Below, in pieces: positions 1 through 64,000 of a stretch of 64,000 nt of DNA. The notes beneath the pieces are model-generated. The model was not told where the DNA came from, did no database searches, and worked only from the letters and a program-made list of their open reading frames with translations. Numbering within the stretch: position 1 is the first letter of the stretch; each line of letters starts with the position of its first letter. Origin of the DNA: Kangiella sp. Lineage in GTDB: Bacteria > Pseudomonadota > Gammaproteobacteria > Enterobacterales > Kangiellaceae. The translations under genes and the position numbers were made by a program. Location of the stretch: NCBI RefSeq assembly GCF_014762745.1, contig NZ_JABURJ010000091.1, forward strand, positions 1 to 64,000, given 5' to 3'.

Positions 1-191
1 CCTTGGTCATCATCACCACCTTGGTCGTCATCACCACCTTGGTCGTCATCACCACCTTGGTCGTCATCACCACCTTGGTCGTCATCACCACCTTGGTCGT
101 CATCACCACCTTGGTCGTCATCACCACCTTGGTCGTCATCACCATCTTGGTCGTCATCACCACCTTGGTCGTCATCACCATCTTGGTCGTT
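1..191 (-). repeat. 18-bp tandem repeat coding for acidic GGDDDQ hexapeptides
   Basis: An 18-bp unit starts at 3, 21, 39 and so on to 183 (ten full units plus a partial one) and continues off the left edge. In the frame of the minus-strand gene it encodes Gly-Gly-Asp-Asp-Asp-Gln. Two units have a C-to-T change on the plus strand that gives Asp-Gly-Asp-Asp-Asp-Gln, and the unit at 3 has a single silent change. The block is an acidic, probably disordered and possibly calcium-binding linker near the C terminus of the ELWxxDG-repeat protein. Confidence 0.95.
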
Positions 192-3098
192 AGCTACTTG
201 CAGAACATTGATATTCAGCGTTTGCTTCGCAATATCCATGTCATCGTCAACGACCTCGATTTCAAAACTAATTAACATATCCTCATCGACCTCAGGCGCA
301 GTAAAACTAAACACTCCTGATCCAGACTGTGACAATGAGACTATCGGACCAGATAATTGTGTCATTGAAATTTCTGTAATAATGCCGTCGCTGTCAGTTG
401 AGCCACTTGCATCAACAACCACCTCAAGGGTTTCATCAACCTCATCAGGTGCTGTGATATTAATCACTGGCAGCTCATTAAATACCACCTTAAAAAACTC
501 GCAGCCAACTGCATTATTACAACCCCGTGCAATCAAGTACTTACCATAAGTCATGGCATTAAAAGAAAACATTCTCAAGTAATCCATACCAGGCATTGAG
601 ACCTTGTTCCATTCATCTTCTACCTCACCACCCAGCAGATAAATACCGTCAATACCCGAGCTACTGGTCGAGAAGCCTAATAGATATCCATTTGATACAG
701 CTAACGAGTTTAGAATGGAGTCTTCTCCTGGGGTAAAATCTTGCACTAGCACAAAATTATCATTCTGCATTTCCCACAATTCGGTGCCATAAGCCTGATT
801 AGTAGCCAGTGCATAGAGGTTCTCACCTGTAGAAGCAACACTCCCAAAGCTTAGGCCCACTTCTGAAGCTATTTCGGTTACAGATTCACCCGTTGCACGC
901 CAAACCTTACGTCCAGTATCAGAGCTTGCAGTGAAGTAAAGGCTACCTTGATGAGCAATCGGCACGCCTGGACTTGAACTATTTACACCAGGATTAATAT
1001 CTAGCAATGGCTCAATATAATTATCCATATCAGTAGACCACATTTCTCTTCCAAGCTCGGGGGTGCTGGCTGAAAAGTACAGCGTGCTTCCCACTTTTGT
1101 TAGTAGACTTGGGTTGCTGGATGATGCTCCAGGATTAATATCAGTAACAATTTGATATTGGCCAGGCTCAATATAGACCCAAAGCTCGCGTCCGTGAGTA
1201 CCATCATTTGCAGAAAAAACCAACATATCGTTGAAGAGTGTTAAGCTTGCTGGGTCAGATGAGCCTGCACCTGGATTAAGATCCAAGGCAACTTCAATAT
1301 CATCACCATTGGTCGCGATTAACTCTCCGCCAAGGCCATCAACTGTCGCAACAAAGAATAGATAATCATAGAATGGAATCAGCTCAGTGGGATAACTACT
1401 ATCTGGACCTTCTTCAAGGTCTGCAAATAGCTCGGTAATTTCACCATTGGTGCGCCACAACTCTCTGCCTTCACTGAGTGTCGTTGCCGCAAAATAAAGC
1501 CAATTGTCATACTCCATAAAGTTGGCAGGTTTTGAGCTTGCATTTCCTGGGTTAATATCATGCACCAGCTCCACATCATGGCCATCGGTTCGCCACAATT
1601 CTACACCAAGATCTTCTGTGTATGCGGTGAAATATAAGTTGCCCTGAAACTCCACTTCAGCTTTGGTCCAGTTATTAATATTAGCGCTATCAACACCACT
1701 GGATTGAGCGACGGTAAAAGCTGTTGTTTCATTGCTGCTCGGATCAAAAAGACTAAGTTTTCTGTTCAAACCCTCATAAACGACCAGTCCATTAGGGAAC
1801 ACAGCCAACAAACCAAACTCATCGTAATCTTGCCCTTCAAAGTTTTCGTATGCTACTTCAACATCAATTGAACCCTGATTTAACTTTATTAGCTCATTAC
1901 CCCGGTCAGTAGCGAACGCCTTAAAATACATAACATCGTCATGTACTACACAGCTATTTGGGTTAGAGCTGGCATCCCCATAGTTAATATCTGCAAGATC
2001 ACCCTCCACCCCATTAAAGAAATTAAGGTTGCCGTTATATATGCTAAATAGCTCAACGCCATTGCCCTCAATCACATTTGAGGCAAAGAATAACTGTTCA
2101 TCAAAATCACATAAGAAATCGATAGTGTCCTGCTCAGCTTCTTTAACAGGTAAATTAACTCCATCGTATGACCATAGTTCTTCATGGATCCCAATTTGAG
2201 GCGTGAAGTAGAGCAAACCATCTGGTGCAATATGCATTTCTTCAATTGCAGTGATTGAATCTGCTCCCACGACGGCATCAAACAATAGTGGAACTGTCTG
2301 ATGATCATCTGCAACAAAATGCAGTTCATAACCCACCACATTGGTATAGGCATGTACTAATAACTTGTTGCCATAAACTATCATCGGTGACTCGTGCTTT
2401 ACACCATGTGAGTTACCCGGTCTGAATTCTTTAAACAGCTCGGTAGTTTCCCCATTGGTACGATATAACTCATGCCCCTGAACCACATTGTTAGCGGTAA
2501 AGTACATCCACTCGCCAAAAGGCGTTAGGTTTGCAATAGCACTATCACCCTCGCCATTAATGTCAGACAGTCGTTCTGTTAACGAACCATCGGTACGCCA
2601 AAGCTCCTGCCCATGCGCACCATCATCAGCAACAAAATAGAGATATCCCTGATATTCGACTAGCTGCTCAGGATTACTGGATCCATCAGGATTTATGTCC
2701 ATTACCAACTCTACGGAAGAACCATCATAAACATAGAGCTCTCGACCATCGGGTCCTGTAGCACTGAAAAAAACTTGACCGTTGTAGGAAGCAAAAGAGT
2801 CGGGATGAGAGTCCTTCATCCCTGGATAAATATCAGCGACCATTTCAACTGACATATCTTCTTTAGCTATCCATAGCTCAACACCTTCCTCTGGAGTCCG
2901 CCCCATAAACAACAACGCAGACGACTCACCTTCTGTATATTGAAAAGTCTGTCCATAGTTATTGTAGGAATAAACGCTAGATTTATTGGTGTTGATATCC
3001 GATAGATTTTGAACTTTGATTGATGTTTCAGCTACCGTTAGCTGTGTCACCGCGGCTATCACAGTGGCAGCCACTCCTTTCATTACGCCTGAATACAT
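1..3098 (-). CDS. Secreted ELWxxDG-repeat protein with PKD-like domain, C-terminally truncated by window edge
   Basis: The frame is open from the ATG at 3096-3098, preceded by a strong AGGAGG at 3104-3109, to base 1, so at least 1032 residues. The N terminus (MYSGVMKGVAATVIAAVTQL) is a signal peptide ending near TVAET. About fifteen repeats follow, carrying variants of G-x-E-L-W-x-T-D/N-G and, between them, D-I-N-P-G-x-x-S-S-x-P. This matches the ELWxxDGT repeat family, which probably folds as beta-propeller-like blades. Around residues 870-955 is a PKD/Ig-like domain (PVINITAPDEV, DASGSTDSDG), followed by the GGDDDQ linker. Role is unknown; a cell-surface or released protein is inferred. The C-terminal anchoring or sorting signal lies outside the window. 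The gene is transcribed away from the GAF regulator at 3318. Confidence 0.85.
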   Translation of the reverse strand, partial: MYSGVMKGVAATVIAAVTQLTVAETSIKVQNLSDINTNKSSVYSYNNYGQTFQYTEGESSALLFMGRTPEEGVELWIAKEDMSVEMVADIYPGMKDSHPDSFASYNGQVFFSATGPDGRELYVYDGSSVELVMDINPDGSSNPEQLVEYQGYLYFVADDGAHGQELWRTDGSLTERLSDINGEGDSAIANLTPFGEWMYFTANNVVQGHELYRTNGETTELFKEFRPGNSHGVKHESPMIVYGNKLLVHAYTNVVGYELHFVADDHQTVPLLFDAVVGADSITAIEEMHIAPDGLLYFTPQIGIHEELWSYDGVNLPVKEAEQDTIDFLCDFDEQLFFASNVIEGNGVELFSIYNGNLNFFNGVEGDLADINYGDASSNPNSCVVHDDVMYFKAFATDRGNELIKLNQGSIDVEVAYENFEGQDYDEFGLLAVFPNGLVVYEGLNRKLSLFDPSSNETTAFTVAQSSGVDSANINNWTKAEVEFQGNLYFTAYTEDLGVELWRTDGHDVELVHDINPGNASSKPANFMEYDNWLYFAATTLSEGRELWRTNGEITELFADLEEGPDSSYPTELIPFYDYLFFVATVDGLGGELIATNGDDIEVALDLNPGAGSSDPASLTLFNDMLVFSANDGTHGRELWVYIEPGQYQIVTDINPGASSSNPSLLTKVGSTLYFSASTPELGREMWSTDMDNYIEPLLDINPGVNSSSPGVPIAHQGSLYFTASSDTGRKVWRATGESVTEIASEVGLSFGSVASTGENLYALATNQAYGTELWEMQNDNFVLVQDFTPGEDSILNSLAVSNGYLLGFSTSSSGIDGIYLLGGEVEDEWNKVSMPGMDYLRMFSFNAMTYGKYLIARGCNNAVGCEFFKVVFNELPVINITAPDEVDETLEVVVDASGSTDSDGIITEISMTQLSGPIVSLSQSGSGVFSFTAPEVDEDMLISFEIEVVDDDMDIAKQTLNINVLQVANDQDGDDDQGGDDDQDGDDDQGGDDDQGGDDDQGGDDDQGGDDDQGGDDDQGGDDDQGGDDDQ

Positions 3099-3252
3099 AG
3101 TTTCCTCCTGAAGATTTCCTGTATTGCGTGGCGTAATATTAAAGAGATTCAATCAAACATTTTTTCCTAAATTTACTCAGCTTTTTATCATTTTTTTATC
3201 ATTTTGCGTGACTGTAATAGAGCTGAACACAAAAAATCAATAAGTTACAAGA

Positions 3253-3281
3253 TTCCTTTCATAGAACAAAATCGCTATACT
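3253..3281 (+). promoter_or_regulatory. Candidate promoter of the GAF regulator
   Basis: TATACT at 3276-3281 is a good -10. A weak -35 (TTCCTT, 3253-3258) lies 17 bp upstream. It sits about 36 bp before the ATG at 3318 in the 219-bp divergent intergenic region. No strong ribosome binding site is visible directly before that ATG. Confidence 0.35.
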
Positions 3282-3317
3282 TTGAGGGAGCAAGTCAAAT
3301 AACGCGAACAGCACATT

Positions 3318-4331
3318 ATGACAACATCTGATATCTATAGTGTTTTAAAGGAGTTTTCATCAGGGCTACAGCTCGCACCCAGCCCCAGCCAGGTTATGTG
3401 GTTAATTTGTAACACTGTAGAAAAAACAGGACTTGATGATTGTGTTGTTTATAGCGCAGACCTGGAATCCGAGGAGCTTACTCAAGTAGCTGCAATTGGC
3501 GGCAAGGTTAATGAGCTGCAGCAAATTATCAATCCCATCATTTTAAAGCTTGGCCAAGGTATTGTTGGAAATGCAGCATTACTGAAAAGAGAAATACTTG
3601 TTGATAACACTTCTTTAACTCCAAATTATGTTACAGATGGAGATGTTCGCGCGTCAGAGCTTTCCGTACCAATCATTTATGAAAATGATGTTGTGGGGGT
3701 TATCGACTCTGAGAATAAAGAAGAAAATTTTTACAAACAACATCATTTACTACTGTTCAAAACATTAGCCGCGCTTGCCGCTCCGTGGATTGGAAATCCT
3801 AAAACTGCTGATCAATTGCTTTCAAGAAGAAGAACCGATAGACAACAAGCGAGTATAAAATACGGTCTTCACTTTCACTCCAGCCAACTTAAGCAAGTAA
3901 CAGAAGATTATATGAAGGAATCTTTTAGGCTTTTTGCTTCCTTGAATCACCAAGAGTTTGAAGAAATCATGAGAGTGTTTCTAAAGCATTATGCAAAACC
4001 CTACCCTTTTAAGCATATTTCGGTGCTAGATGAAAAGCTAAAAAATCATGATGAAGCCTTCAAGCGATTCCTTTGCGACCGAGTCAAAGACCTGGTTAAG
4101 CTTTCAATGGATGATATTTTTCTTCCAAGCCCTAAAACTCAAAAATATCACTTCATTATTGAGCACACCTATATCAATCCTCTTCCGGATCATCAGTCCG
4201 TGGCTGACAAGCTTGGTATGTCTTACAGCACCTTTGCAAGACACCTTGCCAAAGCAAGAAAACAGCTGATCGATTTCTTATGGGCTAAGTTACATAAGGA
4301 TATGAAAACCGTCGCACCAATTATTGAATAA
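3318..4331 (+). CDS. GAF-domain protein with C-terminal helix-turn-helix-like region
   Basis: 337 residues, no signal peptide. Residues about 20-160 look like a GAF sensor domain (GLDDCVVYSADLE, LGQGIVGNAALLKREILVDN, ELSVPIIYENDVVGVIDSEN). Residues about 170-280 form a segment I do not recognise. Residues about 288-325 (HQSVADKLGMSYSTFARHLAKAR) resemble a DNA-binding helix-turn-helix, with a recognition-helix-like STFARHLAKAR. A cytoplasmic transcription regulator responding to a small ligand is inferred; the ligand and targets are unknown. It stands alone between the divergent surface-protein gene and the convergent pbpC, so it may regulate either the divergent gene or remote genes. The start codon choice is uncertain because Shine-Dalgarno pairing is weak. 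Confidence 0.7.
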   Translation: MTTSDIYSVLKEFSSGLQLAPSPSQVMWLICNTVEKTGLDDCVVYSADLESEELTQVAAIGGKVNELQQIINPIILKLGQGIVGNAALLKREILVDNTSLTPNYVTDGDVRASELSVPIIYENDVVGVIDSENKEENFYKQHHLLLFKTLAALAAPWIGNPKTADQLLSRRRTDRQQASIKYGLHFHSSQLKQVTEDYMKESFRLFASLNHQEFEEIMRVFLKHYAKPYPFKHISVLDEKLKNHDEAFKRFLCDRVKDLVKLSMDDIFLPSPKTQKYHFIIEHTYINPLPDHQSVADKLGMSYSTFARHLAKARKQLIDFLWAKLHKDMKTVAPIIE

Positions 4332-4375
4332 ATAGTAAGCCATGCCGCTTGCTCAATACGGCAAGAGTAATCTGC

Positions 4376-6739
4376 TTATTGCTCAACTCGAAAATCAAGC
4401 TCTGAAAAAGCACCAGTTTCATCCACCACAATCACTTCGTAATCACCACGCGAAAGGTTTTTTAAGGCAATCCGATGCTTAGCTTCTAATGTCGGCGGCA
4501 ACAGGCGACCATTTAAAAACCAGTAGGCTTCTCCTGTGATGCCCTCCGCCCATAACTGCACTTCGGGCAATGTCTGCTTTTGCGGCTCAGCGTAAATAAT
4601 CGACTCAGGATCAAGGCCGGCGATCCTGGGCTTGCTGGAACCTACACTGTTTTGACAATTTTCTGCATATTCGGGTAACAGGCTTTCGCTTCGAAATGGC
4701 TTGGCAATCCAGGGTTCAAGGCTTTTTGGCCATAGAGCGACTTCCTTGATATGTACCGACCCGTCGAAGCATTGATTATTGACTCTTTTACCCGTTGCAG
4801 CATCAAGCTGTACCTTCATTAAGCCATTATGCCAATCGCTGCTCAATGGATCGGAAAAAGTTGCAGGAGCAGTCTCATCGATCAGATAGGCTGACCGCTT
4901 CTTATGGCAATTCTCTTCTGACTGTAACGATGCCAGAGTGCCAAGTGGCCAGCAAATATCAGCCATGGTTACGGTAGCCGGACGTTCAATTGGTGCCAGC
5001 CAGTCACTTGGCATAATTTTTAAAATGCGCTCCAGCAATGGTACCGCTGTAGTACGACCAGTATTGTTAAGACTAAAGGAACCGTCAGGCATGCCTACCC
5101 AGACTCCAATAGTAACCTTTTTATTTGAGGCTAATACCCAGGCATCGCGCGATCCATAACTGGTTCCAGTCTTGTATGCAATCTGTTTCGTTGGTTGGAA
5201 GTATCGATGACTTAGATGATTGTTAAGTGGTATTTGACTTAAAATATTTTGCACCACCCAGCTAGCTTCTTGACTCAACAAAGGCAGTTTCTTTTGTGGT
5301 TGGTCTGGATCCAATCTCAATTCAGTTGCTAAACCCTTATTTCCCAAAGCTGAGAAAGCGCCTACCAATTGATGCAAATTAGCACCACCACCGCCCAAAG
5401 CCAAACTTAGGCTGGGTGTCGCAGATTCAGGCAAGGACAACTTCAAACCGGCATTGGTCAGCTGAATATAAAAATACTCAGCATATAGCTCATTTAACAC
5501 TTGTACCGCCGGCATATTAAGCGAACGTGCGAGCGACTGAGAAACGCTGACCGCACCATTGAAGTTCTCGCTGAAATTTTTCGGCTTATAACCCTCGAAT
5601 GACTGCGGGACATCAAACAATAAAGATTCAGAATGAATGAGTCCCTTATCTAATGCCATCCCATAAATAAAGGGTTTTAGAGTCGATCCCGGTGAGCGCG
5701 TAGCTTTGGTCATATCAACGTAACCAGCACGATCGGGATTAGCGAAATCTGCACTGCCAATATAGGCCAAAGGCATTGAGCTAGCGTTATCCATGACAAT
5801 CACTGCCGCAGACAAGCCTTTCTCTTTACCCCGAATATAATCGAAAACACTGAGCTCAAGCTCTGTTTGCAAATTTCGATCTATCGCAGTTTTGATAAGT
5901 CGCCTGTCCGGATAACGATTGACCAGCTCACGACTTAATAGAGGAGCTAATACAGGTTGTGTGTTGTATTGTGCCCAGACATCTTCCTGTTTGATTTCAT
6001 CGATCAGCTCAACCGGCCAAACGTTAAAATCCGCTAGACGGTCGAGCAGTTTATTACGTTGCGCTTTGGCGCGCTCGGGATACAGATCTGGACGGTTCCA
6101 CGAAGGTGCCTGGGGTAATACTGCCAGCATAGCTGCTTCTGATGCGGTCAAATCTTTGGATGACTTGCCAAGGTAAGTAAAGCTTGCGGCCTCTACGCCT
6201 TCAATAGTACCGCCAAAAGGTGCATAGTTAAGGTAGTAAGTCAGAATCTCATCTTTGGAATAATACCACTCAAGTTGCAACGCCCGAAACATCTGCTGTA
6301 GCTTGCCGCTAATACTTTTCTCGTGTGGCTCCAGTATTCTTGCCACCTGCATGGTCAGAGTCGAACCACCGGATACGATTTCTCCATGATAAACGGCCTG
6401 AGCTGAAGCTCTCAACAAAGCAACAGGGTTAACGCCTGGGTGCTGATAAAAATAGCGATCCTCATAATTGATCAACGCTTCGAGATATAACGGTGAGACC
6501 TCTTCCAATGTCACTGGATAACGCCAGACACCTTGCGAATCTGGAAAAGCCCGCAAAGGCCTGCCTTCCGCATCAACCACAAGCTGAGCAAAGCTACGCC
6601 GCTCAAAATCATCAATCGGTAACGGAAAGAACTTGTCTAAAATCCAGAATAAAACAAAGCATAGCAATAAAGTAAGCAGCAAGCGCTTCAGACTTTTCAG
6701 CCAGAAGCGTTTACTGAATACCCCTTGCGGTTGAGTCAT
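4376..6739 (-). CDS. pbpC: Penicillin-binding protein 1C (bifunctional glycosyltransferase/transpeptidase)
   Basis: 787 residues, the normal PBP1C size. An N-terminal membrane anchor spans about residues 18-36. The GT51 glycosyltransferase domain has catalytic Glu93 in NYEDRYFYQHPGVNP and the GGSTLTMQVAR motif at 124-134. The transpeptidase domain has S352-T-L-K355 (SPGSTLKPF), S406-L-N408 and K523-T-G525. The C-terminal ~100 residues fit the BiPBP_C beta domain typical of PBP1C. It polymerises lipid II and is anchored in the inner membrane facing the periplasm. It follows the alpha-2-macroglobulin gene by 11 bp, the arrangement found in E. coli and many other bacteria, so the two are almost certainly co-transcribed. 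All catalytic motifs are intact. Confidence 0.97.
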   Translation of the reverse strand: MTQPQGVFSKRFWLKSLKRLLLTLLLCFVLFWILDKFFPLPIDDFERRSFAQLVVDAEGRPLRAFPDSQGVWRYPVTLEEVSPLYLEALINYEDRYFYQHPGVNPVALLRASAQAVYHGEIVSGGSTLTMQVARILEPHEKSISGKLQQMFRALQLEWYYSKDEILTYYLNYAPFGGTIEGVEAASFTYLGKSSKDLTASEAAMLAVLPQAPSWNRPDLYPERAKAQRNKLLDRLADFNVWPVELIDEIKQEDVWAQYNTQPVLAPLLSRELVNRYPDRRLIKTAIDRNLQTELELSVFDYIRGKEKGLSAAVIVMDNASSMPLAYIGSADFANPDRAGYVDMTKATRSPGSTLKPFIYGMALDKGLIHSESLLFDVPQSFEGYKPKNFSENFNGAVSVSQSLARSLNMPAVQVLNELYAEYFYIQLTNAGLKLSLPESATPSLSLALGGGGANLHQLVGAFSALGNKGLATELRLDPDQPQKKLPLLSQEASWVVQNILSQIPLNNHLSHRYFQPTKQIAYKTGTSYGSRDAWVLASNKKVTIGVWVGMPDGSFSLNNTGRTTAVPLLERILKIMPSDWLAPIERPATVTMADICWPLGTLASLQSEENCHKKRSAYLIDETAPATFSDPLSSDWHNGLMKVQLDAATGKRVNNQCFDGSVHIKEVALWPKSLEPWIAKPFRSESLLPEYAENCQNSVGSSKPRIAGLDPESIIYAEPQKQTLPEVQLWAEGITGEAYWFLNGRLLPPTLEAKHRIALKNLSRGDYEVIVVDETGAFSELDFRVEQ

Positions 6740-6750
6740 CGATAAGCCTG

Positions 6751-9700
6751 CTATTGAGCGCCTGGTTTACGGATGGTGACAGCTTTCTCAGGCTCACTGA
6801 TACCGCGAATTTCAGGACGATACATATCTTCCACAAAGCTCGACGGTACCGTATAAGTGCCCGGTGTGACCGCACGAACCATATAGAACAAATGAGTCGT
6901 TTGATAACTGCTTAATTCGAGCGCAGCCATGAATCGATCATCCCAGAACTCCTGATGCTCAACCTGAGTATTCTGAGTCAGCTCACGAATGCTTTTACCA
7001 TCAATGGTAAGCTCATCAATCTTAAATGAATGTTCAAGATTTTGATTCTCAAGTTCAAAACCGGCAGGTAATAAGTCAATAATCATGGCATTGCGTAACC
7101 GGTTATGTTCACGCGCCAGGTCAATGGATAGTGCTACAATGATCCTGTCACCAGCAGTCAACTTCTGGATAGATATAGGCTCACCTTGAAGATTAAAGTA
7201 GCGACGCTTTATGGCAACATCTTCAAACAAACCTTCTGGTGCTGTTTTCGGATAGCCTCGAGCTTTGTAATCAACAAAAACTGTTTTCTCACCTAAATTT
7301 TTCAAAACTAATGGCTGTTTGACTGCGGAATTTTTTGACACAGTAATATAGTCCACAGTTTGTTTAAATGACTCTAACTCGCTACCCTGCGCTATTTCCA
7401 AGCTCAGTTCAGATTGTTCCGAGTTCATACCATCCAACTGCTTCGCTAAACGTGCCAAAGCTCCTTTTTCCTGTGTCGATAACCAACTACGGGATTCCAG
7501 CTCGCCTTTTAAATCATAAACTAAATCCAGTCCATTGAGATCCAGATCTTCGACCACTTTGCTGCCAAAGCTCAAACTTGCTACCTGGCTCAGATCGCGA
7601 ATCGATGAACCATAATCGCCGTAATACCAGTAAGGCTGATGTTTAAACTTGGTGGTAAAGGCTTGTCCCCACGCCAGTTTGGCACGACGCTGATCGCCGA
7701 GTTTTTCTAAAGCATAGGCTAAATGTGCCAGTGGTAATGCACGCTCCGCATCCGTTGCATTTTTATCATAGAGTGCACGTACATCCTGTAAACTGACACT
7801 ACCAATTTTAGTCAACACATAGGCCGAGTAAGCACGATAGGCTAACTCAAAGTGTTCTCTATCATCGTAGTAATCCCAGTTATTGGCTCTAAACGCACTC
7901 GAACGCACATAACGCTGCAACCGTCGCACTGCACGTTGCAAATTATCTTCAGGAACCTGATAACCCAACTGCTTTGCTTCAATCAGGAAGTCGGTTACAT
8001 AGGCGGTCATCCAGGGTTCTTCCGGCGAATTGTTAGACCACAGACCAAAACTGCCGTCATAACGTTGCATCGATAGCGTGCGACTTATTGCAGAATCAAT
8101 CAACTGTTGTCTCTGCTCGAATAACTGAGCAGTACGTTCTGATTCAAGCGTGTTCAAGTCGTCTCTTTCAATATTCAGCCAAGGCCAGGCGCGTGATGTG
8201 GTTTGCTCCAGGCAACCATAAGGATATTGCAGTAATCCATCAATATAGGAACCGGCATCCAAAGGCGGAGTACTGGATACCGTTAATACCGACTTCAGAC
8301 CATAGTCATCATATTGGCTGGCAAAATCATCGCTAACAACAAACTGGCTACCGGCATTAACAGCGGCTTGCTTGCTGATGATTGAAGCGGCATAGGCAGG
8401 ACGTAAACCGAGCGACCAGCTGCGATTCATAGTTAAGTCTGAATTATCACTTTCTACACTAATCGATACTTTGCCAGCGCCGGTAAACTGAGAGGCCTTC
8501 ACATCAAGAGCTAACACCACCTTACCTTTTGGCTCGAGTGTTAAAGTTTCAGAAACGCTGCCATTACCTAAAGTTTCATCAGCTTCCAGAGTTACGCTAA
8601 AGGTTTGCTCAGTCTCCTCCATGTTTTTGATATCAAACATCACTTGTGACTGATCGCCTTTGGCCAAAAAGCGTGGCATAGAAGCTTGAACCACTAAAGG
8701 TGCTGCCACTTTAGCTTTCGACTCAGCGGAACCATAACGATTCTTGCTGAAAGCGACGGCCATTAGTCGCAACTCGCCATTAAAGTATGGCAACTCAACA
8801 TTAAGCTTGGCTCGGCCATTCTCGTCCAGCTGCACCTTGTCTTTAACGATAGAGACAATCTGCACATCCGAAACAGGCGCATCGCCACCACGACTTAAGT
8901 CTGCATCACCACCAAAACGCTGTCTGGCTATGCTGCCTTCGGTTAATTCAACGAAGCTGCCGTAGTTATCTTTTAGAGCCGCCTCATAAGCGCGCTGACC
9001 AAAGAACCAATCAATAGGGCTTGGTGACTCAAAATTGCTGATACTGAGTATGCCGCTATCGACTAATGCCAAGGTGGCAAATACTGTCTCGTCTGAGTTC
9101 GAGTTGTTGACTTTAAGGTCAACTTCAACGGCTTGTAACGGACGTAGTTTTTCACTATGAGTCAATTCAACATCAAGTTTTTTTGTGTCACGTTTCAAAG
9201 GCAAATGCATCACCCCAAAGGCGCGATTTGGCAGGTTTTTTCGTTTAATATCACCAGGCTTAAGCACCATCACCGACACATAGAGGTTATGGGTATTCCA
9301 GCTAGTGTTCATCGGGATAGTGACAGTTGATTCAGCGGAATCCAGTTCTATCGCACGCTTCCACAGAAGCTGATCGCTTTCTACAGTGACCAGCGCCTGC
9401 CCCGAATAAGGCGAAGTAATATTAACCTGAAGATCTTTACCCAGCTCTACAAAGTCTTGCTCAATAGACAACTTAACCTGATCAGGTCGCTCGCCATTTT
9501 GCTGGTTGTTATCAGACCAATACCAACCCGCAAAAAAGTGATAGCTGGTGATCAGCTGGTTTCTTTGATTATGGATCTCCAGTCGGTAGTTGCCATATTC
9601 CAGAGGTAGCGACAGCTGTGGTCGTTGCTCTGATTCAAACTTTATTCTTTTGCTATAAACCGGCACATTTGCTTCTGATGAACGATACTCCCAACCACTG

Positions 9701-11697
9701 TTGCCATACTGCCAATAAAGTCGGCTGTCCTCGCGGATCAGAGTAACTTCATACTGTTGCCCAACGGTTAATGGTTTGCCTTCTGGATCGACTGCAACCA
9801 GCTCCACAAGATTGTTCTCGTTTGGTGCTGCAAACTCACGCTCTTCAGACCATAATGGCCTGACACCCACTAACTCTGCATTCGGAAAAGCATACTGAGT
9901 AAGGCGTCGAGTAATCGGGCGACCACCACTTTCATAAACATTAACGCTGCTCAGCAACCGAATCGGGAACTGGCTGCCGGCCCATTGATTGTTTAACTTT
10001 AGAGCCGCGTGCCCTTCTTCATCCAAAGTACCGGCTGGGATATCCATAAACTGGTTAAAATCACGGTATTTGTTCGAGCCAAAATAGAATCCCTCGTAAT
10101 CATCAAAGGGATTAGTAGCACTCGAAACAGATACCGTCGCATCAAACCGATTGCCGCTGGCTGGCGCACCATAGAGATAGTCCGACTGGATATCGATTGT
10201 CGGTTCATCTGAAATACCAAGCCATTCATCATTATCGGCAGACAGCTCAAGTTTCAGACGTTCAGGTAAAAAGTCTTCAACAGCCAACTTGTATTTGAAT
10301 GTCGATTTATTGGCAAGCGCTGCTTCAAAGGTCCAGGTACCGCGCATGGCGTCTTTGGGAAGGGTAAAATCGGTTTGATAATAACCGACCTCATCACCTT
10401 TCCATTGCAGCGTGGTATAGACCTTATTGTCAGGTCGTAACACTCGCACAGAAATCGGTGTGGGCTCTAGCCAGTTAGCCTGATAGTCGCGCAAAATCCC
10501 CTGCATGCGCACGGTTTCACCGGGACGATACAAATCTCTTGGGCCGTATAGAAATAGCTCAATCGGATGTTGCTGGCGGTTGCTTAACTTAAACTCTGAT
10601 AAATCCAGTTTTGGACTGTTTAAGCGAATTAAGTTGGTATTCTGGCCTTTTGTAGCCACTAAAAAACGTGCATTTTCAACGGTGGCAGCATCAAACTCAG
10701 CAAAACCTTCTTCGTTAGTCTTCTGCTCCGCTAAACGCACGCCTTTGTTATTAAGCAAAACGAGTTCGACGCCTTGATAGGAGTTTGTTGAAGGTAGCTG
10801 ATGGGCAAACACCACCAGGCTATCTGCGTATTGACGGGTATGCAGACCAATATCACTCATCACAAACCAGCTGAACTCATACTGATAGGGATAATCATCC
10901 GCTGGCTGCATGGTCACTGCATAAACGCCATTGTCCTTGAGCGCTTTAATATTCTTCAGCTGGATATGGTGAGTCAGACGCTGATTGTCCTTAGCCTCCA
11001 ACTCAAAACGACCAGTATGCACCAGCTCGGCCATCTCCCTTAAATTCTGTAGCTGGTAATAACGACGATAGTCACCATCGGAAAAGAAACTCTCATAATA
11101 ACGAGGGGCAACTCGCCAGAACTTGATATCAACCTCTTTTACGTTGACCGCTTCGATGGGCAAAATGCCACTGTCACGCAAAATGGTAGAGCCTTGACTT
11201 AAAAAGCGTAACTGCCGCTCAAGCGAACTGGTTTTGATCTGTTTTTTAAAGGCACCACTAAGAGAGCTACTATTATCCGCCATAAGATCACTGGAAAAAG
11301 TAACCTCATAAGTCTGCTCGGCTTCAATATAAGGGTAATAAATACGTCGGTTATCATCACTGATAATCCAGCCGCCTTGTTGCGGAGTATTATTAAGGGA
11401 AACCTGGACTAACTGCTCTAAATCTTGTCCACGCTTGATTGGGCGACTGAAATTTACCTGTAAAGCCGGTGCATTATCATAGGTTCCCTGATAGACGCTT
11501 AATACATTGAAAGGTGTCAGTGTATCGGGTTCAGAATCAATAGCTGTCTGAGTATGTTCCTGAGTTTGATTCTGAGCTTGTTGTTGTGAACTGTCCTTTG
11601 TTGACTTAGAGTCACCAGGCTCATCCCCACATCCTGTTAACAACAAAGCGAAACAAAAACTAACCCCAGCGACCCATGAGCGCAAACGATAAGACAT
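6751..11697 (-). CDS. yfhM: Bacterial alpha-2-macroglobulin lipoprotein (YfhM type)
   Basis: 1648 residues. The signal peptide ends in a lipobox, LLTGC, with Cys23 as the acylated residue, followed by a polar linker rich in Gln, Ser and Asp. Macroglobulin-type beta domains follow, including the DLYRPGETVRMQG motif near residue 385. The thioester motif is intact: YPYGCLEQ with Cys1162 and Gln1165, inside an alpha/alpha-toroid thioester domain. A receptor-binding-like domain ends the protein. Family knowledge: it traps foreign proteases in the periplasm by bait cleavage and covalent thioester attachment, and is paired with PBP1C, which may repair damaged peptidoglycan. Upstream gene of an apparent two-gene operon with pbpC. 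The ATG at 11695-11697 is preceded by GGGGAG at a good distance. Confidence 0.96.
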   Translation of the reverse strand: MSYRLRSWVAGVSFCFALLLTGCGDEPGDSKSTKDSSQQQAQNQTQEHTQTAIDSEPDTLTPFNVLSVYQGTYDNAPALQVNFSRPIKRGQDLEQLVQVSLNNTPQQGGWIISDDNRRIYYPYIEAEQTYEVTFSSDLMADNSSSLSGAFKKQIKTSSLERQLRFLSQGSTILRDSGILPIEAVNVKEVDIKFWRVAPRYYESFFSDGDYRRYYQLQNLREMAELVHTGRFELEAKDNQRLTHHIQLKNIKALKDNGVYAVTMQPADDYPYQYEFSWFVMSDIGLHTRQYADSLVVFAHQLPSTNSYQGVELVLLNNKGVRLAEQKTNEEGFAEFDAATVENARFLVATKGQNTNLIRLNSPKLDLSEFKLSNRQQHPIELFLYGPRDLYRPGETVRMQGILRDYQANWLEPTPISVRVLRPDNKVYTTLQWKGDEVGYYQTDFTLPKDAMRGTWTFEAALANKSTFKYKLAVEDFLPERLKLELSADNDEWLGISDEPTIDIQSDYLYGAPASGNRFDATVSVSSATNPFDDYEGFYFGSNKYRDFNQFMDIPAGTLDEEGHAALKLNNQWAGSQFPIRLLSSVNVYESGGRPITRRLTQYAFPNAELVGVRPLWSEEREFAAPNENNLVELVAVDPEGKPLTVGQQYEVTLIREDSRLYWQYGNSGWEYRSSEANVPVYSKRIKFESEQRPQLSLPLEYGNYRLEIHNQRNQLITSYHFFAGWYWSDNNQQNGERPDQVKLSIEQDFVELGKDLQVNITSPYSGQALVTVESDQLLWKRAIELDSAESTVTIPMNTSWNTHNLYVSVMVLKPGDIKRKNLPNRAFGVMHLPLKRDTKKLDVELTHSEKLRPLQAVEVDLKVNNSNSDETVFATLALVDSGILSISNFESPSPIDWFFGQRAYEAALKDNYGSFVELTEGSIARQRFGGDADLSRGGDAPVSDVQIVSIVKDKVQLDENGRAKLNVELPYFNGELRLMAVAFSKNRYGSAESKAKVAAPLVVQASMPRFLAKGDQSQVMFDIKNMEETEQTFSVTLEADETLGNGSVSETLTLEPKGKVVLALDVKASQFTGAGKVSISVESDNSDLTMNRSWSLGLRPAYAASIISKQAAVNAGSQFVVSDDFASQYDDYGLKSVLTVSSTPPLDAGSYIDGLLQYPYGCLEQTTSRAWPWLNIERDDLNTLESERTAQLFEQRQQLIDSAISRTLSMQRYDGSFGLWSNNSPEEPWMTAYVTDFLIEAKQLGYQVPEDNLQRAVRRLQRYVRSSAFRANNWDYYDDREHFELAYRAYSAYVLTKIGSVSLQDVRALYDKNATDAERALPLAHLAYALEKLGDQRRAKLAWGQAFTTKFKHQPYWYYGDYGSSIRDLSQVASLSFGSKVVEDLDLNGLDLVYDLKGELESRSWLSTQEKGALARLAKQLDGMNSEQSELSLEIAQGSELESFKQTVDYITVSKNSAVKQPLVLKNLGEKTVFVDYKARGYPKTAPEGLFEDVAIKRRYFNLQGEPISIQKLTAGDRIIVALSIDLAREHNRLRNAMIIDLLPAGFELENQNLEHSFKIDELTIDGKSIRELTQNTQVEHQEFWDDRFMAALELSSYQTTHLFYMVRAVTPGTYTVPSSFVEDMYRPEIRGISEPEKAVTIRKPGAQ

Positions 11698-11727
11698 AAT
11701 ACTCCCCTGTAAAGATTGATATTCACT

Positions 11728-11733
11728 ATTATA
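11728..11733 (-). promoter_or_regulatory. Candidate -10 box of the alpha-2-macroglobulin/pbpC operon
   Basis: Read on the minus strand the sequence is a consensus TATAAT about 30 bp before the start codon. The matching -35 region at 17 bp (CTTTCT) is poor, so activator help or a different spacing is possible. Confidence 0.4.
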
Positions 11734-11869
11734 TAAACGCCACTATAACCAGAAAGGGTTAGAATTGTGGCGAATTATGAATAATTTATGCTTTATTATT
11801 CCAAAGGACGAGGAAAAAGGGAAAGGAAACAGGGTTGAGCTAACAAAGGCACTTAAAGTTAAACAGGTA

Positions 11870-11900
11870 TAAAAAAGGCTCCTGTAACACTAGGAGCCTT
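11870..11900 (-). terminator. Intrinsic terminator after the Sel1/TonB-C gene
   Basis: An 8-bp perfect stem (AGGCTCCT 11876-11883 with AGGAGCCT 11892-11899) and 8-nt loop. On the minus strand it is followed by a U tract from the A run at 11871-11876. It lies about 50 bp past the stop at 11949. Confidence 0.85.
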
Positions 11901-11948
11901 ATACTTTAACTGTCTTACAACGGAAATAGATGGGGCTACGATAAGAGC

Positions 11949-13295
11949 TTAGCTTTTAGAACTTTCCAGCGCTTCTTCGTATTGCGCCAGCCTTTCCTGC
12001 ATATAATCAGGCACCCTTTTAATTTTTCTCATCACTTTATGAGCTTTTTCCTGACTCTCAACAGCAAGAGCGTATTGGCCATTTAAAAAGTAAAGCTCTG
12101 CCGCAAACTCATGATGCTTAACTGGATAAGAGAACTTATCAAGATCCGCTTCGTTAAGTTGCTTAATAATTAAATCAAGCGGATATTTTGGATCATTTAG
12201 TTCATGCAAATACTCTGCTAATTCAAGAGCTATTTCTGAATCATTTGACTCAATGGCTTTATCCAGCCAGAAATAGGCTTTTTCTTTGTCATCCACTTTA
12301 AAGAAAAGCTTCGCCAGCTTGAATTGCGAACGGCCAAGATTGCCTGATGCAGATTGAATCAACCAGGAAATGGCTTTTTCCTTATCTTCTTCGCAGCCCT
12401 CACCTTCTAACAACTTTTCTGCCAACTCATACTGCGCATCTGCGATTCCTTGTTGAGCTGACTTATATAACCACATTGTTGGATTGAAGTCTGGATCTCG
12501 CTCTACCATAGGCGCATATTTTGCATAGTAATATTGCGCAACCGGATCGCCAGACTCTGCTTTTTCTTTAACTTCTGAAATAATCGACCTGTTTTTTCTA
12601 TTGTTTTTATCAAGCTCAAAGCTTAAACGATATTTATATACTTTACTGAGTTGGCTTTTGTCACTGGGAGTTTCAAACTGCCATTTCGAAATTGCTGCAA
12701 TTGAATCTTTGACAAACACATCTCCGGGATATGAATCCATTACCTGAATGTCAGTCGGAGTGCCTTCCCGATCAAGCTTAAACGCAAACTTCGCCCAGCC
12801 CTCTACTCCTTTCATAGCTGCCTCATAAGGATAATCAGGAGCAATAGTCTTAAGAGGCTTAGCCTCATTATCAGTATCCAAAGATGGATCAACTGGCTGA
12901 TATACTGGCTCCAACGCCAATTTTAAGGCTTCTTCACTAAAGGATTTATCAAGGCTATTGAAATAAAATTCCGCTTCATTTTTCTGTTCAGCGTTAAGCT
13001 GCTGGCGGATTTCGTTAAGAAATGCCTGTTCTTTTTGCGCCTGTTTATCCGATAGTTTAATCCAGGCATAGGCTTTGACAGGATCAGTTTCTACTCCTGT
13101 ACCTTCGAGGTACATTACGCCCAGGTTAAATTGAGCGCCTTTGTGGCCTATTTCGGCCAATGACTGAAACTCCATAAAGGCTTGCTTGTAAGCCCCATCT
13201 TCATAATGCTCTATTGCATTGTCAAAGGTTGCGTGGGATGAAGTTGATACAGCGAATAAAATTAACAGGGAAGCTATTTTTTTAGCTATTTTCAT
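11949..13295 (-). CDS. Secreted Sel1-like repeat protein with an internal TonB C-terminal domain
   Basis: 448 residues with a Sec signal peptide (MKIAKKIASLLILFAVSTSSHA). Residues about 25-95 are Sel1/TPR-like helical repeats (AQFNLGVMYLEGTGVETDPVKAYAW). Residues about 150-215 resemble a TonB C-terminal domain (APDYPYEAAMKGVEGWAKF, KWQFETP). Residues about 240-345 are further Sel1 repeats (PVAQYYYAK, AQYELAEKLLEGEGCEEDKEKA). A TonB-C domain in the middle of a repeat protein, with no N-terminal membrane anchor or proline-rich linker, argues against a classical energy transducer. A periplasmic scaffold or peptidoglycan or protein-interaction role is an inference. It has its own promoter and terminator. 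Confidence 0.8.
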   Translation of the reverse strand: MKIAKKIASLLILFAVSTSSHATFDNAIEHYEDGAYKQAFMEFQSLAEIGHKGAQFNLGVMYLEGTGVETDPVKAYAWIKLSDKQAQKEQAFLNEIRQQLNAEQKNEAEFYFNSLDKSFSEEALKLALEPVYQPVDPSLDTDNEAKPLKTIAPDYPYEAAMKGVEGWAKFAFKLDREGTPTDIQVMDSYPGDVFVKDSIAAISKWQFETPSDKSQLSKVYKYRLSFELDKNNRKNRSIISEVKEKAESGDPVAQYYYAKYAPMVERDPDFNPTMWLYKSAQQGIADAQYELAEKLLEGEGCEEDKEKAISWLIQSASGNLGRSQFKLAKLFFKVDDKEKAYFWLDKAIESNDSEIALELAEYLHELNDPKYPLDLIIKQLNEADLDKFSYPVKHHEFAAELYFLNGQYALAVESQEKAHKVMRKIKRVPDYMQERLAQYEEALESSKS

Positions 13296-13331
13296 AGTGA
13301 GTCCTTTTGTATCTGTAATAATCCGTGAGCA

Positions 13332-13360
13332 AGTATATTAATAAAGCCATTTAGATTCAA
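13332..13360 (-). promoter_or_regulatory. Sigma-70 promoter of the Sel1/TonB-C gene
   Basis: On the minus strand -35 TTGAAT (13355-13360), a 17-bp spacer and -10 TATACT (13332-13337). It lies about 37 bp upstream of the ATG at 13295 and downstream of the rmf terminator. Confidence 0.65.
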
Positions 13361-13377
13361 CGACCGAGCAAAGGCAT

Positions 13378-13403
13378 TAAAAAGCCCGGTCTGAGCCGGG
13401 CTT
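13378..13403 (-). terminator. Intrinsic terminator after rmf
   Basis: Perfect 8-bp GC-rich stem AAGCCCGG (13382-13389) with CCGGGCTT (13396-13403), loop TCTGAG. On the minus strand it ends in a U run derived from the A run at 13379-13383. Confidence 0.88.
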
Positions 13404-13461
13404 GTGTTTATATGTATGATGTATTGATAAGATTATTAAAACTATTTCAAACTAAAGTAAT

Positions 13462-13644
13462 TTAAATATAAGCTTTCATTCCGTTGGTGGTAAACGCCTC
13501 TCGGCCCTCTCGCCAGCCGCCTAGCCATTCCTCTCGCGCATTCAGTTCTTCAAATGGACAGTTTTCTTTGGACTGACCTTGAAGTGCGGCATTAAAACCT
13601 TTGGTATGGGCTCTTTGAAGTTTATCTCTTTTTTGACGTTTCAT
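13462..13644 (-). CDS. rmf: Ribosome modulation factor
   Basis: 60 residues beginning MKRQKRDKLQRAHTKGFNAA, nearly identical in pattern to E. coli RMF (MKRQKRDRLERAHQRGY). It also has the conserved CPFEEL and REEWLGGWREGRE segments. RMF binds the 30S subunit near the anti-Shine-Dalgarno region and promotes 70S dimerisation into inactive 100S ribosomes in stationary phase. A Shine-Dalgarno AAAGGGG lies upstream of the ATG. The 5' region is unusual: a complete intrinsic terminator on the same strand stands about 50 bp before the start codon (see 13697-13733), which suggests attenuation or an upstream small transcript. Confidence 0.97.
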   Translation of the reverse strand: MKRQKRDKLQRAHTKGFNAALQGQSKENCPFEELNAREEWLGGWREGREAFTTNGMKAYI

Positions 13645-13696
13645 AGATGTCGTCCCCTTTCATGTTTACGGTTGTTGACTTGATGTATTGAACACA

Positions 13697-13733
13697 TAAA
13701 AAAAGCCGACGGCTCTTGCGAGCGATCGGCTTT
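13697..13733 (-). terminator. Terminator-like hairpin in the rmf leader region
   Basis: Stem AAAGCCGA (13702-13709) with TCGGCTTT (13726-13733), plus an inner stem GCTC/GAGC with a TTGC loop. On the minus strand a U7-8 tract follows (A run 13697-13704). No annotated minus-strand gene ends upstream of it. It therefore terminates either an unrecognised small RNA from the 13735-14084 region or premature rmf transcripts. Confidence 0.7.
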
Positions 13734-13739
13734 ATCCTA

Positions 13740-14020
13740 AAATTCTCTTAACTTCTATCATTAAACGCTTAGTCACTGTCTAAAATTTACTCTATGGGTT
13801 TAACTTACACCTAAGTTAGAGGGCTTGGCAATTGATAAGTTTCACAGTTTGATCATATTTTCTTCATATCAATCAGTTAGTGTGAAAAGTTATTTTTTAT
13901 TGAAGATATAAACACAATTGATTGTTTTTTAATCATGTACATCCAATATCAATAAGTTAGTTATATTTACTCGCTTAAATTCGATTATGACTGGTCTGAT
14001 CTGAGAAAGACGAGACTCCA
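13740..14020. other. AT-rich intergenic region between rmf and liuR
   Basis: About 280 bp with no convincing coding frame on either strand. It is AT-rich, with weak local inverted repeats such as GATT/AATC around 13920-13935. It must hold the upstream part of any rmf leader or small RNA that ends at 13697. I could not place a promoter confidently. Confidence 0.4.
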
Positions 14021-14025
14021 GCAAG

Positions 14026-14054
14026 TTTACGTTTGCGTAAAGGTAAGGTATCAT
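14026..14054 (+). promoter_or_regulatory. LiuR-type operator overlapping the liu promoter
   Basis: TTTACG (14026-14031), a 4-bp spacer, then CGTAAA (14036-14041) form a perfect inverted repeat of the kind bound by MerR-family dimers. TTTACG can serve as the -35 with a 17-bp spacer to TATCAT (-10, 14049-14054). The start codon of liuR is 30 bp further on. Autoregulation of liuR and control of the downstream liu genes is inferred from position and from the known role of LiuR in proteobacteria. Confidence 0.65.
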
Positions 14055-14084
14055 TTTATCTTATTTGACCGAATAAGCAGGCTT

Positions 14085-14468
14085 ATGTCAGGCCAGACAG
14101 CAAAAACCATCAGCGAAAGAGAATACAGTATTAGCGATCTCGCCAAAGAGTTCGGTATTACTTCACGCTCCATTCGTCATTATGAAGATGAAAAACTGAT
14201 TTGCCCTGAGCGCCGCGGTGTTCACCGCATCTACAGCGCCAGAGACAGAGTCCGCCTGCAACTGATTCTTCGCGGTAAACGCCTCGGCTTTTCACTGGCC
14301 GAAATCCGCGAAATTATTGATTTATATGATTTGCCTGAAGGTAAGCAAAAGCAGGCAAAACTACTCGTTGAACTCATCCAGAAACGTCGGGATGCCCTGC
14401 TCCAACAGCGTAAAGACATCGAACATATGCTGAAAGAGCTGGATATGCTCGAACAAAAGCTGGACTGA
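14085..14468 (+). CDS. liuR: MerR-family regulator of leucine/isovalerate utilisation
   Basis: 127 residues. The N-terminal MerR winged helix reads YSISDLAKEFGITSRSIRHYEDEKLICPERRGVHRIYSARDRVRL (residues about 12-57), followed by the family's LRGKRLGFSLAEIREIIDLYD and a long C-terminal coiled coil ending EHMLKELDMLEQKLD. There is no cysteine-rich metal site, as expected for a regulator sensing a metabolite such as an acyl-CoA. First gene of the branched-chain catabolic cluster, 44 bp before liuA. The symbol rests on sequence pattern and operon position. Confidence 0.9.
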   Translation: MSGQTAKTISEREYSISDLAKEFGITSRSIRHYEDEKLICPERRGVHRIYSARDRVRLQLILRGKRLGFSLAEIREIIDLYDLPEGKQKQAKLLVELIQKRRDALLQQRKDIEHMLKELDMLEQKLD

Positions 14469-14512
14469 GCTGATTACTATTGATTTGTTGATATTAAGAT
14501 AGAGGAACGAAC

Positions 14513-15673
14513 ATGTATCCATCGTTGAACTTTGACTTGGGCGAAACTGCCGACATGATCCGCGAAATGGTTCGTGGGTTTGCTGAAAAAGAAATTGCTC
14601 CAATTGCCGAAAAGACCGACCACGACAACCTGTTCCCACATCATTTGTGGCAGAAGTTTGGTGAGCTGGGCCTTTTGGGTATTACTGTCGAAGAAGAATA
14701 CGGTGGTTCTGGCATGGGCTATCTTGAGCACGTTGTTGCGATGGAAGAAATCAGCCGCGCCAGTGCCTCAATTGGCCTAAGCTACGGTGCCCACTCTAAT
14801 TTATGTGTCAACCAGATCCGTCGTAACGGCTCTGAAGAACAGAAAAAGAAATACTTGCCAAAACTATGTTCAGGCGAACATGTGGGCGCACTTGCAATGT
14901 CTGAGCCTGGTGCTGGTTCTGACGTGGTTGGTATGAAACTACGTGCAGAGCTTAAAGGCGATAAGTACATCCTTAACGGCAATAAAATGTGGATCACCAA
15001 TGGCCCAGAAGCCGATGTATTGGTGGTTTACGCCAAAACTGAGCCAGATGCAGGCTCAAAAGGCATTACCGCATTTATTATCGAGAAAGGCTTTAAAGGT
15101 TTCTCAACAGCGCAAAAACTCGACAAATTGGGTATGCGCGGTTCCAATACCTGTGAATTAGTTTTCGAAGACTGTGAAGTCCCTGCCGAAAACGTCATGG
15201 GCCCAGTCAATGAAGGTGTTAAAATCCTTATGAGCGGTCTGGATTATGAGCGCGCAGTTCTATCGGCAGGCCCATTAGGTATCATGCGTGCATGTATGGA
15301 CGTTGTCGTTCCTTACGTCCATGAGCGTAAACAATTCGGTAAACCAATCGGTACTTTCCAGCTGATTCAGGGCAAAGTTGCTGATATGTACACCACCATG
15401 AACGCCAGCCGCGCCTATGTCTATGCGGTAGCTAAAGCCTGTGATCGTGGTGAAACAACCCGTAAAGACGCCGCTGCAGCGATTCTATTCGCAGCAGAAA
15501 ATGCTACTAAATTAGCCTTAGATGCGATTCAGGTACTTGGCGGTAATGGCTACATCAATGAATACCCTACAGGCCGTTTGCTACGTGACGCCAAATTGTA
15601 TGAAATCGGCGCGGGTACTTCAGAGATTCGTCGTATGTTGATTGGTCGTGAGTTGTTTAACGAAACAGCTTAA
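14513..15673 (+). CDS. liuA: Isovaleryl-CoA dehydrogenase
   Basis: 386 residues, the usual size for this FAD enzyme. It oxidises isovaleryl-CoA to 3-methylcrotonyl-CoA in leucine breakdown and passes electrons to ETF. Acyl-CoA dehydrogenase motifs are present: [63 protein letters not shown]. The catalytic base is Glu246 in GLDYERAVL. Isovaleryl-CoA dehydrogenases keep it there rather than in the C-terminal EGT position, which here reads GAGTSE. Preceded by AGAGGA six bases before the ATG. Confidence 0.96.
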
Positions 15674-15722
15674 TAATTGTTATATTTGCCAACACCGAAT
15701 TTGGCCACTTTAAATTTGAATA

Positions 15723-15873
15723 AGAGAAGTTAGCGAGCGATGCTAGAACGCGGCAAATGATGACTTCTTTAAACAGTTAAAATTCACTTTGTAAAAGAAG
15801 TGAGCGAGCGCTGCTAAGACAAGGCAAAAAGTTTTGAAAATGCGCAGTGGACATAAGGTCCATGAGCACATTT
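15723..15873. repeat. Intergenic repeat pair plus hairpin between liuA and the thiolase gene
   Basis: Two imperfect direct copies of a ~37-bp word (15723-15759 and 15793-15830, 70 bp apart) share AGCGAGCG, TGCTA and GGCAAA. They are followed by an imperfect hairpin at 15838-15873, with inner stem TGGAC (15848-15852) and GTCCA (15858-15862) and AAATG/CATTT ends. It looks like a mobile or decaying repetitive intergenic element. An in-frame N-terminal extension of the thiolase would run through the hairpin, so that extension is judged non-coding. Confidence 0.55.
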
Positions 15874-15930
15874 GATAAACTTTTTAACGCAGTATTAGCA
15901 AGCACAGCCACTTCGGAAGAGGAAATATTT

Positions 15931-17109
15931 ATGTCAGATCCTATCGTAATCGTCAGCGCAGCCAGAACCCCAATGGGCGGCTTCGGTGGTTCACTATCAA
16001 CTGTAAAATCAACTGAACTTGGCGCTACAGCAATCAAAGCTGCCGTTGAGCGTGCAGGCATTAAAGCCGATGATGTTCAAGAAGTCATCATGGGCTGCGT
16101 ACTTCCTGCTGGCGTTGGTCAGGCTCCAGCCCGTCAGGCTTCTCTGGGTGCTGGCCTTCCACAATCAACTGGCGCTACGACTGTAAACAAAGTCTGTGGC
16201 TCTGGTATGAAAACTATCATGCTTGCTCATGACTTATTAAAAGCTGGCACAAATGACGTAATGGTTGCTGGTGGTATGGAAAGCATGAGTCTTGCCCCTT
16301 ACCTTCTTCCTACTGGCCGTTTTGGTCAGCGCTTTGGTCATGGCAAAACGCTAGATCACATGGCTTTTGACGGTCTTGAAGATGCCTACGAAGGTCAGGC
16401 GATGGGTGTTTACGCTGAGCAGACAGTTGAAAAATATGGTTTTACTCGCGAAGACCAGGACGCTTATGCCATCGAATCTCTGGCTCGCGCCAACAAGGCA
16501 ATTGAAGAGGGTTCGTTCAAAAACGAAATCACTCCAGTCACTGTAAAATCTCGCAAAGGTGACGTTGAAGTCGATACCGACGAACAGCCATTGAAAGCAC
16601 GTCCTGATAAAATCCCTTCACTACGCCCTGCTTTCAAAAAAGACGGTACCGTAACCGCGGCTAACGCCAGTTCTATTTCTGACGGTGCAGCGGCAGTTGT
16701 CTTGATGCGTCAGTCTGAAGCTGAAAAGCGCGGTTTGAAACCTCTTGCCAAAATTGTTGCGCAATCAACTAATGCTCGCATTCCTGCAGAATTCACAATT
16801 GCTCCTGTGGGCGCAATCGAGAAAGTATTAGACAAAGCCGGCTGGACAAAAGATGACGTTGATTTGTTTGAAATTAACGAAGCTTTTGCCGTAGTGACCA
16901 TGGCTGCTATGAAAGATTTGGAACTTGACCACGCTAAAGTGAATGTTCACGGCGGTGCCTGTGCGCTGGGCCACCCTATCGGTTGTTCTGGTACGCGTAT
17001 TGTTGTGACCTTAATTGAAGCTTTACGCAAGTACGGCAAGTCGAAAGGCGTTGCATCTTTGTGTATTGGTGGTGGTGAGGCAACTGCCTTAGCGGTAGAG
17101 TTACTATAA
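15931..17109 (+). CDS. Acetyl-CoA C-acetyltransferase (thiolase II)
   Basis: 392 residues from the ATG at 15931 (GAAGAGGAAAT upstream). An in-frame ATG at 15847 exists but lies inside an intergenic repeat hairpin. With the chosen start the catalytic residues fall at Cys89 (NKVCGSGMK), His348 ([10 protein letters not shown]) and Cys378 (SLCIGGGEA), the canonical thiolase numbering. It cleaves acetoacetyl-CoA with CoA into two acetyl-CoA, the last step of leucine catabolism after the CoA-transferase at 23782-25171. It could equally be called atoB or phaA type. Located between liuA and the second acyl-CoA dehydrogenase, inside the liu cluster. Confidence 0.93.
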
Positions 17110-17164
17110 TTTCTATTCCCAAAAACTAAAGTATAGATTTACCAACGTTTGGAAGAACAATTTT

Positions 17165-18301
17165 ATGATTCTGACTGAAGAACAACGCATGATTCAGGAT
17201 ATGGCCAGGGGCTATGTGCAGGAGCGCATTGCCCCTTTCGCCGAAGAATGGGACAAGAATAAAACCTTCCCAGCCGAGGCGCTACAAGGCCTGGCTGAAC
17301 TTGGTTTTTATGGCATGTTAGTGCCGGAGCAATGGGGTGGCTGCGAGATTGGTTATGTGGCCGCAGCATTGGTATTAGAAGAAATCGCTGCAGGCGATGG
17401 TGCTTGCTCAACTATTATTTCGGTGACTAATTCTGTTGGCTGCATGCCGATTTTGAATTTCGGTACTGATGAGCAAAAAGAGAAATTTTTGAAGCCCTTG
17501 GCGTCTGGCGAAAAACTCGGTGCATTTTGTTTAACAGAACCGCATGCTGGCAGTGATGCATCCGACCTGAAGACTAAGGCCGTCAAAGATGGTGACTCAT
17601 ACGTCATCAATGGTTCTAAGCAGTTCATTACATCAGGCAAGAATGGCGATGTTGCCATTGTTTTTGCAGTAACTGACCCAAGTGCCGGTAAAAAAGGCAT
17701 CAGTGCCTTTATCGTGCCAACAGATACGCCAGGATATATTGTTGCCAACATCGAAGACAAGATGGGCCAGAACGCTTCGGACACGGCCTCAATCGTTTTT
17801 GAAGATTGCCGAGTTCCAGCTGAGAACCTATTGGGCCAGGAAGGCGAAGGCTACAAGATCGCCCTTTCCGGTTTAGAAGGTGGTCGTATCGGTATTGCCG
17901 CACAAGCTGTTGGCATGGCTCGAGCAGCTTATGAGTATGCTCTTGAGTATTCCAAAGAGCGCACCTCATTTGGTAAGCCGATTAATCAACACCAGGCGGT
18001 GCAATTCAAATTGGCCGACATGGCTACTCAGGTTGAAGCTGCACGCCAGATGGTGTTACACGCTGCCCAGTTACGCGACAATAACCTGCCCTGCTTAAAA
18101 GAAGCCTCAATGGCCAAACTGTTCGCATCAGAAATAGCCGAGAAAGTGTGCTCAGATGCGATTCAAGTATTAGGCGGCTACGGCTATTTGCGTGACTACC
18201 CAGTGGAGCGTATTTATCGCGACGTTCGCATCGCACAGATTTACGAAGGTACAAGCGAAGTTCAGCGCATGGTAATTGGCCGTGCAATCGCATCAGAATA
18301 A
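17165..18301 (+). CDS. Acyl-CoA dehydrogenase, short/branched-chain type
   Basis: 378 residues. Typical ACAD motifs are [49 protein letters not shown] and [32 protein letters not shown]. The catalytic base is Glu361 in YEGTSE, the MCAD/SCAD position, which distinguishes it from liuA. Likely substrates are short straight or 2-methyl-branched acyl-CoAs (butyryl-, isobutyryl- or 2-methylbutyryl-CoA), so it may extend the cluster to valine or isoleucine. Substrate assignment is inference. It starts 55 bp after the thiolase and is followed by liuB after 15 bp. Confidence 0.9.
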
Positions 18302-18316
18302 CATTAGGACAGACAT

Positions 18317-19927
18317 ATGCCTGTAATTAAATCGTCACTCAATCCTCGTAGCGCAAGTTTTACCGAGAATGCCGAAGCCATGACTGCTTTGGTAGATGAC
18401 CTGCGTGACAAGATGGAATACATCACCCAGGGTGGTGGTCCCAAGTATCAGGAGAAGCACTTATCACGCGGCAAATTGCTGCCTAGAGAACGTGTACGCA
18501 AGCTTCTTGACGTTGGCTCACCTTTCCTTGAAATTTCACAAATGGCAGCCTGGGATTTGTACGATAACAAAGTTCCTGCAGCAGGCTTGATTGCCGGTAT
18601 TGGCCGTGTTTCAGGTATCGAGTGCATGATTGTAGCCAACGATGCCACGGTTAAAGGTGGCACCTACTTCCCTGAAACCGTTAAAAAGCATTTACGCGCA
18701 CAAGAAATTGCTGAGCAGAATAATCTGCCGTGTATTTACCTGGTCGATTCTGGCGGTGCAAACTTGCCGCAACAAGACGAAGTGTTCCCGGACAAAGACC
18801 ACTTCGGTCGCATTTTCTACAACCAGGCCAACATGTCCGCCAAAGGTATTCCGCAAATTGCGGTAGTGATGGGTTCCTGTACCGCTGGCGGAGCTTATGT
18901 TCCAGCAATGGCTGACGAATCAATCATCGTTAAAGAGCAAGGCACCATTTTCCTCGGTGGCCCACCGCTAGTTAAAGCAGCAACCGGTGAAGTGGTTTCC
19001 AGCGAAGATTTGGGTGGTGCAGATGTCCACTGTAAGACCTCTGGTGTTACCGACCACTATGCATTAAATGATGAACACGCGTTAAAATTAGCGCGTCAGG
19101 TGGTGTCTAACTTGAATCGCAAAAAAACACCATCTGTTACTTTAAAGAAACCGGTTGAACCACTCTACCCTGCAGAAGAACTGTATGGCGTGATTAACAA
19201 AGACCCACGTAAGCCTTTCGATATTCGCGAAATAATTGCGCGTATCGTTGATGGTTCAGAGCTTGACGAATTTAAACCTTTATATGGCAATACACTGATC
19301 TGTGGTTTTGCCCGCATTCATGGTTATCCGGTCGGCATCGTTGCCAATAACGGTATTCTGTTCTCTGAGTCAGCACTAAAAGGCGCCCACTTTATTGAGC
19401 TGTGTTCTCAGCGTGGCATTCCTTTGGTCTTCCTGCAAAACATTACTGGTTTCATGGTTGGCCGCAAATATGAAAACGAAGGTATTGCCAAGCACGGTGC
19501 CAAAATGGTCACGGCTGTTGCCTGTGCCAAAGTGCCAAAGTTCACTGTCATTGTCGGCGGTAGTTTTGGTGCCGGTAACTACGGTATGTGTGGTCGCGCT
19601 TACAGCCCACGCTTCCTGTGGATGTGGCCAAATGCTCGTATCTCTGTGATGGGTGGCGAACAGGCAGCCAACGTGTTGGCGCAAATTAAGCGTGACAATT
19701 TTGAGCGCGCCGGTCAGCCGATGTGGTCCGAAGAGGAAGAAAAAGAGTTTAAGCGTCCGATTGAAGAGCAATATGAAAAGCAAGGTCACCCTTACTATTC
19801 AAGTGCTCGCTTATGGGACGACGGCATTATCGATCCAGCTGATACACGTATGGTGCTTGGTCTGGGATTGTCCGCTGCCATGAACAAAGAAGCCGAAGAA
19901 ACCAAGTTCGGCGTCTTCAGAATGTAA
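18317..19927 (+). CDS. liuB: 3-methylcrotonyl-CoA carboxylase, carboxyltransferase (beta) subunit
   Basis: 536 residues. Acyl-CoA carboxylase carboxyltransferase family: [21 protein letters not shown] at the N terminus, then [32 protein letters not shown] and [14 protein letters not shown]. The C-terminal half has [15 protein letters not shown] and [23 protein letters not shown]. It transfers CO2 from biotin on LiuD to 3-methylcrotonyl-CoA, forming 3-methylglutaconyl-CoA in the cytoplasm. The SGGANLPQQ and GMCGRAY patterns are those of MCC beta rather than of propionyl-CoA carboxylase. 15 bp downstream of the dehydrogenase and 15 bp upstream of liuC. Confidence 0.95.
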
Positions 19928-19942
19928 GGCGGAGAGAATCTT

Positions 19943-20779
19943 ATGAGTATGAGTGAAGCATTAAACATTTCAATCGATACCAATGAACTTGGAAAAACTG
20001 GACGCGGCGTTGGTTATATCACCCTCACCCGCCCTGAGATTCACAATGCCTTTGATGACAAATTAATTGGCGAGCTGACAGAAGCTTTTACTGCGATGGA
20101 AAACAACGCTGAAGTGGAAGTGGTTGTGTTACGCGCGGAAGGCAAAAGCTTTTCAGCCGGCGCAGACCTGAACTGGATGCGTCGCATGGCCGATTATTCC
20201 TGGGAAGAAAATTACCAGGACTCGCAAGCTTTGGCCACTTTGATGAACACCATCTACAGCATGAGTAAAACCACCGTCTGTCAGGTTCAAGGCGCAGCCT
20301 TTGGTGGCGGCGTTGGTTTAGTTGCCTGTTGCGATATTGTCATTGCATCTGAGCGCGCCAGCTTCTGTTTATCGGAAGTAAAACTAGGTCTTATTCCTGC
20401 TGTGATCAGCCCCTATGTCGTTAAAGCCATGGGCGAGCGTCAGGCGCAGCGCTACTTTACTACGGCTGAGCGTTTCAAAGCTGATAAAGCCGCTGAGTTT
20501 GGCCTGGTCCATGAAGTGGTTGCTGAAGAGTCATTGGTTGAGAAAACTAATGAGGTGATCACCACTTTATTGAGCAATGGGCCGCAAGCTGTAAAAGCAG
20601 CGAAGAATTTAATTAGAGCTGTAGCTAATCAAACCATTGATCAATCCTTGATGGATGAAACGGCACGTCGCATTGCGGATATTCGTGCCAGCGAACAAGG
20701 TAAAGAAGGTTTGAACGCTTTCCTCGAAAAACGTACTGCTGATTGGTCGGTTGGTCAATCTGAAAGCAGCTCACAATAA
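19943..20779 (+). CDS. liuC: 3-methylglutaconyl-CoA hydratase
   Basis: 278 residues, enoyl-CoA hydratase/isomerase (crotonase) fold. It has the CoA/oxyanion motif FSAGADLNWMRRM and the second oxyanion segment QGAAFGGGVGLVACCDIVIAS, followed by FCLSEVKLGLIPAVISPYVV with the catalytic Glu. It hydrates 3-methylglutaconyl-CoA to HMG-CoA. The SAGADLNWM signature and the place between the two MCC subunits support LiuC rather than a fatty-acid enoyl hydratase. GGAGAG precedes the ATG at 19943; a second in-frame ATG follows two codons later. liuD begins 21 bp after the stop. Confidence 0.93.
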   Translation: MSMSEALNISIDTNELGKTGRGVGYITLTRPEIHNAFDDKLIGELTEAFTAMENNAEVEVVVLRAEGKSFSAGADLNWMRRMADYSWEENYQDSQALATLMNTIYSMSKTTVCQVQGAAFGGGVGLVACCDIVIASERASFCLSEVKLGLIPAVISPYVVKAMGERQAQRYFTTAERFKADKAAEFGLVHEVVAEESLVEKTNEVITTLLSNGPQAVKAAKNLIRAVANQTIDQSLMDETARRIADIRASEQGKEGLNAFLEKRTADWSVGQSESSSQ

Positions 20780-20800
20780 TTGGTTAAGGAAACAGCGAAC

Positions 20801-22810
20801 ATGTTTACAAAAATATTGATTGCTAACCGTGGTGAAATTGCTTGCCGCGTGATTAAAACGGCAAAGAAACTAGGCATCAAAACCGTTGCCGTTTATTCAG
20901 AAGCCGATAAAGACGCAATGCATGTAGCAATGGCCGACGAAGCAGTATATTTAGGCCCTGCTCCCGCACGTGAATCTTATCTTAAAGGTGAGCTGATTAT
21001 TGAGGCTTGCAAGAAAACTGGCGCTCAGGCGGTGCACCCAGGTTATGGCTTCTTATCAGAAAATGCAGATTTTGCCAAAGCACTTGCGGAAAATGACATT
21101 GAATTTATTGGCCCGCCGGAAGGCGCGATTATCGCCATGGGCTCAAAGTCTGCGGCGAAAGAAATCATGGAAGAAGCCAAAGTACCCTTGGTAAAAGGCT
21201 ATCATGGTGAAAATCAGGACGGAGACTTCCTGAAATCGCAAGCTGATGAGATTGGTTACCCCGTTATCATCAAAGCAACCGCAGGCGGTGGTGGTAAGGG
21301 TATGCGCATTGTCTGGAAAGAAGAAGACTTTGCTTCAAGCCTGGCTTCCTGTAAACGCGAGTCAGCAGCTTCCTTTAGCGACGACAAGGTGCTAGTTGAA
21401 AAATACATCACCAAACCTCGCCACGTTGAAATTCAGGTGTTTGCTGATAAGCATGGCAATGCGGTACATCTGTTTGAGCGCGATTGCTCAGTGCAACGTC
21501 GCCACCAGAAAGTTATTGAGGAAGCTCCTGCTCCAGGCTTAAGCGAAGACACTCGCTCGAAAATGGGCCAGGTAGCCATTCGCGCAGCACAGGCGATTGG
21601 TTATGTGGGCGCTGGAACGGTTGAGTTCTTGTACGATGAAGACGAGTCTTTCTATTTCATGGAAATGAACACTCGTTTGCAGGTTGAGCATCCGGTTACA
21701 GAAAAAATCACGGGGCAGGATCTGGTTGAGTGGCAATTGAAAGTTGCTGCTGGTCAGCAACTGCCGATGCAACAAGATGACTTAAACATCAATGGTCATG
21801 CATTTGAAGTGCGTATTTATGCAGAAGATCCCAATCAGGACTTCCTGCCAGCAACAGGTACCTTGTTACACCTCAACACACCGGAAGAATCTGAGCATGT
21901 TCGTATCGATACTGGTGTCACACAGGGCGATTCGGTTTCGGTTCACTATGATCCAATGATTGCCAAACTAATCGTTTGGGATCAGGACCGTAACGCTGCG
22001 CTTGCACGCTTGCGCGGCGCTTTAGCTCAGTATCAGGTCGTCGGTTTAACTACCAACGTGCCATTCCTTTCTGCACTGGCTCATTGTCAGGGTTTCGAAG
22101 ATCTGGATTTAGATACTAATTTCATTGAGCGTTACAAAGACGACTTGATCTTAGACGAAGAAGCAGCCGATGATGATACCTTGGTTGCAGCAGCGGTTTA
22201 TCAGCTACTAAAGCGTGAGCAAACAGCTGCTGAAAATGCTGCCCAGAGTGAAGACCCCTACTCACCATGGCATTCGGTCAATGGCTGGCGTTTAAACACC
22301 GACAACCATCATACTTTTGAATATCTGGATAAAGTTGACGGAATTGCAAATGACGTGGAAGTAATAGTCCACTTCCGGAGTGAAGGCTACTTGCTAGATT
22401 TACCAAGCGGCGAATTACCCGTACACAGTGCAACCCTCAATGGGCATATCCTTCGTCTTGATGCTAATGGTAAGCGGTTTAACGCAACCGTGGTTGATGA
22501 TGGTGCTAATCTGCATATTTTCATTCATGGTCATTATAAAGTGCTCGAAAAAGTCGAGCGTGGCTTGGCTGGCGATTCGGAAGATGCTGGTGGCAGCTTA
22601 ACCGCGCCGATGCCGGGTACTGTGATTGAAGTTTTGGTTAGTGAAGGTGATCACGTTGAGTCAGGTCAGCCTTTGGTAATTTTAGAAGCGATGAAAATGG
22701 AGCACACCATCAACGCGCCTACTGCAGGTGTGGTCAGTGAAATCCATTATGCCGCTGGCGACCTGGTAGATGATGGCGCAGAACTGCTATCGTTGGAGGT
22801 TGCTGAATAA
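20801..22810 (+). CDS. liuD: 3-methylcrotonyl-CoA carboxylase, biotin-carrying (alpha) subunit
   Basis: 669 residues from the ATG at 20801 (AAGGAA upstream); a TTG at 20780 would add seven residues and is less likely. Order: biotin carboxylase N domain ([22 protein letters not shown]), ATP-grasp domain with the glycine-rich loop [13 protein letters not shown], biotin carboxylase C domain ([28 protein letters not shown]). The C-terminal biotinyl domain carries the EAMKMEH motif whose Lys is biotinylated. It carboxylates biotin with ATP and bicarbonate for LiuB. Its stop overlaps the liuE start (TAATG), indicating translational coupling. Confidence 0.96.
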
Positions 22811-23748
22811 TGGTCATGGTATCAGACAATCCTGCCCTGCCCACTCACGTTAAAATCGTTGAGATGGGACCACGTGATGGATTGCAAAATGAAAAGCAGC
22901 CGGTCTCAACTGAAGTAAAACTTGAGCTGATTCGTCGTTTGATTGATGCCGGTGAAACGCACATTGAAGCAACTGCATTTGTGTCTCCAAAATGGGTACC
23001 GCAAATGGCTGATCACCATGAAATAATGGCAGGCCTGAAAAGCTTCCCTGAAGCACAAGACGGCAGCGTCTGGTTTCCGGTACTAACGCCAAACCTGAAA
23101 GGTTTTGAAGGTGCATTAGCTGGTGGCGCCAAAGAAGTTGCCGTTTTCGCTGCAGCATCAGAAAGCTTTTCGCAGAAAAATATCAACTGTTCAATTGCTG
23201 AGTCGATAGAGCGTTTCAAGCCAGTTGTCGAAGCTGCCAAGGAGCATGGCATTAAAGTTCGCGGCTATGTTTCCTGTGTGTTAGGCTGCCCTTTCGAAGG
23301 TGATATCGCACCGGAAAAAGTCGCCGAAGTAGCCAAAGCTTTATATGACCTCGGCTGCTACGAAATTTCTCTTGGCGATACTATTGGTGTTGGCACGCCG
23401 AACAAGGCGCGCGCTATGATAGCCGCAGTAGCCGAGCATGTGCCAACCAATAAACTGGCCTGTCACTTCCATGATACTTATGGTCAGGCGCTGGCTAATA
23501 TTTATGCCTGTCTTGAGCTAGGCGTGGCAACCATCGACAGTTCAGTTGCGGGCTTAGGCGGCTGCCCTTACGCACCTGGTGCAACGGGTAATGTTGCTAC
23601 TGAAGATGTGGTTTATATGCTTAACGGCTTAGGCATTGAAAGCGGTATCGATTTAACTAAACTGGTTGACGCAGGCGCTTATATCTCTGAGCAACTGGGT
23701 CGTCGCCCTGTTTCCCGAGCAGCTAATGCGTTGCTTGCTAAAAGATAA
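22810..23748 (+). CDS. liuE: Hydroxymethylglutaryl-CoA lyase
   Basis: 312 residues. It starts at the ATG overlapping the liuD stop; GGAGG lies 10 bp upstream, and an alternative ATG is two codons later. DRE-TIM/HMGL family: [14 protein letters not shown] with the metal-binding Asp, the [12 protein letters not shown] motif with His219 and His221, and the signature [14 protein letters not shown] with the mobile-loop catalytic Cys252. It cleaves HMG-CoA to acetyl-CoA and acetoacetate. All catalytic residues are intact. Also called mvaB. Confidence 0.96.
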
Positions 23749-23781
23749 TAATCAATTCATTCGATTTGACGAGGATTAAAC

Positions 23782-24498
23782 ATGTCAGGTTTTGATAAAG
23801 TCGTACACAGTTACGAAGAAGCTTTAGAAGGCTTTACCGATAACATGACCGTGATGGTCGGCGGTTTTGGCCTATGCGGTATCCCTGAAGGCTTGATTGA
23901 GCAGGTCTACAAAATGGGCTGCAAAGGCTTAACCGCTATTTCAAACAACGCAGGCGTTGATGGTTTTGGTTTGGGTAAATGGTTAGAAAAACGCCAAATC
24001 AGCACCATGATCGGCTCCTACGTTGGCGAGAATGAGCTATTTGAAAAGTTGCTTCTTTCCGGTGAGATGGAAGTGATTTTGACACCACAGGGCACATTGG
24101 CCGAAAAGATTCGTGCCGGTGGTGCAGGCATCCCAGCTTTCTTCACCGCAACCGGTTTCGGTACTCAAGTTGCCGAAGGTAAAGAGACTCGCAATATTGA
24201 TGGTCGCGACTATGTGCTTGAACCATCATTAACTGCTGACTTTGCTTTAATCAAGGCCTGGAAAGCGGACACCATGGGCAATTTGATTTTCAACAAAACA
24301 GCGATGAACTTTAACCCAATGATGGCAACAGCTGGCAAAATCACCGTTGCTGAAGTTGAAGAAATTGTTGAGCCTGGCGAATTGGATCCTAACTTTATTC
24401 ATACTCCCGGCATTTATGTACAACGCGTGATCAAAGGCGAGCACTTTGAGAAACGTATTGAACAACGCACAGTTAGACCTTCTACAAAAGAAGCATAA
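23782..24498 (+). CDS. scoA: 3-oxoacid CoA-transferase subunit A
   Basis: 238 residues, class I CoA-transferase alpha subunit. It has [22 protein letters not shown] (nucleotide-binding-like N terminus), [18 protein letters not shown] and [23 protein letters not shown]. With subunit B it moves CoA from succinyl-CoA to acetoacetate produced by LiuE, giving acetoacetyl-CoA for the thiolase at 15931. Preceded by GAGG. It is 33 bp after liuE and 10 bp before subunit B. The symbols scoA, atoD-like or liuF are all in use; function follows from operon context. Confidence 0.93.
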
Positions 24499-24508
24499 GG
24501 AGCGCATC

Positions 24509-25171
24509 ATGGCATTAACACGTGAACAAATCGCCATGCGAGTGGCGCAAGAACTAGAAGACGGTTTCTACGTCAATCTGGGTATTGGTATCCCTACCCT
24601 GGTCGCAAACTATATTCCTGAAGGCGTTAAAGTAATGCTTCAGTCTGAGAATGGTTTGTTAGGCATGGGCCAGTTTCCAACCGAAGAAACGATCGATCCA
24701 GATTTGATCAATGCAGGTAAACAAACGGTAACCGCTGTTACTGGCGCAGCCTTTTTCTCATCAGCAGAAAGCTTTGCCATGATCCGTGGTGGTCATGTTG
24801 ACCTTACGGTTCTTGGTGCATTCGAAGTCGATCAGGAAGGCAACATCGCTTCCTGGATGATTCCCGGCAAGCTGGTTAAAGGTATGGGCGGCGCTATGGA
24901 CTTGGTAGCTGGTGCTGAAAACATCATCGTTACCATGACCCATGCTAACAAGCACGGCGTCTCTAAAATCCTGAAAAAATGTACGCTCCCACTAACAGGC
25001 GCAAAATGTATTAAGCGTGTCATCACCGAGCTAGCATTAATGGAAATTAAAGATGGTGCCTTCCACCTTCTTGAGCGCGCGCCAGGCGTATCTGTTGAAG
25101 AAATTAAAGAAAAAACGGAAGCGGACCTGGTTGTTCCAGACCATGTTCCAGAAATGAAGTTAAACTCATAG
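24509..25171 (+). CDS. scoB: 3-oxoacid CoA-transferase subunit B
   Basis: 220 residues from the ATG at 24509, preceded by AAGGAGCG. A longer frame reaching back into scoA is an overlap artefact. The family motif LQSENGLLGMG carries the catalytic Glu47 that forms the CoA thioester intermediate. NLGIGIPTLVANYIPEG, AFEVDQEGNIASWMIPGKLVKGMGGAMDLV and TLPLTGAKCIKRVITELA are standard subunit B segments. Last gene of the liu cluster, followed by a strong terminator. Confidence 0.94.
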   Translation: MALTREQIAMRVAQELEDGFYVNLGIGIPTLVANYIPEGVKVMLQSENGLLGMGQFPTEETIDPDLINAGKQTVTAVTGAAFFSSAESFAMIRGGHVDLTVLGAFEVDQEGNIASWMIPGKLVKGMGGAMDLVAGAENIIVTMTHANKHGVSKILKKCTLPLTGAKCIKRVITELALMEIKDGAFHLLERAPGVSVEEIKEKTEADLVVPDHVPEMKLNS

Positions 25172-25205
25172 TACCGTTTTTTATCCTATGGTTTAACAAC
25201 TCTTC

Positions 25206-25232
25206 AAAGCCGGCTTAGTTGCCGGCTTTTTT
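25206..25232 (+). terminator. Intrinsic terminator of the liu cluster
   Basis: 9-bp perfect stem AAAGCCGGC (25206-25214) with GCCGGCTTT (25221-25229), loop TTAGTT, followed by Ts to 25232. Confidence 0.92.
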
Positions 25233-25333
25233 GTAATATTTATTAACACTTTTCCGAAATTTGGCATTAGAAATCTTTCGCTAATGCTTTAGGATTAATC
25301 GGTTATTCTTTTAACAACAAAGTAGAGAGTCCA

Positions 25334-27493
25334 ATGAAAAAAATATTAATCACTGCGGCTTTATCACTCGCCGTTTCGCCTTTGATGGCGGACGAAGGCA
25401 TGTGGCAGCCTCACCAGTTACCAACCATCAAGAAACAGCTGAAAGACGCTGGTATTAAGATTAACCCCAATAAATTAACCGAACTGACTGAATTCCCGAT
25501 GGGTGCGGTGATCAGCCTAGGCGGCTGTACAGCCTCTTTCCTTTCTCCAAAGGGTTTAGTAGCAACCAACCATCACTGTGCTTACGGCAGTATCCAGTTC
25601 AACTCTACTGCAGAAAATAACCTGTTAGACAAAGGCTTCTTAGCAGAAGATTTGAGCCAGGAACTTCCAGCAGCACCAGGCTCACGTGTTTACGTTACCG
25701 TTAATGTGAGTGACGTGACTTCTAATGTGAACGCTGCAAGCGCTGAGCTTTCGGGGCTGGAGCGCTATAAAGCTATCGAAAACACGGAAAAAGCACTGGT
25801 TGCAGAGTGTGAACAAGATGCCGGTCATCGCTGTAATGTAGTCTCTTTCCATGGGGGTTTAGAGTATTACCTGATCAAGCAATTGGAAATTAAAGACGTT
25901 CGCCTGGTTTATGCACCCTCTTCTCACATTGGTAAATACGGCGGTGATGTGGACAACTGGATGTGGCCCCGTCATACCGGTGACTTTGCCTTCTACCGTG
26001 CCTACGTTGATAAAGATGGTAACCCAGCTGAATACTCAGAAGACAATGTACCCTATGAGCCAGAGCACTACCTGAAAGTAAATAAAGACGGTGTTGATAA
26101 AGGCGACTTCGTTATGGTTGCTGGTTACCCGGGCAGCACCAACCGCTATCGCACAAGCGCTGAAGTGAAAAACCAGTTTGAGTGGTGGTACCCAACATTC
26201 CGCTCAACTCTTCAGGAATACATCAGCTTAATTGAGGAAACAGCACCGGAAAGCACTGATGCACGCGTGAAGTACGCAAGTACTTTGGCCGGCCTTAACA
26301 ATGCCGAAAAAAACTGGGGCAGTATGATTGAAAGCTATGCCAAAGGTGATCTTCATGCGCGTAAGGTCGCTCTGGAAAAGAACCTTAAAGCATGGCTCAA
26401 GGCAAACCCAAAAATGCAGGAAAAACACGGTGATGCTATTGATGCATTAAATGCCTTAATTCAGGAAAATATTGCTGAACAGGAGCGTACATTACGTTCA
26501 TGGGCCATCAACCGAGATACTTTGACCGGTACAGCCGCACGCTTATATCGCCTGGCCATTGAAAAGCAGAAGCCTGATGCAGAACGTGAGCCCGGCTACC
26601 AGGAGCGTGATATGGTTCGTTTCAAAGAAGGTCTGAAAAGCATGGAACGCCGTTGGGACGCAGAAGTTGAAAAAGCCTTATTGAAACACTTCGCTCCTAT
26701 GTATGCCGAGCTTTCTGCTGATCAGCGTTTAAAATCTTATGATGAGTTTATGGGCATTGGTGAAACATTTGATGCAGAAGCCTTCGGCAAGAAAGTTGAT
26801 GCAATGTATGCAAAGACCAAACTTAACGAACTTGAAACCCGTCTTGAATGGATGGAAAAATCAGTAGAAGACTTTAGACAATCTGATGACCCATATATTC
26901 AGCTAGCAGTTGCTACCTTCGACGAAAAGTTTGAGCGTGAGCTTGAAAGCAAAGAGCGCGGCGGCAAGTTCCAGGAGCTACGTCCTCAGTACATGTCAGC
27001 ACTTATTGACTACTATAAGTCTCAAGACAAACCTGTTTACGCAGATGCCAACAGCACGCTCCGTGTGACTTACGGTAACGTTAAAGGCTACTCACCAAAA
27101 GATGGACTCTATGCCACTCCTTTCACTACTCTTGAGGGTATTGCTGCCAAGCATACGGGTGAAGAACCTTTTAATTCACCACAAAAGCAGCTGGATTTAA
27201 TCAAGGCTAAAGAGTTCGGTGATTATCTGGATAAAGACTTGAACAGCGTTCAGGTTAACTTCCTGACCACGCTTGACGTAACTGGTGGTAACTCAGGTTC
27301 TCCAACCTTGAATGCAGATGCAGAATTTGTTGGCCTGATTTTCGATGGTGTGTACGAGTCGATTATTGCTGACTGGGATTATAACGATGACTTGAATCGC
27401 TCAATCCACGTTAGCAGTGCTTACATGCTATGGGTCATGGAGCACGTTGATAACGCCCATAACTTAATCAAGGAAATGAAAATCGTTGATTGA
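25334..27493 (+). CDS. S46-family dipeptidyl-peptidase, DPP7-like
   Basis: 719 residues with a signal peptide (MKKILITAALSLAVSPLMA), so periplasmic or surface-located. It removes dipeptides from the N terminus of peptides. The chymotrypsin-like triad is visible: His81 in LVATNHHCAYGS, an Asp in GGDVDNWMWPRHTGDF, and Ser654 in TGGNSGSPTLN. A long helical domain sits between the two barrel halves, as in all S46 enzymes. Eighteen residues after the Ser is Gly672 (LIFDG). From family knowledge, Gly here gives DPP7-type preference for hydrophobic P1 residues, whereas Arg gives DPP11-type acidic preference. Single gene with its own terminator. It fits an amino-acid-fermenting or oxidising lifestyle alongside the liu genes. 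Confidence 0.95.
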   Translation: MKKILITAALSLAVSPLMADEGMWQPHQLPTIKKQLKDAGIKINPNKLTELTEFPMGAVISLGGCTASFLSPKGLVATNHHCAYGSIQFNSTAENNLLDKGFLAEDLSQELPAAPGSRVYVTVNVSDVTSNVNAASAELSGLERYKAIENTEKALVAECEQDAGHRCNVVSFHGGLEYYLIKQLEIKDVRLVYAPSSHIGKYGGDVDNWMWPRHTGDFAFYRAYVDKDGNPAEYSEDNVPYEPEHYLKVNKDGVDKGDFVMVAGYPGSTNRYRTSAEVKNQFEWWYPTFRSTLQEYISLIEETAPESTDARVKYASTLAGLNNAEKNWGSMIESYAKGDLHARKVALEKNLKAWLKANPKMQEKHGDAIDALNALIQENIAEQERTLRSWAINRDTLTGTAARLYRLAIEKQKPDAEREPGYQERDMVRFKEGLKSMERRWDAEVEKALLKHFAPMYAELSADQRLKSYDEFMGIGETFDAEAFGKKVDAMYAKTKLNELETRLEWMEKSVEDFRQSDDPYIQLAVATFDEKFERELESKERGGKFQELRPQYMSALIDYYKSQDKPVYADANSTLRVTYGNVKGYSPKDGLYATPFTTLEGIAAKHTGEEPFNSPQKQLDLIKAKEFGDYLDKDLNSVQVNFLTTLDVTGGNSGSPTLNADAEFVGLIFDGVYESIIADWDYNDDLNRSIHVSSAYMLWVMEHVDNAHNLIKEMKIVD

Positions 27494-27515
27494 TAACGGC
27501 TAGTCTGCAACACCC

Positions 27516-27542
27516 AAGCCGGCTCTTGTAGCCGGCTTTTTT
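27516..27542 (+). terminator. Intrinsic terminator of the S46 peptidase gene
   Basis: 8-bp stem AAGCCGGC (27516-27523) with GCCGGCTT (27531-27538), 7-nt loop, T6 run to 27542. Confidence 0.92.
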
Positions 27543-27665
27543 ATGCTCAATGATTAACCAATAAAAACGAATACTTTCAAGAAGTTACTTAAATATTTTG
27601 AACAATTATATTGCACAATATTAGATTTGAAGCTAAGGTGGGAACGTTCACCTGGAGGGCAAATT

Positions 27666-30257
27666 TTGCTGTTGAAAACCTTACGTTTATACACACTTGG
27701 CATTGTCATACTTCTGGCTCCCTTTGCAAGTACGGCAAATGCTGCTGAAGCCCAGCCAACTAAAACGCTAAGGGTTGCAATTCTGGATGCCCCACCAGCT
27801 TTGATCCCAAGTGATAGTGGGAATCACTCCGGCTTTCTGGTTGATTTCTTAGAAGAAATTGCAGAGCGTGAAAACTGGCGAATCCAGTGGCTCTATCTGA
27901 AATGGCCAGAGATCATCAATACTGCAAAACGTGCCGAACTGGATCTGATTCCTTTCGTAGCCTACTCAAGGGAACGCGCAGAGTTTCTGGACTATAACTC
28001 TATCAGCTATATCACAGGCTGGGGTCAGGTTTATATCCACCCAGATGAGCAATTACTGGAAAATATTTTCGACTTTGAAGGCAAGACCATTGCCGTGGTC
28101 AAAGACGAAATCTACGCCATCCAATTCGCCAATCTATGTGCCCAATTCGATATCATCTGTCATTTAAAAGAGGTTCAGGACTACAAATCTGCCTTTGCGT
28201 TACTCGATAAACGCCTGGTGGATGGAGCGGTCAGCGGTAACCTGGTTGGCTACAGCTTTGAAAAGCGATTCAACATCGAACGCACCCCAATTGTCTTCAA
28301 CCCTTCCAAAGTACTGTTTGCCAGCCCCAAAGGGAAAAATGGAGACGTGTTACAAACCATTGATAACTATTTGGAAGGATGGAAAGATGATCCCTCCTCC
28401 CCCTACTATGAAATTAATGAACGTTGGTTGGGTAAAGATGGTTCAAACACCTTTTTACCGCGTTGGCTTTTATACACTCTTGCAGGCCTTTTAGGACTTC
28501 TCATCATTACAACTCTGGTTGTGCTGATTTTACGCAAGCAAATCCGAAAGAAGACTGCTGATCTTGCTGATAAGACTGACCAGATAAAACAAATCATTAA
28601 TCTGATTCCGCACATGATTTATGCCACCAATGTCAATGGTGAGGTCATTCTTGCTAATCGTTATGCAGCCGACTTTTTCGGTTTACCCTTAAAAGACTTT
28701 GATGATATCAACATCGAGCAACTGAAAAGTCGCATACCAGAAGCAAGCAAGTTATTTGAAGAAGAAGAGTATCTGTTAAGAAAAGATGCCATAGCGGTCG
28801 ATAAACAGCTCAAAATCAAAGACAGCAACCAAAAAATAACCTATTTCAACATTGCTAAAGTGCCTTTCGTTGGACGCTATAGTCGTGTGCCGGCAGTGGT
28901 TACCGTAGGCGTCGATATCACTGCATCAAAGGAATTTGAGCAGCAAATTCAGCATATGGCACAGCATGACTCCTTAACTGGACTACCCAACCGACTGTTG
29001 TTAAACGACCGTATCAGTCAATCGTTAGCCTTGTCACTGCGTCACCATCATAATGGAGCTGTACTCTTCATTGATCTGGATTTCTTTAAAAACATCAATG
29101 ACTCTCTCGGCCACATGACCGGCGATAAATTATTGGTCGAGGTTGCCAAGCGTCTTGAAGACAATGTTCGCTCCGGCGACACGGTTGCTCGGCTCGGTGG
29201 CGATGAGTTCATCATCCAGCTTAGTGAGTTAAGTGATAATGCAGAAGATGCCGAAGAAGATGCTGTGACCGTTGCCAAAAAGCTGCTGAAAGTGCTGAGC
29301 GAAGGATTTCGCATCAACGGCCAATCACTCCATGTCACCGCCAGCATCGGAATTGTCGTCTATCCACGAGACGCTGATAGTCACGAACTGATCATGCAAC
29401 GTGCAGATACTGCCATGTATCATGCCAAAGCTAAAGGGCGTAATGGTTTCGCGATTTTCAAGTCGGACATGGAAGCCATTATCATGCGTCGTCAGTCTCT
29501 TGAAAATGATCTGCATAAAGCGATATTCAACAGCGAGTTCTACCTCTTATACCAGCCACAAGTCGCTGCATCCGACGGTAAACTGGTAGGCGTTGAAGCG
29601 CTTATACGCTGGAACCATCCAGAACAGGGCATCATCTCACCATTAGAGTTTATCCCTATTGCGGAAGATAATGGAACTATCATTAATATTGGTAACTGGG
29701 TGCTGAAAAAAGCCTGTGAACAAATCAAGCTCTGGCTTAAAGAATATGGCAGCTCCCCCATTGTTTCAGTCAATTTATCGGCTCTTCAGCTCAGTAATGG
29801 TGATCTGGTTGAAACGATTTCCGAATTAGTTGCCAAAGAACAGATTCCCGCAAATCTGTTAGAACTGGAAGTCACTGAAACTCTGATCATCTATGAAGAA
29901 AAGCGCTCCATTGAATTATTAAAGTCACTTAAGAAACTTGGCGTTCGCATATCCATTGATGATTTTGGTACCGGCTACTCATCGCTCAACCATCTGAAGA
30001 AACTGCCTTTAGACAAGCTCAAAATTGATCGGACTTTTGTCAGCGATATCCCTGGCGATCCAGACAGCGAAACCATCGTTAAAACCATTATACGTATGAG
30101 CCAGGATCTGGGTTTAGAGGTGACCGCCGAAGGTGTTGAAACCATTGAACAGTTAGAGTTTTTGAGAGAAGAAAAATGCCCACAATTCCAAGGCTATTAT
30201 TTTGATAAGCCTTTAAGCCCCATGGTCATTCAGGATAAATATCTCGAGCAAAAATAA
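27666..30257 (+). CDS. Periplasmic-sensing GGDEF/EAL cyclic-di-GMP enzyme
   Basis: 863 residues from the TTG at 27666, chosen because GGAGGG (27654-27659) lies six bases upstream. A TTG at 27627 has no such site and adds charged residues before the signal peptide. Order: signal peptide/anchor (residues 1-27), SBP-bac-3 periplasmic solute-binding domain (about 35-250), membrane helix (about 267-290), PAS (about 305-420), GGDEF (about 430-600), EAL (about 615-860). The active-site RLGGDEF is intact and has an inhibitory I-site RSGD five residues upstream. EAL has EALIRW, DDFGTGYSSLNHLKKLPLDKLKIDRTF and EGVET, so both synthase and phosphodiesterase activities are possible. The sensor probably binds an amino acid or similar small solute (inference). 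Confidence 0.95.
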   Translation: MLLKTLRLYTLGIVILLAPFASTANAAEAQPTKTLRVAILDAPPALIPSDSGNHSGFLVDFLEEIAERENWRIQWLYLKWPEIINTAKRAELDLIPFVAYSRERAEFLDYNSISYITGWGQVYIHPDEQLLENIFDFEGKTIAVVKDEIYAIQFANLCAQFDIICHLKEVQDYKSAFALLDKRLVDGAVSGNLVGYSFEKRFNIERTPIVFNPSKVLFASPKGKNGDVLQTIDNYLEGWKDDPSSPYYEINERWLGKDGSNTFLPRWLLYTLAGLLGLLIITTLVVLILRKQIRKKTADLADKTDQIKQIINLIPHMIYATNVNGEVILANRYAADFFGLPLKDFDDINIEQLKSRIPEASKLFEEEEYLLRKDAIAVDKQLKIKDSNQKITYFNIAKVPFVGRYSRVPAVVTVGVDITASKEFEQQIQHMAQHDSLTGLPNRLLLNDRISQSLALSLRHHHNGAVLFIDLDFFKNINDSLGHMTGDKLLVEVAKRLEDNVRSGDTVARLGGDEFIIQLSELSDNAEDAEEDAVTVAKKLLKVLSEGFRINGQSLHVTASIGIVVYPRDADSHELIMQRADTAMYHAKAKGRNGFAIFKSDMEAIIMRRQSLENDLHKAIFNSEFYLLYQPQVAASDGKLVGVEALIRWNHPEQGIISPLEFIPIAEDNGTIINIGNWVLKKACEQIKLWLKEYGSSPIVSVNLSALQLSNGDLVETISELVAKEQIPANLLELEVTETLIIYEEKRSIELLKSLKKLGVRISIDDFGTGYSSLNHLKKLPLDKLKIDRTFVSDIPGDPDSETIVKTIIRMSQDLGLEVTAEGVETIEQLEFLREEKCPQFQGYYFDKPLSPMVIQDKYLEQK

Positions 30258-30290
30258 ACCACCCCGCCAAATAGGACAAGGTGGTTTATT
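30253..30290. terminator. Bidirectional terminator between the GGDEF/EAL and MAPEG genes
   Basis: 11-bp perfect stem AATAAACCACC (30253-30263), which includes the stop codon, with GGTGGTTTATT (30280-30290). AT-rich flanks allow termination from both convergent genes. Confidence 0.7.
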
Positions 30291-30321
30291 AGTTTATTGA
30301 TTTATTAATAAATAGAACTGA

Positions 30322-30726
30322 TTAAGCTGCGGCGTTAAAACCGATAAAGTAACCGACAAGATAACCAGACAGTATCAGCATCACCAACCAGGTCAGAATA
30401 ACCCCATAAAAACGGCCAAACGATTTTCCTACACTTTTGGACAGGCCTGCCGCGTGTAAAATTCTACCTAGCAATAAGGCGATACCAGTGCCATGCATGA
30501 ACCATGTTGAAGCGCCCTGTATTTCTGCCAATGCCATCAGCAATAGACAAATGGGAATATACTCAACTGCATTGCCGTGCACCCTAATCGCTCTGGCCAA
30601 TACTTTCTCGCCATGCGAGCCGATACCAACCTGAAATTTTCTGCGCAACATGACTACACGATAAGATAATAACAAAATCAGTAAAGTTAGTAGTCCAGCG
30701 TACAAGGATGTAATTTCAATACTCAT
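30322..30726 (-). CDS. MAPEG-family membrane protein
   Basis: 134 residues, four hydrophobic segments (about 7-25, 57-75, 78-92, 107-128). MAPEG features are RVVMLRRKFQVGIGSHGEKVLARAIRVHGNAVEYIPICLLLMALAE and GRILHAAGLSK; the RxHGNxxEY-type motif is present. Members resemble microsomal glutathione transferases, but bacterial YecN-like proteins have no proven substrate. Inner-membrane location. Converges on the GGDEF/EAL gene and lies downstream of acnB with its own upstream gap. Confidence 0.9.
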   Translation of the reverse strand: MSIEITSLYAGLLTLLILLLSYRVVMLRRKFQVGIGSHGEKVLARAIRVHGNAVEYIPICLLLMALAEIQGASTWFMHGTGIALLLGRILHAAGLSKSVGKSFGRFYGVILTWLVMLILSGYLVGYFIGFNAAA

Positions 30727-30780
30727 ATTTACCCCAGTAATTATTGTTAAGACTGCTACAATCTAGCAGACAGTCAGCCA

Positions 30781-30807
30781 CAAAAAAAGCCCACCGAAGT
30801 GGGCTTT
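30781..30807 (-). terminator. Intrinsic terminator of acnB
   Basis: 9-bp perfect stem AAAGCCCAC (30786-30794) with GTGGGCTTT (30799-30807), CGAA loop. The A run at 30782-30788 gives the U tract on the minus strand, 28 bp past the acnB stop. Confidence 0.92.
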
Positions 30808-30834
30808 CTTATTTAGCAAGTATCAGGTCTGAGT

Positions 30835-33447
30835 TTAGGCACCAACCGTTACTTTATTAGCAACTGGAATAGTGACTTTGGCAGCCTTTGCTTTGTACTC
30901 TTCCATCTGATGGAAGTTCATGTACTTGTAGATGTCTTTCGACAATGAGTCAAGCTTACTTGCATAACCCATGTACTCTTCAACAGTTGGCAAACGCCCC
31001 ATTACCGCTGCAACAGAAGCAAGCTCGGCCGATGCCAAATAGACGTTCGCACCCTGACCTAAACGGTTCGGGAAGTTACGAGTTGAAGTTGAAACAACCG
31101 TTGACTTAGGAGCCACTCGCGCCTGGTTACCCATACACAATGAACAACCCGGCATTTCAAGACGTGCGCCCGAACGGCCGAAGATATTGTAATGACCTTC
31201 TTCCATCAACTGATGCTCATCCATACGGGTTGGCGGAGCGATCCAAAGACGAGTTTCCAAAGTTCCTGCTTCAACACTTTCAAGCAACTTCGACGCTGCG
31301 CGGAAGTGACCAATGTTGGTCATACAAGAACCGATGAACACCTCATCAATTTTGTCACCAGCGACTTCACTTAATAGACGCGCGTCATCAGGATCATTCG
31401 GAGCACACAACACAGGCTCTTTGAGATTATCCATGTCGATTTCAATAACCGCTGAGTAATCTGCGTCTTTATCAGCTTCCATCAATGATGGGTTAGCCAG
31501 CCACTCTTCCATCTTCTCAATACGACGAGAAATGGTGCGCTCATCACCGTAGCCGTTTGCAATCATCCACTTCAACAATACGATATTGGATTGCAGATAT
31601 TCAGCCACAGATTCTTCGCTTAATTTGATTGTACAACCAGCAGCCGAACGCTCAGCAGAAGCATCAGACAATTCAAAAGCTTGCTCGGCTGTCAAATGTT
31701 CAAGGCCTTCAATCTCAAGAATACGGCCCGAGAAGATGTTTTTCTTGCCAGCTTTTTCCACCGTCAACAAACCATCTTTAATCGCCTGGTAAGGAATCGC
31801 ATGCACCAAGTCACGTAGCGTGATGCCCGGCTGCATTTTACCTTTAAAACGAACCAATACCGACTCAGGCATATCCAACGGCATAACGCCGGTAGCTGCT
31901 GCGAAAGCAACAAGACCAGAACCTGCCGGGAAAGAAATACCCAATGGGAAACGAGTATGTGAATCACCACCCGTACCAACGGTATCAGGCAATAACATAC
32001 GGTTTAACCAGCTGTGAATAATACCGTCGCCTGGGCGCAATGAAACACCGCCACGGTTCATAATAAAATCTGGAAGCGTATGTTGAGTATCAACGTCAAC
32101 TGGCTTTGGGTAGGCTGCTGTGTGACAGAATGACTGCATCACCAGATCAGCCTGGAAACCAAGACACGCCAAATCTTTCAACTCATCACGAGTCATTGGG
32201 CCGGTAGTGTCCTGTGAACCTACTGTAGTCATTAATGGTTCGCAGTATTGACCTGGACGAACGCCTTCAAGACCACAAGCTTTACCTACCATTTTTTGCG
32301 CTAAAGTATAACCTTTGCCAGTGTCTTTAACTTCTGCTGGAGCGCGGAAGAAATCAGCGGCAGGCAAACCTAAATAGTCGCGAGCGCGTGTAGTTAAACC
32401 ACGACCAATGATCAATGGAATACGACCACCAGCTTGAACTTCATCAAGCACAACGCCGGTGCCAAGATCAAAAGTAGCAATCACTTCGCCTTCTTTTTCA
32501 ACTTTACCTTCATAAGGGTAAATATCGATAACATCGCCTGTTTCCATTTTCGAAACATCTAGTTCAACAGGCAATGAGCCCGCATCCTTCATGGTGTTGT
32601 AGAAAATTGGAGCAATTTTGCCACCGAAACAGAAACCGCCAGCGCGCTTGTTAGGAACGTAAGGTATATCTTCACCCATGTGCCACAATACTGAGTTAGT
32701 TGCAGATTTACGCGAAGAACCAGTACCGACAACATCACCCACATAAGCTAGTGGATGACCTTTTTCTTTAAGCTTTTCAATTGTGGAAATAGGACCTATT
32801 TCGCCCTCTTTGTCTGGATTGATACCTTCGCGCTCGTTTTTCAACATTGCTAGAGCGTGCAAAGGAATGTCCGGGCGAGACCAGGCATCCTGAGCTGGTG
32901 ACAGGTCATCGGTATTGGTTTCGCCAGGAACCTTAAATACAGTTAGCGTAATTTTTTCCGCTAGAGATGGCTTTTCTTTAAACCATTCAGCATTAGCCCA
33001 TGACTCGATAACAGCTTTAGCAACTGCATTGCCTTTATCGGCTTTCTCAGCTACATCATGGAAAGCATCAAACATCAACAAGGTGTGCTTTAATTTTTCA
33101 CCAGCCAGTTCAGCCAGCTCAGAATCATCCAAAAGCTCAACCAAGGTAGCAATGTTATAACCACCTAACATGGTTCCTAGAAGCTTAGTTGCGTGCGCCT
33201 TGTCAATTAAAGGAGACTTGGCGCCACCTTTTGCGATAGCTGCCAGGAAAGCGGCTTTAACATAAGCAGCTTCATCAACACCTGGCGGCACGCGGTGTGT
33301 TAACAATTCGACCAGAAATTCTTCTTCACCGGCTGGAGGGTTCTTCAATAGCTCTACCAGCTGGCTCACTTGCTCAGCATTTAAAGGTAAAGGTGGAATG
33401 CCTTGCTCGGCGCGTTCTGCAACATGACTTCTGTAAGCTTCTAACAC
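30835..33447 (-). CDS. acnB: Bifunctional aconitate hydratase 2 / 2-methylisocitrate dehydratase
   Basis: 870 residues, normal for AcnB. The N-terminal HEAT-like domain ([35 protein letters not shown]) is specific to the B type. The swivel domain follows ([22 protein letters not shown]), then the catalytic domains. [4Fe-4S] ligands include Cys768 and Cys771 in GCSLCMGNQ, with a third in [11 protein letters not shown]. Interconverts citrate and isocitrate in the TCA cycle, and can dehydrate 2-methylisocitrate. Apo-AcnB binds its own mRNA in E. coli. Single gene with identifiable promoter and terminator. Confidence 0.97.
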
Positions 33448-33542
33448 TTAGGATTCCTCGTTGTTCGATGTTTGTTGTACCGCTGATAGACCCGCGCAAC
33501 AGGGCGCAGATGGTTCAGGGAGTCTCTCTAAAAAGGTGGCCG

Positions 33543-33571
33543 ATTATAACACAGGCTTTATAGAATGTGAG
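33543..33571 (-). promoter_or_regulatory. Sigma-70 promoter of acnB
   Basis: On the minus strand CTCACA (33566-33571), a 17-bp spacer and a consensus TATAAT (33543-33548). This implies a leader of about 90 nt before the ATG at 33447. Confidence 0.65.
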
Positions 33572-33669
33572 CCATATCTTGTTTATCTAAAGTAAGCCGG
33601 TTATTCAGTGGATATTCATCCATTTTCCCCTATGCTATATTTGTCTAAAATTATAAAGGGGTATCACTA

Positions 33670-34170
33670 ATGAACCATAAACGATTACTTTTTACCATGT
33701 CTGCCCTTGGTTTAAGCCTTGGTATTTCAACGGGTTATGCCATGGACAAAGAGCCAAAACGTGAACAGATCAGGAGCCAGGAGCAGGTTCAGGTGGCGGC
33801 TAAACCCAGTCGTGATGGACTGTTTCATGATGACGAAACTCGCATCATTCGGGACTACTACCGTGATTACGGTTATGACCGAGAGCATGACCGCGACTAC
33901 GACCGAGATGGCGGCAAGCAAAAGAAGCTTCCCCCTGGCTTGAAAAAGAAATACGAGAGAACTGGCGAACTGCCTCCGGGCTGGGAAATGAAACTTCAAC
34001 GCGGTGAAGTGCTGTCTGAAGATGTTTACCGCTATGGTCGCCCTCTTCCATATGATTTACGCCAAAGACTGCCGATTGGTCCAACAGGTAGTAAGATTAT
34101 TGAGGTGGAAGGGAAAATTATCCGCGTGATGGAAAACACCCGAGAAATCATTGATATTCTGAGCCTGTAG
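33670..34170 (+). CDS. Secreted CigR/RcnB-like protein
   Basis: 166 residues. Signal peptide MNHKRLLFTMSALGLSLGISTGYA, then a charged region with DYDRDYGYDREHDRDYDRD-type Asp/Arg/Tyr repeats (about 62-80). The C-terminal family domain follows: LPPGLKKKYERTGELPPGWEMKLQRGEVL, PLPYDLRQRLP, GPTGSKIIEVEGKIIRVMENTREIIDIL. The LPPG...LPPGW pattern is that of periplasmic RcnB/CigR-type proteins. In enterobacteria the named members affect nickel/cobalt efflux or virulence-gene control, but function cannot be assumed here. AAAGGGG ribosome site ahead of ATG; bidirectional terminator after. Confidence 0.8.
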   Translation: MNHKRLLFTMSALGLSLGISTGYAMDKEPKREQIRSQEQVQVAAKPSRDGLFHDDETRIIRDYYRDYGYDREHDRDYDRDGGKQKKLPPGLKKKYERTGELPPGWEMKLQRGEVLSEDVYRYGRPLPYDLRQRLPIGPTGSKIIEVEGKIIRVMENTREIIDILSL

Positions 34171-34194
34171 TTCGATTCCAGCCTAATTAGGCAC

Positions 34195-34223
34195 AAAAAA
34201 GCCAGCAACTTGCTGGCTTTTTT
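34195..34223. terminator. Bidirectional intrinsic terminator
   Basis: 13-bp perfect stem formed by AAAAAAGCCAGCA (34195-34207) and TGCTGGCTTTTTT (34211-34223) with a 3-nt loop. Serves the convergent genes at 33670 and 34236. Confidence 0.92.
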
Positions 34224-34235
34224 AATATCATAGCG

Positions 34236-34640
34236 TTAGGTATTAGATTTTATCATTTTTATTAACTTTTGATTATAAGCTCTGGCAAAGTCACGCGTTT
34301 TCACCCGAAGTTCGGCGTGACGAGAATTGTAGACAACCTCAGACATACCCGCCAAAACCTCATAATCACCATTGGTCACCACCAGCTCGCAAAGATCCTT
34401 TGCCAAACCCGGAATTACAACCTCACCATCACTTTCAACTGCTAAAAATCGCTTTGAAGTCTTAAGTTTCTGTTCAACGAGAAGGTCAATGTTTGCATTT
34501 TCAACCCAAGCCATCCGCTCAATCAGTGCTTTGCTTTCTATGTTGGTAGTTTTGCCCTCGCCGCCAACCGACTGCCCGTCACCGCACCCCGTCAGGGCTA
34601 ATACCATCAAGCAAACTATTATCAGCCACCTGTTTATCAC
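34236..34640 (-). CDS. Small predicted lipoprotein of unknown function
   Basis: 134 residues. Lipoprotein signal MINRWLIIVCLMVLALTGC with acylated Cys19 and a Gly/Asp-rich start of the mature part. The rest is mixed alpha/beta with conserved-looking ERMAWVENANIDLLVEQKL, VIPGLAKDLCELV and VYNSRHAELRVKTRDFARAYN. I do not recognise the family. Divergent from purB and convergent with the CigR-like gene. Confidence 0.7.
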   Translation of the reverse strand: MINRWLIIVCLMVLALTGCGDGQSVGGEGKTTNIESKALIERMAWVENANIDLLVEQKLKTSKRFLAVESDGEVVIPGLAKDLCELVVTNGDYEVLAGMSEVVYNSRHAELRVKTRDFARAYNQKLIKMIKSNT

Positions 34641-36321
<1,681 letters not shown>

Positions 36322-36338
36322 ATGATGACAGGTACTCT

Positions 36339-37499
36339 ATGAGCCATATTCTCGGCGACATCAGTCCTGAGCAGTTCCTCAAGGAATACTGGCAAAAGCG
36401 CCCCTTGTTAATCCGAGGGGCGTTTTCTTCTGCGCTGGTGACAGGCGAAGAAGCACTGATAACGGCCGACGAATTAGCAGGCTACAGTTTAGAAGAAGAC
36501 ATTGAATCTCGATTGATTCAATGCGATGGGCATGACTGGCAGCTGGAGCATGGCCCTATTGACGAGACCAGGTTTGCCGAGCTTGGCGATGAAAACTGGA
36601 CTCTACTGGTTCAGTCATTAGACTATTTTCACCCTCCACTATGTGAATTAATCAAGGCATGTAGCTTCATTCCACGCTGGCGCCTTGATGATGTGATGGT
36701 GTCTTATGCCACCCATGGTGGCGGAGTTGGCCCTCATCTGGATAAGTATGACGTTTTCTTAATTCAGGGTGAAGGCCAAAGACGTTGGCGAATTGGACAT
36801 AAGAACCAGCCGACCACGCCAACCAGCCCTCACCCACAGATCGCTCAAATAGAGCCATTTGATGCGGGCATGGATGTTATTGTCAATCAAGGCGACATGC
36901 TGTATATCCCACCGAATACACCACACTGGGGTGAATCGATAGGCGACAGTCTTTGTTACTCAGTTGGATTCAGAGCACCCAATATTGGTGGCATCATACA
37001 AAAGCTGATGCAACTACCCCACACAGAATTAGACCAACTGTGGAGCGACGAAAATAAACTAACCCTTGAGTCTAATGGTGGTGAATTGACCAGTGACATG
37101 AGTCAGTGGGCCGAGCAACAGGTTAAACAGCTTTGGACTACGAATGATTACTTGATGGCATTCGGTAAAGAGGTCACAGAGTTGAAATACCCCGAGTTAT
37201 TAGAAATACCTACGGAAGAGGAATTAATTGATTGGATAGCGCTTGCTCAAGATCAAGGCATAAAGGCTGAACCACTGGCGCGAATGACCTACATTGAAAA
37301 GCAAGGTGAACTTTGGCTATTTATCAATGGTGAATACCAGCCGATGGATTCCAGTTTGGCTCCAACCATCAAACAGCTGAACCGGACATTTGAGTGTTCG
37401 TCGGAACAACTGGCATCGCTAGACAAACAAATCAGCAATGACTTTCTAGCTTTTGCCATAGGCCTCGGCGCAATAAAACCGGCCTCTTTCGATATATAA
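36339..37499 (+). CDS. roxA: Cupin-4/JmjC ribosomal protein uL16 arginine 3-hydroxylase (RoxA/YcfD family)
   Basis: 386 residues. JmjC-type 2-oxoglutarate/Fe(II) oxygenase. The metal triad is visible as His133-x-Asp135 (GPHLDKYDVFLIQGEGQRRWRIG) and His196 (IPPNTPHWGES). N-terminal SPEQFLKEYWQKRPLLIRGAF is typical, and the C-terminal third is the dimerisation/winged-helix part found in ROX proteins. Family members hydroxylate an Arg of ribosomal protein uL16. The link to purB is common in this class of bacteria. Followed by a short terminator hairpin. Confidence 0.9.
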   Translation: MSHILGDISPEQFLKEYWQKRPLLIRGAFSSALVTGEEALITADELAGYSLEEDIESRLIQCDGHDWQLEHGPIDETRFAELGDENWTLLVQSLDYFHPPLCELIKACSFIPRWRLDDVMVSYATHGGGVGPHLDKYDVFLIQGEGQRRWRIGHKNQPTTPTSPHPQIAQIEPFDAGMDVIVNQGDMLYIPPNTPHWGESIGDSLCYSVGFRAPNIGGIIQKLMQLPHTELDQLWSDENKLTLESNGGELTSDMSQWAEQQVKQLWTTNDYLMAFGKEVTELKYPELLEIPTEEELIDWIALAQDQGIKAEPLARMTYIEKQGELWLFINGEYQPMDSSLAPTIKQLNRTFECSSEQLASLDKQISNDFLAFAIGLGAIKPASFDI

Positions 37500-37506
37500 T
37501 AAATAA

Positions 37507-37528
37507 CCCTCATCGACTGAGGGCTTTT
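37507..37528 (+). terminator. Weak terminator after the cupin hydroxylase gene
   Basis: 6-bp stem CCCTCA (37507-37512) with TGAGGG (37518-37523), TCGAC loop, then CTTTTG. Short U run, so read-through into the MATE gene is possible. Confidence 0.55.
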
Positions 37529-37562
37529 GTCAATTACAGTGAATTAATAAGACAGGTTTCTC

Positions 37563-38966
37563 ATGGCAGATTCTGCTGACAACCAGACATCAAATCACAG
37601 CGGCCATTCATGGCAGGATATTCATCATGAAACCAGTGCGATCATCCGTATCGCTATACCTGCGATTCTCGCACATTTGGCCCAAATGTCGTTAGGTGTT
37701 ATTGATACCTTAATGGCGGGTAATTACAGTAGCAACGCACTAGCGGCAGTTGGCACCGGCTTTAATGCCTTTATGATCATCTTTTCTCTTTTTATGGGGC
37801 TCATGATGGCAATCAACCCCATGGTGGCGCACTTTAACGGACAGGGAAAAATGGAAAGCATTGGCAAGACATTCCAGATGGGGATGTTTCTGGCAGTAAT
37901 CTTTGGCATCATCACCTTCATACTGCTACGCAATGTGGATCCATTTTTATCACTGCTTGGCGTCGAGGAAGCGATTGTCGAAACAACCGGTGACTATCTT
38001 AAAGCGTTAAGCTGGGGCTGTGTATTTGCCTTTTTATTCATTGCTCTTCGCTCGGGGAATGAAGGGTTATTCTCTACCAAAATCATCATGATTTGTTCCT
38101 TCATGGTGATTCCATTCAACCTGCTGTTCAACACCTGGTTTATTTATGGTGGCTTAGGAGTTCCTGCAATGGGTGCAGTCGGTGTTGGCTATGCCACCAG
38201 TGTGGTCTGGACCTTGCTGTTTCTATTCCTACTCTTTTTTACCTGGCGCAATCCCTCGTTTGCCAGCCTCAATATTTTCAAAAAAGTGCGTTGGCCAACC
38301 TGGGCATTGATTAAAGAATTCTTTTCAATTGGCACACCTATGTCTCTGGGTTTGCTGATGGAAGTGAGTATGTTTGGCATGATAGGTATTCTGGTTGCGC
38401 GTTATGGCGTTGACCTGACTGGTGCTCATCAGATTGCCATGAATATCGCCACCGTTGCCTTTATGGTGCCCTGGGGACTGTCCATCGCGATTACTGCACG
38501 TGTTGGTTATTGGATGGGAAGACAGGACTATCGTCAAATGCGTTTATCGGGCTTCTGTGGTATCGGTGCCAGCCTGTTTTTCCAAGCCGTTTCCGTCACC
38601 ATAATGCTGTTATTCCGTTATGAGCTGGTAGGAGTCTACACCGATAACCAGGCTATTATCGAGATTTCAGCCTCATTAATTTTCCTGGCAGCTATCTTCC
38701 AATTCTCCGATGGTTTGCAGGTGAATAGCGCTGGCGCCCTGCGTGGCATGAAAGATACCAAGATCCCAACTGTTTATATGGCTATTGCATACTGGTTTAT
38801 CGGCTTCCCAATTGGTATTTATCTCGCCGACTCAATGAATCTAAAAGTTCAAGGATTCTGGATTGGAATTATTTTTGGTTTAACCGTTGCCGCAATTTTG
38901 CTGCTGGGTCGCTTTATCCATCGTTCCAAGCAAACTATCGCCTTTGCAGAAGGGTCGAAGATTTAA
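37563..38966 (+). CDS. norM: MATE-family multidrug efflux protein (NorM type)
   Basis: 467 residues with twelve predicted membrane segments in two six-helix halves. NorM-like features are IAIPAILAHLAQMSLGVIDTLMAGNYSSNALAAVGTG in the first half and SIGTPMSLGLLMEVSMFGMIGILVARYGVDLTGAHQIAMNIA at the start of the second. The conserved acidic residue of helix 1 (IDTLMAG) is present. Exports cationic drugs and dyes in exchange for Na+ or H+; substrate not predictable. The hydrophilic N-terminal 25 residues rich in His/Ser are longer than usual. Confidence 0.92.
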   Translation: MADSADNQTSNHSGHSWQDIHHETSAIIRIAIPAILAHLAQMSLGVIDTLMAGNYSSNALAAVGTGFNAFMIIFSLFMGLMMAINPMVAHFNGQGKMESIGKTFQMGMFLAVIFGIITFILLRNVDPFLSLLGVEEAIVETTGDYLKALSWGCVFAFLFIALRSGNEGLFSTKIIMICSFMVIPFNLLFNTWFIYGGLGVPAMGAVGVGYATSVVWTLLFLFLLFFTWRNPSFASLNIFKKVRWPTWALIKEFFSIGTPMSLGLLMEVSMFGMIGILVARYGVDLTGAHQIAMNIATVAFMVPWGLSIAITARVGYWMGRQDYRQMRLSGFCGIGASLFFQAVSVTIMLLFRYELVGVYTDNQAIIEISASLIFLAAIFQFSDGLQVNSAGALRGMKDTKIPTVYMAIAYWFIGFPIGIYLADSMNLKVQGFWIGIIFGLTVAAILLLGRFIHRSKQTIAFAEGSKI

Positions 38967-38996
38967 CTTTTAAGGCTCTCTGTAGGATGTACCCAC

Positions 38997-39032
38997 AAAA
39001 AAAGCCACTCACACATTGATATGAGCGGCTTT
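38997..39032 (-). terminator. Terminator after slp
   Basis: Stem AAAGCC-a-CTCA (39001-39011) with TGAG-c-GGCTTT (39022-39032), one internal mismatch. The A run at 38997-39003 gives a U tract on the minus strand. It may also serve the convergent MATE gene weakly. Confidence 0.75.
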
Positions 39033-39056
39033 CTCAAAATTACAAAAAAAATCGTT

Positions 39057-39785
39057 TTATTTCTGTTTTATAAACCCATCACCTAACTTCGGACTGACTC
39101 TTGGCTTACTGGCCGGTCTTGGGCTTGTTGTTGGTTGAATCCGTGCTTTTGGCTCAGGGTTACTGGGTTTCACCTTTTGCTTTGGCATGGGTGGATCATT
39201 TGGCTGTTTATCCAAATTAGGATCTATGCGTGGCTCATATTGTCGAATCACCGGATAGCGATAATAGTATGGCCAATAATAGGGACGGTGATAAAACCAG
39301 TAAGGATCCCACACTGAGTACACTTCAACATACTCGCGTTTTGGACGTTCTTTCCATAAATAGTGATTACGTATATCTACAACTGGAAAATTAATCTCAT
39401 GCTTGCCTACTTTACCAGGCATAGGCTCAGCCAGCATACCCACTAGAGTTATCTCTTTACCCTTCTGATAAATCATGGGGTCAAGGAAACCGGGAACTCG
39501 AGCAATAAAACGACCTCCTGTCTGGCTATCTTTGACTGGTCTTGCCTGACGATCCAGTGGTAAATTCACCACTTCAATCAGAGTATCCTTCTCAAGGTTT
39601 TCCACTCGAGCAATAATTCCGCCCCAGCGCACCTCCTGACCAGTGTAACTTGCCGGGCTTTGAGCTACCTGAGCAAAGTCAACACGATTCGCTTCTTCAA
39701 ACTCAATCGACTCAGGCACATTAGCGCAAGCCGCCAATAGGCCAGCCAAAGCACCAACTGAAAATAATCTTAAATAATGTCGCAT
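39057..39785 (-). CDS. slp: Slp-family outer-membrane lipoprotein
   Basis: 242 residues. Lipobox LLAAC with Cys20. The Slp domain covers about residues 20-165 (VAQSPASYTGQEVRWGGIIARVENL, TLIEVVNLPLD, GRFIARVPGFLDPMIYQKGKEITLVGML). The C-terminal tail is unusual: an aromatic YW-rich stretch (WDPYWFYHRPYYWPYYYRYP, about 168-187) followed by a Pro/Lys/Ser-rich disordered tail. Slp/YeaY proteins are starvation- or stress-linked outer-membrane lipoproteins of unclear function. The order yoaA-tsaB-slp matches the E. coli yoaA-yeaZ-yeaY neighbourhood. Confidence 0.92.
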   Translation of the reverse strand: MRHYLRLFSVGALAGLLAACANVPESIEFEEANRVDFAQVAQSPASYTGQEVRWGGIIARVENLEKDTLIEVVNLPLDRQARPVKDSQTGGRFIARVPGFLDPMIYQKGKEITLVGMLAEPMPGKVGKHEINFPVVDIRNHYLWKERPKREYVEVYSVWDPYWFYHRPYYWPYYYRYPVIRQYEPRIDPNLDKQPNDPPMPKQKVKPSNPEPKARIQPTTSPRPASKPRVSPKLGDGFIKQK

Positions 39786-39904
39786 TAAAAGCCTCCCTTT
39801 ATTTGGCCTGAATTAATGCCAGTCGGGCAATTAAAATCAGACACTTAAACCATACTGCTTTATATGTAGCATAAAGTCTATGAACGCTTACTGAATTTTG
39901 AGAT

Positions 39905-40612
39905 TCAGCCCGCTTTACCTTGCTCTGCGACCTTTTTAGCTACATTATTGCGTAGATAAACCGGTTGAGCCTGTTCCGCATCGACTGCCAGCCCCTTCAT
40001 TAATTGCGCTGAAACCCATGGCAACATGCTCTCAGCGCTTGGAAAAGAAACTTCTTCTTCAATCACCAGCGATACATTGCAGCGTTGCGCCAGTTCATCA
40101 GGATACGTTTGCCAGCCACTGCCGACGGCTCTATAAACTATAGACGAATCCAGATGGTCAATAGTGACAGATTCCGGCTCAGCGACTTCTTCCTCACCGA
40201 CCAATGTCATCAACCCATCCTTCAATTGATAGACGCCCCAGTAGACTTCACCCATACGCGCATCAATCGCACTCAAGATATGCTTCTCACCAGTAGACTG
40301 GTATGTAGCCTGCGCCATGGCCTGCAAGCTGGAAACACCCACTACAGGCACTCCAGCTCCATAAGCTAGCCCTTGCACAATACTGATGCAGATTCGTAGA
40401 CCGGTAAAGGCTCCGGGCCCCTGCCCATAGCCAATCACATCAAGATCAGGCAGCTTAATCTGTGCCTTCTCTAATAACGAATCAACCATTGGCAACACCA
40501 GCTCACCATGTTGGCGAGGCGCAACTTTATAGTCGCTATAAACGGTATCACCAACTTGCAGAGCAACAGAACAGGCTTCAGTAGAAGTATCAATGACTAG
40601 AATATTAGACAT
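39905..40612 (-). CDS. tsaB: tRNA threonylcarbamoyladenosine biosynthesis protein TsaB
   Basis: 235 residues. ASKHA-fold protein: ILVIDTSTEACSVAL, RQHGELVLPMVDSLL, GYGQGPGAFTGLRICISIVQGLAYGAGVPV. It partners TsaD and TsaE in making t6A37 of ANN-decoding tRNAs and lacks the metal/active site of TsaD, as expected. Starts 9 bp after the yoaA stop, so co-transcribed with it. Confidence 0.96.
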   Translation of the reverse strand: MSNILVIDTSTEACSVALQVGDTVYSDYKVAPRQHGELVLPMVDSLLEKAQIKLPDLDVIGYGQGPGAFTGLRICISIVQGLAYGAGVPVVGVSSLQAMAQATYQSTGEKHILSAIDARMGEVYWGVYQLKDGLMTLVGEEEVAEPESVTIDHLDSSIVYRAVGSGWQTYPDELAQRCNVSLVIEEEVSFPSAESMLPWVSAQLMKGLAVDAEQAQPVYLRNNVAKKVAEQGKAG

Positions 40613-40621
40613 GAAGAATGA

Positions 40622-42583
40622 TTAATCTTGAGTTAGGTTTTGCAGAAATTCTATCACAGTCTTTTGTTCGCGCGTACGACGCATTGGCGGTAAGCTGCTC
40701 AAAAAGCGTTTGCCATAAGCATTGGCAATCAAGCGCGGATCACAAAGTACCAGCACACCACGATCGTTCTGATCACGAATCAAACGCCCTGCTCCCTGCT
40801 TTAAGGCAATAATGGCCTCTGGAATCTGTAGGTCAAAAAATGGATTTTTACCCGACTTACGCATCGCCTGGATCTTCGCTTCAATAAGCGGCTCATCCGG
40901 CGCAGCAAACGGCAACTTATCAATGATGACGCAACTTAGCGCCAAGCCTTTAACGTCTACCCCCTCCCAGAAACTGGAAGTGGCCAGCAAGATCGCGTTT
41001 CCGGCTTCTCGAAAATCCTCAATCAGCTGATTCTTTGGCTTCTCGCCCTGCATCAAAACTGTTTTATCCAGCAACTTATCTTTCCAAAGCTCCTGCACCT
41101 GATGCATCGCGGAATAACTGGTGAAGAGCACGAAAGTACCACCAGGGTTGGCTTCAACGATTGGCAACACAGCCTTTTGCCAGCTATTAATAAAATCTTT
41201 TGATCGTGGATCGGCAAGACCTCGTGGAATATGTAGCAAAGCCTGAGCATCGTAATCGAATGGACTTGGCAATTCTAATTCGCGTGCTTCATCAAGCCCT
41301 AAACGTTCCTTGAAATGCTTAAAATCGCTGGCACCTTTACTACTTGCCTGAGTAATGGTTGCCGAAGTAAAAATCCAGCTACGTGTCGACTGCTCGCGAC
41401 AGCTTTGTGCAAAAGCCTTGGAAACATCCAGCGGTGTTTCCATCATGGCAAAACCTTGGCGATAAGTTTCCACCCACCGTACAGCGGTCATTTCCTGATC
41501 TTTGTCGCTAAAAAAGGCCAACGTATGCAAGCACTCTTCTGCACGTTTATGGCAAGAATCGAGACCTTTCGAGCGCGAGGCATGGCGCTCTAATCGGCTA
41601 TGCAAAGCACCTAACTCTTTCTTGAGTTCAGCCAACAATTGTTTACGTTGAGGGCTTACAATCTGTTGCCAGTTCTTCTTTTGCCCAGACTCGCCTAAAC
41701 TTAATCGAATCTCATTGACTGCACCTTCAACTCGACGAACCGCCACCGATAGCTGGCGATCATCTTTAGCATTGGTCAAAGCCTCCAGCTCAGTGTCTCG
41801 GCAGATTTCCATTAGCTGCCGGCTGGTTAAGCGACGCCCATAGAAACTATGAGCAATGTCTGCCAGCTGATGTGCCTCGTCAACTACCACGATATCAGCA
41901 TCAGGCAATAACTCGCCGAAACCATCTTCCTTAAGCACCATATCTGCCAGTAGCAGATGATGGTTAACCACCACCACATCTGCCGATACTGCACGCTGGC
42001 GTGCTTTGGCCACAAAACATTCTGCGTAATCAGGGCACTCAGAGCCAAGGCAGTTCTCATTGGTTGAAGTCACGTAAGACCAAAGCGGATCATTGTCTGC
42101 CAGATCAGTACACTGCGTCAGATCACCACTGGCGGTTTTCACAGACCATTCATTAACGCGGCTTAAAGTATCCACCATGGAGCGGCTTTGGAAACGTCCA
42201 CTTTCCAGGCTCTGCTGCAATCGATATTGACAGAGATAATTGTTTCGACCTTTGAGCAAAGCAATTTTGGGAGAGATAGAAAGAGCCTTACAGATATCAG
42301 GTAGGTCGCGGAAATAAAGCTGGTCTTGCAGATTTTTCGTACCGGTAGAAACAATAATTTTACTGTCTTGTTCATACCAGCTCTTTAGCGCAGGAACCAG
42401 GTAAGCAAAGGTTTTACCAGTTCCGGTTCCAGCTTCGATACAGATAGAAGTTTCATCATGAATGGCTGATTCAATCGACTTAGCCATTTGCTCCTGTTCG
42501 GAGCGTCTTACAAAACCTTCGAAATAATCAGCCAACAGGCCATCAGCAGAAAAGAGTTCTTCAAGGGAAGCTAATGATGCCAT
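40622..42583 (-). CDS. yoaA: DinG/YoaA-type ATP-dependent DNA helicase
   Basis: 653 residues. XPD-like iron-sulphur helicase: Walker A EAGTGTGKTFAYLVP, Fe-S cluster cysteines in the region QCTDLAD to NCLGSECPDYAECF (about residues 155-195), DEAH box VVDEAHQLADIAH. Later motifs are SATITQASS, FTSYSAMHQVQELW, SSFWEGVDVKG and QGAGRLIRDQNDRG. Involved in repair of replication-associated damage; YoaA in E. coli works with HolC. The order with tsaB is conserved in gammaproteobacteria. Confidence 0.94.
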   Translation of the reverse strand: MASLASLEELFSADGLLADYFEGFVRRSEQEQMAKSIESAIHDETSICIEAGTGTGKTFAYLVPALKSWYEQDSKIIVSTGTKNLQDQLYFRDLPDICKALSISPKIALLKGRNNYLCQYRLQQSLESGRFQSRSMVDTLSRVNEWSVKTASGDLTQCTDLADNDPLWSYVTSTNENCLGSECPDYAECFVAKARQRAVSADVVVVNHHLLLADMVLKEDGFGELLPDADIVVVDEAHQLADIAHSFYGRRLTSRQLMEICRDTELEALTNAKDDRQLSVAVRRVEGAVNEIRLSLGESGQKKNWQQIVSPQRKQLLAELKKELGALHSRLERHASRSKGLDSCHKRAEECLHTLAFFSDKDQEMTAVRWVETYRQGFAMMETPLDVSKAFAQSCREQSTRSWIFTSATITQASSKGASDFKHFKERLGLDEARELELPSPFDYDAQALLHIPRGLADPRSKDFINSWQKAVLPIVEANPGGTFVLFTSYSAMHQVQELWKDKLLDKTVLMQGEKPKNQLIEDFREAGNAILLATSSFWEGVDVKGLALSCVIIDKLPFAAPDEPLIEAKIQAMRKSGKNPFFDLQIPEAIIALKQGAGRLIRDQNDRGVLVLCDPRLIANAYGKRFLSSLPPMRRTREQKTVIEFLQNLTQD

Positions 42584-42604
42584 CGGTCAGAAATGCTTAA
42601 TGAG

Positions 42605-43597
42605 CTATTTAAGCAAACGCTGCTCAATCAATGTGAGCATCATTTCAACATGGGCATCATCATCATTTAAAGCAGGGATATACTCGTAACGCTTACCGCC
42701 ATTCTCGATAAACACGTCTTTATTTTCTTCAGCAATTTCCTCAAGCGTTTCAAGGCAGTCAGCACTAAAGGCCGGGCAAACAACCTGCACAGATTCTACC
42801 CCTTCTTTGCCCCAGGTTTCGAGAGTGGCATCAGTGTAAGGTTTTATCCACTCTTCTTTACCGAAGCGCGACTGGAATGAGGTCAAGTAATCGCCCTCTT
42901 CCAGGCCAAGCTCTTTGATGACCAGTTCAGTGGTTTTATGGCATTGCTGCTCATAAGGATCACCACCTGTGCTGAATCGCTCAGGCACACCATGATAAGA
43001 AAATAGCAGCTTATCGGCTTTACCATTGTCATTCCAATGACGACGGATCGAATTAGCCAGTGCTTTGATGTACAAAGGATTATCGTGGTAGTCGCCGACG
43101 AAGGTAAACTCCGGCACAAAGAACTCTTCTTTCATGGCTTTGGCGACACGATCAAAAATTGAAGCTGTCGAAGCCGAGCTGTACTGAGGATAAAGCGGTA
43201 ACACGATAATGCGTTCGCAACCCTGATTTTTAAGCGCTTTTAATGCTTTGGGAATAGACGGATTGCCATAGGCCATCGCGATTTCAACCGGAATATGCTT
43301 TCCATATTCCTGCTCAACCAGACGGTCATTCATCATGATTTGCAGCTTCTTGCGCTGGCGCTGGGTAATGGCCAGCAAAGGCGAGCCTTCACGCGTCCAG
43401 ATAGACTTATACAGTTTAGCTACTTTGGCAGGACGAATGCGCAAAATAATGCCGTGTAGGATAAGACACCAAACCCAGCGGGTCAGCGACACTACACGGT
43501 AATCATGAAGAAACTCGGCAAGATAGCGACGAACCGCTTTCGGAGTCGGTTCGTCAGGTGTTCCTAAATTACAGAGGAGAACTCCTTGTTTTTTCAA
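42605..43597 (-). CDS. hemH: Ferrochelatase
   Basis: 330 residues. It inserts Fe2+ into protoporphyrin IX, the final step of protohaem synthesis. Signature LLFSYHGVPERFSTGGDPYEQQC contains the catalytic His; QSRFGKEEWIKPYTDATLETWGKEG and VVCPAFSADCLETLEEIAEEN contain the conserved Glu cluster. Peripheral inner-membrane enzyme. Located 72 bp downstream of adk, as in E. coli. Confidence 0.96.
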   Translation of the reverse strand: MKKQGVLLCNLGTPDEPTPKAVRRYLAEFLHDYRVVSLTRWVWCLILHGIILRIRPAKVAKLYKSIWTREGSPLLAITQRQRKKLQIMMNDRLVEQEYGKHIPVEIAMAYGNPSIPKALKALKNQGCERIIVLPLYPQYSSASTASIFDRVAKAMKEEFFVPEFTFVGDYHDNPLYIKALANSIRRHWNDNGKADKLLFSYHGVPERFSTGGDPYEQQCHKTTELVIKELGLEEGDYLTSFQSRFGKEEWIKPYTDATLETWGKEGVESVQVVCPAFSADCLETLEEIAEENKDVFIENGGKRYEYIPALNDDDAHVEMMLTLIEQRLLK

Positions 43598-43669
43598 AAA
43601 CAGCCTCTCTTATTCGTAAAACTAAAGGTGTGCGGATTCTTGTAGCAGATTATGCTTTCAAACTTGTGC

Positions 43670-44335
<666 letters not shown>

Positions 44336-44478
44336 CTACAAGTAGTCGCAAAGTATGAGTTATAAGGCGCTAAAGATACTTGGAATGGCATGGTATCTCA
44401 AGTAAAAAATCCCCCAATTTCCCGATTTACGAGCCATTGCAGGGAATTCCAGTGGTAAGTAGGCAAACGGCAAAAGAA

Positions 44479-44618
44479 AGGGCTTGGTAGGGGTGTGCCT
44501 GTGTGTACGCCCAAATACATCAATAACCAAAATCGGGCGGGCACTAACTGTGTGCACCCACGAGGTGCAATCTACTGGTACTCACCCGTTGTACGGGCGA
44601 TTCATGAATCGCCCCTAC
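44479..44618. repeat. Cluster of GGGCG...CGCCCCTAC palindromic intergenic elements
   Basis: The 351-bp gap between adk and the VanZ-like gene (44324-44674) holds no credible gene. It carries three related degenerate inverted repeats: around 44479-44513, 44535-44567, and a perfect 20-bp palindrome at 44595-44614 inside GTAC...CCCCTAC (44591-44618). A 24/28 match to the last one is at 63025-63052, and another family member is at 48000-48025. They look like dispersed repetitive extragenic palindromes. Confidence 0.6.
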
Positions 44619-44674
44619 GAAAATCAACAACCATCAAGGCTTTAGCAGGGCAGATCCTCGCGCCTACGACTCTA

Positions 44675-45031
44675 TCACTCCTTCACCAGATACGGCTTAA
44701 GCAAAAACCCAGCCACAACGCCAGTAATGACACCCAGCGAATTAGCCACCAGATCCAGCCATTCAAAGCCACGGTTTGGAATAAACTGCTGTAGGAATTC
44801 AATCAGAAGGGAAAAAAGAATACAGCCAATCACAATCTGCCAACTGGGATGCTTTTTCGAACCCATCCGCGCCAGAAACGCCAAGCCTGCATAACCAATA
44901 AAATGCAAAGCCTTATCCCACGGCAAATCCTTCGGCAACTGCTTACCCGGCATTAATGACATCGCAAAAATCGCCAAACAAGCAATCACAAACAATACTT
45001 TAAATAATCGACTGTTTAAAAACTGAACCAT
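44675..45031 (-). CDS. VanZ-like small membrane protein
   Basis: 118 residues from the ATG at 45029-45031. A TTG at 45073 would add 14 residues but runs through a perfect terminator hairpin, so the ATG is preferred. Four hydrophobic segments (about 8-26, 41-51, 60-77, 92-112). VanZ-family motifs are MSLMPGKQLPKDLPWDKALHFIGYAGLAFLA, with the D-K-xx-H-F core, and EFLQQFIPNRGFEWLDLVANSLGVITG. Such proteins are widespread and mostly uncharacterised; VanZ itself gives low teicoplanin resistance, which should not be inferred here. The start codon directly abuts the U tract of a terminator, and no ordinary Shine-Dalgarno site is present. Confidence 0.8.
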   Translation of the reverse strand: MVQFLNSRLFKVLFVIACLAIFAMSLMPGKQLPKDLPWDKALHFIGYAGLAFLARMGSKKHPSWQIVIGCILFSLLIEFLQQFIPNRGFEWLDLVANSLGVITGVVAGFLLKPYLVKE

Positions 45032-45052
45032 AAAAAAACCGCCAGAGGCGGT
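45032..45052 (-). terminator. Intrinsic terminator abutting the VanZ-like start codon
   Basis: Perfect stem ACCGCC (45047-45052, minus strand sense) with GGCGGT (45038-45043), 3-nt loop, followed by U7 (A run 45032-45038). It terminates the esterase gene whose stop is at 45127. Its U tract ends on the first base before the next ATG. Confidence 0.85.
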
Positions 45053-45126
45053 GAATCCAAATAACGTTAGCAAGATTCTAGCAACTAGAAAGTTAACTGA
45101 CTAGAAGTATGTCAAAGTAAGGTGCG

Positions 45127-45975
45127 CTATTTCTGACTCTTAAACAACCAGTTCATGCCTTCTCGGTAACTATCGGTACTGTTGGCGGCATGAGTGCCAC
45201 CTTCGATGCTGATCACTTTGACAGCCCACGGTAAAGACTTCTGCGCTTCTACAAATTCTAGCCACTCAAATGCAGACTGCCTTAAATTAGGCCGGTCATT
45301 AGTGCCACTGGTGACAACTAACCCTAAGTCAGTTCGACTAGCGGGGTCACCCGCAGAGAAAAACAGATCACGTCCGGCATTAAAGTGGGGATTACTGGCA
45401 ATCCGTCCCCAGAATAAATCGGGCTCGGTAAAAGCAGAATAAAGCACCATTGTTCCGCCATAACTTTGGCCGAAAAGCACTCGCCTGGTCGGGTCGGCAC
45501 GGAAGCGACTCTCAACATCAGGAATCAACTCATTCTGCAAAAAATGATGAAAATTCGCCGCCCCACCTTGCCCTTCTTTGGTATCGTGTGAGTTCGGAGT
45601 GTAGTCATAGCTACGCTTATTAATGGCAGGATCAAAAGAACCGTAAGCAATCCCCACAATAATCGCTTCGGGTAGCTTATCGTCATAGGTCAGGAACAGA
45701 TGGTTCGACGCCAGAATTGGAAATAAAGAGTCGCCATCGAGTAAATAAACGATAGGATAATCAGAAGAGTTGTCATCATAATCCTGCGGAAGACGCACAT
45801 AAATATGCAAAGGCCGCTCTAACACATCAGACTGAAATTCAAAGTAATCACCCTGTAACGCAGGAAGATGTTTTATTGAATCCACAGCATTATCACTATC
45901 CGAAGACGGTAACTGGGCTTGGCAGGCTGATAACAATATCACAGCTATCAGATAAAAAATTCGATGGAGCTTCAT
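45127..45975 (-). CDS. Lipoprotein esterase of the Fes/IroE-type alpha/beta hydrolase family
   Basis: 282 residues. Lipobox LLSAC with Cys18. Esterase-D/Fes-like fold: RPLHIYVRLPQDYDDNSSDYPIVYLLDGDSLFP, FLQNELIPDVESRFRADPTRRVLFGQSYGGTMVLYS with nucleophile Ser171, and IEGGTHAANSTDSYREGMNWLF with the catalytic His near 263. Related proteins hydrolyse siderophore trilactones or acyl esters; no siderophore locus is near, so substrate is unknown. Periplasmic face of a membrane. Single gene with terminator. Confidence 0.88.
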   Translation of the reverse strand: MKLHRIFYLIAVILLSACQAQLPSSDSDNAVDSIKHLPALQGDYFEFQSDVLERPLHIYVRLPQDYDDNSSDYPIVYLLDGDSLFPILASNHLFLTYDDKLPEAIIVGIAYGSFDPAINKRSYDYTPNSHDTKEGQGGAANFHHFLQNELIPDVESRFRADPTRRVLFGQSYGGTMVLYSAFTEPDLFWGRIASNPHFNAGRDLFFSAGDPASRTDLGLVVTSGTNDRPNLRQSAFEWLEFVEAQKSLPWAVKVISIEGGTHAANSTDSYREGMNWLFKSQK

Positions 45976-46048
45976 TAATTCTCTCTTATGGTTTGGTCTC
46001 TAAATCAGTAGGTATGATATAGGCTTAATTTACTCTGACACCATTAGT

Positions 46049-46471
46049 TTATGACCACATTTGGATAATAATGGTCATGCCAATTCCAGTTGCGCCAATA
46101 ACGAACAATACAAGCTGCCACCAGAATAATCGCCATGATAACTGGCCCAGAACTGCAGTTTCTTGACGAGCATTGAAACCTATCGGTTCCTCTTTATAGC
46201 GTGAACGTGCAATTTGCGCCGTAGCACGAAAATCTCTAAGACGATTAATTGCACACCAAACGGCTAGACCAACGGAAATAATGAGAAAAATCATTGAGGC
46301 TGTGGCTATAATGAGTAAGCAATTAGTTGTGGACTGGATAGAAACTTGGCCAGAAATAAGAAAAGCTAAGAGCCCAGTAGATAACCCAAGCACAAGGTTG
46401 GATACGAATGAAAAATAATCTCGTGTGATCCCCTGCCACCGAATAAAACTCTCTCGATCATCAGTTGTCAC
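46049..46471 (-). CDS. Small membrane protein of unknown function
   Basis: 140 residues with three or four hydrophobic segments (about 22-42, 47-75, 112-137) and a short cytoplasmic-looking loop ARSRYKEEPIGFNARQETA. No family recognised. N terminus MTTDDRESFIRWQGITRDYFSF is polar, so no signal peptide. AGGAG precedes the ATG. Confidence 0.65.
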   Translation of the reverse strand: MTTDDRESFIRWQGITRDYFSFVSNLVLGLSTGLLAFLISGQVSIQSTTNCLLIIATASMIFLIISVGLAVWCAINRLRDFRATAQIARSRYKEEPIGFNARQETAVLGQLSWRLFWWQLVLFVIGATGIGMTIIIQMWS

Positions 46472-46564
46472 TCAATTTTCTCCTGCAATTAAAACCGACG
46501 TAAATGCTCCTAGCTCGCCGTCACCCCACAGCTGAGCAGATTGTATTTGATAGGTTTATTAGGT

Positions 46565-47011
46565 TCAATTTATAATCCCATAAACAGAATCAGTTTTCAT
46601 GCAAAGTAAGTCATCAACCTTAGATGAGTAGGCGGTTGCAGACTTGCCTGATTCAAATTCAAATAAGACTTCAGTATCAAAATCTTTGTGTTGAGACTTA
46701 TCGCAAGTCTTTTCTGAAAACTTCATTATAGCCCGCGTTATTTGATATTCAGTCTCATTATTTTTAACTTCAATAGTGATGCCACCAAAATAGTTTTTAC
46801 TCCAAGTGAAATCATAACTACCGTCTATAAAGGAGAATAGTTCTTTTTCATAAGGAAATTTCCTCTCACAAACTTTTTCAGCAGTACTTTGCATTGAAGA
46901 GTTTTGCCCCTTCATTTCACTTAAAACACATTCTTCATAGTTCTCATAGCCGCAACCGTACAACATCAAAGTAACAAGCAACAGAATAGTTAAATTAAAT
47001 TTTGACTCCAT
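46565..47011 (-). CDS. Predicted lipoprotein of unknown function
   Basis: 148 residues. Lipobox LMLYGC with Cys20. The mature region contains five further Cys residues (ECVLSEM, KVCERKF, KTCDKS, DLLCMK among them), suggesting disulphides, and Lys/Glu-rich beta-like segments. AT-rich codon use compared with the neighbouring housekeeping genes. GGAGT lies before the ATG. Family not recognised. Confidence 0.65.
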   Translation of the reverse strand: MESKFNLTILLLVTLMLYGCGYENYEECVLSEMKGQNSSMQSTAEKVCERKFPYEKELFSFIDGSYDFTWSKNYFGGITIEVKNNETEYQITRAIMKFSEKTCDKSQHKDFDTEVLFEFESGKSATAYSSKVDDLLCMKTDSVYGIIN

Positions 47012-47235
47012 AATAAACTCCTTTTCAATTTAATATTTATTATACAGGTTGTGTCCTAGCATCTTAATTTCAAAGAACTTCCCTTACAAGCAGTTATTTT
47101 ACAGTCCATAAAGAGCAGCTCACCCAAAGGGACTTCCTTCGGTCGCACCATGGGCACTCCCTTCGTTCGTCTGACTTTCGTCAGAATGGCAAGTCTTTAG
47201 CGGTTCCCGATAAAGTTGAAAATCGAAGTTTTACC
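47012..47235. other. Non-coding gap with short hairpins
   Basis: No credible gene. It contains low-complexity words (CCTTCG/GTCG at 47130-47170) and a hairpin CTGAC-TTTC-GTCAG near 47192-47206. Function not apparent; it may be a decayed repeat. Confidence 0.35.
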
Positions 47236-47265
47236 TTTAATTAAAAGCCCAGCATTGCTGGGCTT
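47236..47265 (-). terminator. Intrinsic terminator of the HH-motif secreted protein gene
   Basis: 9-bp stem AAGCCCAGC (47245-47253) with GCTGGGCTT (47257-47265), ATT loop. The A-rich stretch before it forms the U tract on the minus strand. Confidence 0.85.
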
Positions 47266-47284
47266 ATATTGTAATTATTAACTT

Positions 47285-47749
47285 TTATTCGACGCGACTA
47301 TTAGTCGCGTTAAACATACCATCTTTGTTGTGTAGCCAGACCCAGGCGTGGAGTGTCCAGAGGCCGATTTCATGGTTGGCGTGCCAATGATCTTCATCGC
47401 CTGTGAATCCTTCTGGGGCTTCTGCTGAAAGTGGCAGTGGGATTGCATATTCAACCGCCACCAACCGAAGCTTTCCATCAGCTTCTGAGTTGGCATAAAC
47501 CAGTAGTTCGGGCTTGTCGATCTCAAAGGTATCGTCGAGATAGGCAAAGTTCATGAAGTGATGCCCCATCATTGGCACATAGGCGCCAAGATCAACATAA
47601 CCGTCGGCCATTGCCACATTGACGTCGTGATATTTTGCTGTAGCTTCACGGGCTAAGCTAAGTTCTTCTTCAATAACACCAGCATTAGCCTGACTGATAA
47701 CGAATGATAAAGCAGTTACAGATAGGATAACTTTTAATAGATTACTCAT
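47285..47749 (-). CDS. Secreted His-rich protein of unknown function
   Basis: 154 residues. Signal peptide MSNLLKVILSVTALSFVISQANA. Mature part has YHDVNVAMADGYVDLGAYVPMMGHHFMNFAYLDD and GDEDHWHANHEIGLWTLHAWVWLHNKDGMFNATN. The clustered MGHHF and DHWHxNHE...LHAWVW motifs look like a metal-binding site. I recall similar secreted proteins in other bacteria without a known function. GGAGT ribosome site. Own terminator. Confidence 0.7.
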   Translation of the reverse strand: MSNLLKVILSVTALSFVISQANAGVIEEELSLAREATAKYHDVNVAMADGYVDLGAYVPMMGHHFMNFAYLDDTFEIDKPELLVYANSEADGKLRLVAVEYAIPLPLSAEAPEGFTGDEDHWHANHEIGLWTLHAWVWLHNKDGMFNATNSRVE

Positions 47750-47999
47750 GGTAATACTCCTTCATTTTCCGGCCCAAACACCATGTTCCTTGGCCGATTT
47801 CCAGTAACACTCTTCCCCTTGGATGGTTTCGAGTAACAGAAAATTCTATTAAAACGAAAATCAAGCCACCATATCAAGTCAATGCAAAAATGAATGATTT
47901 TACAATTTTCAGCAGCATTTTGGAGGCGTTTTGTAAGACAAACGGACAGGTGTCAAGAGAGCTGACAGGGATTTGTAGTGCGGGATCGTTTGAGAAATT

Positions 48000-48025
48000 G
48001 GGCGCACACATAGGTGCGCCCCTAC
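48000..48025. repeat. Palindromic intergenic element downstream of htpG
   Basis: GGGCGCAC (48000-48007) and GTGCGCCC (48014-48021) form a perfect 8-bp stem followed by CTAC. It is the same layout as the elements at 44591-44618 and 63025-63052. It may double as the htpG transcription end. The rest of the gap 47750-48038 shows nothing else. Confidence 0.55.
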
Positions 48026-48038
48026 CATATGAGAAATG

Positions 48039-49943
48039 TTAACTGGCTAATTTCAGTAACAGTTTATTAAGCTTTGTTGCGAAGCTGGCTGGGTCTTCAA
48101 GCTGGCCTGCTTCGGCTAGTTGAGCCTGGTCAAACAGTACATCAACCCATTCGTTGAACTGGTCTTTATCCTGTTCTTTTTCAACTAACTGAATCAAGGC
48201 GTGTTCAGGGTTCAATTCGAATACTGGCTTAACATCAGGTACTGGCTGGCCTGCTGCCTGCATCATCTTAACGATTTGCAATGGCATGTCACCCTCACCC
48301 GCTACGATGCATGCAGGGGTATTGGTCAGGCGCAATGTGATGCGAACATCGGCTACTTTATCGCCTAGCACTTCTTTGACACGCTTTACTAAATCTTCGT
48401 GTTCTTTTGAGGCCTGCTCCTGAGCTTTTTTGTCTTCGGCATCTTCAAGGTTTCCTAAATCAAGTGAACCCTGAGTCACAGAAACAAATTGCTTTCCTTT
48501 ATATTCCTGCAGGTGCGATACCGTCCATTCGTCAATGCGGTCATGCATCAATAAAACTTCGATACCTTTCTTGCGGAAGATTTCCAGGTGTGGGCTGTTT
48601 TTCGCTGCAAGGAAACTGTCAGTAGCAATGTAATAGATCTTGTCCTGTTCGGGCTTCATACGCTCAATGTAATCATCCAGCGATACGGTTTGTTCTTTGC
48701 TGTCTGTGTGAGTTGAGCTGAAGCGGAACAGACTGGCAATTTTTTCTTTGTTAGCAAAATCTTCGCCCGGGCCTTCTTTCAAGACCTGACCAAATTCATT
48801 CCAGAATTGCTGATACTTTTCCTGGTCTTTCTTGGCCAGTTGCTCAAGCATTTTTAACACGCGGCTTACAGTCGCTGAGCGTAATGATTGGGTGACTGAA
48901 CTGTCTTGCAGAATCTCACGTGAAACGTTAAGCGGCAAATCATTAGAATCAATTAGGCCACGCACGAAGCGCAGATAAACTGGCAGGAATTGTTCAGCGT
49001 CATCCATGATAAAGACACGTTGTACATAAAGCTTCACCCCACGCACGCGATCACGGTTCCACATATCGAACGGAGCTTTGGCAGGAATGTAGAGCAAGCT
49101 GGTGTATTCCTGCTTACCTTCAACCTGATTATGGCTCCAGGTCAGTGCATCCTGAAAATCATGCGCAACATGCTTGTAAAATTCCTGATATTCTTCGTCA
49201 GTGATTTCTGACTTAGGACGAGTCCACAAGGCAGTTGCTTTGTTGACGACTTCAAACTCTGGCTCACTTGGCTTATCTTTGTCATCGCCATGATGCACTT
49301 TGTGCATTTCTACTGGCAACGAAATGTGGTCAGAGTATTTGCCAATAATGGTACGTAGGCGATAATCTTCAAGGAACTCTTCTTCACCTGCTTTTAAGTG
49401 AAGAATAATGTCAGTGCCACGCGTATCTTTACTGGTTGGCTCAATGGTAAACTCACCATCACCGGCCGATTCCCAGATCACAGCCTGATCAGCATCCACA
49501 CCTGCAGCGCGGGTGACCACGGTAACCTTATCAGCAACTATGAAGGCTGAGTAAAAGCCAACACCGAACTGACCAATCAGTTTTGAGTCTTTTTTCTTAT
49601 CGCCGGTTAATTTACTTAGAAAATCAGCAGTACCTGACTTGGCGATAGTACCCAGGTGCGCAATAACCTCTTCTTCGGTCATGCCGATACCATTATCAGA
49701 AATGGTCAGGGTTTTAGCGTCTTTATCGGTGGTAATACGAATGCGAAGTTCAGGGTCATCTGCTAACAGGCTGGCATCATCAAGAGCCTTGAAGCGTAAC
49801 TTGTCAGCCGCATCAGCAGCATTTGAGATAAGCTCACGCAGGAAGATTTCTTTGTTGGAATACAAAGAGTGCACCATCAGGTGCAGCAACTGTTTAACTT
49901 CAGTTTGGAAAGAATGTGTTTGTTTTTCAGCGGTTACTGACAT
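48039..49943 (-). CDS. htpG: HSP90-family chaperone HtpG
   Basis: 634 residues. GHKL ATPase N domain: [73 protein letters not shown]. The middle domain has [14 protein letters not shown] and SREILQDSS, followed by a C-terminal dimerisation domain. Cytosolic ATP-dependent chaperone. A strong heat-shock promoter (49994-50022) precedes it. Confidence 0.97.
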
Positions 49944-49993
49944 AACAAATCCCCGTTATTGATTAGATTTAATGATGTTAAAACTTAATCAGA

Positions 49994-50022
49994 ATGTGGG
50001 GATCTGGTGGTTTAATTTCAAG
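49994..50022 (-). promoter_or_regulatory. Sigma-32 heat-shock promoter of htpG
   Basis: On the minus strand CTTGAAA (50016-50022, as TTTCAAG on plus), a 14-bp spacer and CCCCACAT (49994-50001) match the sigma-32 consensus CTTGAAA-N13-15-CCCCATnT with one change. It lies about 50 bp before the htpG ATG and just past the stop of the preceding gene. Confidence 0.88.
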
Positions 50023-50036
50023 CCCGAAGGCTAAAA

Positions 50037-50420
50037 TTATGGCAATTCAATGGCCTGACATTGCACGGTTTGCAAAGGATAGAGAGTGTCGTTTTGTGAA
50101 TCAAATAGATAACACCCCTCTTCGTGCTTGATCAACTGAAATTGACGTGGCATCTCTTCGATACGCCCCATCACTGGAAGGCCATCCTTTTTGTGCTCTG
50201 CAATTTGAATAGAAAGGATATTGGATTCCGTCAGCACATCCTGGGCTAAGGTTACAGGACGCCCATTGAAAATAGTCGAAACCACTTCAGTGAGTTCCGC
50301 GGTGGTTTCAGCTGAAGGGTTGGTAATCACCGCTGGTTTAGCCTGAGCAGGGTCAATGGTCTTGCAGGCCGAAGCCAACAAGACCGTTGAAACCATTGCT
50401 AATAACAGCCTGTAACTCAT
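50037..50420 (-). CDS. Small lipoprotein following the S41 protease
   Basis: 127 residues. Lipobox LLASAC with Cys19, then a low-complexity Pro/Ala/Thr segment and a beta-rich domain with two Cys (GCYLFDSQ, VQCQA). Unknown family. Starts two bases after the stop of the S41 protease gene, so translationally coupled; a partner or modulator of that protease is a reasonable inference. Confidence 0.65.
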   Translation of the reverse strand: MSYRLLLAMVSTVLLASACKTIDPAQAKPAVITNPSAETTAELTEVVSTIFNGRPVTLAQDVLTESNILSIQIAEHKKDGLPVMGRIEEMPRQFQLIKHEEGCYLFDSQNDTLYPLQTVQCQAIELP

Positions 50421-50422
50421 AC

Positions 50423-52036
50423 CTATTTTGGCTCTGTCAGGATCAAGTTCTGTTTCAAGAACATCCGATCACGCAGAATGGATGAGTTGAACAATGAGTT
50501 CTCATCATAAGTATTAGAAGGCTTGTAAGTTTCCTGATGCAACGGTTTAGTTGCTGCTGGGCAAGAACCTGTTTCACGATAGTTTAAAGCAGCGGCCAAT
50601 CTGGCTTCCTGCTCATCACCCAGCAAGTGGTCAAAGTCATCTGCCACCACACAACCACGAACAACATCTTCACCATTGTCGGTTGAAGCAATGACGAAAC
50701 CGTCAGCGTAATCACCAAACTCCTTATCATTCTCGCCCCGGAACTGAATCGTAAAATATGTGGTGCCGCAGTTATCAGTCGCGTAGAAACCATAAGGCTT
50801 ACCGCAAGTATCATCGCCAATTAGAATCACTTCGACATCAATACCACGCAGACCATTAATAAATGCTTCACTGGCTGAACAAGTTCCGCCATCAGACAAC
50901 ACGAAGACTCGGTTAAGATTCAACTGTGGAAGCGGTTGGCCCTGCGAAACGGAAAAGCCCAATGACGTACTGTAGAAAGGTGTTGGCGACAAAGGATCCC
51001 CTGTCACTGGGTTGATAGTCGGATGCTTATCATTGAATACGGTCTGGCTATAAGTTCTGCTTGTGGTTGCAGCACTACCCGCCACCATGTAAGCCAGCTG
51101 GCTTGAAATGGCCAGGAAGCCGCCGCCATTATAACGGAGATCGACAATCAAATCAGTCACACCCTGGTTTTCAAAAGTAGTGAATGCATCGATCAATTCG
51201 GCTTCAGCATCGACAATACCAAAGGTATTAAAGGTCAAGTAGCCCACATCACCACTGGCAGTTGCAATAATTTTTTCATTCTGCACTGGGTCGGTAGTTA
51301 CGATGGCTGAGGTCATTGTCACAGTGCGGGTTGCACCACCCGGTTCCTCAATCAAGAACTCATGGCTTTCGCCTGCACTGCTTGGGAATAAACCTGCATT
51401 CAAAGTATCGACGTCATTGCCATTAATCATGTCGACACCATCGACCTCTAAAATCTTAACGCCTCGCGTTAAGTTGGCATTTGTCGCTGGCGAATTAGGT
51501 TCCGTAAAGGCAACACGTACATCTCGTGGAGGTGAAGATGCCAGTAAAACCCATTCCGCACCATAACCCGCAGACGCACCGGAGGAAACTAACTCCTCAT
51601 AAACATCTGTATCATAAGTGTAATGGAAGCGATCTTTAGGATTACCCGAAGGTGTCAAAGCAGTCGTTTTCAATACATCAAAATAATCCAGCGGATCATT
51701 AAAGTTGGCAGGATTTTGATCTTGAATTTCGTCGTACCAGAGATAGGTATTGTTGCTCCAGGAGCGAAGCCAGAAGTTTTCATGCAAGGTAGAGCCAGGT
51801 TTGTCTGGCCACGGATCCCCATCAATATCAGTACCCGTTCTCGGAACTTCACAATAATCTTTATAAAGTGACTCATCCTCAAACACACCCTGAGTCCAGC
51901 TTAATTGCTCATCTGTTGCAGGCTCAGGGTCTGAGTCTGAGTCCGAACTACAGCTTATTAAAACAAAGGAAAGAGAGGCTATGCCAAGGAGTTTTATACG
52001 ATTTGGCCAGTTATTCTGTTGTGTACTCATGCGCAC
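50423..52036 (-). CDS. S41-family (C-terminal-processing type) lipoprotein protease
   Basis: 537 residues. Lipobox VLISC with Cys29, then an Asp/Ser/Glu-rich spacer (SSDSDSDPEPATDE). Order: N-terminal helical domain (LRSWSNNTYLWYDEIQDQNP), PDZ-like domain (about 180-260, AGYGAEWVLL, GVKILEVDGVDM), then the catalytic tail-protease domain: GYLTFNTFG, DLIVDLRYNGGGFLAISSQLAYM, and GTCSASEAFINGL with the nucleophilic Ser. The general-base Lys is in DTCGKPYGFY. Periplasmic or outer-membrane-anchored. Upstream gene of a two-gene unit with the lipoprotein at 50037. Confidence 0.9.
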   Translation of the reverse strand: MRMSTQQNNWPNRIKLLGIASLSFVLISCSSDSDSDPEPATDEQLSWTQGVFEDESLYKDYCEVPRTGTDIDGDPWPDKPGSTLHENFWLRSWSNNTYLWYDEIQDQNPANFNDPLDYFDVLKTTALTPSGNPKDRFHYTYDTDVYEELVSSGASAGYGAEWVLLASSPPRDVRVAFTEPNSPATNANLTRGVKILEVDGVDMINGNDVDTLNAGLFPSSAGESHEFLIEEPGGATRTVTMTSAIVTTDPVQNEKIIATASGDVGYLTFNTFGIVDAEAELIDAFTTFENQGVTDLIVDLRYNGGGFLAISSQLAYMVAGSAATTSRTYSQTVFNDKHPTINPVTGDPLSPTPFYSTSLGFSVSQGQPLPQLNLNRVFVLSDGGTCSASEAFINGLRGIDVEVILIGDDTCGKPYGFYATDNCGTTYFTIQFRGENDKEFGDYADGFVIASTDNGEDVVRGCVVADDFDHLLGDEQEARLAAALNYRETGSCPAATKPLHQETYKPSNTYDENSLFNSSILRDRMFLKQNLILTEPK

Positions 52037-52161
52037 CTACCCGAACTAAAATAAGTAAAATTGACTGCGGATTAGTATTTCTTAGAGAAACCAAAAATAC
52101 ATTACCAGTTTTGTATCAGTCTGTGTAGTTTTTATACTAAAGCTATCTTAACTCATTGATT

Positions 52162-52794
52162 TCATAGCTTTCGTACTAAATTTACACCGTCGCGTATCGT
52201 TAGTACGACGTTTTCAACTCGTGGATCGGTGACAATTAATTGATTCAGGTTATGAATGGCAATGTCGGTTTCAGCTTCTGGCTCCAAAACCTTGCCAGAC
52301 CAGAGGCAGTTATCAATGACCAGCAATCCATTAGATTTCAATTTAGGAATGATAGCCTGATAATACTGCACATAGTTTTCTTTATCTGCATCAAGAAAAA
52401 CCAGGTCGAATGTTTCGTTCAGATTAGCAATTGTTTCCAGGGCGGGGCCGATTTGGATGGTGATTTTTGAGCCATGAGGGCTACGAGCGAAATAGTCTTT
52501 AGCAAGCTTGGCAACTTCTTCATCAATATCGCAGGTGGTTAGCTTGCCGTCATCGGGCAAGGCTTCGGCCATAGAAAGCGCAGAGTATCCGGTGAACATG
52601 CCAATTTCGAGAATGTTTTTCGCGCCGGTTAAAGCAACTAGCATTTTCAACAGGCGCCCTTCAATCTTGCCGGTCAGCATCTGCGCCATGGGCATGTTGG
52701 TTTCAGTGAACTCGGCAAGCTCTTTCAATAACTCAGGCTCACTGCTGGTATAGAGCCTGGTGTACTCTTCAATCTCCTTATCGATAAAGTTCAT
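52162..52794 (-). CDS. SAM-dependent O-methyltransferase (caffeoyl-CoA OMT family)
   Basis: 210 residues. Class I methyltransferase: SAM motif ILEIGMFTGYSALSMAEAL, acidic motif LTTCDIDEEVAKLAKDYF, and metal-binding DLVFLDADKENYVQYYQ with VIDNCLWSGKV. Divalent-cation-dependent catechol-type O-methyltransferase; substrate unknown. Sits between recR and the S41 gene, interrupting the usual recR-htpG neighbourhood. Confidence 0.9.
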   Translation of the reverse strand: MNFIDKEIEEYTRLYTSSEPELLKELAEFTETNMPMAQMLTGKIEGRLLKMLVALTGAKNILEIGMFTGYSALSMAEALPDDGKLTTCDIDEEVAKLAKDYFARSPHGSKITIQIGPALETIANLNETFDLVFLDADKENYVQYYQAIIPKLKSNGLLVIDNCLWSGKVLEPEAETDIAIHNLNQLIVTDPRVENVVLTIRDGVNLVRKL

Positions 52795-52825
52795 CTTTAC
52801 TCCTGCAGGTGTTTGCGATTAAAGG

Positions 52826-53425
52826 TTAATTCCGATAAGGCTGACGTCCCGAAAGCGAGTGCATCAGGGTTCCGCCATCAATGTATTCAAGCTCACCACC
52901 GAGAGGAACACCTGAGGCAATTCGTGACAGGACAACCTGATTATTTTTTAACATTTCTGCAATAAAATGTGCAGTAGCTTCGCCTTCAACTGTCGAATTG
53001 GTCGCCAAAATAATTTCAGCTGGCTTTTCGTCATCAACCAGACGCTTCAATTGATCGAGCCCCAGATCTTCTGGGCCAATACCATCGAGTGGTGATAAGT
53101 GTCCCATCAATACAAAATATTTGCCCTTGAAACTGGCCGTTGATTCAATGGCATAAACATCAGCAGGACTTTCAACGATACACAGCAAACTATTGTCTCG
53201 AGACTGAGAGTTACAGATTCCGCACAAGTCATCTTCAGTGAAATCACGACAGCGAGAACAATGCTTAACGCCACGCATGGCAGCAACCAAAGCCTCAGCC
53301 AGTTGCTCACCACCTTCGCGGTTACGCTCAAGCAAAAAATACGCCATGCGCTGTGCGGATTTATTACCGACACCCGGTAAACAGGTGAAAGCTTCAATCA
53401 ATTTTTTAATCAATGGTGATTGCAT
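52826..53425 (-). CDS. recR: Recombination mediator RecR
   Basis: 199 residues. N-terminal helix-hairpin-helix ([17 protein letters not shown]), a zinc finger with Cys56, Cys59, Cys68 and Cys71 ([13 protein letters not shown]), and a Toprim domain ([34 protein letters not shown]). It works with RecO/RecF to load RecA on gaps. Third gene of the conserved dnaX-ybaB-recR order, but separated from ybaB by an unusual 391-bp repeat-bearing gap. Confidence 0.97.
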
Positions 53426-53816
53426 TTAAGCGCCTGTAAAAAGGTTTATGATGCATCAAATTTATGTTGGGATTCGCAAGCTCATCACCAACCTACAATG
53501 TGTATTACACGCTCAATGAACAACGAAACGGTGCGTCACGACGCAAGGTCTGCCTCCTTGGGTACCCTACGAATACTGCAATATTTTAATACCGAGAAAG
53601 TTGAACTTATACATCAATTTTTAACGCAGAATTTTTCTTTCTGAGCGAGGAAGCACTGCGCGCAAACCTCTACCCCAAAATAGCGAGAAAGTTGAAGATT
53701 TTTGCTCAAGTTCGAGACAAAACTGCGCGCAGAGACTGAGTGTATAAAAATACTCGATGGCTCGAGCACAGTTTTAACGAAGAAATTGAGCAAAAAGACC
53801 AACTTAATCGCTATTT
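53426..53816. repeat. Repeat-bearing gap between ybaB and recR
   Basis: 391 bp without a credible gene. At 53466-53501 is a fragment ending CACCAACCTACAA that resembles one end of the element at 63810-63864. At 53593-53605 and 53684-53696 the 13-mer CGAGAAAGTTGAA occurs twice (91 bp apart). ACTGCGCGCA occurs at 53655-53664 and 53722-53731. GAGTGTAT/ATACTC near 53738-53755 can form a hairpin. Together these resemble nested or decayed repetitive elements inserted in an operon that is usually compact. Confidence 0.5.
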
Positions 53817-54146
53817 TTAGAATGGGAGGTTCATCCCAGGAGGAAGGTTCATCCCCTTCGTCACCTCCGCCATACGCTCTTTAGTGGTTTCTTCAACCTT
53901 ACGCACTGCGGCATTAACTGCTGCTGCTACCAAATCTTCAAGCAGATCTTTATCGTCGTCCATCAGACTTGGGTCAATTTCTACTCGTTTAACATCGTGA
54001 CGGCCTGTCATGGTGACTTTGACCATGCCTGCTCCTGCTTCTGCGGTAACCTCAAGATTTGCAATTTCTTCTTGAGCTTTTTGCATTTTTTCCTGCATTT
54101 GTTGGGCTTGTTTCATCATGTTGCCCAATCCACCTTTACCGAACAT
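53817..54146 (-). CDS. ybaB: YbaB/EbfC nucleoid-associated protein
   Basis: 109 residues. [33 protein letters not shown] helical tweezer arm, then [44 protein letters not shown]. Dimeric DNA-binding protein. The C-terminal tail [10 protein letters not shown] is typical. 31 bp downstream of dnaX. Confidence 0.96.
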
Positions 54147-54177
54147 AGTGACCTCGACTTTAATCAGTTAAATATTA

Positions 54178-56355
54178 CTAGGCATCCAGATATTGAATGC
54201 TGTTTTTATCCAGTTGTGCACCAAACTTTTGCGCGATCTGTTGTGCAAAAGGATGCTGTGTAATCGTTTCGCATGCTTTGCGATGCTTGGCTTTGGCAGC
54301 TCTTTGCCAAATCATGGCCGGAGTGGCTACCTGCGCTTCACCAAACTGCCAGTCTACCTGTAGCTTTTTATCAAAATAGTCTGCCAGCGATTCTTCGATT
54401 GCCTGCTTTGCAGTATCGGTACACAGAATATCCTGCGCTGGCTCGACGGTGAGCTGTATTTTATCATCAGAAAGCCATTGGACTGTACTGCATTGTGCAA
54501 TTTGCTGATAACTGCCTGTTAAATCCATATTTTTAACATGTTGCGCCCACTGCCTGGCTTCTTCGGTTGCCGGTGGGTCATTTTCCTCAAAATCATTCTC
54601 ATCAAGCCCATTCTGTTCGAGATGAGTCCCTGAGTAAGTCTTGGCAGCTTCGACTGACTCAAGTTGTTGTTGAACATCTGATTCAGGTCTAGCGGACTCT
54701 GGCTGAAAGGGTTCCAGCTTGAACTCGTCGTCATTTTCTGGCTGAGCTTTTTGCTCTGTAGCCTGAGTTTGTTTGGGAGTATCCGCTTGAGTAGCTTGCT
54801 CAACTTTTGATTCATTGACCTGAGCGACTTCCGGCTCATCGGAAAAGCTAAGTCCTAATGCTGAGTGCAGACTGGCAAGTGCGGCTTGGTCATGTCCCGA
54901 TGGACTATCGGCTGTTTGTTCTGGCGAAGATTTTGCTGATGGTTGCACGGCTTCTTCGCTAACTTGCGTTGAAACTACGGACTGATATTGCTCTGCTATT
55001 GAGTCTTCGTTTCTTTCGTCGTCGCTGAAAGAGGAATAATCATCGGGATTGAATGGCGGTTCTTCTGGGCCATCGGTAGTTGATTGCGCTTCTTCAGTTA
55101 CCACTTTGTCAGCGACTTTTGACTCAGCCTCTTGCACTTGTCGTAGCTTTTGCTCTAGCTCAGCTTTTGGAGCAGGAGCTTGCTGCGAAACAGGCTCTGC
55201 AGGTTTCAGGCTAGCTTTTTTTTTTGCCTCTGAATCTAATGAGGTTTGGCTTGTGCTGTTTTGAATAACCTGGGAAGGTTCAAGTCGGAACGCCAGCATT
55301 CGTAACAGCGCCATTTCAAGTCCCTGCCTTGGTGACGGCGCCCATTCCAGATCGCGGCGAGCATGTAAGCCCATCTGGTAATAAAGCTGCAAATCATCAC
55401 TGGCAATTCTGTTCGAAAAATCTTGAACATAAGGAGCAGCCTGGTCCAATAAAACACCAGTGCTTTGGAAAATGGCAATTTGGTGAATTCGCGATAACAG
55501 CTCTTTAAGGGCATCAGCAAAGTCCACCGGGTAATGGCTCATTTCCGCAACCGCCTTGATTGCCTCTGCCGAATCTTTGTTGGCCAGTGCTTCCAACAAC
55601 TTGACCATAAACTGATGATCAATAGTACCGAGCATGGTACGAATATCTTCTTCCTGAACCTTGCCCTGACCAAAGGCAATAGCCTGATCAAGCAAGCTCA
55701 ATGCATCGCGCATACTGCCTTCGGCCGAACGCGAAATCAGTTCCAGCGCAGGCGTTTCAAAATCAATCGATTCCTGTTGCAGAATGTAAGCTAGGTGCTT
55801 AGAAATAGTCTGCTCTTCCATGTGCTTTAAATGGAACTGCAAACAACGCGACAATACGGTCACTGGAAGTTTTTGCGGATCAGTAGTCGCTAATAAAAAT
55901 ATGACATGCTCTGGTGGTTCTTCTAATGTTTTTAACAGCGCATTGAATGAGCTGTTGGAGAGCATGTGCACCTCATCAATGAGGTAAACCTTATAACGGC
56001 CGCGCGTCGGCTTGTATTGAACATTCTCTAAAAGCTCGCGGGTGTCATCTACTTTGGTTCGTGATGCCGCATCCACTTCAATCAAATCAACAAAACGGCC
56101 CTCGTCAATTTCAACGCAACTGGCACATTCGCCACAGGGTTTTGAGGTTAAACCATTGGTTTCACAGTTAAGACATTTAGAGAGGATGCGCGCGATAGTA
56201 GTTTTACCAACCCCACGCGTGCCAGTGAATAAATAAGCATGATGCAAACGGCCACTTTCAATAGCATTAACCAGCGCACGACTGACGTGTTCCTGACCTT
56301 GTAATTCATCGAAATTCTTTGGACGCCATTTACGGGCGAGCACCTGATAGCTCAT
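54178..56355 (-). CDS. dnaX: DNA polymerase III tau/gamma subunits
   Basis: 725 residues as the full-length tau form. Walker A FTGTRGVGKTTIARIL with Lys51. Zinc site Cys64, Cys74, Cys77, Cys80; DEVHMLSNSSFNALLKTLEEPPEHVIFLLATTDPQKLP covers Walker B, the SSFNALLK motif and sensor 1. Domain III is followed by a long acidic Gln/Glu/Ser-rich linker (about 390-620), and the C-terminal domains IV-V bind DnaB and the polymerase alpha subunit. An A10 run at codons 377-380 with a -1 frame stop immediately after would give a 381-residue gamma form (see 55211-55231). First gene of dnaX-ybaB-recR. Confidence 0.97.
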   Translation of the reverse strand: MSYQVLARKWRPKNFDELQGQEHVSRALVNAIESGRLHHAYLFTGTRGVGKTTIARILSKCLNCETNGLTSKPCGECASCVEIDEGRFVDLIEVDAASRTKVDDTRELLENVQYKPTRGRYKVYLIDEVHMLSNSSFNALLKTLEEPPEHVIFLLATTDPQKLPVTVLSRCLQFHLKHMEEQTISKHLAYILQQESIDFETPALELISRSAEGSMRDALSLLDQAIAFGQGKVQEEDIRTMLGTIDHQFMVKLLEALANKDSAEAIKAVAEMSHYPVDFADALKELLSRIHQIAIFQSTGVLLDQAAPYVQDFSNRIASDDLQLYYQMGLHARRDLEWAPSPRQGLEMALLRMLAFRLEPSQVIQNSTSQTSLDSEAKKKASLKPAEPVSQQAPAPKAELEQKLRQVQEAESKVADKVVTEEAQSTTDGPEEPPFNPDDYSSFSDDERNEDSIAEQYQSVVSTQVSEEAVQPSAKSSPEQTADSPSGHDQAALASLHSALGLSFSDEPEVAQVNESKVEQATQADTPKQTQATEQKAQPENDDEFKLEPFQPESARPESDVQQQLESVEAAKTYSGTHLEQNGLDENDFEENDPPATEEARQWAQHVKNMDLTGSYQQIAQCSTVQWLSDDKIQLTVEPAQDILCTDTAKQAIEESLADYFDKKLQVDWQFGEAQVATPAMIWQRAAKAKHRKACETITQHPFAQQIAQKFGAQLDKNSIQYLDA
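55211..55231 (-). promoter_or_regulatory. Candidate programmed frameshift or transcriptional slippage site in dnaX
   Basis: On the minus strand AGAGG (55227-55231) is followed by C and then ten A residues (55216-55225), in frame GCA AAA AAA AAA GCT. Slipping back one base gives AGC then TAG (55211-55213), so gamma would end at residue 381. One extra A in the mRNA gives the same stop; one fewer reaches TGA a few codons later. A possible downstream stem pairs GAGC-CTG with CAG...GCTC around 55177-55198. Confidence 0.75.
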
Positions 56356-56644
56356 TTTTTAATCGATTTTATTTGAGTGATTGGTAAGTGGGCAAACAAT
56401 AGCACAATTAGCCTTATCGAGAAAATAGAATAATCCTCACCTATCGTACGGTGACAATAATAAAAGATATCAACTCTATCAATATCAATAAGTTAATGGT
56501 CATTTTTACCAAAAGCTTCCCAGCTTGCCCTCTTTTGCCTGCTGTTTCGATCTACAAAATGGAAACCATCAACTATGGTGAATTCTTCATTAAGATTGAG
56601 CTGAAAAGCTCATTTAACCCACTAATCTATTTTTGAGGTACATC

Positions 56645-57145
56645 ATGAAAAAATTAAACAAAATAGCAATCCTTTCTGGACTACTGGTAGCAGCAGGTAT
56701 CAGTCACTCAGCAAATGCCAGCCAAGGCTGTGTAACCTGTGGCGGCTACTTTTATACCGCTGTTTCCTATACCAACAACTACGGTATTACTAATTATCAG
56801 TATATGTCTGTAGGTCCATTTGCTGACGAAGAGTCGTGCAACCAGGCAGTATATAACGATTACGGGAACAATGATGGCTGGCTTCCTTATGAAGGCAGCC
56901 CTAAGTGTGTTTGGCGATTTGAGTCAAATTATGAGGCTTATGAAGACATTATCGATGATTGGAACGGAAGCGCTGACAATCCGAGCAATCCTGGCGTGAT
57001 TACTGATTTAGAGGCCGTTGCAAAAGTTGTTGAGCTTCGTAAGACGTATAATATTAAAGAATACGAAGAAAAACTTCATAATGTAATCAGCCCAATAACT
57101 GATCCAAATAATGACCCTGATGGGAATGCACCAGCTGAAAGATAA
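56645..57145 (+). CDS. Small secreted protein of unknown function
   Basis: 166 residues from the ATG at 56645 (TGAGGT upstream); a TTG four codons earlier is less likely. Signal peptide MKKLNKIAILSGLLVAAGISHSANA. Mature part begins SQGCVTCGGYFYTAVSYTNNYG and contains four Cys (CVTC, SCNQ, KCVW) likely in disulphides, then an Asn/Asp/Pro-rich segment and a charged helix. No family recognised. Only plus-strand gene among the minus-strand blocks here; ends at a strong terminator. Confidence 0.7.
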   Translation: MKKLNKIAILSGLLVAAGISHSANASQGCVTCGGYFYTAVSYTNNYGITNYQYMSVGPFADEESCNQAVYNDYGNNDGWLPYEGSPKCVWRFESNYEAYEDIIDDWNGSADNPSNPGVITDLEAVAKVVELRKTYNIKEYEEKLHNVISPITDPNNDPDGNAPAER

Positions 57146-57167
57146 GTAATTTAAGATACAAAAACAA

Positions 57168-57192
57168 AAAAACCGCCTGATTGGCGGTTTTT
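57168..57192. terminator. Intrinsic terminator, bidirectional
   Basis: 10-bp stem AAAAACCGCC (57168-57177, allowing one mismatch at the edge) with GGCGGTTTTT (57183-57192), TGATT loop, T run on plus and A run before it. Serves the gene at 56645 and possibly the 4.5S RNA from the other strand. Confidence 0.85.
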
Positions 57193-57228
57193 CAATTTCT
57201 ACAACTTAAAAAAGAACTAGAAATTAAA

Positions 57229-57335
<107 letters not shown>

Positions 57336-57338
57336 CGC

Positions 57339-57367
57339 ATTATCCCTCAACTAAAAAAAATTATAAA
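57339..57367 (-). promoter_or_regulatory. Promoter of ffs
   Basis: On the minus strand TTTATA (57362-57367), a 17-bp spacer and GATAAT (57339-57344). The predicted start falls at the 5' end of the 4.5S RNA, which supports both calls. Confidence 0.7.
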
Positions 57368-57376
57368 CCCTAAATC

Positions 57377-57928
57377 TTAAAAATTTGGCACAAAACCTTG
57401 ATGGATAAGGCGGGCCAGTTCAGGAATGGCTTCATTGTCGCCAATATCGGCATAATCATAAGTTGCAAACTGCTGCCAGCTATCAAGAGTCTTTGCAACC
57501 TCAGCCCCCTCCTCAACAGCGCTCAGATGAAACTGCTTTGCATCCCCCGCTAGCTCCATCTTTTCCAGCAATCGTTGCTGCCCTACTAATTTTTTTAATT
57601 GATTCAACAAATTGGCCTGCTGCTGGCTTTCCATTCGCGAGAACTCAATGCGAAAACCATCTTTTGGATATACCTGAAAAAACGTAGGATTGCTCGAATT
57701 CCAGTTCTGCCAGAGGCCTATCACTTCCTGCGTCTCAAAACTAATGGCCAGGTATTGTGAGGATTTCCAGATGGTTATAATTTGTGGCGATTGACCATCG
57801 TTCTCCAAAACATAGCTAACTTTAGTTGCCTGTTGGCTGGATGGTGTGGCAGATAATTGACCAATCGGTGTCAGAAAAACCAATAATCCGACTATCATCG
57901 CAAAGGTATTTGCTACGATTTTGCTCAT
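57377..57928 (-). CDS. Secreted protein of unknown function
   Basis: 183 residues. Signal peptide (MSKIVANTFAMIVGLLVFLTPIGQLSA). Mature part has beta-like VSYVLENDGQSPQIITIWKSSQYLAISFETQEVIGLW, a Gln/Leu-rich helix (MESQQQANLLNQLKKLVGQ) and an alpha-helical end. No family recognised. Lies between ffs and the phosphatase genes on the same strand as the phosphatases, 74 bp after the second, so it may be part of their transcript. Confidence 0.65.
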   Translation of the reverse strand: MSKIVANTFAMIVGLLVFLTPIGQLSATPSSQQATKVSYVLENDGQSPQIITIWKSSQYLAISFETQEVIGLWQNWNSSNPTFFQVYPKDGFRIEFSRMESQQQANLLNQLKKLVGQQRLLEKMELAGDAKQFHLSAVEEGAEVAKTLDSWQQFATYDYADIGDNEAIPELARLIHQGFVPNF

Positions 57929-58002
57929 GAAGAACCTCTTGCAAGTCGTTTATATTCAATAAAAAAACTGCGCCCAGTAACCCGAGCGCAGCATTCACAA
58001 TA

Positions 58003-59619
58003 TTACTGAACGGCGTTGGCTTCAGCCTGATTGATTAAATCAGCAGCGAAATCTATCGCATGGAAGACCATGCTTTGCTCATTCACACCGCGCAACAACT
58101 GCGCACCCGGACCAATCGCATAGACACCCACATCTTCGCCAGCATGCGTCTCAGAGCCCAACGGCACTAACGTTTCCTGATGGAAACCTGATGCTTCAGT
58201 ATCTTCGTCTACATGAATATGACGGCCTGCATTGTGTGGCTCGCTATAGCGTTGGTCTCCAACAGAGTCATCGCCGTAATTGGCATAGCCTAAGCCATTG
58301 GTATAACCAAGTGTGGTATAAGGCATATCGTCGCCTGCCAAGACCGGTTCTGACTCAGGGTTGCCCGCACTATCGTTAGTTTTTACCAGACCCAGAATTG
58401 GATTGCCGCGAGTCGGATATCCTGCCAGAGTCAAAACATGGCTGTGATCAGCAGTCACAACAATCAATGTTTCGCTTAAATCCACCGAATCCACTGCAAC
58501 CTGCACTGCTTTGGCAAACTCTACTGTGTCCAGTAATGCACGGTGCGCATTACCGGCATGATGAGCGTGATCGACTCGACCCGACTCAACCGTCAAGAAA
58601 AAGCCCTTGTCGTTTTGCGACAGGATCTGCAGTGACTTCTCGGTCATTTCACTTAGCGAAGGCTCGCCTGCAACATCGTTTTCGCGATCAGCTTCATACT
58701 CCATGTGTGAAGCATTAAATAAGCCCAGTAATTTATTCGTAGCTGTAGCATCTACAGCATCGAACCCAGATTGGTCATAAACATATTGACCATTGCTGTA
58801 CTTATTTTGCCACTCGGCAATCAGGTTTTGGCCGTCCTGACGCTTACCATTTTTGCCTTCTTCGTCGGTCAGTGTGTTAGGAATAAAGTGACGACGTCCA
58901 CCACCAAGCACCACATCAATACCGTCACCATAATTAAAGTCGATAAGCTGTTGAGCAATGTCTTTACAGCCATTGGTTTTGGCTTCTTCGGACAAACCGT
59001 CATCACTTTCCCAATTGCGCTCAACAGATTTGGCGTAAGTGGCTGCTGGCGTGGCATGAGTAATACGAGCTGTTGAAATAACCCCTGTAGATTTGCCGGC
59101 AATTTCAGCCAGTTCAATGGCCGTGATCATTTCCTTACCTTGCCCTGATGCGCAATCGGCGCGCAAGGCATCTTCAGATAAACCAATGACACCAGCTTTG
59201 GTTTTAACACCACTTATCATGGCGGTCATGGTTCCTGCTGAATCAGGTGTCTGTTGATTGGTGTTGTAGGTTTTCAGTAAACCAGCCACCGGAAACTTAT
59301 CAAAACTGAGCTGATATTCTTCGCCAGTTTGACCTTCCATCTGACCGGCAAGAATACGTGCTGCCGTGACAGTTGAAACGCCCATACCGTCACCCACAAA
59401 CAGGATAACGTTTTTCGCTGAACCGCGAGTTAGGTTAACTTCCGTATCGTTGGCAACCGCAACTGTGTTTTGCCCAGCTTCAAACCAGGCATTAGTTTTA
59501 GTCCAGTCGACAGATGATTCTGGCGGTGGCGGCGGTGTCTCATCATCGTCATCACTTGGGCAAGCCGTTAGCAGAACTGTCGCCATCAGCACAGGTAATA
59601 ATTTCAATGTATGTTTCAT
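58003..59619 (-). CDS. Alkaline phosphatase, lipoprotein form
   Basis: 538 residues. Lipobox LLTAC with Cys20, then an unusual linker of four Asp followed by five Pro. PhoA superfamily: FVGDGMGVSTVTAARILAG with metal Asp, QQTPDSAGTMTAMISG with nucleophile Ser127 after Asp126, VESGRVDHAHHAGNAHRAL, VVTADHSHV and GSETHAGEDVGVYAIGPGA with metal His residues. Hydrolyses phosphomonoesters outside the cytoplasm, here anchored to a membrane. It follows the paralogue at 59660 by 40 bp and has no Pho box of its own, so it is probably expressed from the upstream Pho-controlled promoter. Confidence 0.93.
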   Translation of the reverse strand: MKHTLKLLPVLMATVLLTACPSDDDDETPPPPPESSVDWTKTNAWFEAGQNTVAVANDTEVNLTRGSAKNVILFVGDGMGVSTVTAARILAGQMEGQTGEEYQLSFDKFPVAGLLKTYNTNQQTPDSAGTMTAMISGVKTKAGVIGLSEDALRADCASGQGKEMITAIELAEIAGKSTGVISTARITHATPAATYAKSVERNWESDDGLSEEAKTNGCKDIAQQLIDFNYGDGIDVVLGGGRRHFIPNTLTDEEGKNGKRQDGQNLIAEWQNKYSNGQYVYDQSGFDAVDATATNKLLGLFNASHMEYEADRENDVAGEPSLSEMTEKSLQILSQNDKGFFLTVESGRVDHAHHAGNAHRALLDTVEFAKAVQVAVDSVDLSETLIVVTADHSHVLTLAGYPTRGNPILGLVKTNDSAGNPESEPVLAGDDMPYTTLGYTNGLGYANYGDDSVGDQRYSEPHNAGRHIHVDEDTEASGFHQETLVPLGSETHAGEDVGVYAIGPGAQLLRGVNEQSMVFHAIDFAADLINQAEANAVQ

Positions 59620-59659
59620 CTTAAATTCCTCAATTCGATTCTTAATGCTTTAGTAGCAA

Positions 59660-61231
59660 TTACTGATACTTATTACCGCCAAGTTCGGCAGCCTGATTGA
59701 TAAGGTGGAAAATAACATTCTGCTCAATGACGCCCTGTAGCCATTGCGCACCGGGGCCTTGAGCATGAATGGTGACGTCTTCACCAGCGTGTGTTTCAGA
59801 ACCCAAAGGCACCAATGCTTCCTGATGGAATCCGCTTTGTGTGGTATCAACGGTGGTTAAATCCACACGGCCATTTAAGGCTGCGTCACCATAACGCTGG
59901 TCACCGCCGGCGCCCTGACCATAGTCGGCAAAGCCTAAACCATTGGTGTAACCTACTGTAGTATAAGGCATGCCATCTGCTGCCAGACTAGGCTCTGATT
60001 TTGGGGCCCCATTGGCATCAGTACTTTTGACCACGCCCAGAATCGGGTTACCACGTTGCGGGTAGCCAGCGATGGTAAATACGTGACTATGATCTGCAGT
60101 AACCAGGATTAACGTTTCATCAGGATTAGTGCTTTCAACAGCCGCTTGAACCGCTTTGGCGAACTCCTCAGTATCTTGCAAAGCACGATAAGCATTTCCA
60201 GCATGGTGTGCATGGTCAATTCGGCCTGACTCAACCATCAGGAAATAGCCATTGTCGTTTTTACTCAACAACTCAATGGCCTTACCTGTCATTTCACTCA
60301 GAGAAGGCTCACCGCCAATATCGTTTTGACGATCAGCTTCATATTCCATATGTGAAGAATTAAAAAGCCCTAAAACTTTGCTCGTATTTGCTACGTCCAA
60401 TGCATCAAATTCCGTTAAGTTTTCAATGTAGGCAACTGCTTCATTTTGATAGCGCTCCTGCCACTCAGCGGTCAGGTCACGTCCGTCTTTACGCTTACCA
60501 TTTTTACCTTCACTGTCCACCGAATCTTCCGGCAAGAAATGACGACGACCACCACCAAAAGCCACATCAACGCCATCACCAGCTTCGAGCTCAATCAATT
60601 GTGAAGCGATGTCTTTACAGCCTGCTTCTACAGCTTCTTCCGGCAAGCTATCGTCACTTTCCCAATTACGCTCTGGCACCTTGGCATAAGTTGCAGCAGG
60701 CGTTGCATGGGTAATACGTGCAGTAGAAACAACGCCTGTTGAAAGACCTTTTTCCTCCGCAAGTTCCAGCGCGGTAGTTAATTCATAACCCAATGAGCTT
60801 TCGCAATTGGCGCGCTCTGCATCTGGCGCAATATTTATGACGCCAGCCTTAGTTTTAACCCCAGTCATCATGGCCGTCATAGTGCCTGCCGAATCAGGCG
60901 TTTGTTGATTGGTGTTGTAAGTTTTAACTTGAGCGCTGTAGGGAAGCTTGTCAAAAGACAACTGATGTTCCTCACCAGTACCACCCAGTTTTTGCCCAGC
61001 AAAAATACGGCCAGCAGTGATAGTCGAAACGCCCAGGCCATCACCCACAAATAGAATCACGTTTTTAGCCTTGGTCTGCGGTGTTAAGGCTAGCTGCTTT
61101 TCAATGACAGTTTGCCCTTCATTGAACCAGCTACTGTTTTTTTGTGCATCTGGAACCACTGCTGCATGTAATGAACTGACAGCTAACGTACTCATAACTG
61201 CCAGGCCACACTTCTTAGTAAAGTTTTTCAT
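59660..61231 (-). CDS. Alkaline phosphatase, soluble periplasmic form
   Basis: 523 residues from the ATG at 61231, with GGGG six bases upstream. An ATG four codons earlier has no ribosome site. Sec signal peptide MKNFTKKCGLAVMSTLAVSSLHA without lipobox. The same catalytic segments as the neighbouring paralogue: FVGDGLGVSTITAGRIFAG, QQTPDSAGTMTAMMTG with Ser114, VESGRIDHAHHAGNAYRAL, TADHSHV and GSETHAGEDV. The two proteins align along most of their length, so this is a tandem duplication with divergence mainly in the anchor. A five-half-site Pho box lies upstream. Confidence 0.94.
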   Translation of the reverse strand: MKNFTKKCGLAVMSTLAVSSLHAAVVPDAQKNSSWFNEGQTVIEKQLALTPQTKAKNVILFVGDGLGVSTITAGRIFAGQKLGGTGEEHQLSFDKLPYSAQVKTYNTNQQTPDSAGTMTAMMTGVKTKAGVINIAPDAERANCESSLGYELTTALELAEEKGLSTGVVSTARITHATPAATYAKVPERNWESDDSLPEEAVEAGCKDIASQLIELEAGDGVDVAFGGGRRHFLPEDSVDSEGKNGKRKDGRDLTAEWQERYQNEAVAYIENLTEFDALDVANTSKVLGLFNSSHMEYEADRQNDIGGEPSLSEMTGKAIELLSKNDNGYFLMVESGRIDHAHHAGNAYRALQDTEEFAKAVQAAVESTNPDETLILVTADHSHVFTIAGYPQRGNPILGVVKSTDANGAPKSEPSLAADGMPYTTVGYTNGLGFADYGQGAGGDQRYGDAALNGRVDLTTVDTTQSGFHQEALVPLGSETHAGEDVTIHAQGPGAQWLQGVIEQNVIFHLINQAAELGGNKYQ

Positions 61232-61326
61232 CCTGTACCCCATCGTCTTGGTTAATGATGATCTCTAATAAATCATGGTTTGGTTAAGTAACGACTGAAA
61301 GAATCACCCTCCTTCGTCTTGCAGCA

Positions 61327-61393
61327 ACTATAGAAAAGCAATGTGACGGATCGGTGACTCTTACTTGACAGAAAATCGACAAGAAGATGACAG
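61327..61393 (-). promoter_or_regulatory. PhoB-type promoter: five Pho half-sites plus -10 box
   Basis: Read on the minus strand, five 7-mers follow each other at an exact 11-bp period: CTGTCAT (61387-61393), TTGTCGA (61376-61382), CTGTCAA (61365-61371), GAGTCAC (61354-61360), CCGTCAC (61343-61349). The consensus half-site is CTGTCAT. A TATAGT -10 (61327-61332) follows 10 bp after the last half-site, the spacing used by PhoB with the half-site replacing the -35. Control of the alkaline phosphatases by phosphate starvation is strongly implied. Confidence 0.9.
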
Positions 61394-61587
61394 CCGAGCA
61401 AAACATGAATCAATTGGCATAAATTACTCTTGCCACAATTTGAGGAACGTTTTATGAAAGCGATGGCAGATTGAAAGGAGCTATTTAGTTGTGTAGTCCT
61501 GGCGGGAATCTGTGGTATATTGGCGAGCAACTGGTCAGTCGACCATTCAAGTTATTGATAACTCTCAAAGCATTATCTGGAAGACAC

Positions 61588-62502
61588 ATGAAAATAGGTA
61601 TTTTATCGCGTAACCCACGCCTCTATTCCACCAAAAGATTGGTTCAAGCGGCAGAGGAGCGCGGCCATGAAGCGCAAGTTGTGGATGTGCTTAAGTGCTT
61701 CATGAACATCACTTCTAACCGCCCTACGGTTCACAGTAAAGTTCAAGGCGAAGTTCGCCAACTGGAATTTGATGCCGTGATTCCGCGCATTGGCGCCTCA
61801 GTCACTGCTTACGGTACTGCCGTATTGCGTCAATTTGAGGTGGGTGGCGTTTACTCAGTCAATGAATCGATCGCCATTACGCGTTCGCGCGATAAGCTTC
61901 GTGCCCATCAATTACTAGCTCGTAAAGGCGTTGGCATGCCTATCACCAGTTATGCTCACTCGGTAGAAGCAACTGATGAATTGATTGAATCTGTTGGCGG
62001 TGCACCTTTAATCGTAAAAGTTATCGAAAGTACCCACGGCAATGGTGTGGTCTTAGCAGAAACCAATAAAGCCGCCGAAAGTTTGATCAACGCCTTCCGT
62101 AGCCTTAACGCTGACTTCCTGGTGCAAGAGTTCATAAAAGAAGCCGGTGGTTCGGATATTCGCTGTTTTGTGGTCGGCGACAAAGTGATTGCCGCCATGC
62201 AACGCAGTGCCAAAGAAGGAGAATTCCGTTCCAACCTCCACCGCGGCGGCAGTGCTCAGGTCATCAAACTCAAGCCAGAAGAGCGCGCACTAGCCGTTCG
62301 TGCGGCGAAGGTTATGGGACTGGATGTTGCTGGTGTAGACCTGATTCGTTCAGCGCATGGTCCTCTTGTCATTGAAGTGAACTCATCGCCTGGCCTGGAA
62401 GGCATTGAAAAAGCAACCGGTAAAGACGTTGCTGGCTCAATCATCCAGTTCATTGAAAAAGACTCTTTAAAAGGCCCGAACAAGCCAAAAGGGAAAGGTT
62501 AA
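61588..62502 (+). CDS. rimK: Ribosomal protein S6 glutamate ligase RimK
   Basis: 304 residues from the ATG at 61588 (TGGAAGA upstream); an upstream in-frame start at 61489 lies in the promoter region and is rejected. ATP-grasp ligase: [88 protein letters not shown], and the metal site [22 protein letters not shown]. Adds Glu residues to the C terminus of ribosomal protein S6 and can make poly-glutamate. Followed after 15 bp by the retropepsin-like partner gene. Confidence 0.94.
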
Positions 62503-62517
62503 TTGGAGGAGAACGGC

Positions 62518-62946
62518 ATGAGCAAGATGCGAGTTGGATGGAAAGAAAAAGCCAGGTTGACAGGACTTGGCATTTCAAGCATCAAAGTCAAAGTCGATAC
62601 CGGAGCAAAAACCTCTAGCCTGCACGCCTTTGACATCAAAACCTTCGAGAAAGACGGCAACACCTATGTGTCATTCAAAACCTGTCCTCTACGCCGCCAT
62701 CCCAAGCGAGTCTTCAACTGCGAAGCCGAAATGATCGACTACCGCAAAATCACCAGCTCCAATGGCCAAACCCAGTCACGTTACGTGATACGCACCCCGA
62801 TCACCATTGGTGACCAAACTTGGGATATCGACATCACCCTCGCCAACCGCGACAAGATGCGCTACAAAATGCTGCTTGGCCGCGAAGCCATGGAAAACAT
62901 ACTGGTATCGCCAACAGAAGCCTATTTGCAGAGTCCTAAAGATTAG
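62518..62946 (+). CDS. rimB: RimB-type retropepsin-like protease (Zn_protease family)
   Basis: 142 residues from the ATG at 62518, preceded by GGAGGAG. Core motif KVKVDTGAKTSSLHA is the DTGA active-site loop of pepsin-like proteins in this family. RRHPKRVFNCEAEMIDYRKITSSNGQTQSRYVIRTPI and MLLGREAM are conserved. Pairs with RimK; in Pseudomonas the RimABK proteins together tune glutamation of S6, with RimB counteracting by proteolysis. The earlier annotation of the family as ATP-dependent zinc protease is doubtful given the Asp motif. Confidence 0.88.
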   Translation: MSKMRVGWKEKARLTGLGISSIKVKVDTGAKTSSLHAFDIKTFEKDGNTYVSFKTCPLRRHPKRVFNCEAEMIDYRKITSSNGQTQSRYVIRTPITIGDQTWDIDITLANRDKMRYKMLLGREAMENILVSPTEAYLQSPKD

Positions 62947-62971
62947 TTCTCTGACATAACTGTTTTGTTGA

Positions 62972-63052
62972 GTAGATTGGTGGTGCACTCGGGGCAGGCC
63001 AGCGAACCCCCAACAATTCGTAAAGTACGGGCAATTCATGATTTACCCCTAC
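62972..63052. repeat. Two short dispersed elements downstream of rimB
   Basis: 62972-63005 matches (reverse orientation) about 30 bp of the 55-bp palindromic element at 63810-63864, including GGTGGTGCAC and GGGGCAGGCC. 63025-63052 matches the palindrome at 44591-44618 at 24 of 28 positions. Both look like decayed intergenic repeats. The rest of 62947-63158 holds the candidate tRNA/repeat promoter. Confidence 0.6.
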
Positions 63053-63097
63053 AGCCCCCATAAACAGTCTCACTAATATGGGCGACTTCTTTAGGGA

Positions 63098-63147
63098 TTG
63101 CCTTTTTACGACAATTCATATATCTTACGCCGCCTAGATTGCTAGGC
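63098..63147 (+). promoter_or_regulatory. Candidate promoter upstream of the 168-bp repeat array and tRNA-Ser
   Basis: TTGCCT (-35, 63098-63103), 17-bp spacer and TATCTT (-10, 63121-63126). A GCCTAG-ATTG-CTAGGC hairpin (63132-63147) lies at the predicted transcript start. The tRNA-like 5' end of the first repeat is at 63164, so this was plausibly the original tRNA-Ser promoter. Confidence 0.45.
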
Positions 63148-63158
63148 AGTCTAAGTAA

Positions 63159-63662
63159 TTTACGGTGAAGTGCCCGAGTGCTGACTAGTTACGCAGTAAC
63201 TTGAACAGCGGAGTGACACGACGCTGGCCCGAAGGGCGAGAAGCGACAGCTTCGAGTCACGAGCACGCATAAGTGCGACGGGGTAAGTAAGATACAATCA
63301 TCACCCCATAAGAATTGACAAACAGGTTTACGGTGAAGTGTCCGAGCGCTGACTAGTTACGCAGTAACTTGAACAGCGGAGTGACACGACGCTGGCCCGA
63401 AGGGCGAGAAGCGACAGCTTCGAGTCACGAGCACGCATAAGTGCGACGGGGTAAGTAAGATACAATCATCACCCCATAAGAATTGACAAACAGGTTTACG
63501 GTGAAGTGTCCGAGCGCTGACTAGTTACGCAGTAACTTGAACAGCGGAGTGACACGACGCTGGCCCGAAGGGCGAGAAGCGACAGCTTCGAGTCACGAGC
63601 ACGCATAAGTGCGACGGGGTAAGTAAGATACAATCATCACCCCATAAGAATTGACAAACAGG
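63159..63662 (+). repeat. Three 168-bp tandem repeats each starting with a tRNA-Ser 5' fragment
   Basis: Units at 63159-63326, 63327-63494 and 63495-63662. Units 2 and 3 are identical; unit 1 differs from them at two bases in the tRNA-like segment. After TTTAC each unit begins with a ~21-nt copy of the 5' end of tRNA-Ser (acceptor strand through the start of the D arm, one base shorter), then ~147 bp unrelated to the tRNA. That core has several perfect hairpins: GTTAC/GTAAC, GCCC-GAA-GGGC, GAAGC-GACA-GCTTC, GCAC/GTGC and GGGGT/ACCCC. Each unit also has TACAAT (-10-like) about 34 bp before the next tRNA-like start. There is no open frame of note. Confidence 0.95.
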
Positions 63663-63667
63663 TTTAC

Positions 63668-63758
63668 GGTGAAGTGTCCGAGTGGCTGAAGGAGCACGCC
63701 TGGAAAGTGTGTATACGTTAACAGCGTATCGAGGGTTCGAATCCCTCCTTCACCGCCA
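63668..63758 (+). tRNA. tRNA-Ser (anticodon GGA)
   Basis: Class II tRNA of 91 nt including the encoded CCA. Acceptor GGTGAAG pairs with CTTCACC, discriminator G, then CCA (63756-63758). Anticodon stem CACGC/GTGTG with loop CTGGAAA gives anticodon GGA. Long variable arm with ATACG/CGTAT stem; T arm GAGGGTTCGAATCCCTC. Reads UCC/UCU. Its first bases continue the period of the 168-bp repeats. An intrinsic terminator follows 9 bp later. Confidence 0.97.
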
Positions 63759-63767
63759 TACATAAAG

Positions 63768-63790
63768 CGCCCGCATTAGCGGGCGTTTTT
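63768..63790 (+). terminator. Intrinsic terminator of the tRNA-Ser transcript
   Basis: 7-bp GC-rich stem CGCCCGC (63768-63774) with GCGGGCG (63779-63785), ATTA loop, then T5. Confidence 0.92.
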
Positions 63791-63809
63791 GTATGTGGCA
63801 CAAAGAAAT

Positions 63810-63864
63810 GTAGGTTGATGACTCGCTTCTCTGGGCCTGCCCCTTGGGTGCACCACCAACCTAC
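63810..63864. repeat. 55-bp intergenic element with 8-bp terminal inverted repeats
   Basis: GTAGGTTG (63810-63817) and CAACCTAC (63857-63864) are perfect inverted ends. The interior contains GGCCTGCCCC and GTGCACCACC. A partial copy in opposite orientation is at 62972-63005, and a fragment at 53466-53501. It may be a small non-autonomous mobile element or a decayed repeat. Confidence 0.6.
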
Positions 63865-63878
63865 CTAAAGTCCAAAAT

Positions 63879-64000
63879 TTAAGCTATCTGGGCTTCCCTC
63901 TTCCTCAGCCAATGTTTCTGAATCTGCCAATAAGTTAGGAATAAGACACCACTAAATAATAAATCACCCATCATGCTGCGTTGTAGGAATGGCAAGGCCA
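63879..64000 (-). CDS. C-terminal end of a membrane protein, truncated by window edge
   Basis: An open frame enters from the right edge and stops at TAA (63879-63881). The last 40 residues read ALPFLQRSMMGDLLFSGVLF, then a short aromatic segment and a basic tail (QKHWLRKREAQIA). This looks like a final transmembrane helix and cytoplasmic tail. The pattern LPF...GDLLFxGxLF recalls the end of DUF6580-type membrane proteins, which is tentative. The start and most of the gene lie outside the window. Confidence 0.6.
   Translation of the reverse strand, partial: ALPFLQRSMMGDLLFSGVLFLTYWQIQKHWLRKREAQIA

Follow-up and report, generated by a model that had tools for sequence, protein, structure and literature searches.

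What does an array of partial tRNA copies do when it lies between a promoter and the intact gene that it copies? We address this question for a locus near the end of a 64,000-nucleotide stretch of Kangiella sp. DNA (hereafter the window), which comes from a 2.79-Mb draft assembly of 146 contigs. The only tRNA that ARAGORN calls in the window is tRNA-Ser(GGA), at 63668-63758, and Tandem Repeats Finder reports a tandem array at 63159-63682 with a period of 168, 3.1 copies and 99% matches. An earlier, sequence-only reading had described three 168-bp units in register with the tRNA and a candidate promoter at 63098-63126; both descriptions were borne out, the units occupying 63164-63667. Units 2 and 3 are identical, and unit 1 departs from them at two positions (10 and 16). 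Upstream of the array lie the genes for RimK (61489-62502) and for a RimB-like endopeptidase (62509-62946), whose score of 133.8 bits falls short of the family cut-off, 200. The locus is laid out as follows, the inner coordinates of unit 3 being transferred from the identical unit 2.

63098-63126, + strand: tRNA promoter, with the -35 element TTGCCT at 63098-63103, a 17-nt spacer and the -10 element TATCTT at 63121-63126, then ACGCCGCC
63127-63163, + strand: promoter-side leader with a small hairpin (GCCTAGATTGCTAGGC), ending in TTTAC
63164-63331, + strand: unit 1, with head 63164-63184, insert 63185-63258, resumed tRNA nt 23-32 at 63259-63268, the close of the hairpin, and spacer/leader to 63331
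63332-63499, + strand: unit 2, with head 63332-63352, insert 63353-63426, resumed tRNA 63427-63436, and spacer/leader to 63499
63500-63667, + strand: unit 3, with head 63500-63520, insert 63521-63594, resumed tRNA 63595-63604, and spacer/leader to 63667
63668-63758, + strand: functional tRNA-Ser(GGA) gene (ARAGORN; Rfam RF00005, 54 bits)
63764-63796, + strand: probable intrinsic terminator, read by eye (GCGCCCGC-ATTA-GCGGGCG-TTTTT)

In the terminator scan, the stem at 63764-63796 was listed for just the minus strand. The whole locus is bracketed by a 17-nt inverted repeat (GTAGATTGGTGGTGCAC, 94%) at 62972-62988 and 63848-63864, its arms 859 nt apart, and a similar palindrome adjoins the corresponding locus of another Kangiella genome (G003). 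At the opposite edge of the window, positions 1-190 hold 10.6 copies of an 18-bp tandem repeat, CCTTGGTCGTCATCACCA.

The units had been described as copies of the first 21 nt or so of tRNA-Ser. That each carries a 5' fragment of the tRNA is correct; its extent was underestimated, because the other side of the D-stem and a strand of the anticodon stem are present as well. The head of a unit equals tRNA nt 1-22 minus one base (GGTGAAGTGTCCGAGCGCTGA in the unit vs GGTGAAGTGTCCGAGTGGCTGA in the tRNA), and after an insert of 74 nt the unit picks up the tRNA again at nt 23-32, with one change (ACGAGCACGC vs AGGAGCACGC in the tRNA). We aligned 30 serine units, a selection from those in hand (G005, G008, G243, G362, G386 and others were left out), to their own tRNAs with a long gap made cheap. 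The gap fell at nt 20-23, with the tRNA resuming afterwards, in 27 of the 30; for the Gamma142, G224 and G442 units the program placed it elsewhere, and by eye the tRNA resumes there as in the others. The D-stem pair 10:26 of the tRNA varies between T:A and G:C from genome to genome, and the units follow suit: position 10 agrees with the unit's own tRNA in 29 of 30 cases (unit 1 of the window is the exception), position 26 in all 27 readable cases. Given the insertion in the D-loop and the mirrored 10:26 pair, each unit is, on these alignments, the 5' half of tRNA-Ser(GGA) with a 74-nt predicted hairpin element in its D-loop, and more than a 21-nt fragment. ARAGORN called none of the three units as a tRNA.

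Many 5' units also contain an inverted copy of the resumed strand. It is perfect over at least 7 nt in 16 of 29 units (the same 30 less G186), with a mean of 6.4 against 2.2 in shuffled letters; in the window's own units the inverted match is just 4 nt. By eye, the 3' repeats of L066 (E. coli tyrT), L220, L223 and L224 start with the T-stem 5' strand in inverted form (GAACC..), which mirrors the inverted strand copy of many 5' units. A second, different hairpin insert was seen inside the unit head at two loci, L047 upstream of the tRNA (G005) and L191 near 1450-1510 (G386).

The insert has relatives on the other side of tRNA genes. Downstream of tRNA genes, partial copies of tRNA 3' ends contain, by eye, an insert in the T-loop (between GGTTCGA and ATCC); such repeats accompany tRNA-Glu, Ser, Val, Asp and Arg in Kangiella and elsewhere, and are found at E. 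coli tyrT. From 12 of these T-loop inserts, and zero D-loop inserts, we built the RNA model R2. Of the 12 rows, three belong to the window's genome and two to E. coli; another (G360) is the T-loop insert of an upstream copy that has two inserts; the row labelled Ser_G224 sits downstream of tRNA-Arg, not tRNA-Ser. When run over the 64 kb at E up to 1, R2 gave three matches, exactly the three units, each over 77 of 77 positions and at 1.7e-10. Since a model of T-loop inserts only detects exactly these units, the 74-nt insert is, by model match, the same kind of element as the rtT T-loop inserts, and the parallel with E. coli tyrT that had been drawn for the array proves closer than claimed.

This kinship has limits. 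In a first set of 26 loci R2 detected the 5' unit in 21, missing L067, L093, L112, L196 and the Leu locus L238, and these misses include all three Porticoccaceae, Cellvibrionales and Pseudomonadales MAGs. In a second set of 12 it detected six at E up to 0.001, with L204 at 0.021 and L200, L340, L342, L344 and L148 unrecognised. The inserts are therefore not all of one kind. The Rfam model RF00391 (RtT) scored 15.2, 14.8 and 14.8 bits on the units, where the curated cut-off is 45; for 3' repeats in relatives it gave 34.7 and 31.3 bits. With the units so far under the cut-off, the insert is linked to the rtT kind of element and not to membership of the Rfam family. Assignment of the unit to a known RNA family was rejected, as no Rfam match over cut-off fell inside the units. 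Across the window's whole genome R2 found 37 matches, of which some adjoin tRNA genes and many are scattered as head-to-head pairs, whereas the whole window unit gave matches of just 26-31 nt outside the array. The notion that the core of the unit might belong to a mobile element unconnected with the tRNA is thus half supported: the insert has dispersed relatives, and beyond the array the unit as a whole has just those short matches.

Two further loci join the upstream and downstream repeats. At L189 (tRNA-Ser(GCT)) and L208 (tRNA-Ser(TGA)), one near-complete upstream tRNA copy, anticodon arm included and with the working gene downstream, holds inserts in both its D-loop and its T-loop. R2 recognises both inserts at both loci, the T-loop insert of L189 being one of its training rows. 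As aligned here, these copies tie the 5' and 3' kinds of repeat together. We also noted, by eye, several hairpin inserts in 3' fragments of 5S rRNA (G037; L022 from ~400 and L029 from ~1200 on the reverse strand), which resemble the tRNA-repeat inserts and lie at precise points of the 5S sequence. A 3'-type repeat with the same core follows a tRNA-like 3' end at 300-620 of L272, again by eye, in a genome that shares only the phylum (G599).

How widely is the arrangement distributed? Clear units lie upstream of tRNA-Ser(GGA) in 9 of 20 Kangiella genomes; G008 keeps a remnant, and the other 10 have none. There are three units in the window's genome (G000) and in G018, at least two in G009, and one each in G019, G007, G014, G001, G005 and G016, the heads being damaged in the last two. 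The comparison of tRNA-Ser(GGA) loci in relatives that had been proposed shows that presence and copy number vary among the 20 genomes. The units are dispensable, since half of the genomes do without them and those of G005, G016 and G008 are decayed. In the unit-free G013 and G003, the leader corresponding to 63132-63163 abuts the tRNA directly (3 and 2 differences in 32, respectively), the kind of junction that an exact loss of units between head and gene would leave. Thirty tRNA genes were found in the window's genome, with 5' units at Ser(GGA) and at Leu(CAA). The latter, two units of 122 bp (G000:C51:8215-8458; L305, L238), have a different D-loop insert, as do Leu(CAA) units in other Kangiella. 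Eleven of the 20 Leu loci were inspected and 10 were readable, of which nine have a unit or a decayed unit and one (G006) has none. Upstream of tRNA-Arg(CCG), at L228, an 11-nt copy of the tRNA start lies 45 nt from the gene and has no insert; it is perhaps the remnant of a 5' unit.

When named genomes were scanned for the pattern, at least 117 stretches came up, at least seven of them with tRNA-Ser(GGA) just downstream; an eighth (L148, Porticoccaceae) has two heads at a contig end. These tRNA-linked loci belong to two Lacimicrobium species, to Porticoccaceae, Cellvibrionales and Pseudomonadales MAGs (four units in the last of these), to another gammaproteobacterial MAG and to K. taiwanensis, whose strain KT1 has one unit. 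We then used R1, a model of 14 units. It matched 21 of 369 genomes in a class sample, the window's genome included, and 15 of the 20 others copy the first 20 nt of their own tRNA-Ser upstream of that tRNA with at most one mismatch, so chance is unlikely. In an order sample R1 matched 26 of 394 genomes, namely nine Kangiella and 17 others, of which four were verified at the same threshold and G078 had two mismatches. In a phylum sample it matched 5 of 398, and the sole verified one, G771, shares the order and is already part of the order sample. Outside Kangiella the verified cases amount to 19 genomes and 21 loci (12 GGA, 7 GCT and 2 TGA), with heads upstream of their own tRNA-Ser. The head check covered 41 loci: 21 had a head with at most one mismatch in 20, L342 had one with two, and 19 had none. 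Four of these 19 (L191, L198, L199 and L341) look genuine by eye, with a second head insert, a contig end or a run of Ns, and were not counted. L341 has four tRNA-Ser-like heads at 113-bp spacing (1490-1860; G1074), with another insert, ended by the end of the contig.

R2 recognised the 5' insert in 14 of the 19 verified genomes at E up to 0.001, with G362 at 0.021 and G143, G186, G852 and G980 unrecognised; G852 and G980 have another, shorter insert. R1 was built around serine heads, and little can be read into its lack of matches at other tRNAs. In alignment A3 the non-Kangiella units are misaligned in their central part, and the structure of that alignment was therefore used for finding matches only.

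We next consider whether the units are constrained. The heads of G018 and G007 do not differ (0%) and their inserts are 3% apart, as against 59% for the leader part of the same units and 49% for fourfold sites of AcnB. The pairs G018/G014 and G007/G014 are similar (insert 4%), and between G000 and G019 the insert differs by 3%, the leader by 20% and fourfold sites by 48%. (The AcnB tree covers 19 of the 20 genomes; G003, in which the gene is split over two contigs, was left out.) Most species pairs have inserts 10-38% apart: 10-25% in the rest of the first group, and 30-38% between the G000/G019 pair and the others. A near-unchanged insert beside a diverged leader and diverged synonymous sites suggests selection, as far as such comparisons go. 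Within the 20 genomes the G007 insert matches only tRNA-Ser(GGA) arrays (E up to 0.001), which lends no support to its having come recently from a near copy elsewhere in the genome; exchange between species could also keep the inserts alike.

In an alignment of 11 units, 98.2% of the predicted-structure cells pair and 7 of 21 pairs are changed on both sides, a figure reached in none of 500 shuffles; all seven covarying pairs lie within one helix, and the structure was derived from the same alignment. Further pair types showed no excess over shuffles (389 of 500). The heads match the tRNA of their own genome far better than expected, with 7 mismatches against 67 expected and none of 20,000 shuffles as low, relatedness being left in; within Kangiella alone the match is weaker (361 of 20,000). 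This test used 29 units, with the Leu row and the second G000 unit dropped and two loci each for G224 and G338. The tRNAs of the two Lacimicrobium species differ at position 3 and each head matches its own, which favours gene conversion.

Taken together, we consider it probable that three partial copies of tRNA-Ser(GGA), each with an rtT-type element in the D-loop, make up a pre-tRNA leader whose head-plus-insert part is under selection at the level of RNA. One transcript would run from the promoter at 63098-63126 through all units and the tRNA, and RNase P would cleave at 63667/63668, setting the units free in the form of structured RNA. Through recombination of heads with tRNA copies the number of units would grow and shrink, and the same recombination would keep the heads matched to the gene, with selection on the RNA maintaining head and insert.

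Harmless or selfish residence is ranked second to such a selected leader. Here palindromic rtT-type elements, selfish or neutral, would enter the loops of redundant partial tRNA copies and have no cellular function; the cell would tolerate them because RNase P and 3' processing cut the element away from the tRNA. We take this to be a serious contender, though the less probable of the two. The 37 genomic matches, many of them dispersed and paired, agree with it, as do the comparable inserts seen both in the 3' repeats of tRNA-Glu, Val, Asp, Arg and Ser(GCT) and in fragments of 5S rRNA, the patchy and decaying units across the genus, and the different inserts at the same place in tRNA-Leu and in some other genomes. 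Harder to reconcile with it are the species pairs whose insert is near-constant despite a diverged leader and diverged synonymous sites, and the lack of a second near copy of the insert outside the arrays of those genomes. A Y1 transposase (PF01797) occurs in 7 of the 20 genomes, unrelated to the presence of units, and movement by this transposase was rejected for that reason; PF01797 was not found in the unit-bearing G018, G007, G014, G001 and G009. For a recently mobile element of the IS200/IS605 or REP type, near-identical genomic copies elsewhere were sought, and only diverged relatives were seen.

The promoter motif TATCTTAC precedes the tRNA-Ser(GGA) gene at 19 of the 20 Kangiella loci; at the remaining one (G009) the contig has only 284 bases ahead of the tRNA, its first base falling inside the array. 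Wherever both are visible in Kangiella, the units lie between promoter and tRNA, and no terminator-like site was reported by the scan on the + strand inside the units. The proposal of a promoter upstream of the array, and of a long leader, was right as to this order; we infer the transcript itself.

A regulatory role of the leader is conceivable, in which the near-identical head would compete for the 3' acceptor strand of the tRNA and so delay or gate its maturation. In predicted equilibrium folds, the upstream sequence outcompetes the tRNA's own 5' strand for the acceptor 3' strand in 9 of 17 loci; in the window the acceptor 3' strand pairs at 0.97 with upstream sequence and at 0.02 with its own strand. 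The effect is missing from the other eight loci, however, and decoy folding as a general property was rejected on this count. The result for the window also shifts with the ends chosen for the transcript and with the number of units, as three units, in a transcript with slightly altered ends, give an own-strand value of 0.12 and a single unit gives 0.96. Moreover, competing copies produce such a result by themselves, and the folding describes equilibrium only. We regard a decoy as unlikely.

An assembly artefact would concern only the number of units. The assembly is a draft in 146 contigs and units 2 and 3 are identical, but unit 1 differs, the one-contig relatives G019, G007 and G016 also have a unit, and arrays of two to four units occur in other assemblies, which leaves an artefact very improbable. 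The least credible proposal, that TACAAT gives each unit its own promoter and so makes a short RNA or adds to tRNA transcription, can be set aside, for TACAAT is present in both distinct units of the window's genome yet missing from the nine aligned units of other Kangiella genomes (2 of 11 in all), and a simple promoter scan reports no sigma-70-like site inside the units.

More broadly, one may tentatively suppose that Gammaproteobacteria share a class of tRNA-hosted RNA elements, in which an rtT-type module sits in the D- or T-loop of partial tRNA copies that flank working genes on either side; these copies would be matched to the gene and selected, and would act on tRNA maturation or be released as small RNA, E. 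coli rtT being one downstream branch. We hold this wider proposal to be less probable than not. At the level of pattern, rtT, known as an E. coli curiosity, becomes part of a broader, mirror-like arrangement that involves tRNA loops, upstream and downstream positions, several tRNAs and many genomes. The pattern yields clear insertion rules and natural replicates, with genomes that have, lack or have decayed units, and so the role or movement of rtT-type repeats can be tested by comparison and deletion.

We found no description of 5' tRNA repeats or D-loop inserts among the matches listed in the open-access literature, a search in which subscription journals were mostly not included; the available portion of PMC2884548 contains nothing on either. 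A pre-tRNA 3' spacer, 3'ETS-leuZ, has been reported as an sRNA sponge (PMC8166272). The units of the window would likewise be precursor spacer RNA that is set free; unlike 3'ETS-leuZ, the spacer here is 5', built of tRNA copies and known from sequence alone. REP and other palindromic units, which are dispersed hairpin repeats, resemble the insert in that its relatives are dispersed and often paired, whereas the window's unit is tied to a tRNA locus and its tRNA sequence tracks its own gene. The rtT-like 3' repeats of Kangiella (tRNA-Glu, Val, Asp, Arg and Ser) combine the same kind of element with a partial tRNA, in the mirror position and with the mirror half of the tRNA.

The closest parallel is rtT (rttR) at E. 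coli tyrT/tyrV, which is annotated as an ncRNA and whose repeats release a stable small RNA. Like the window, it consists of tandem units that join a fragment of the adjacent tRNA to the same kind of hairpin element (..CCCGAAGGGYGA..GARTA), inserted, by eye, between letters of a tRNA loop (GGTTCGA^ATCC, the caret marking the site). In E. coli, however, the fragment is the 3' end of the tRNA, with the insert in the T-loop and the repeats downstream, whereas in the window it is the 5' half, with the insert in the D-loop and the repeats between promoter and gene. The kind is thus already known via tyrT/rtT; what is new, as far as the open-access literature shows, is the placement 5' of the gene, the use of the D-loop, the copies with two inserts, the match of each head to its own gene and the breadth across Gammaproteobacteria.
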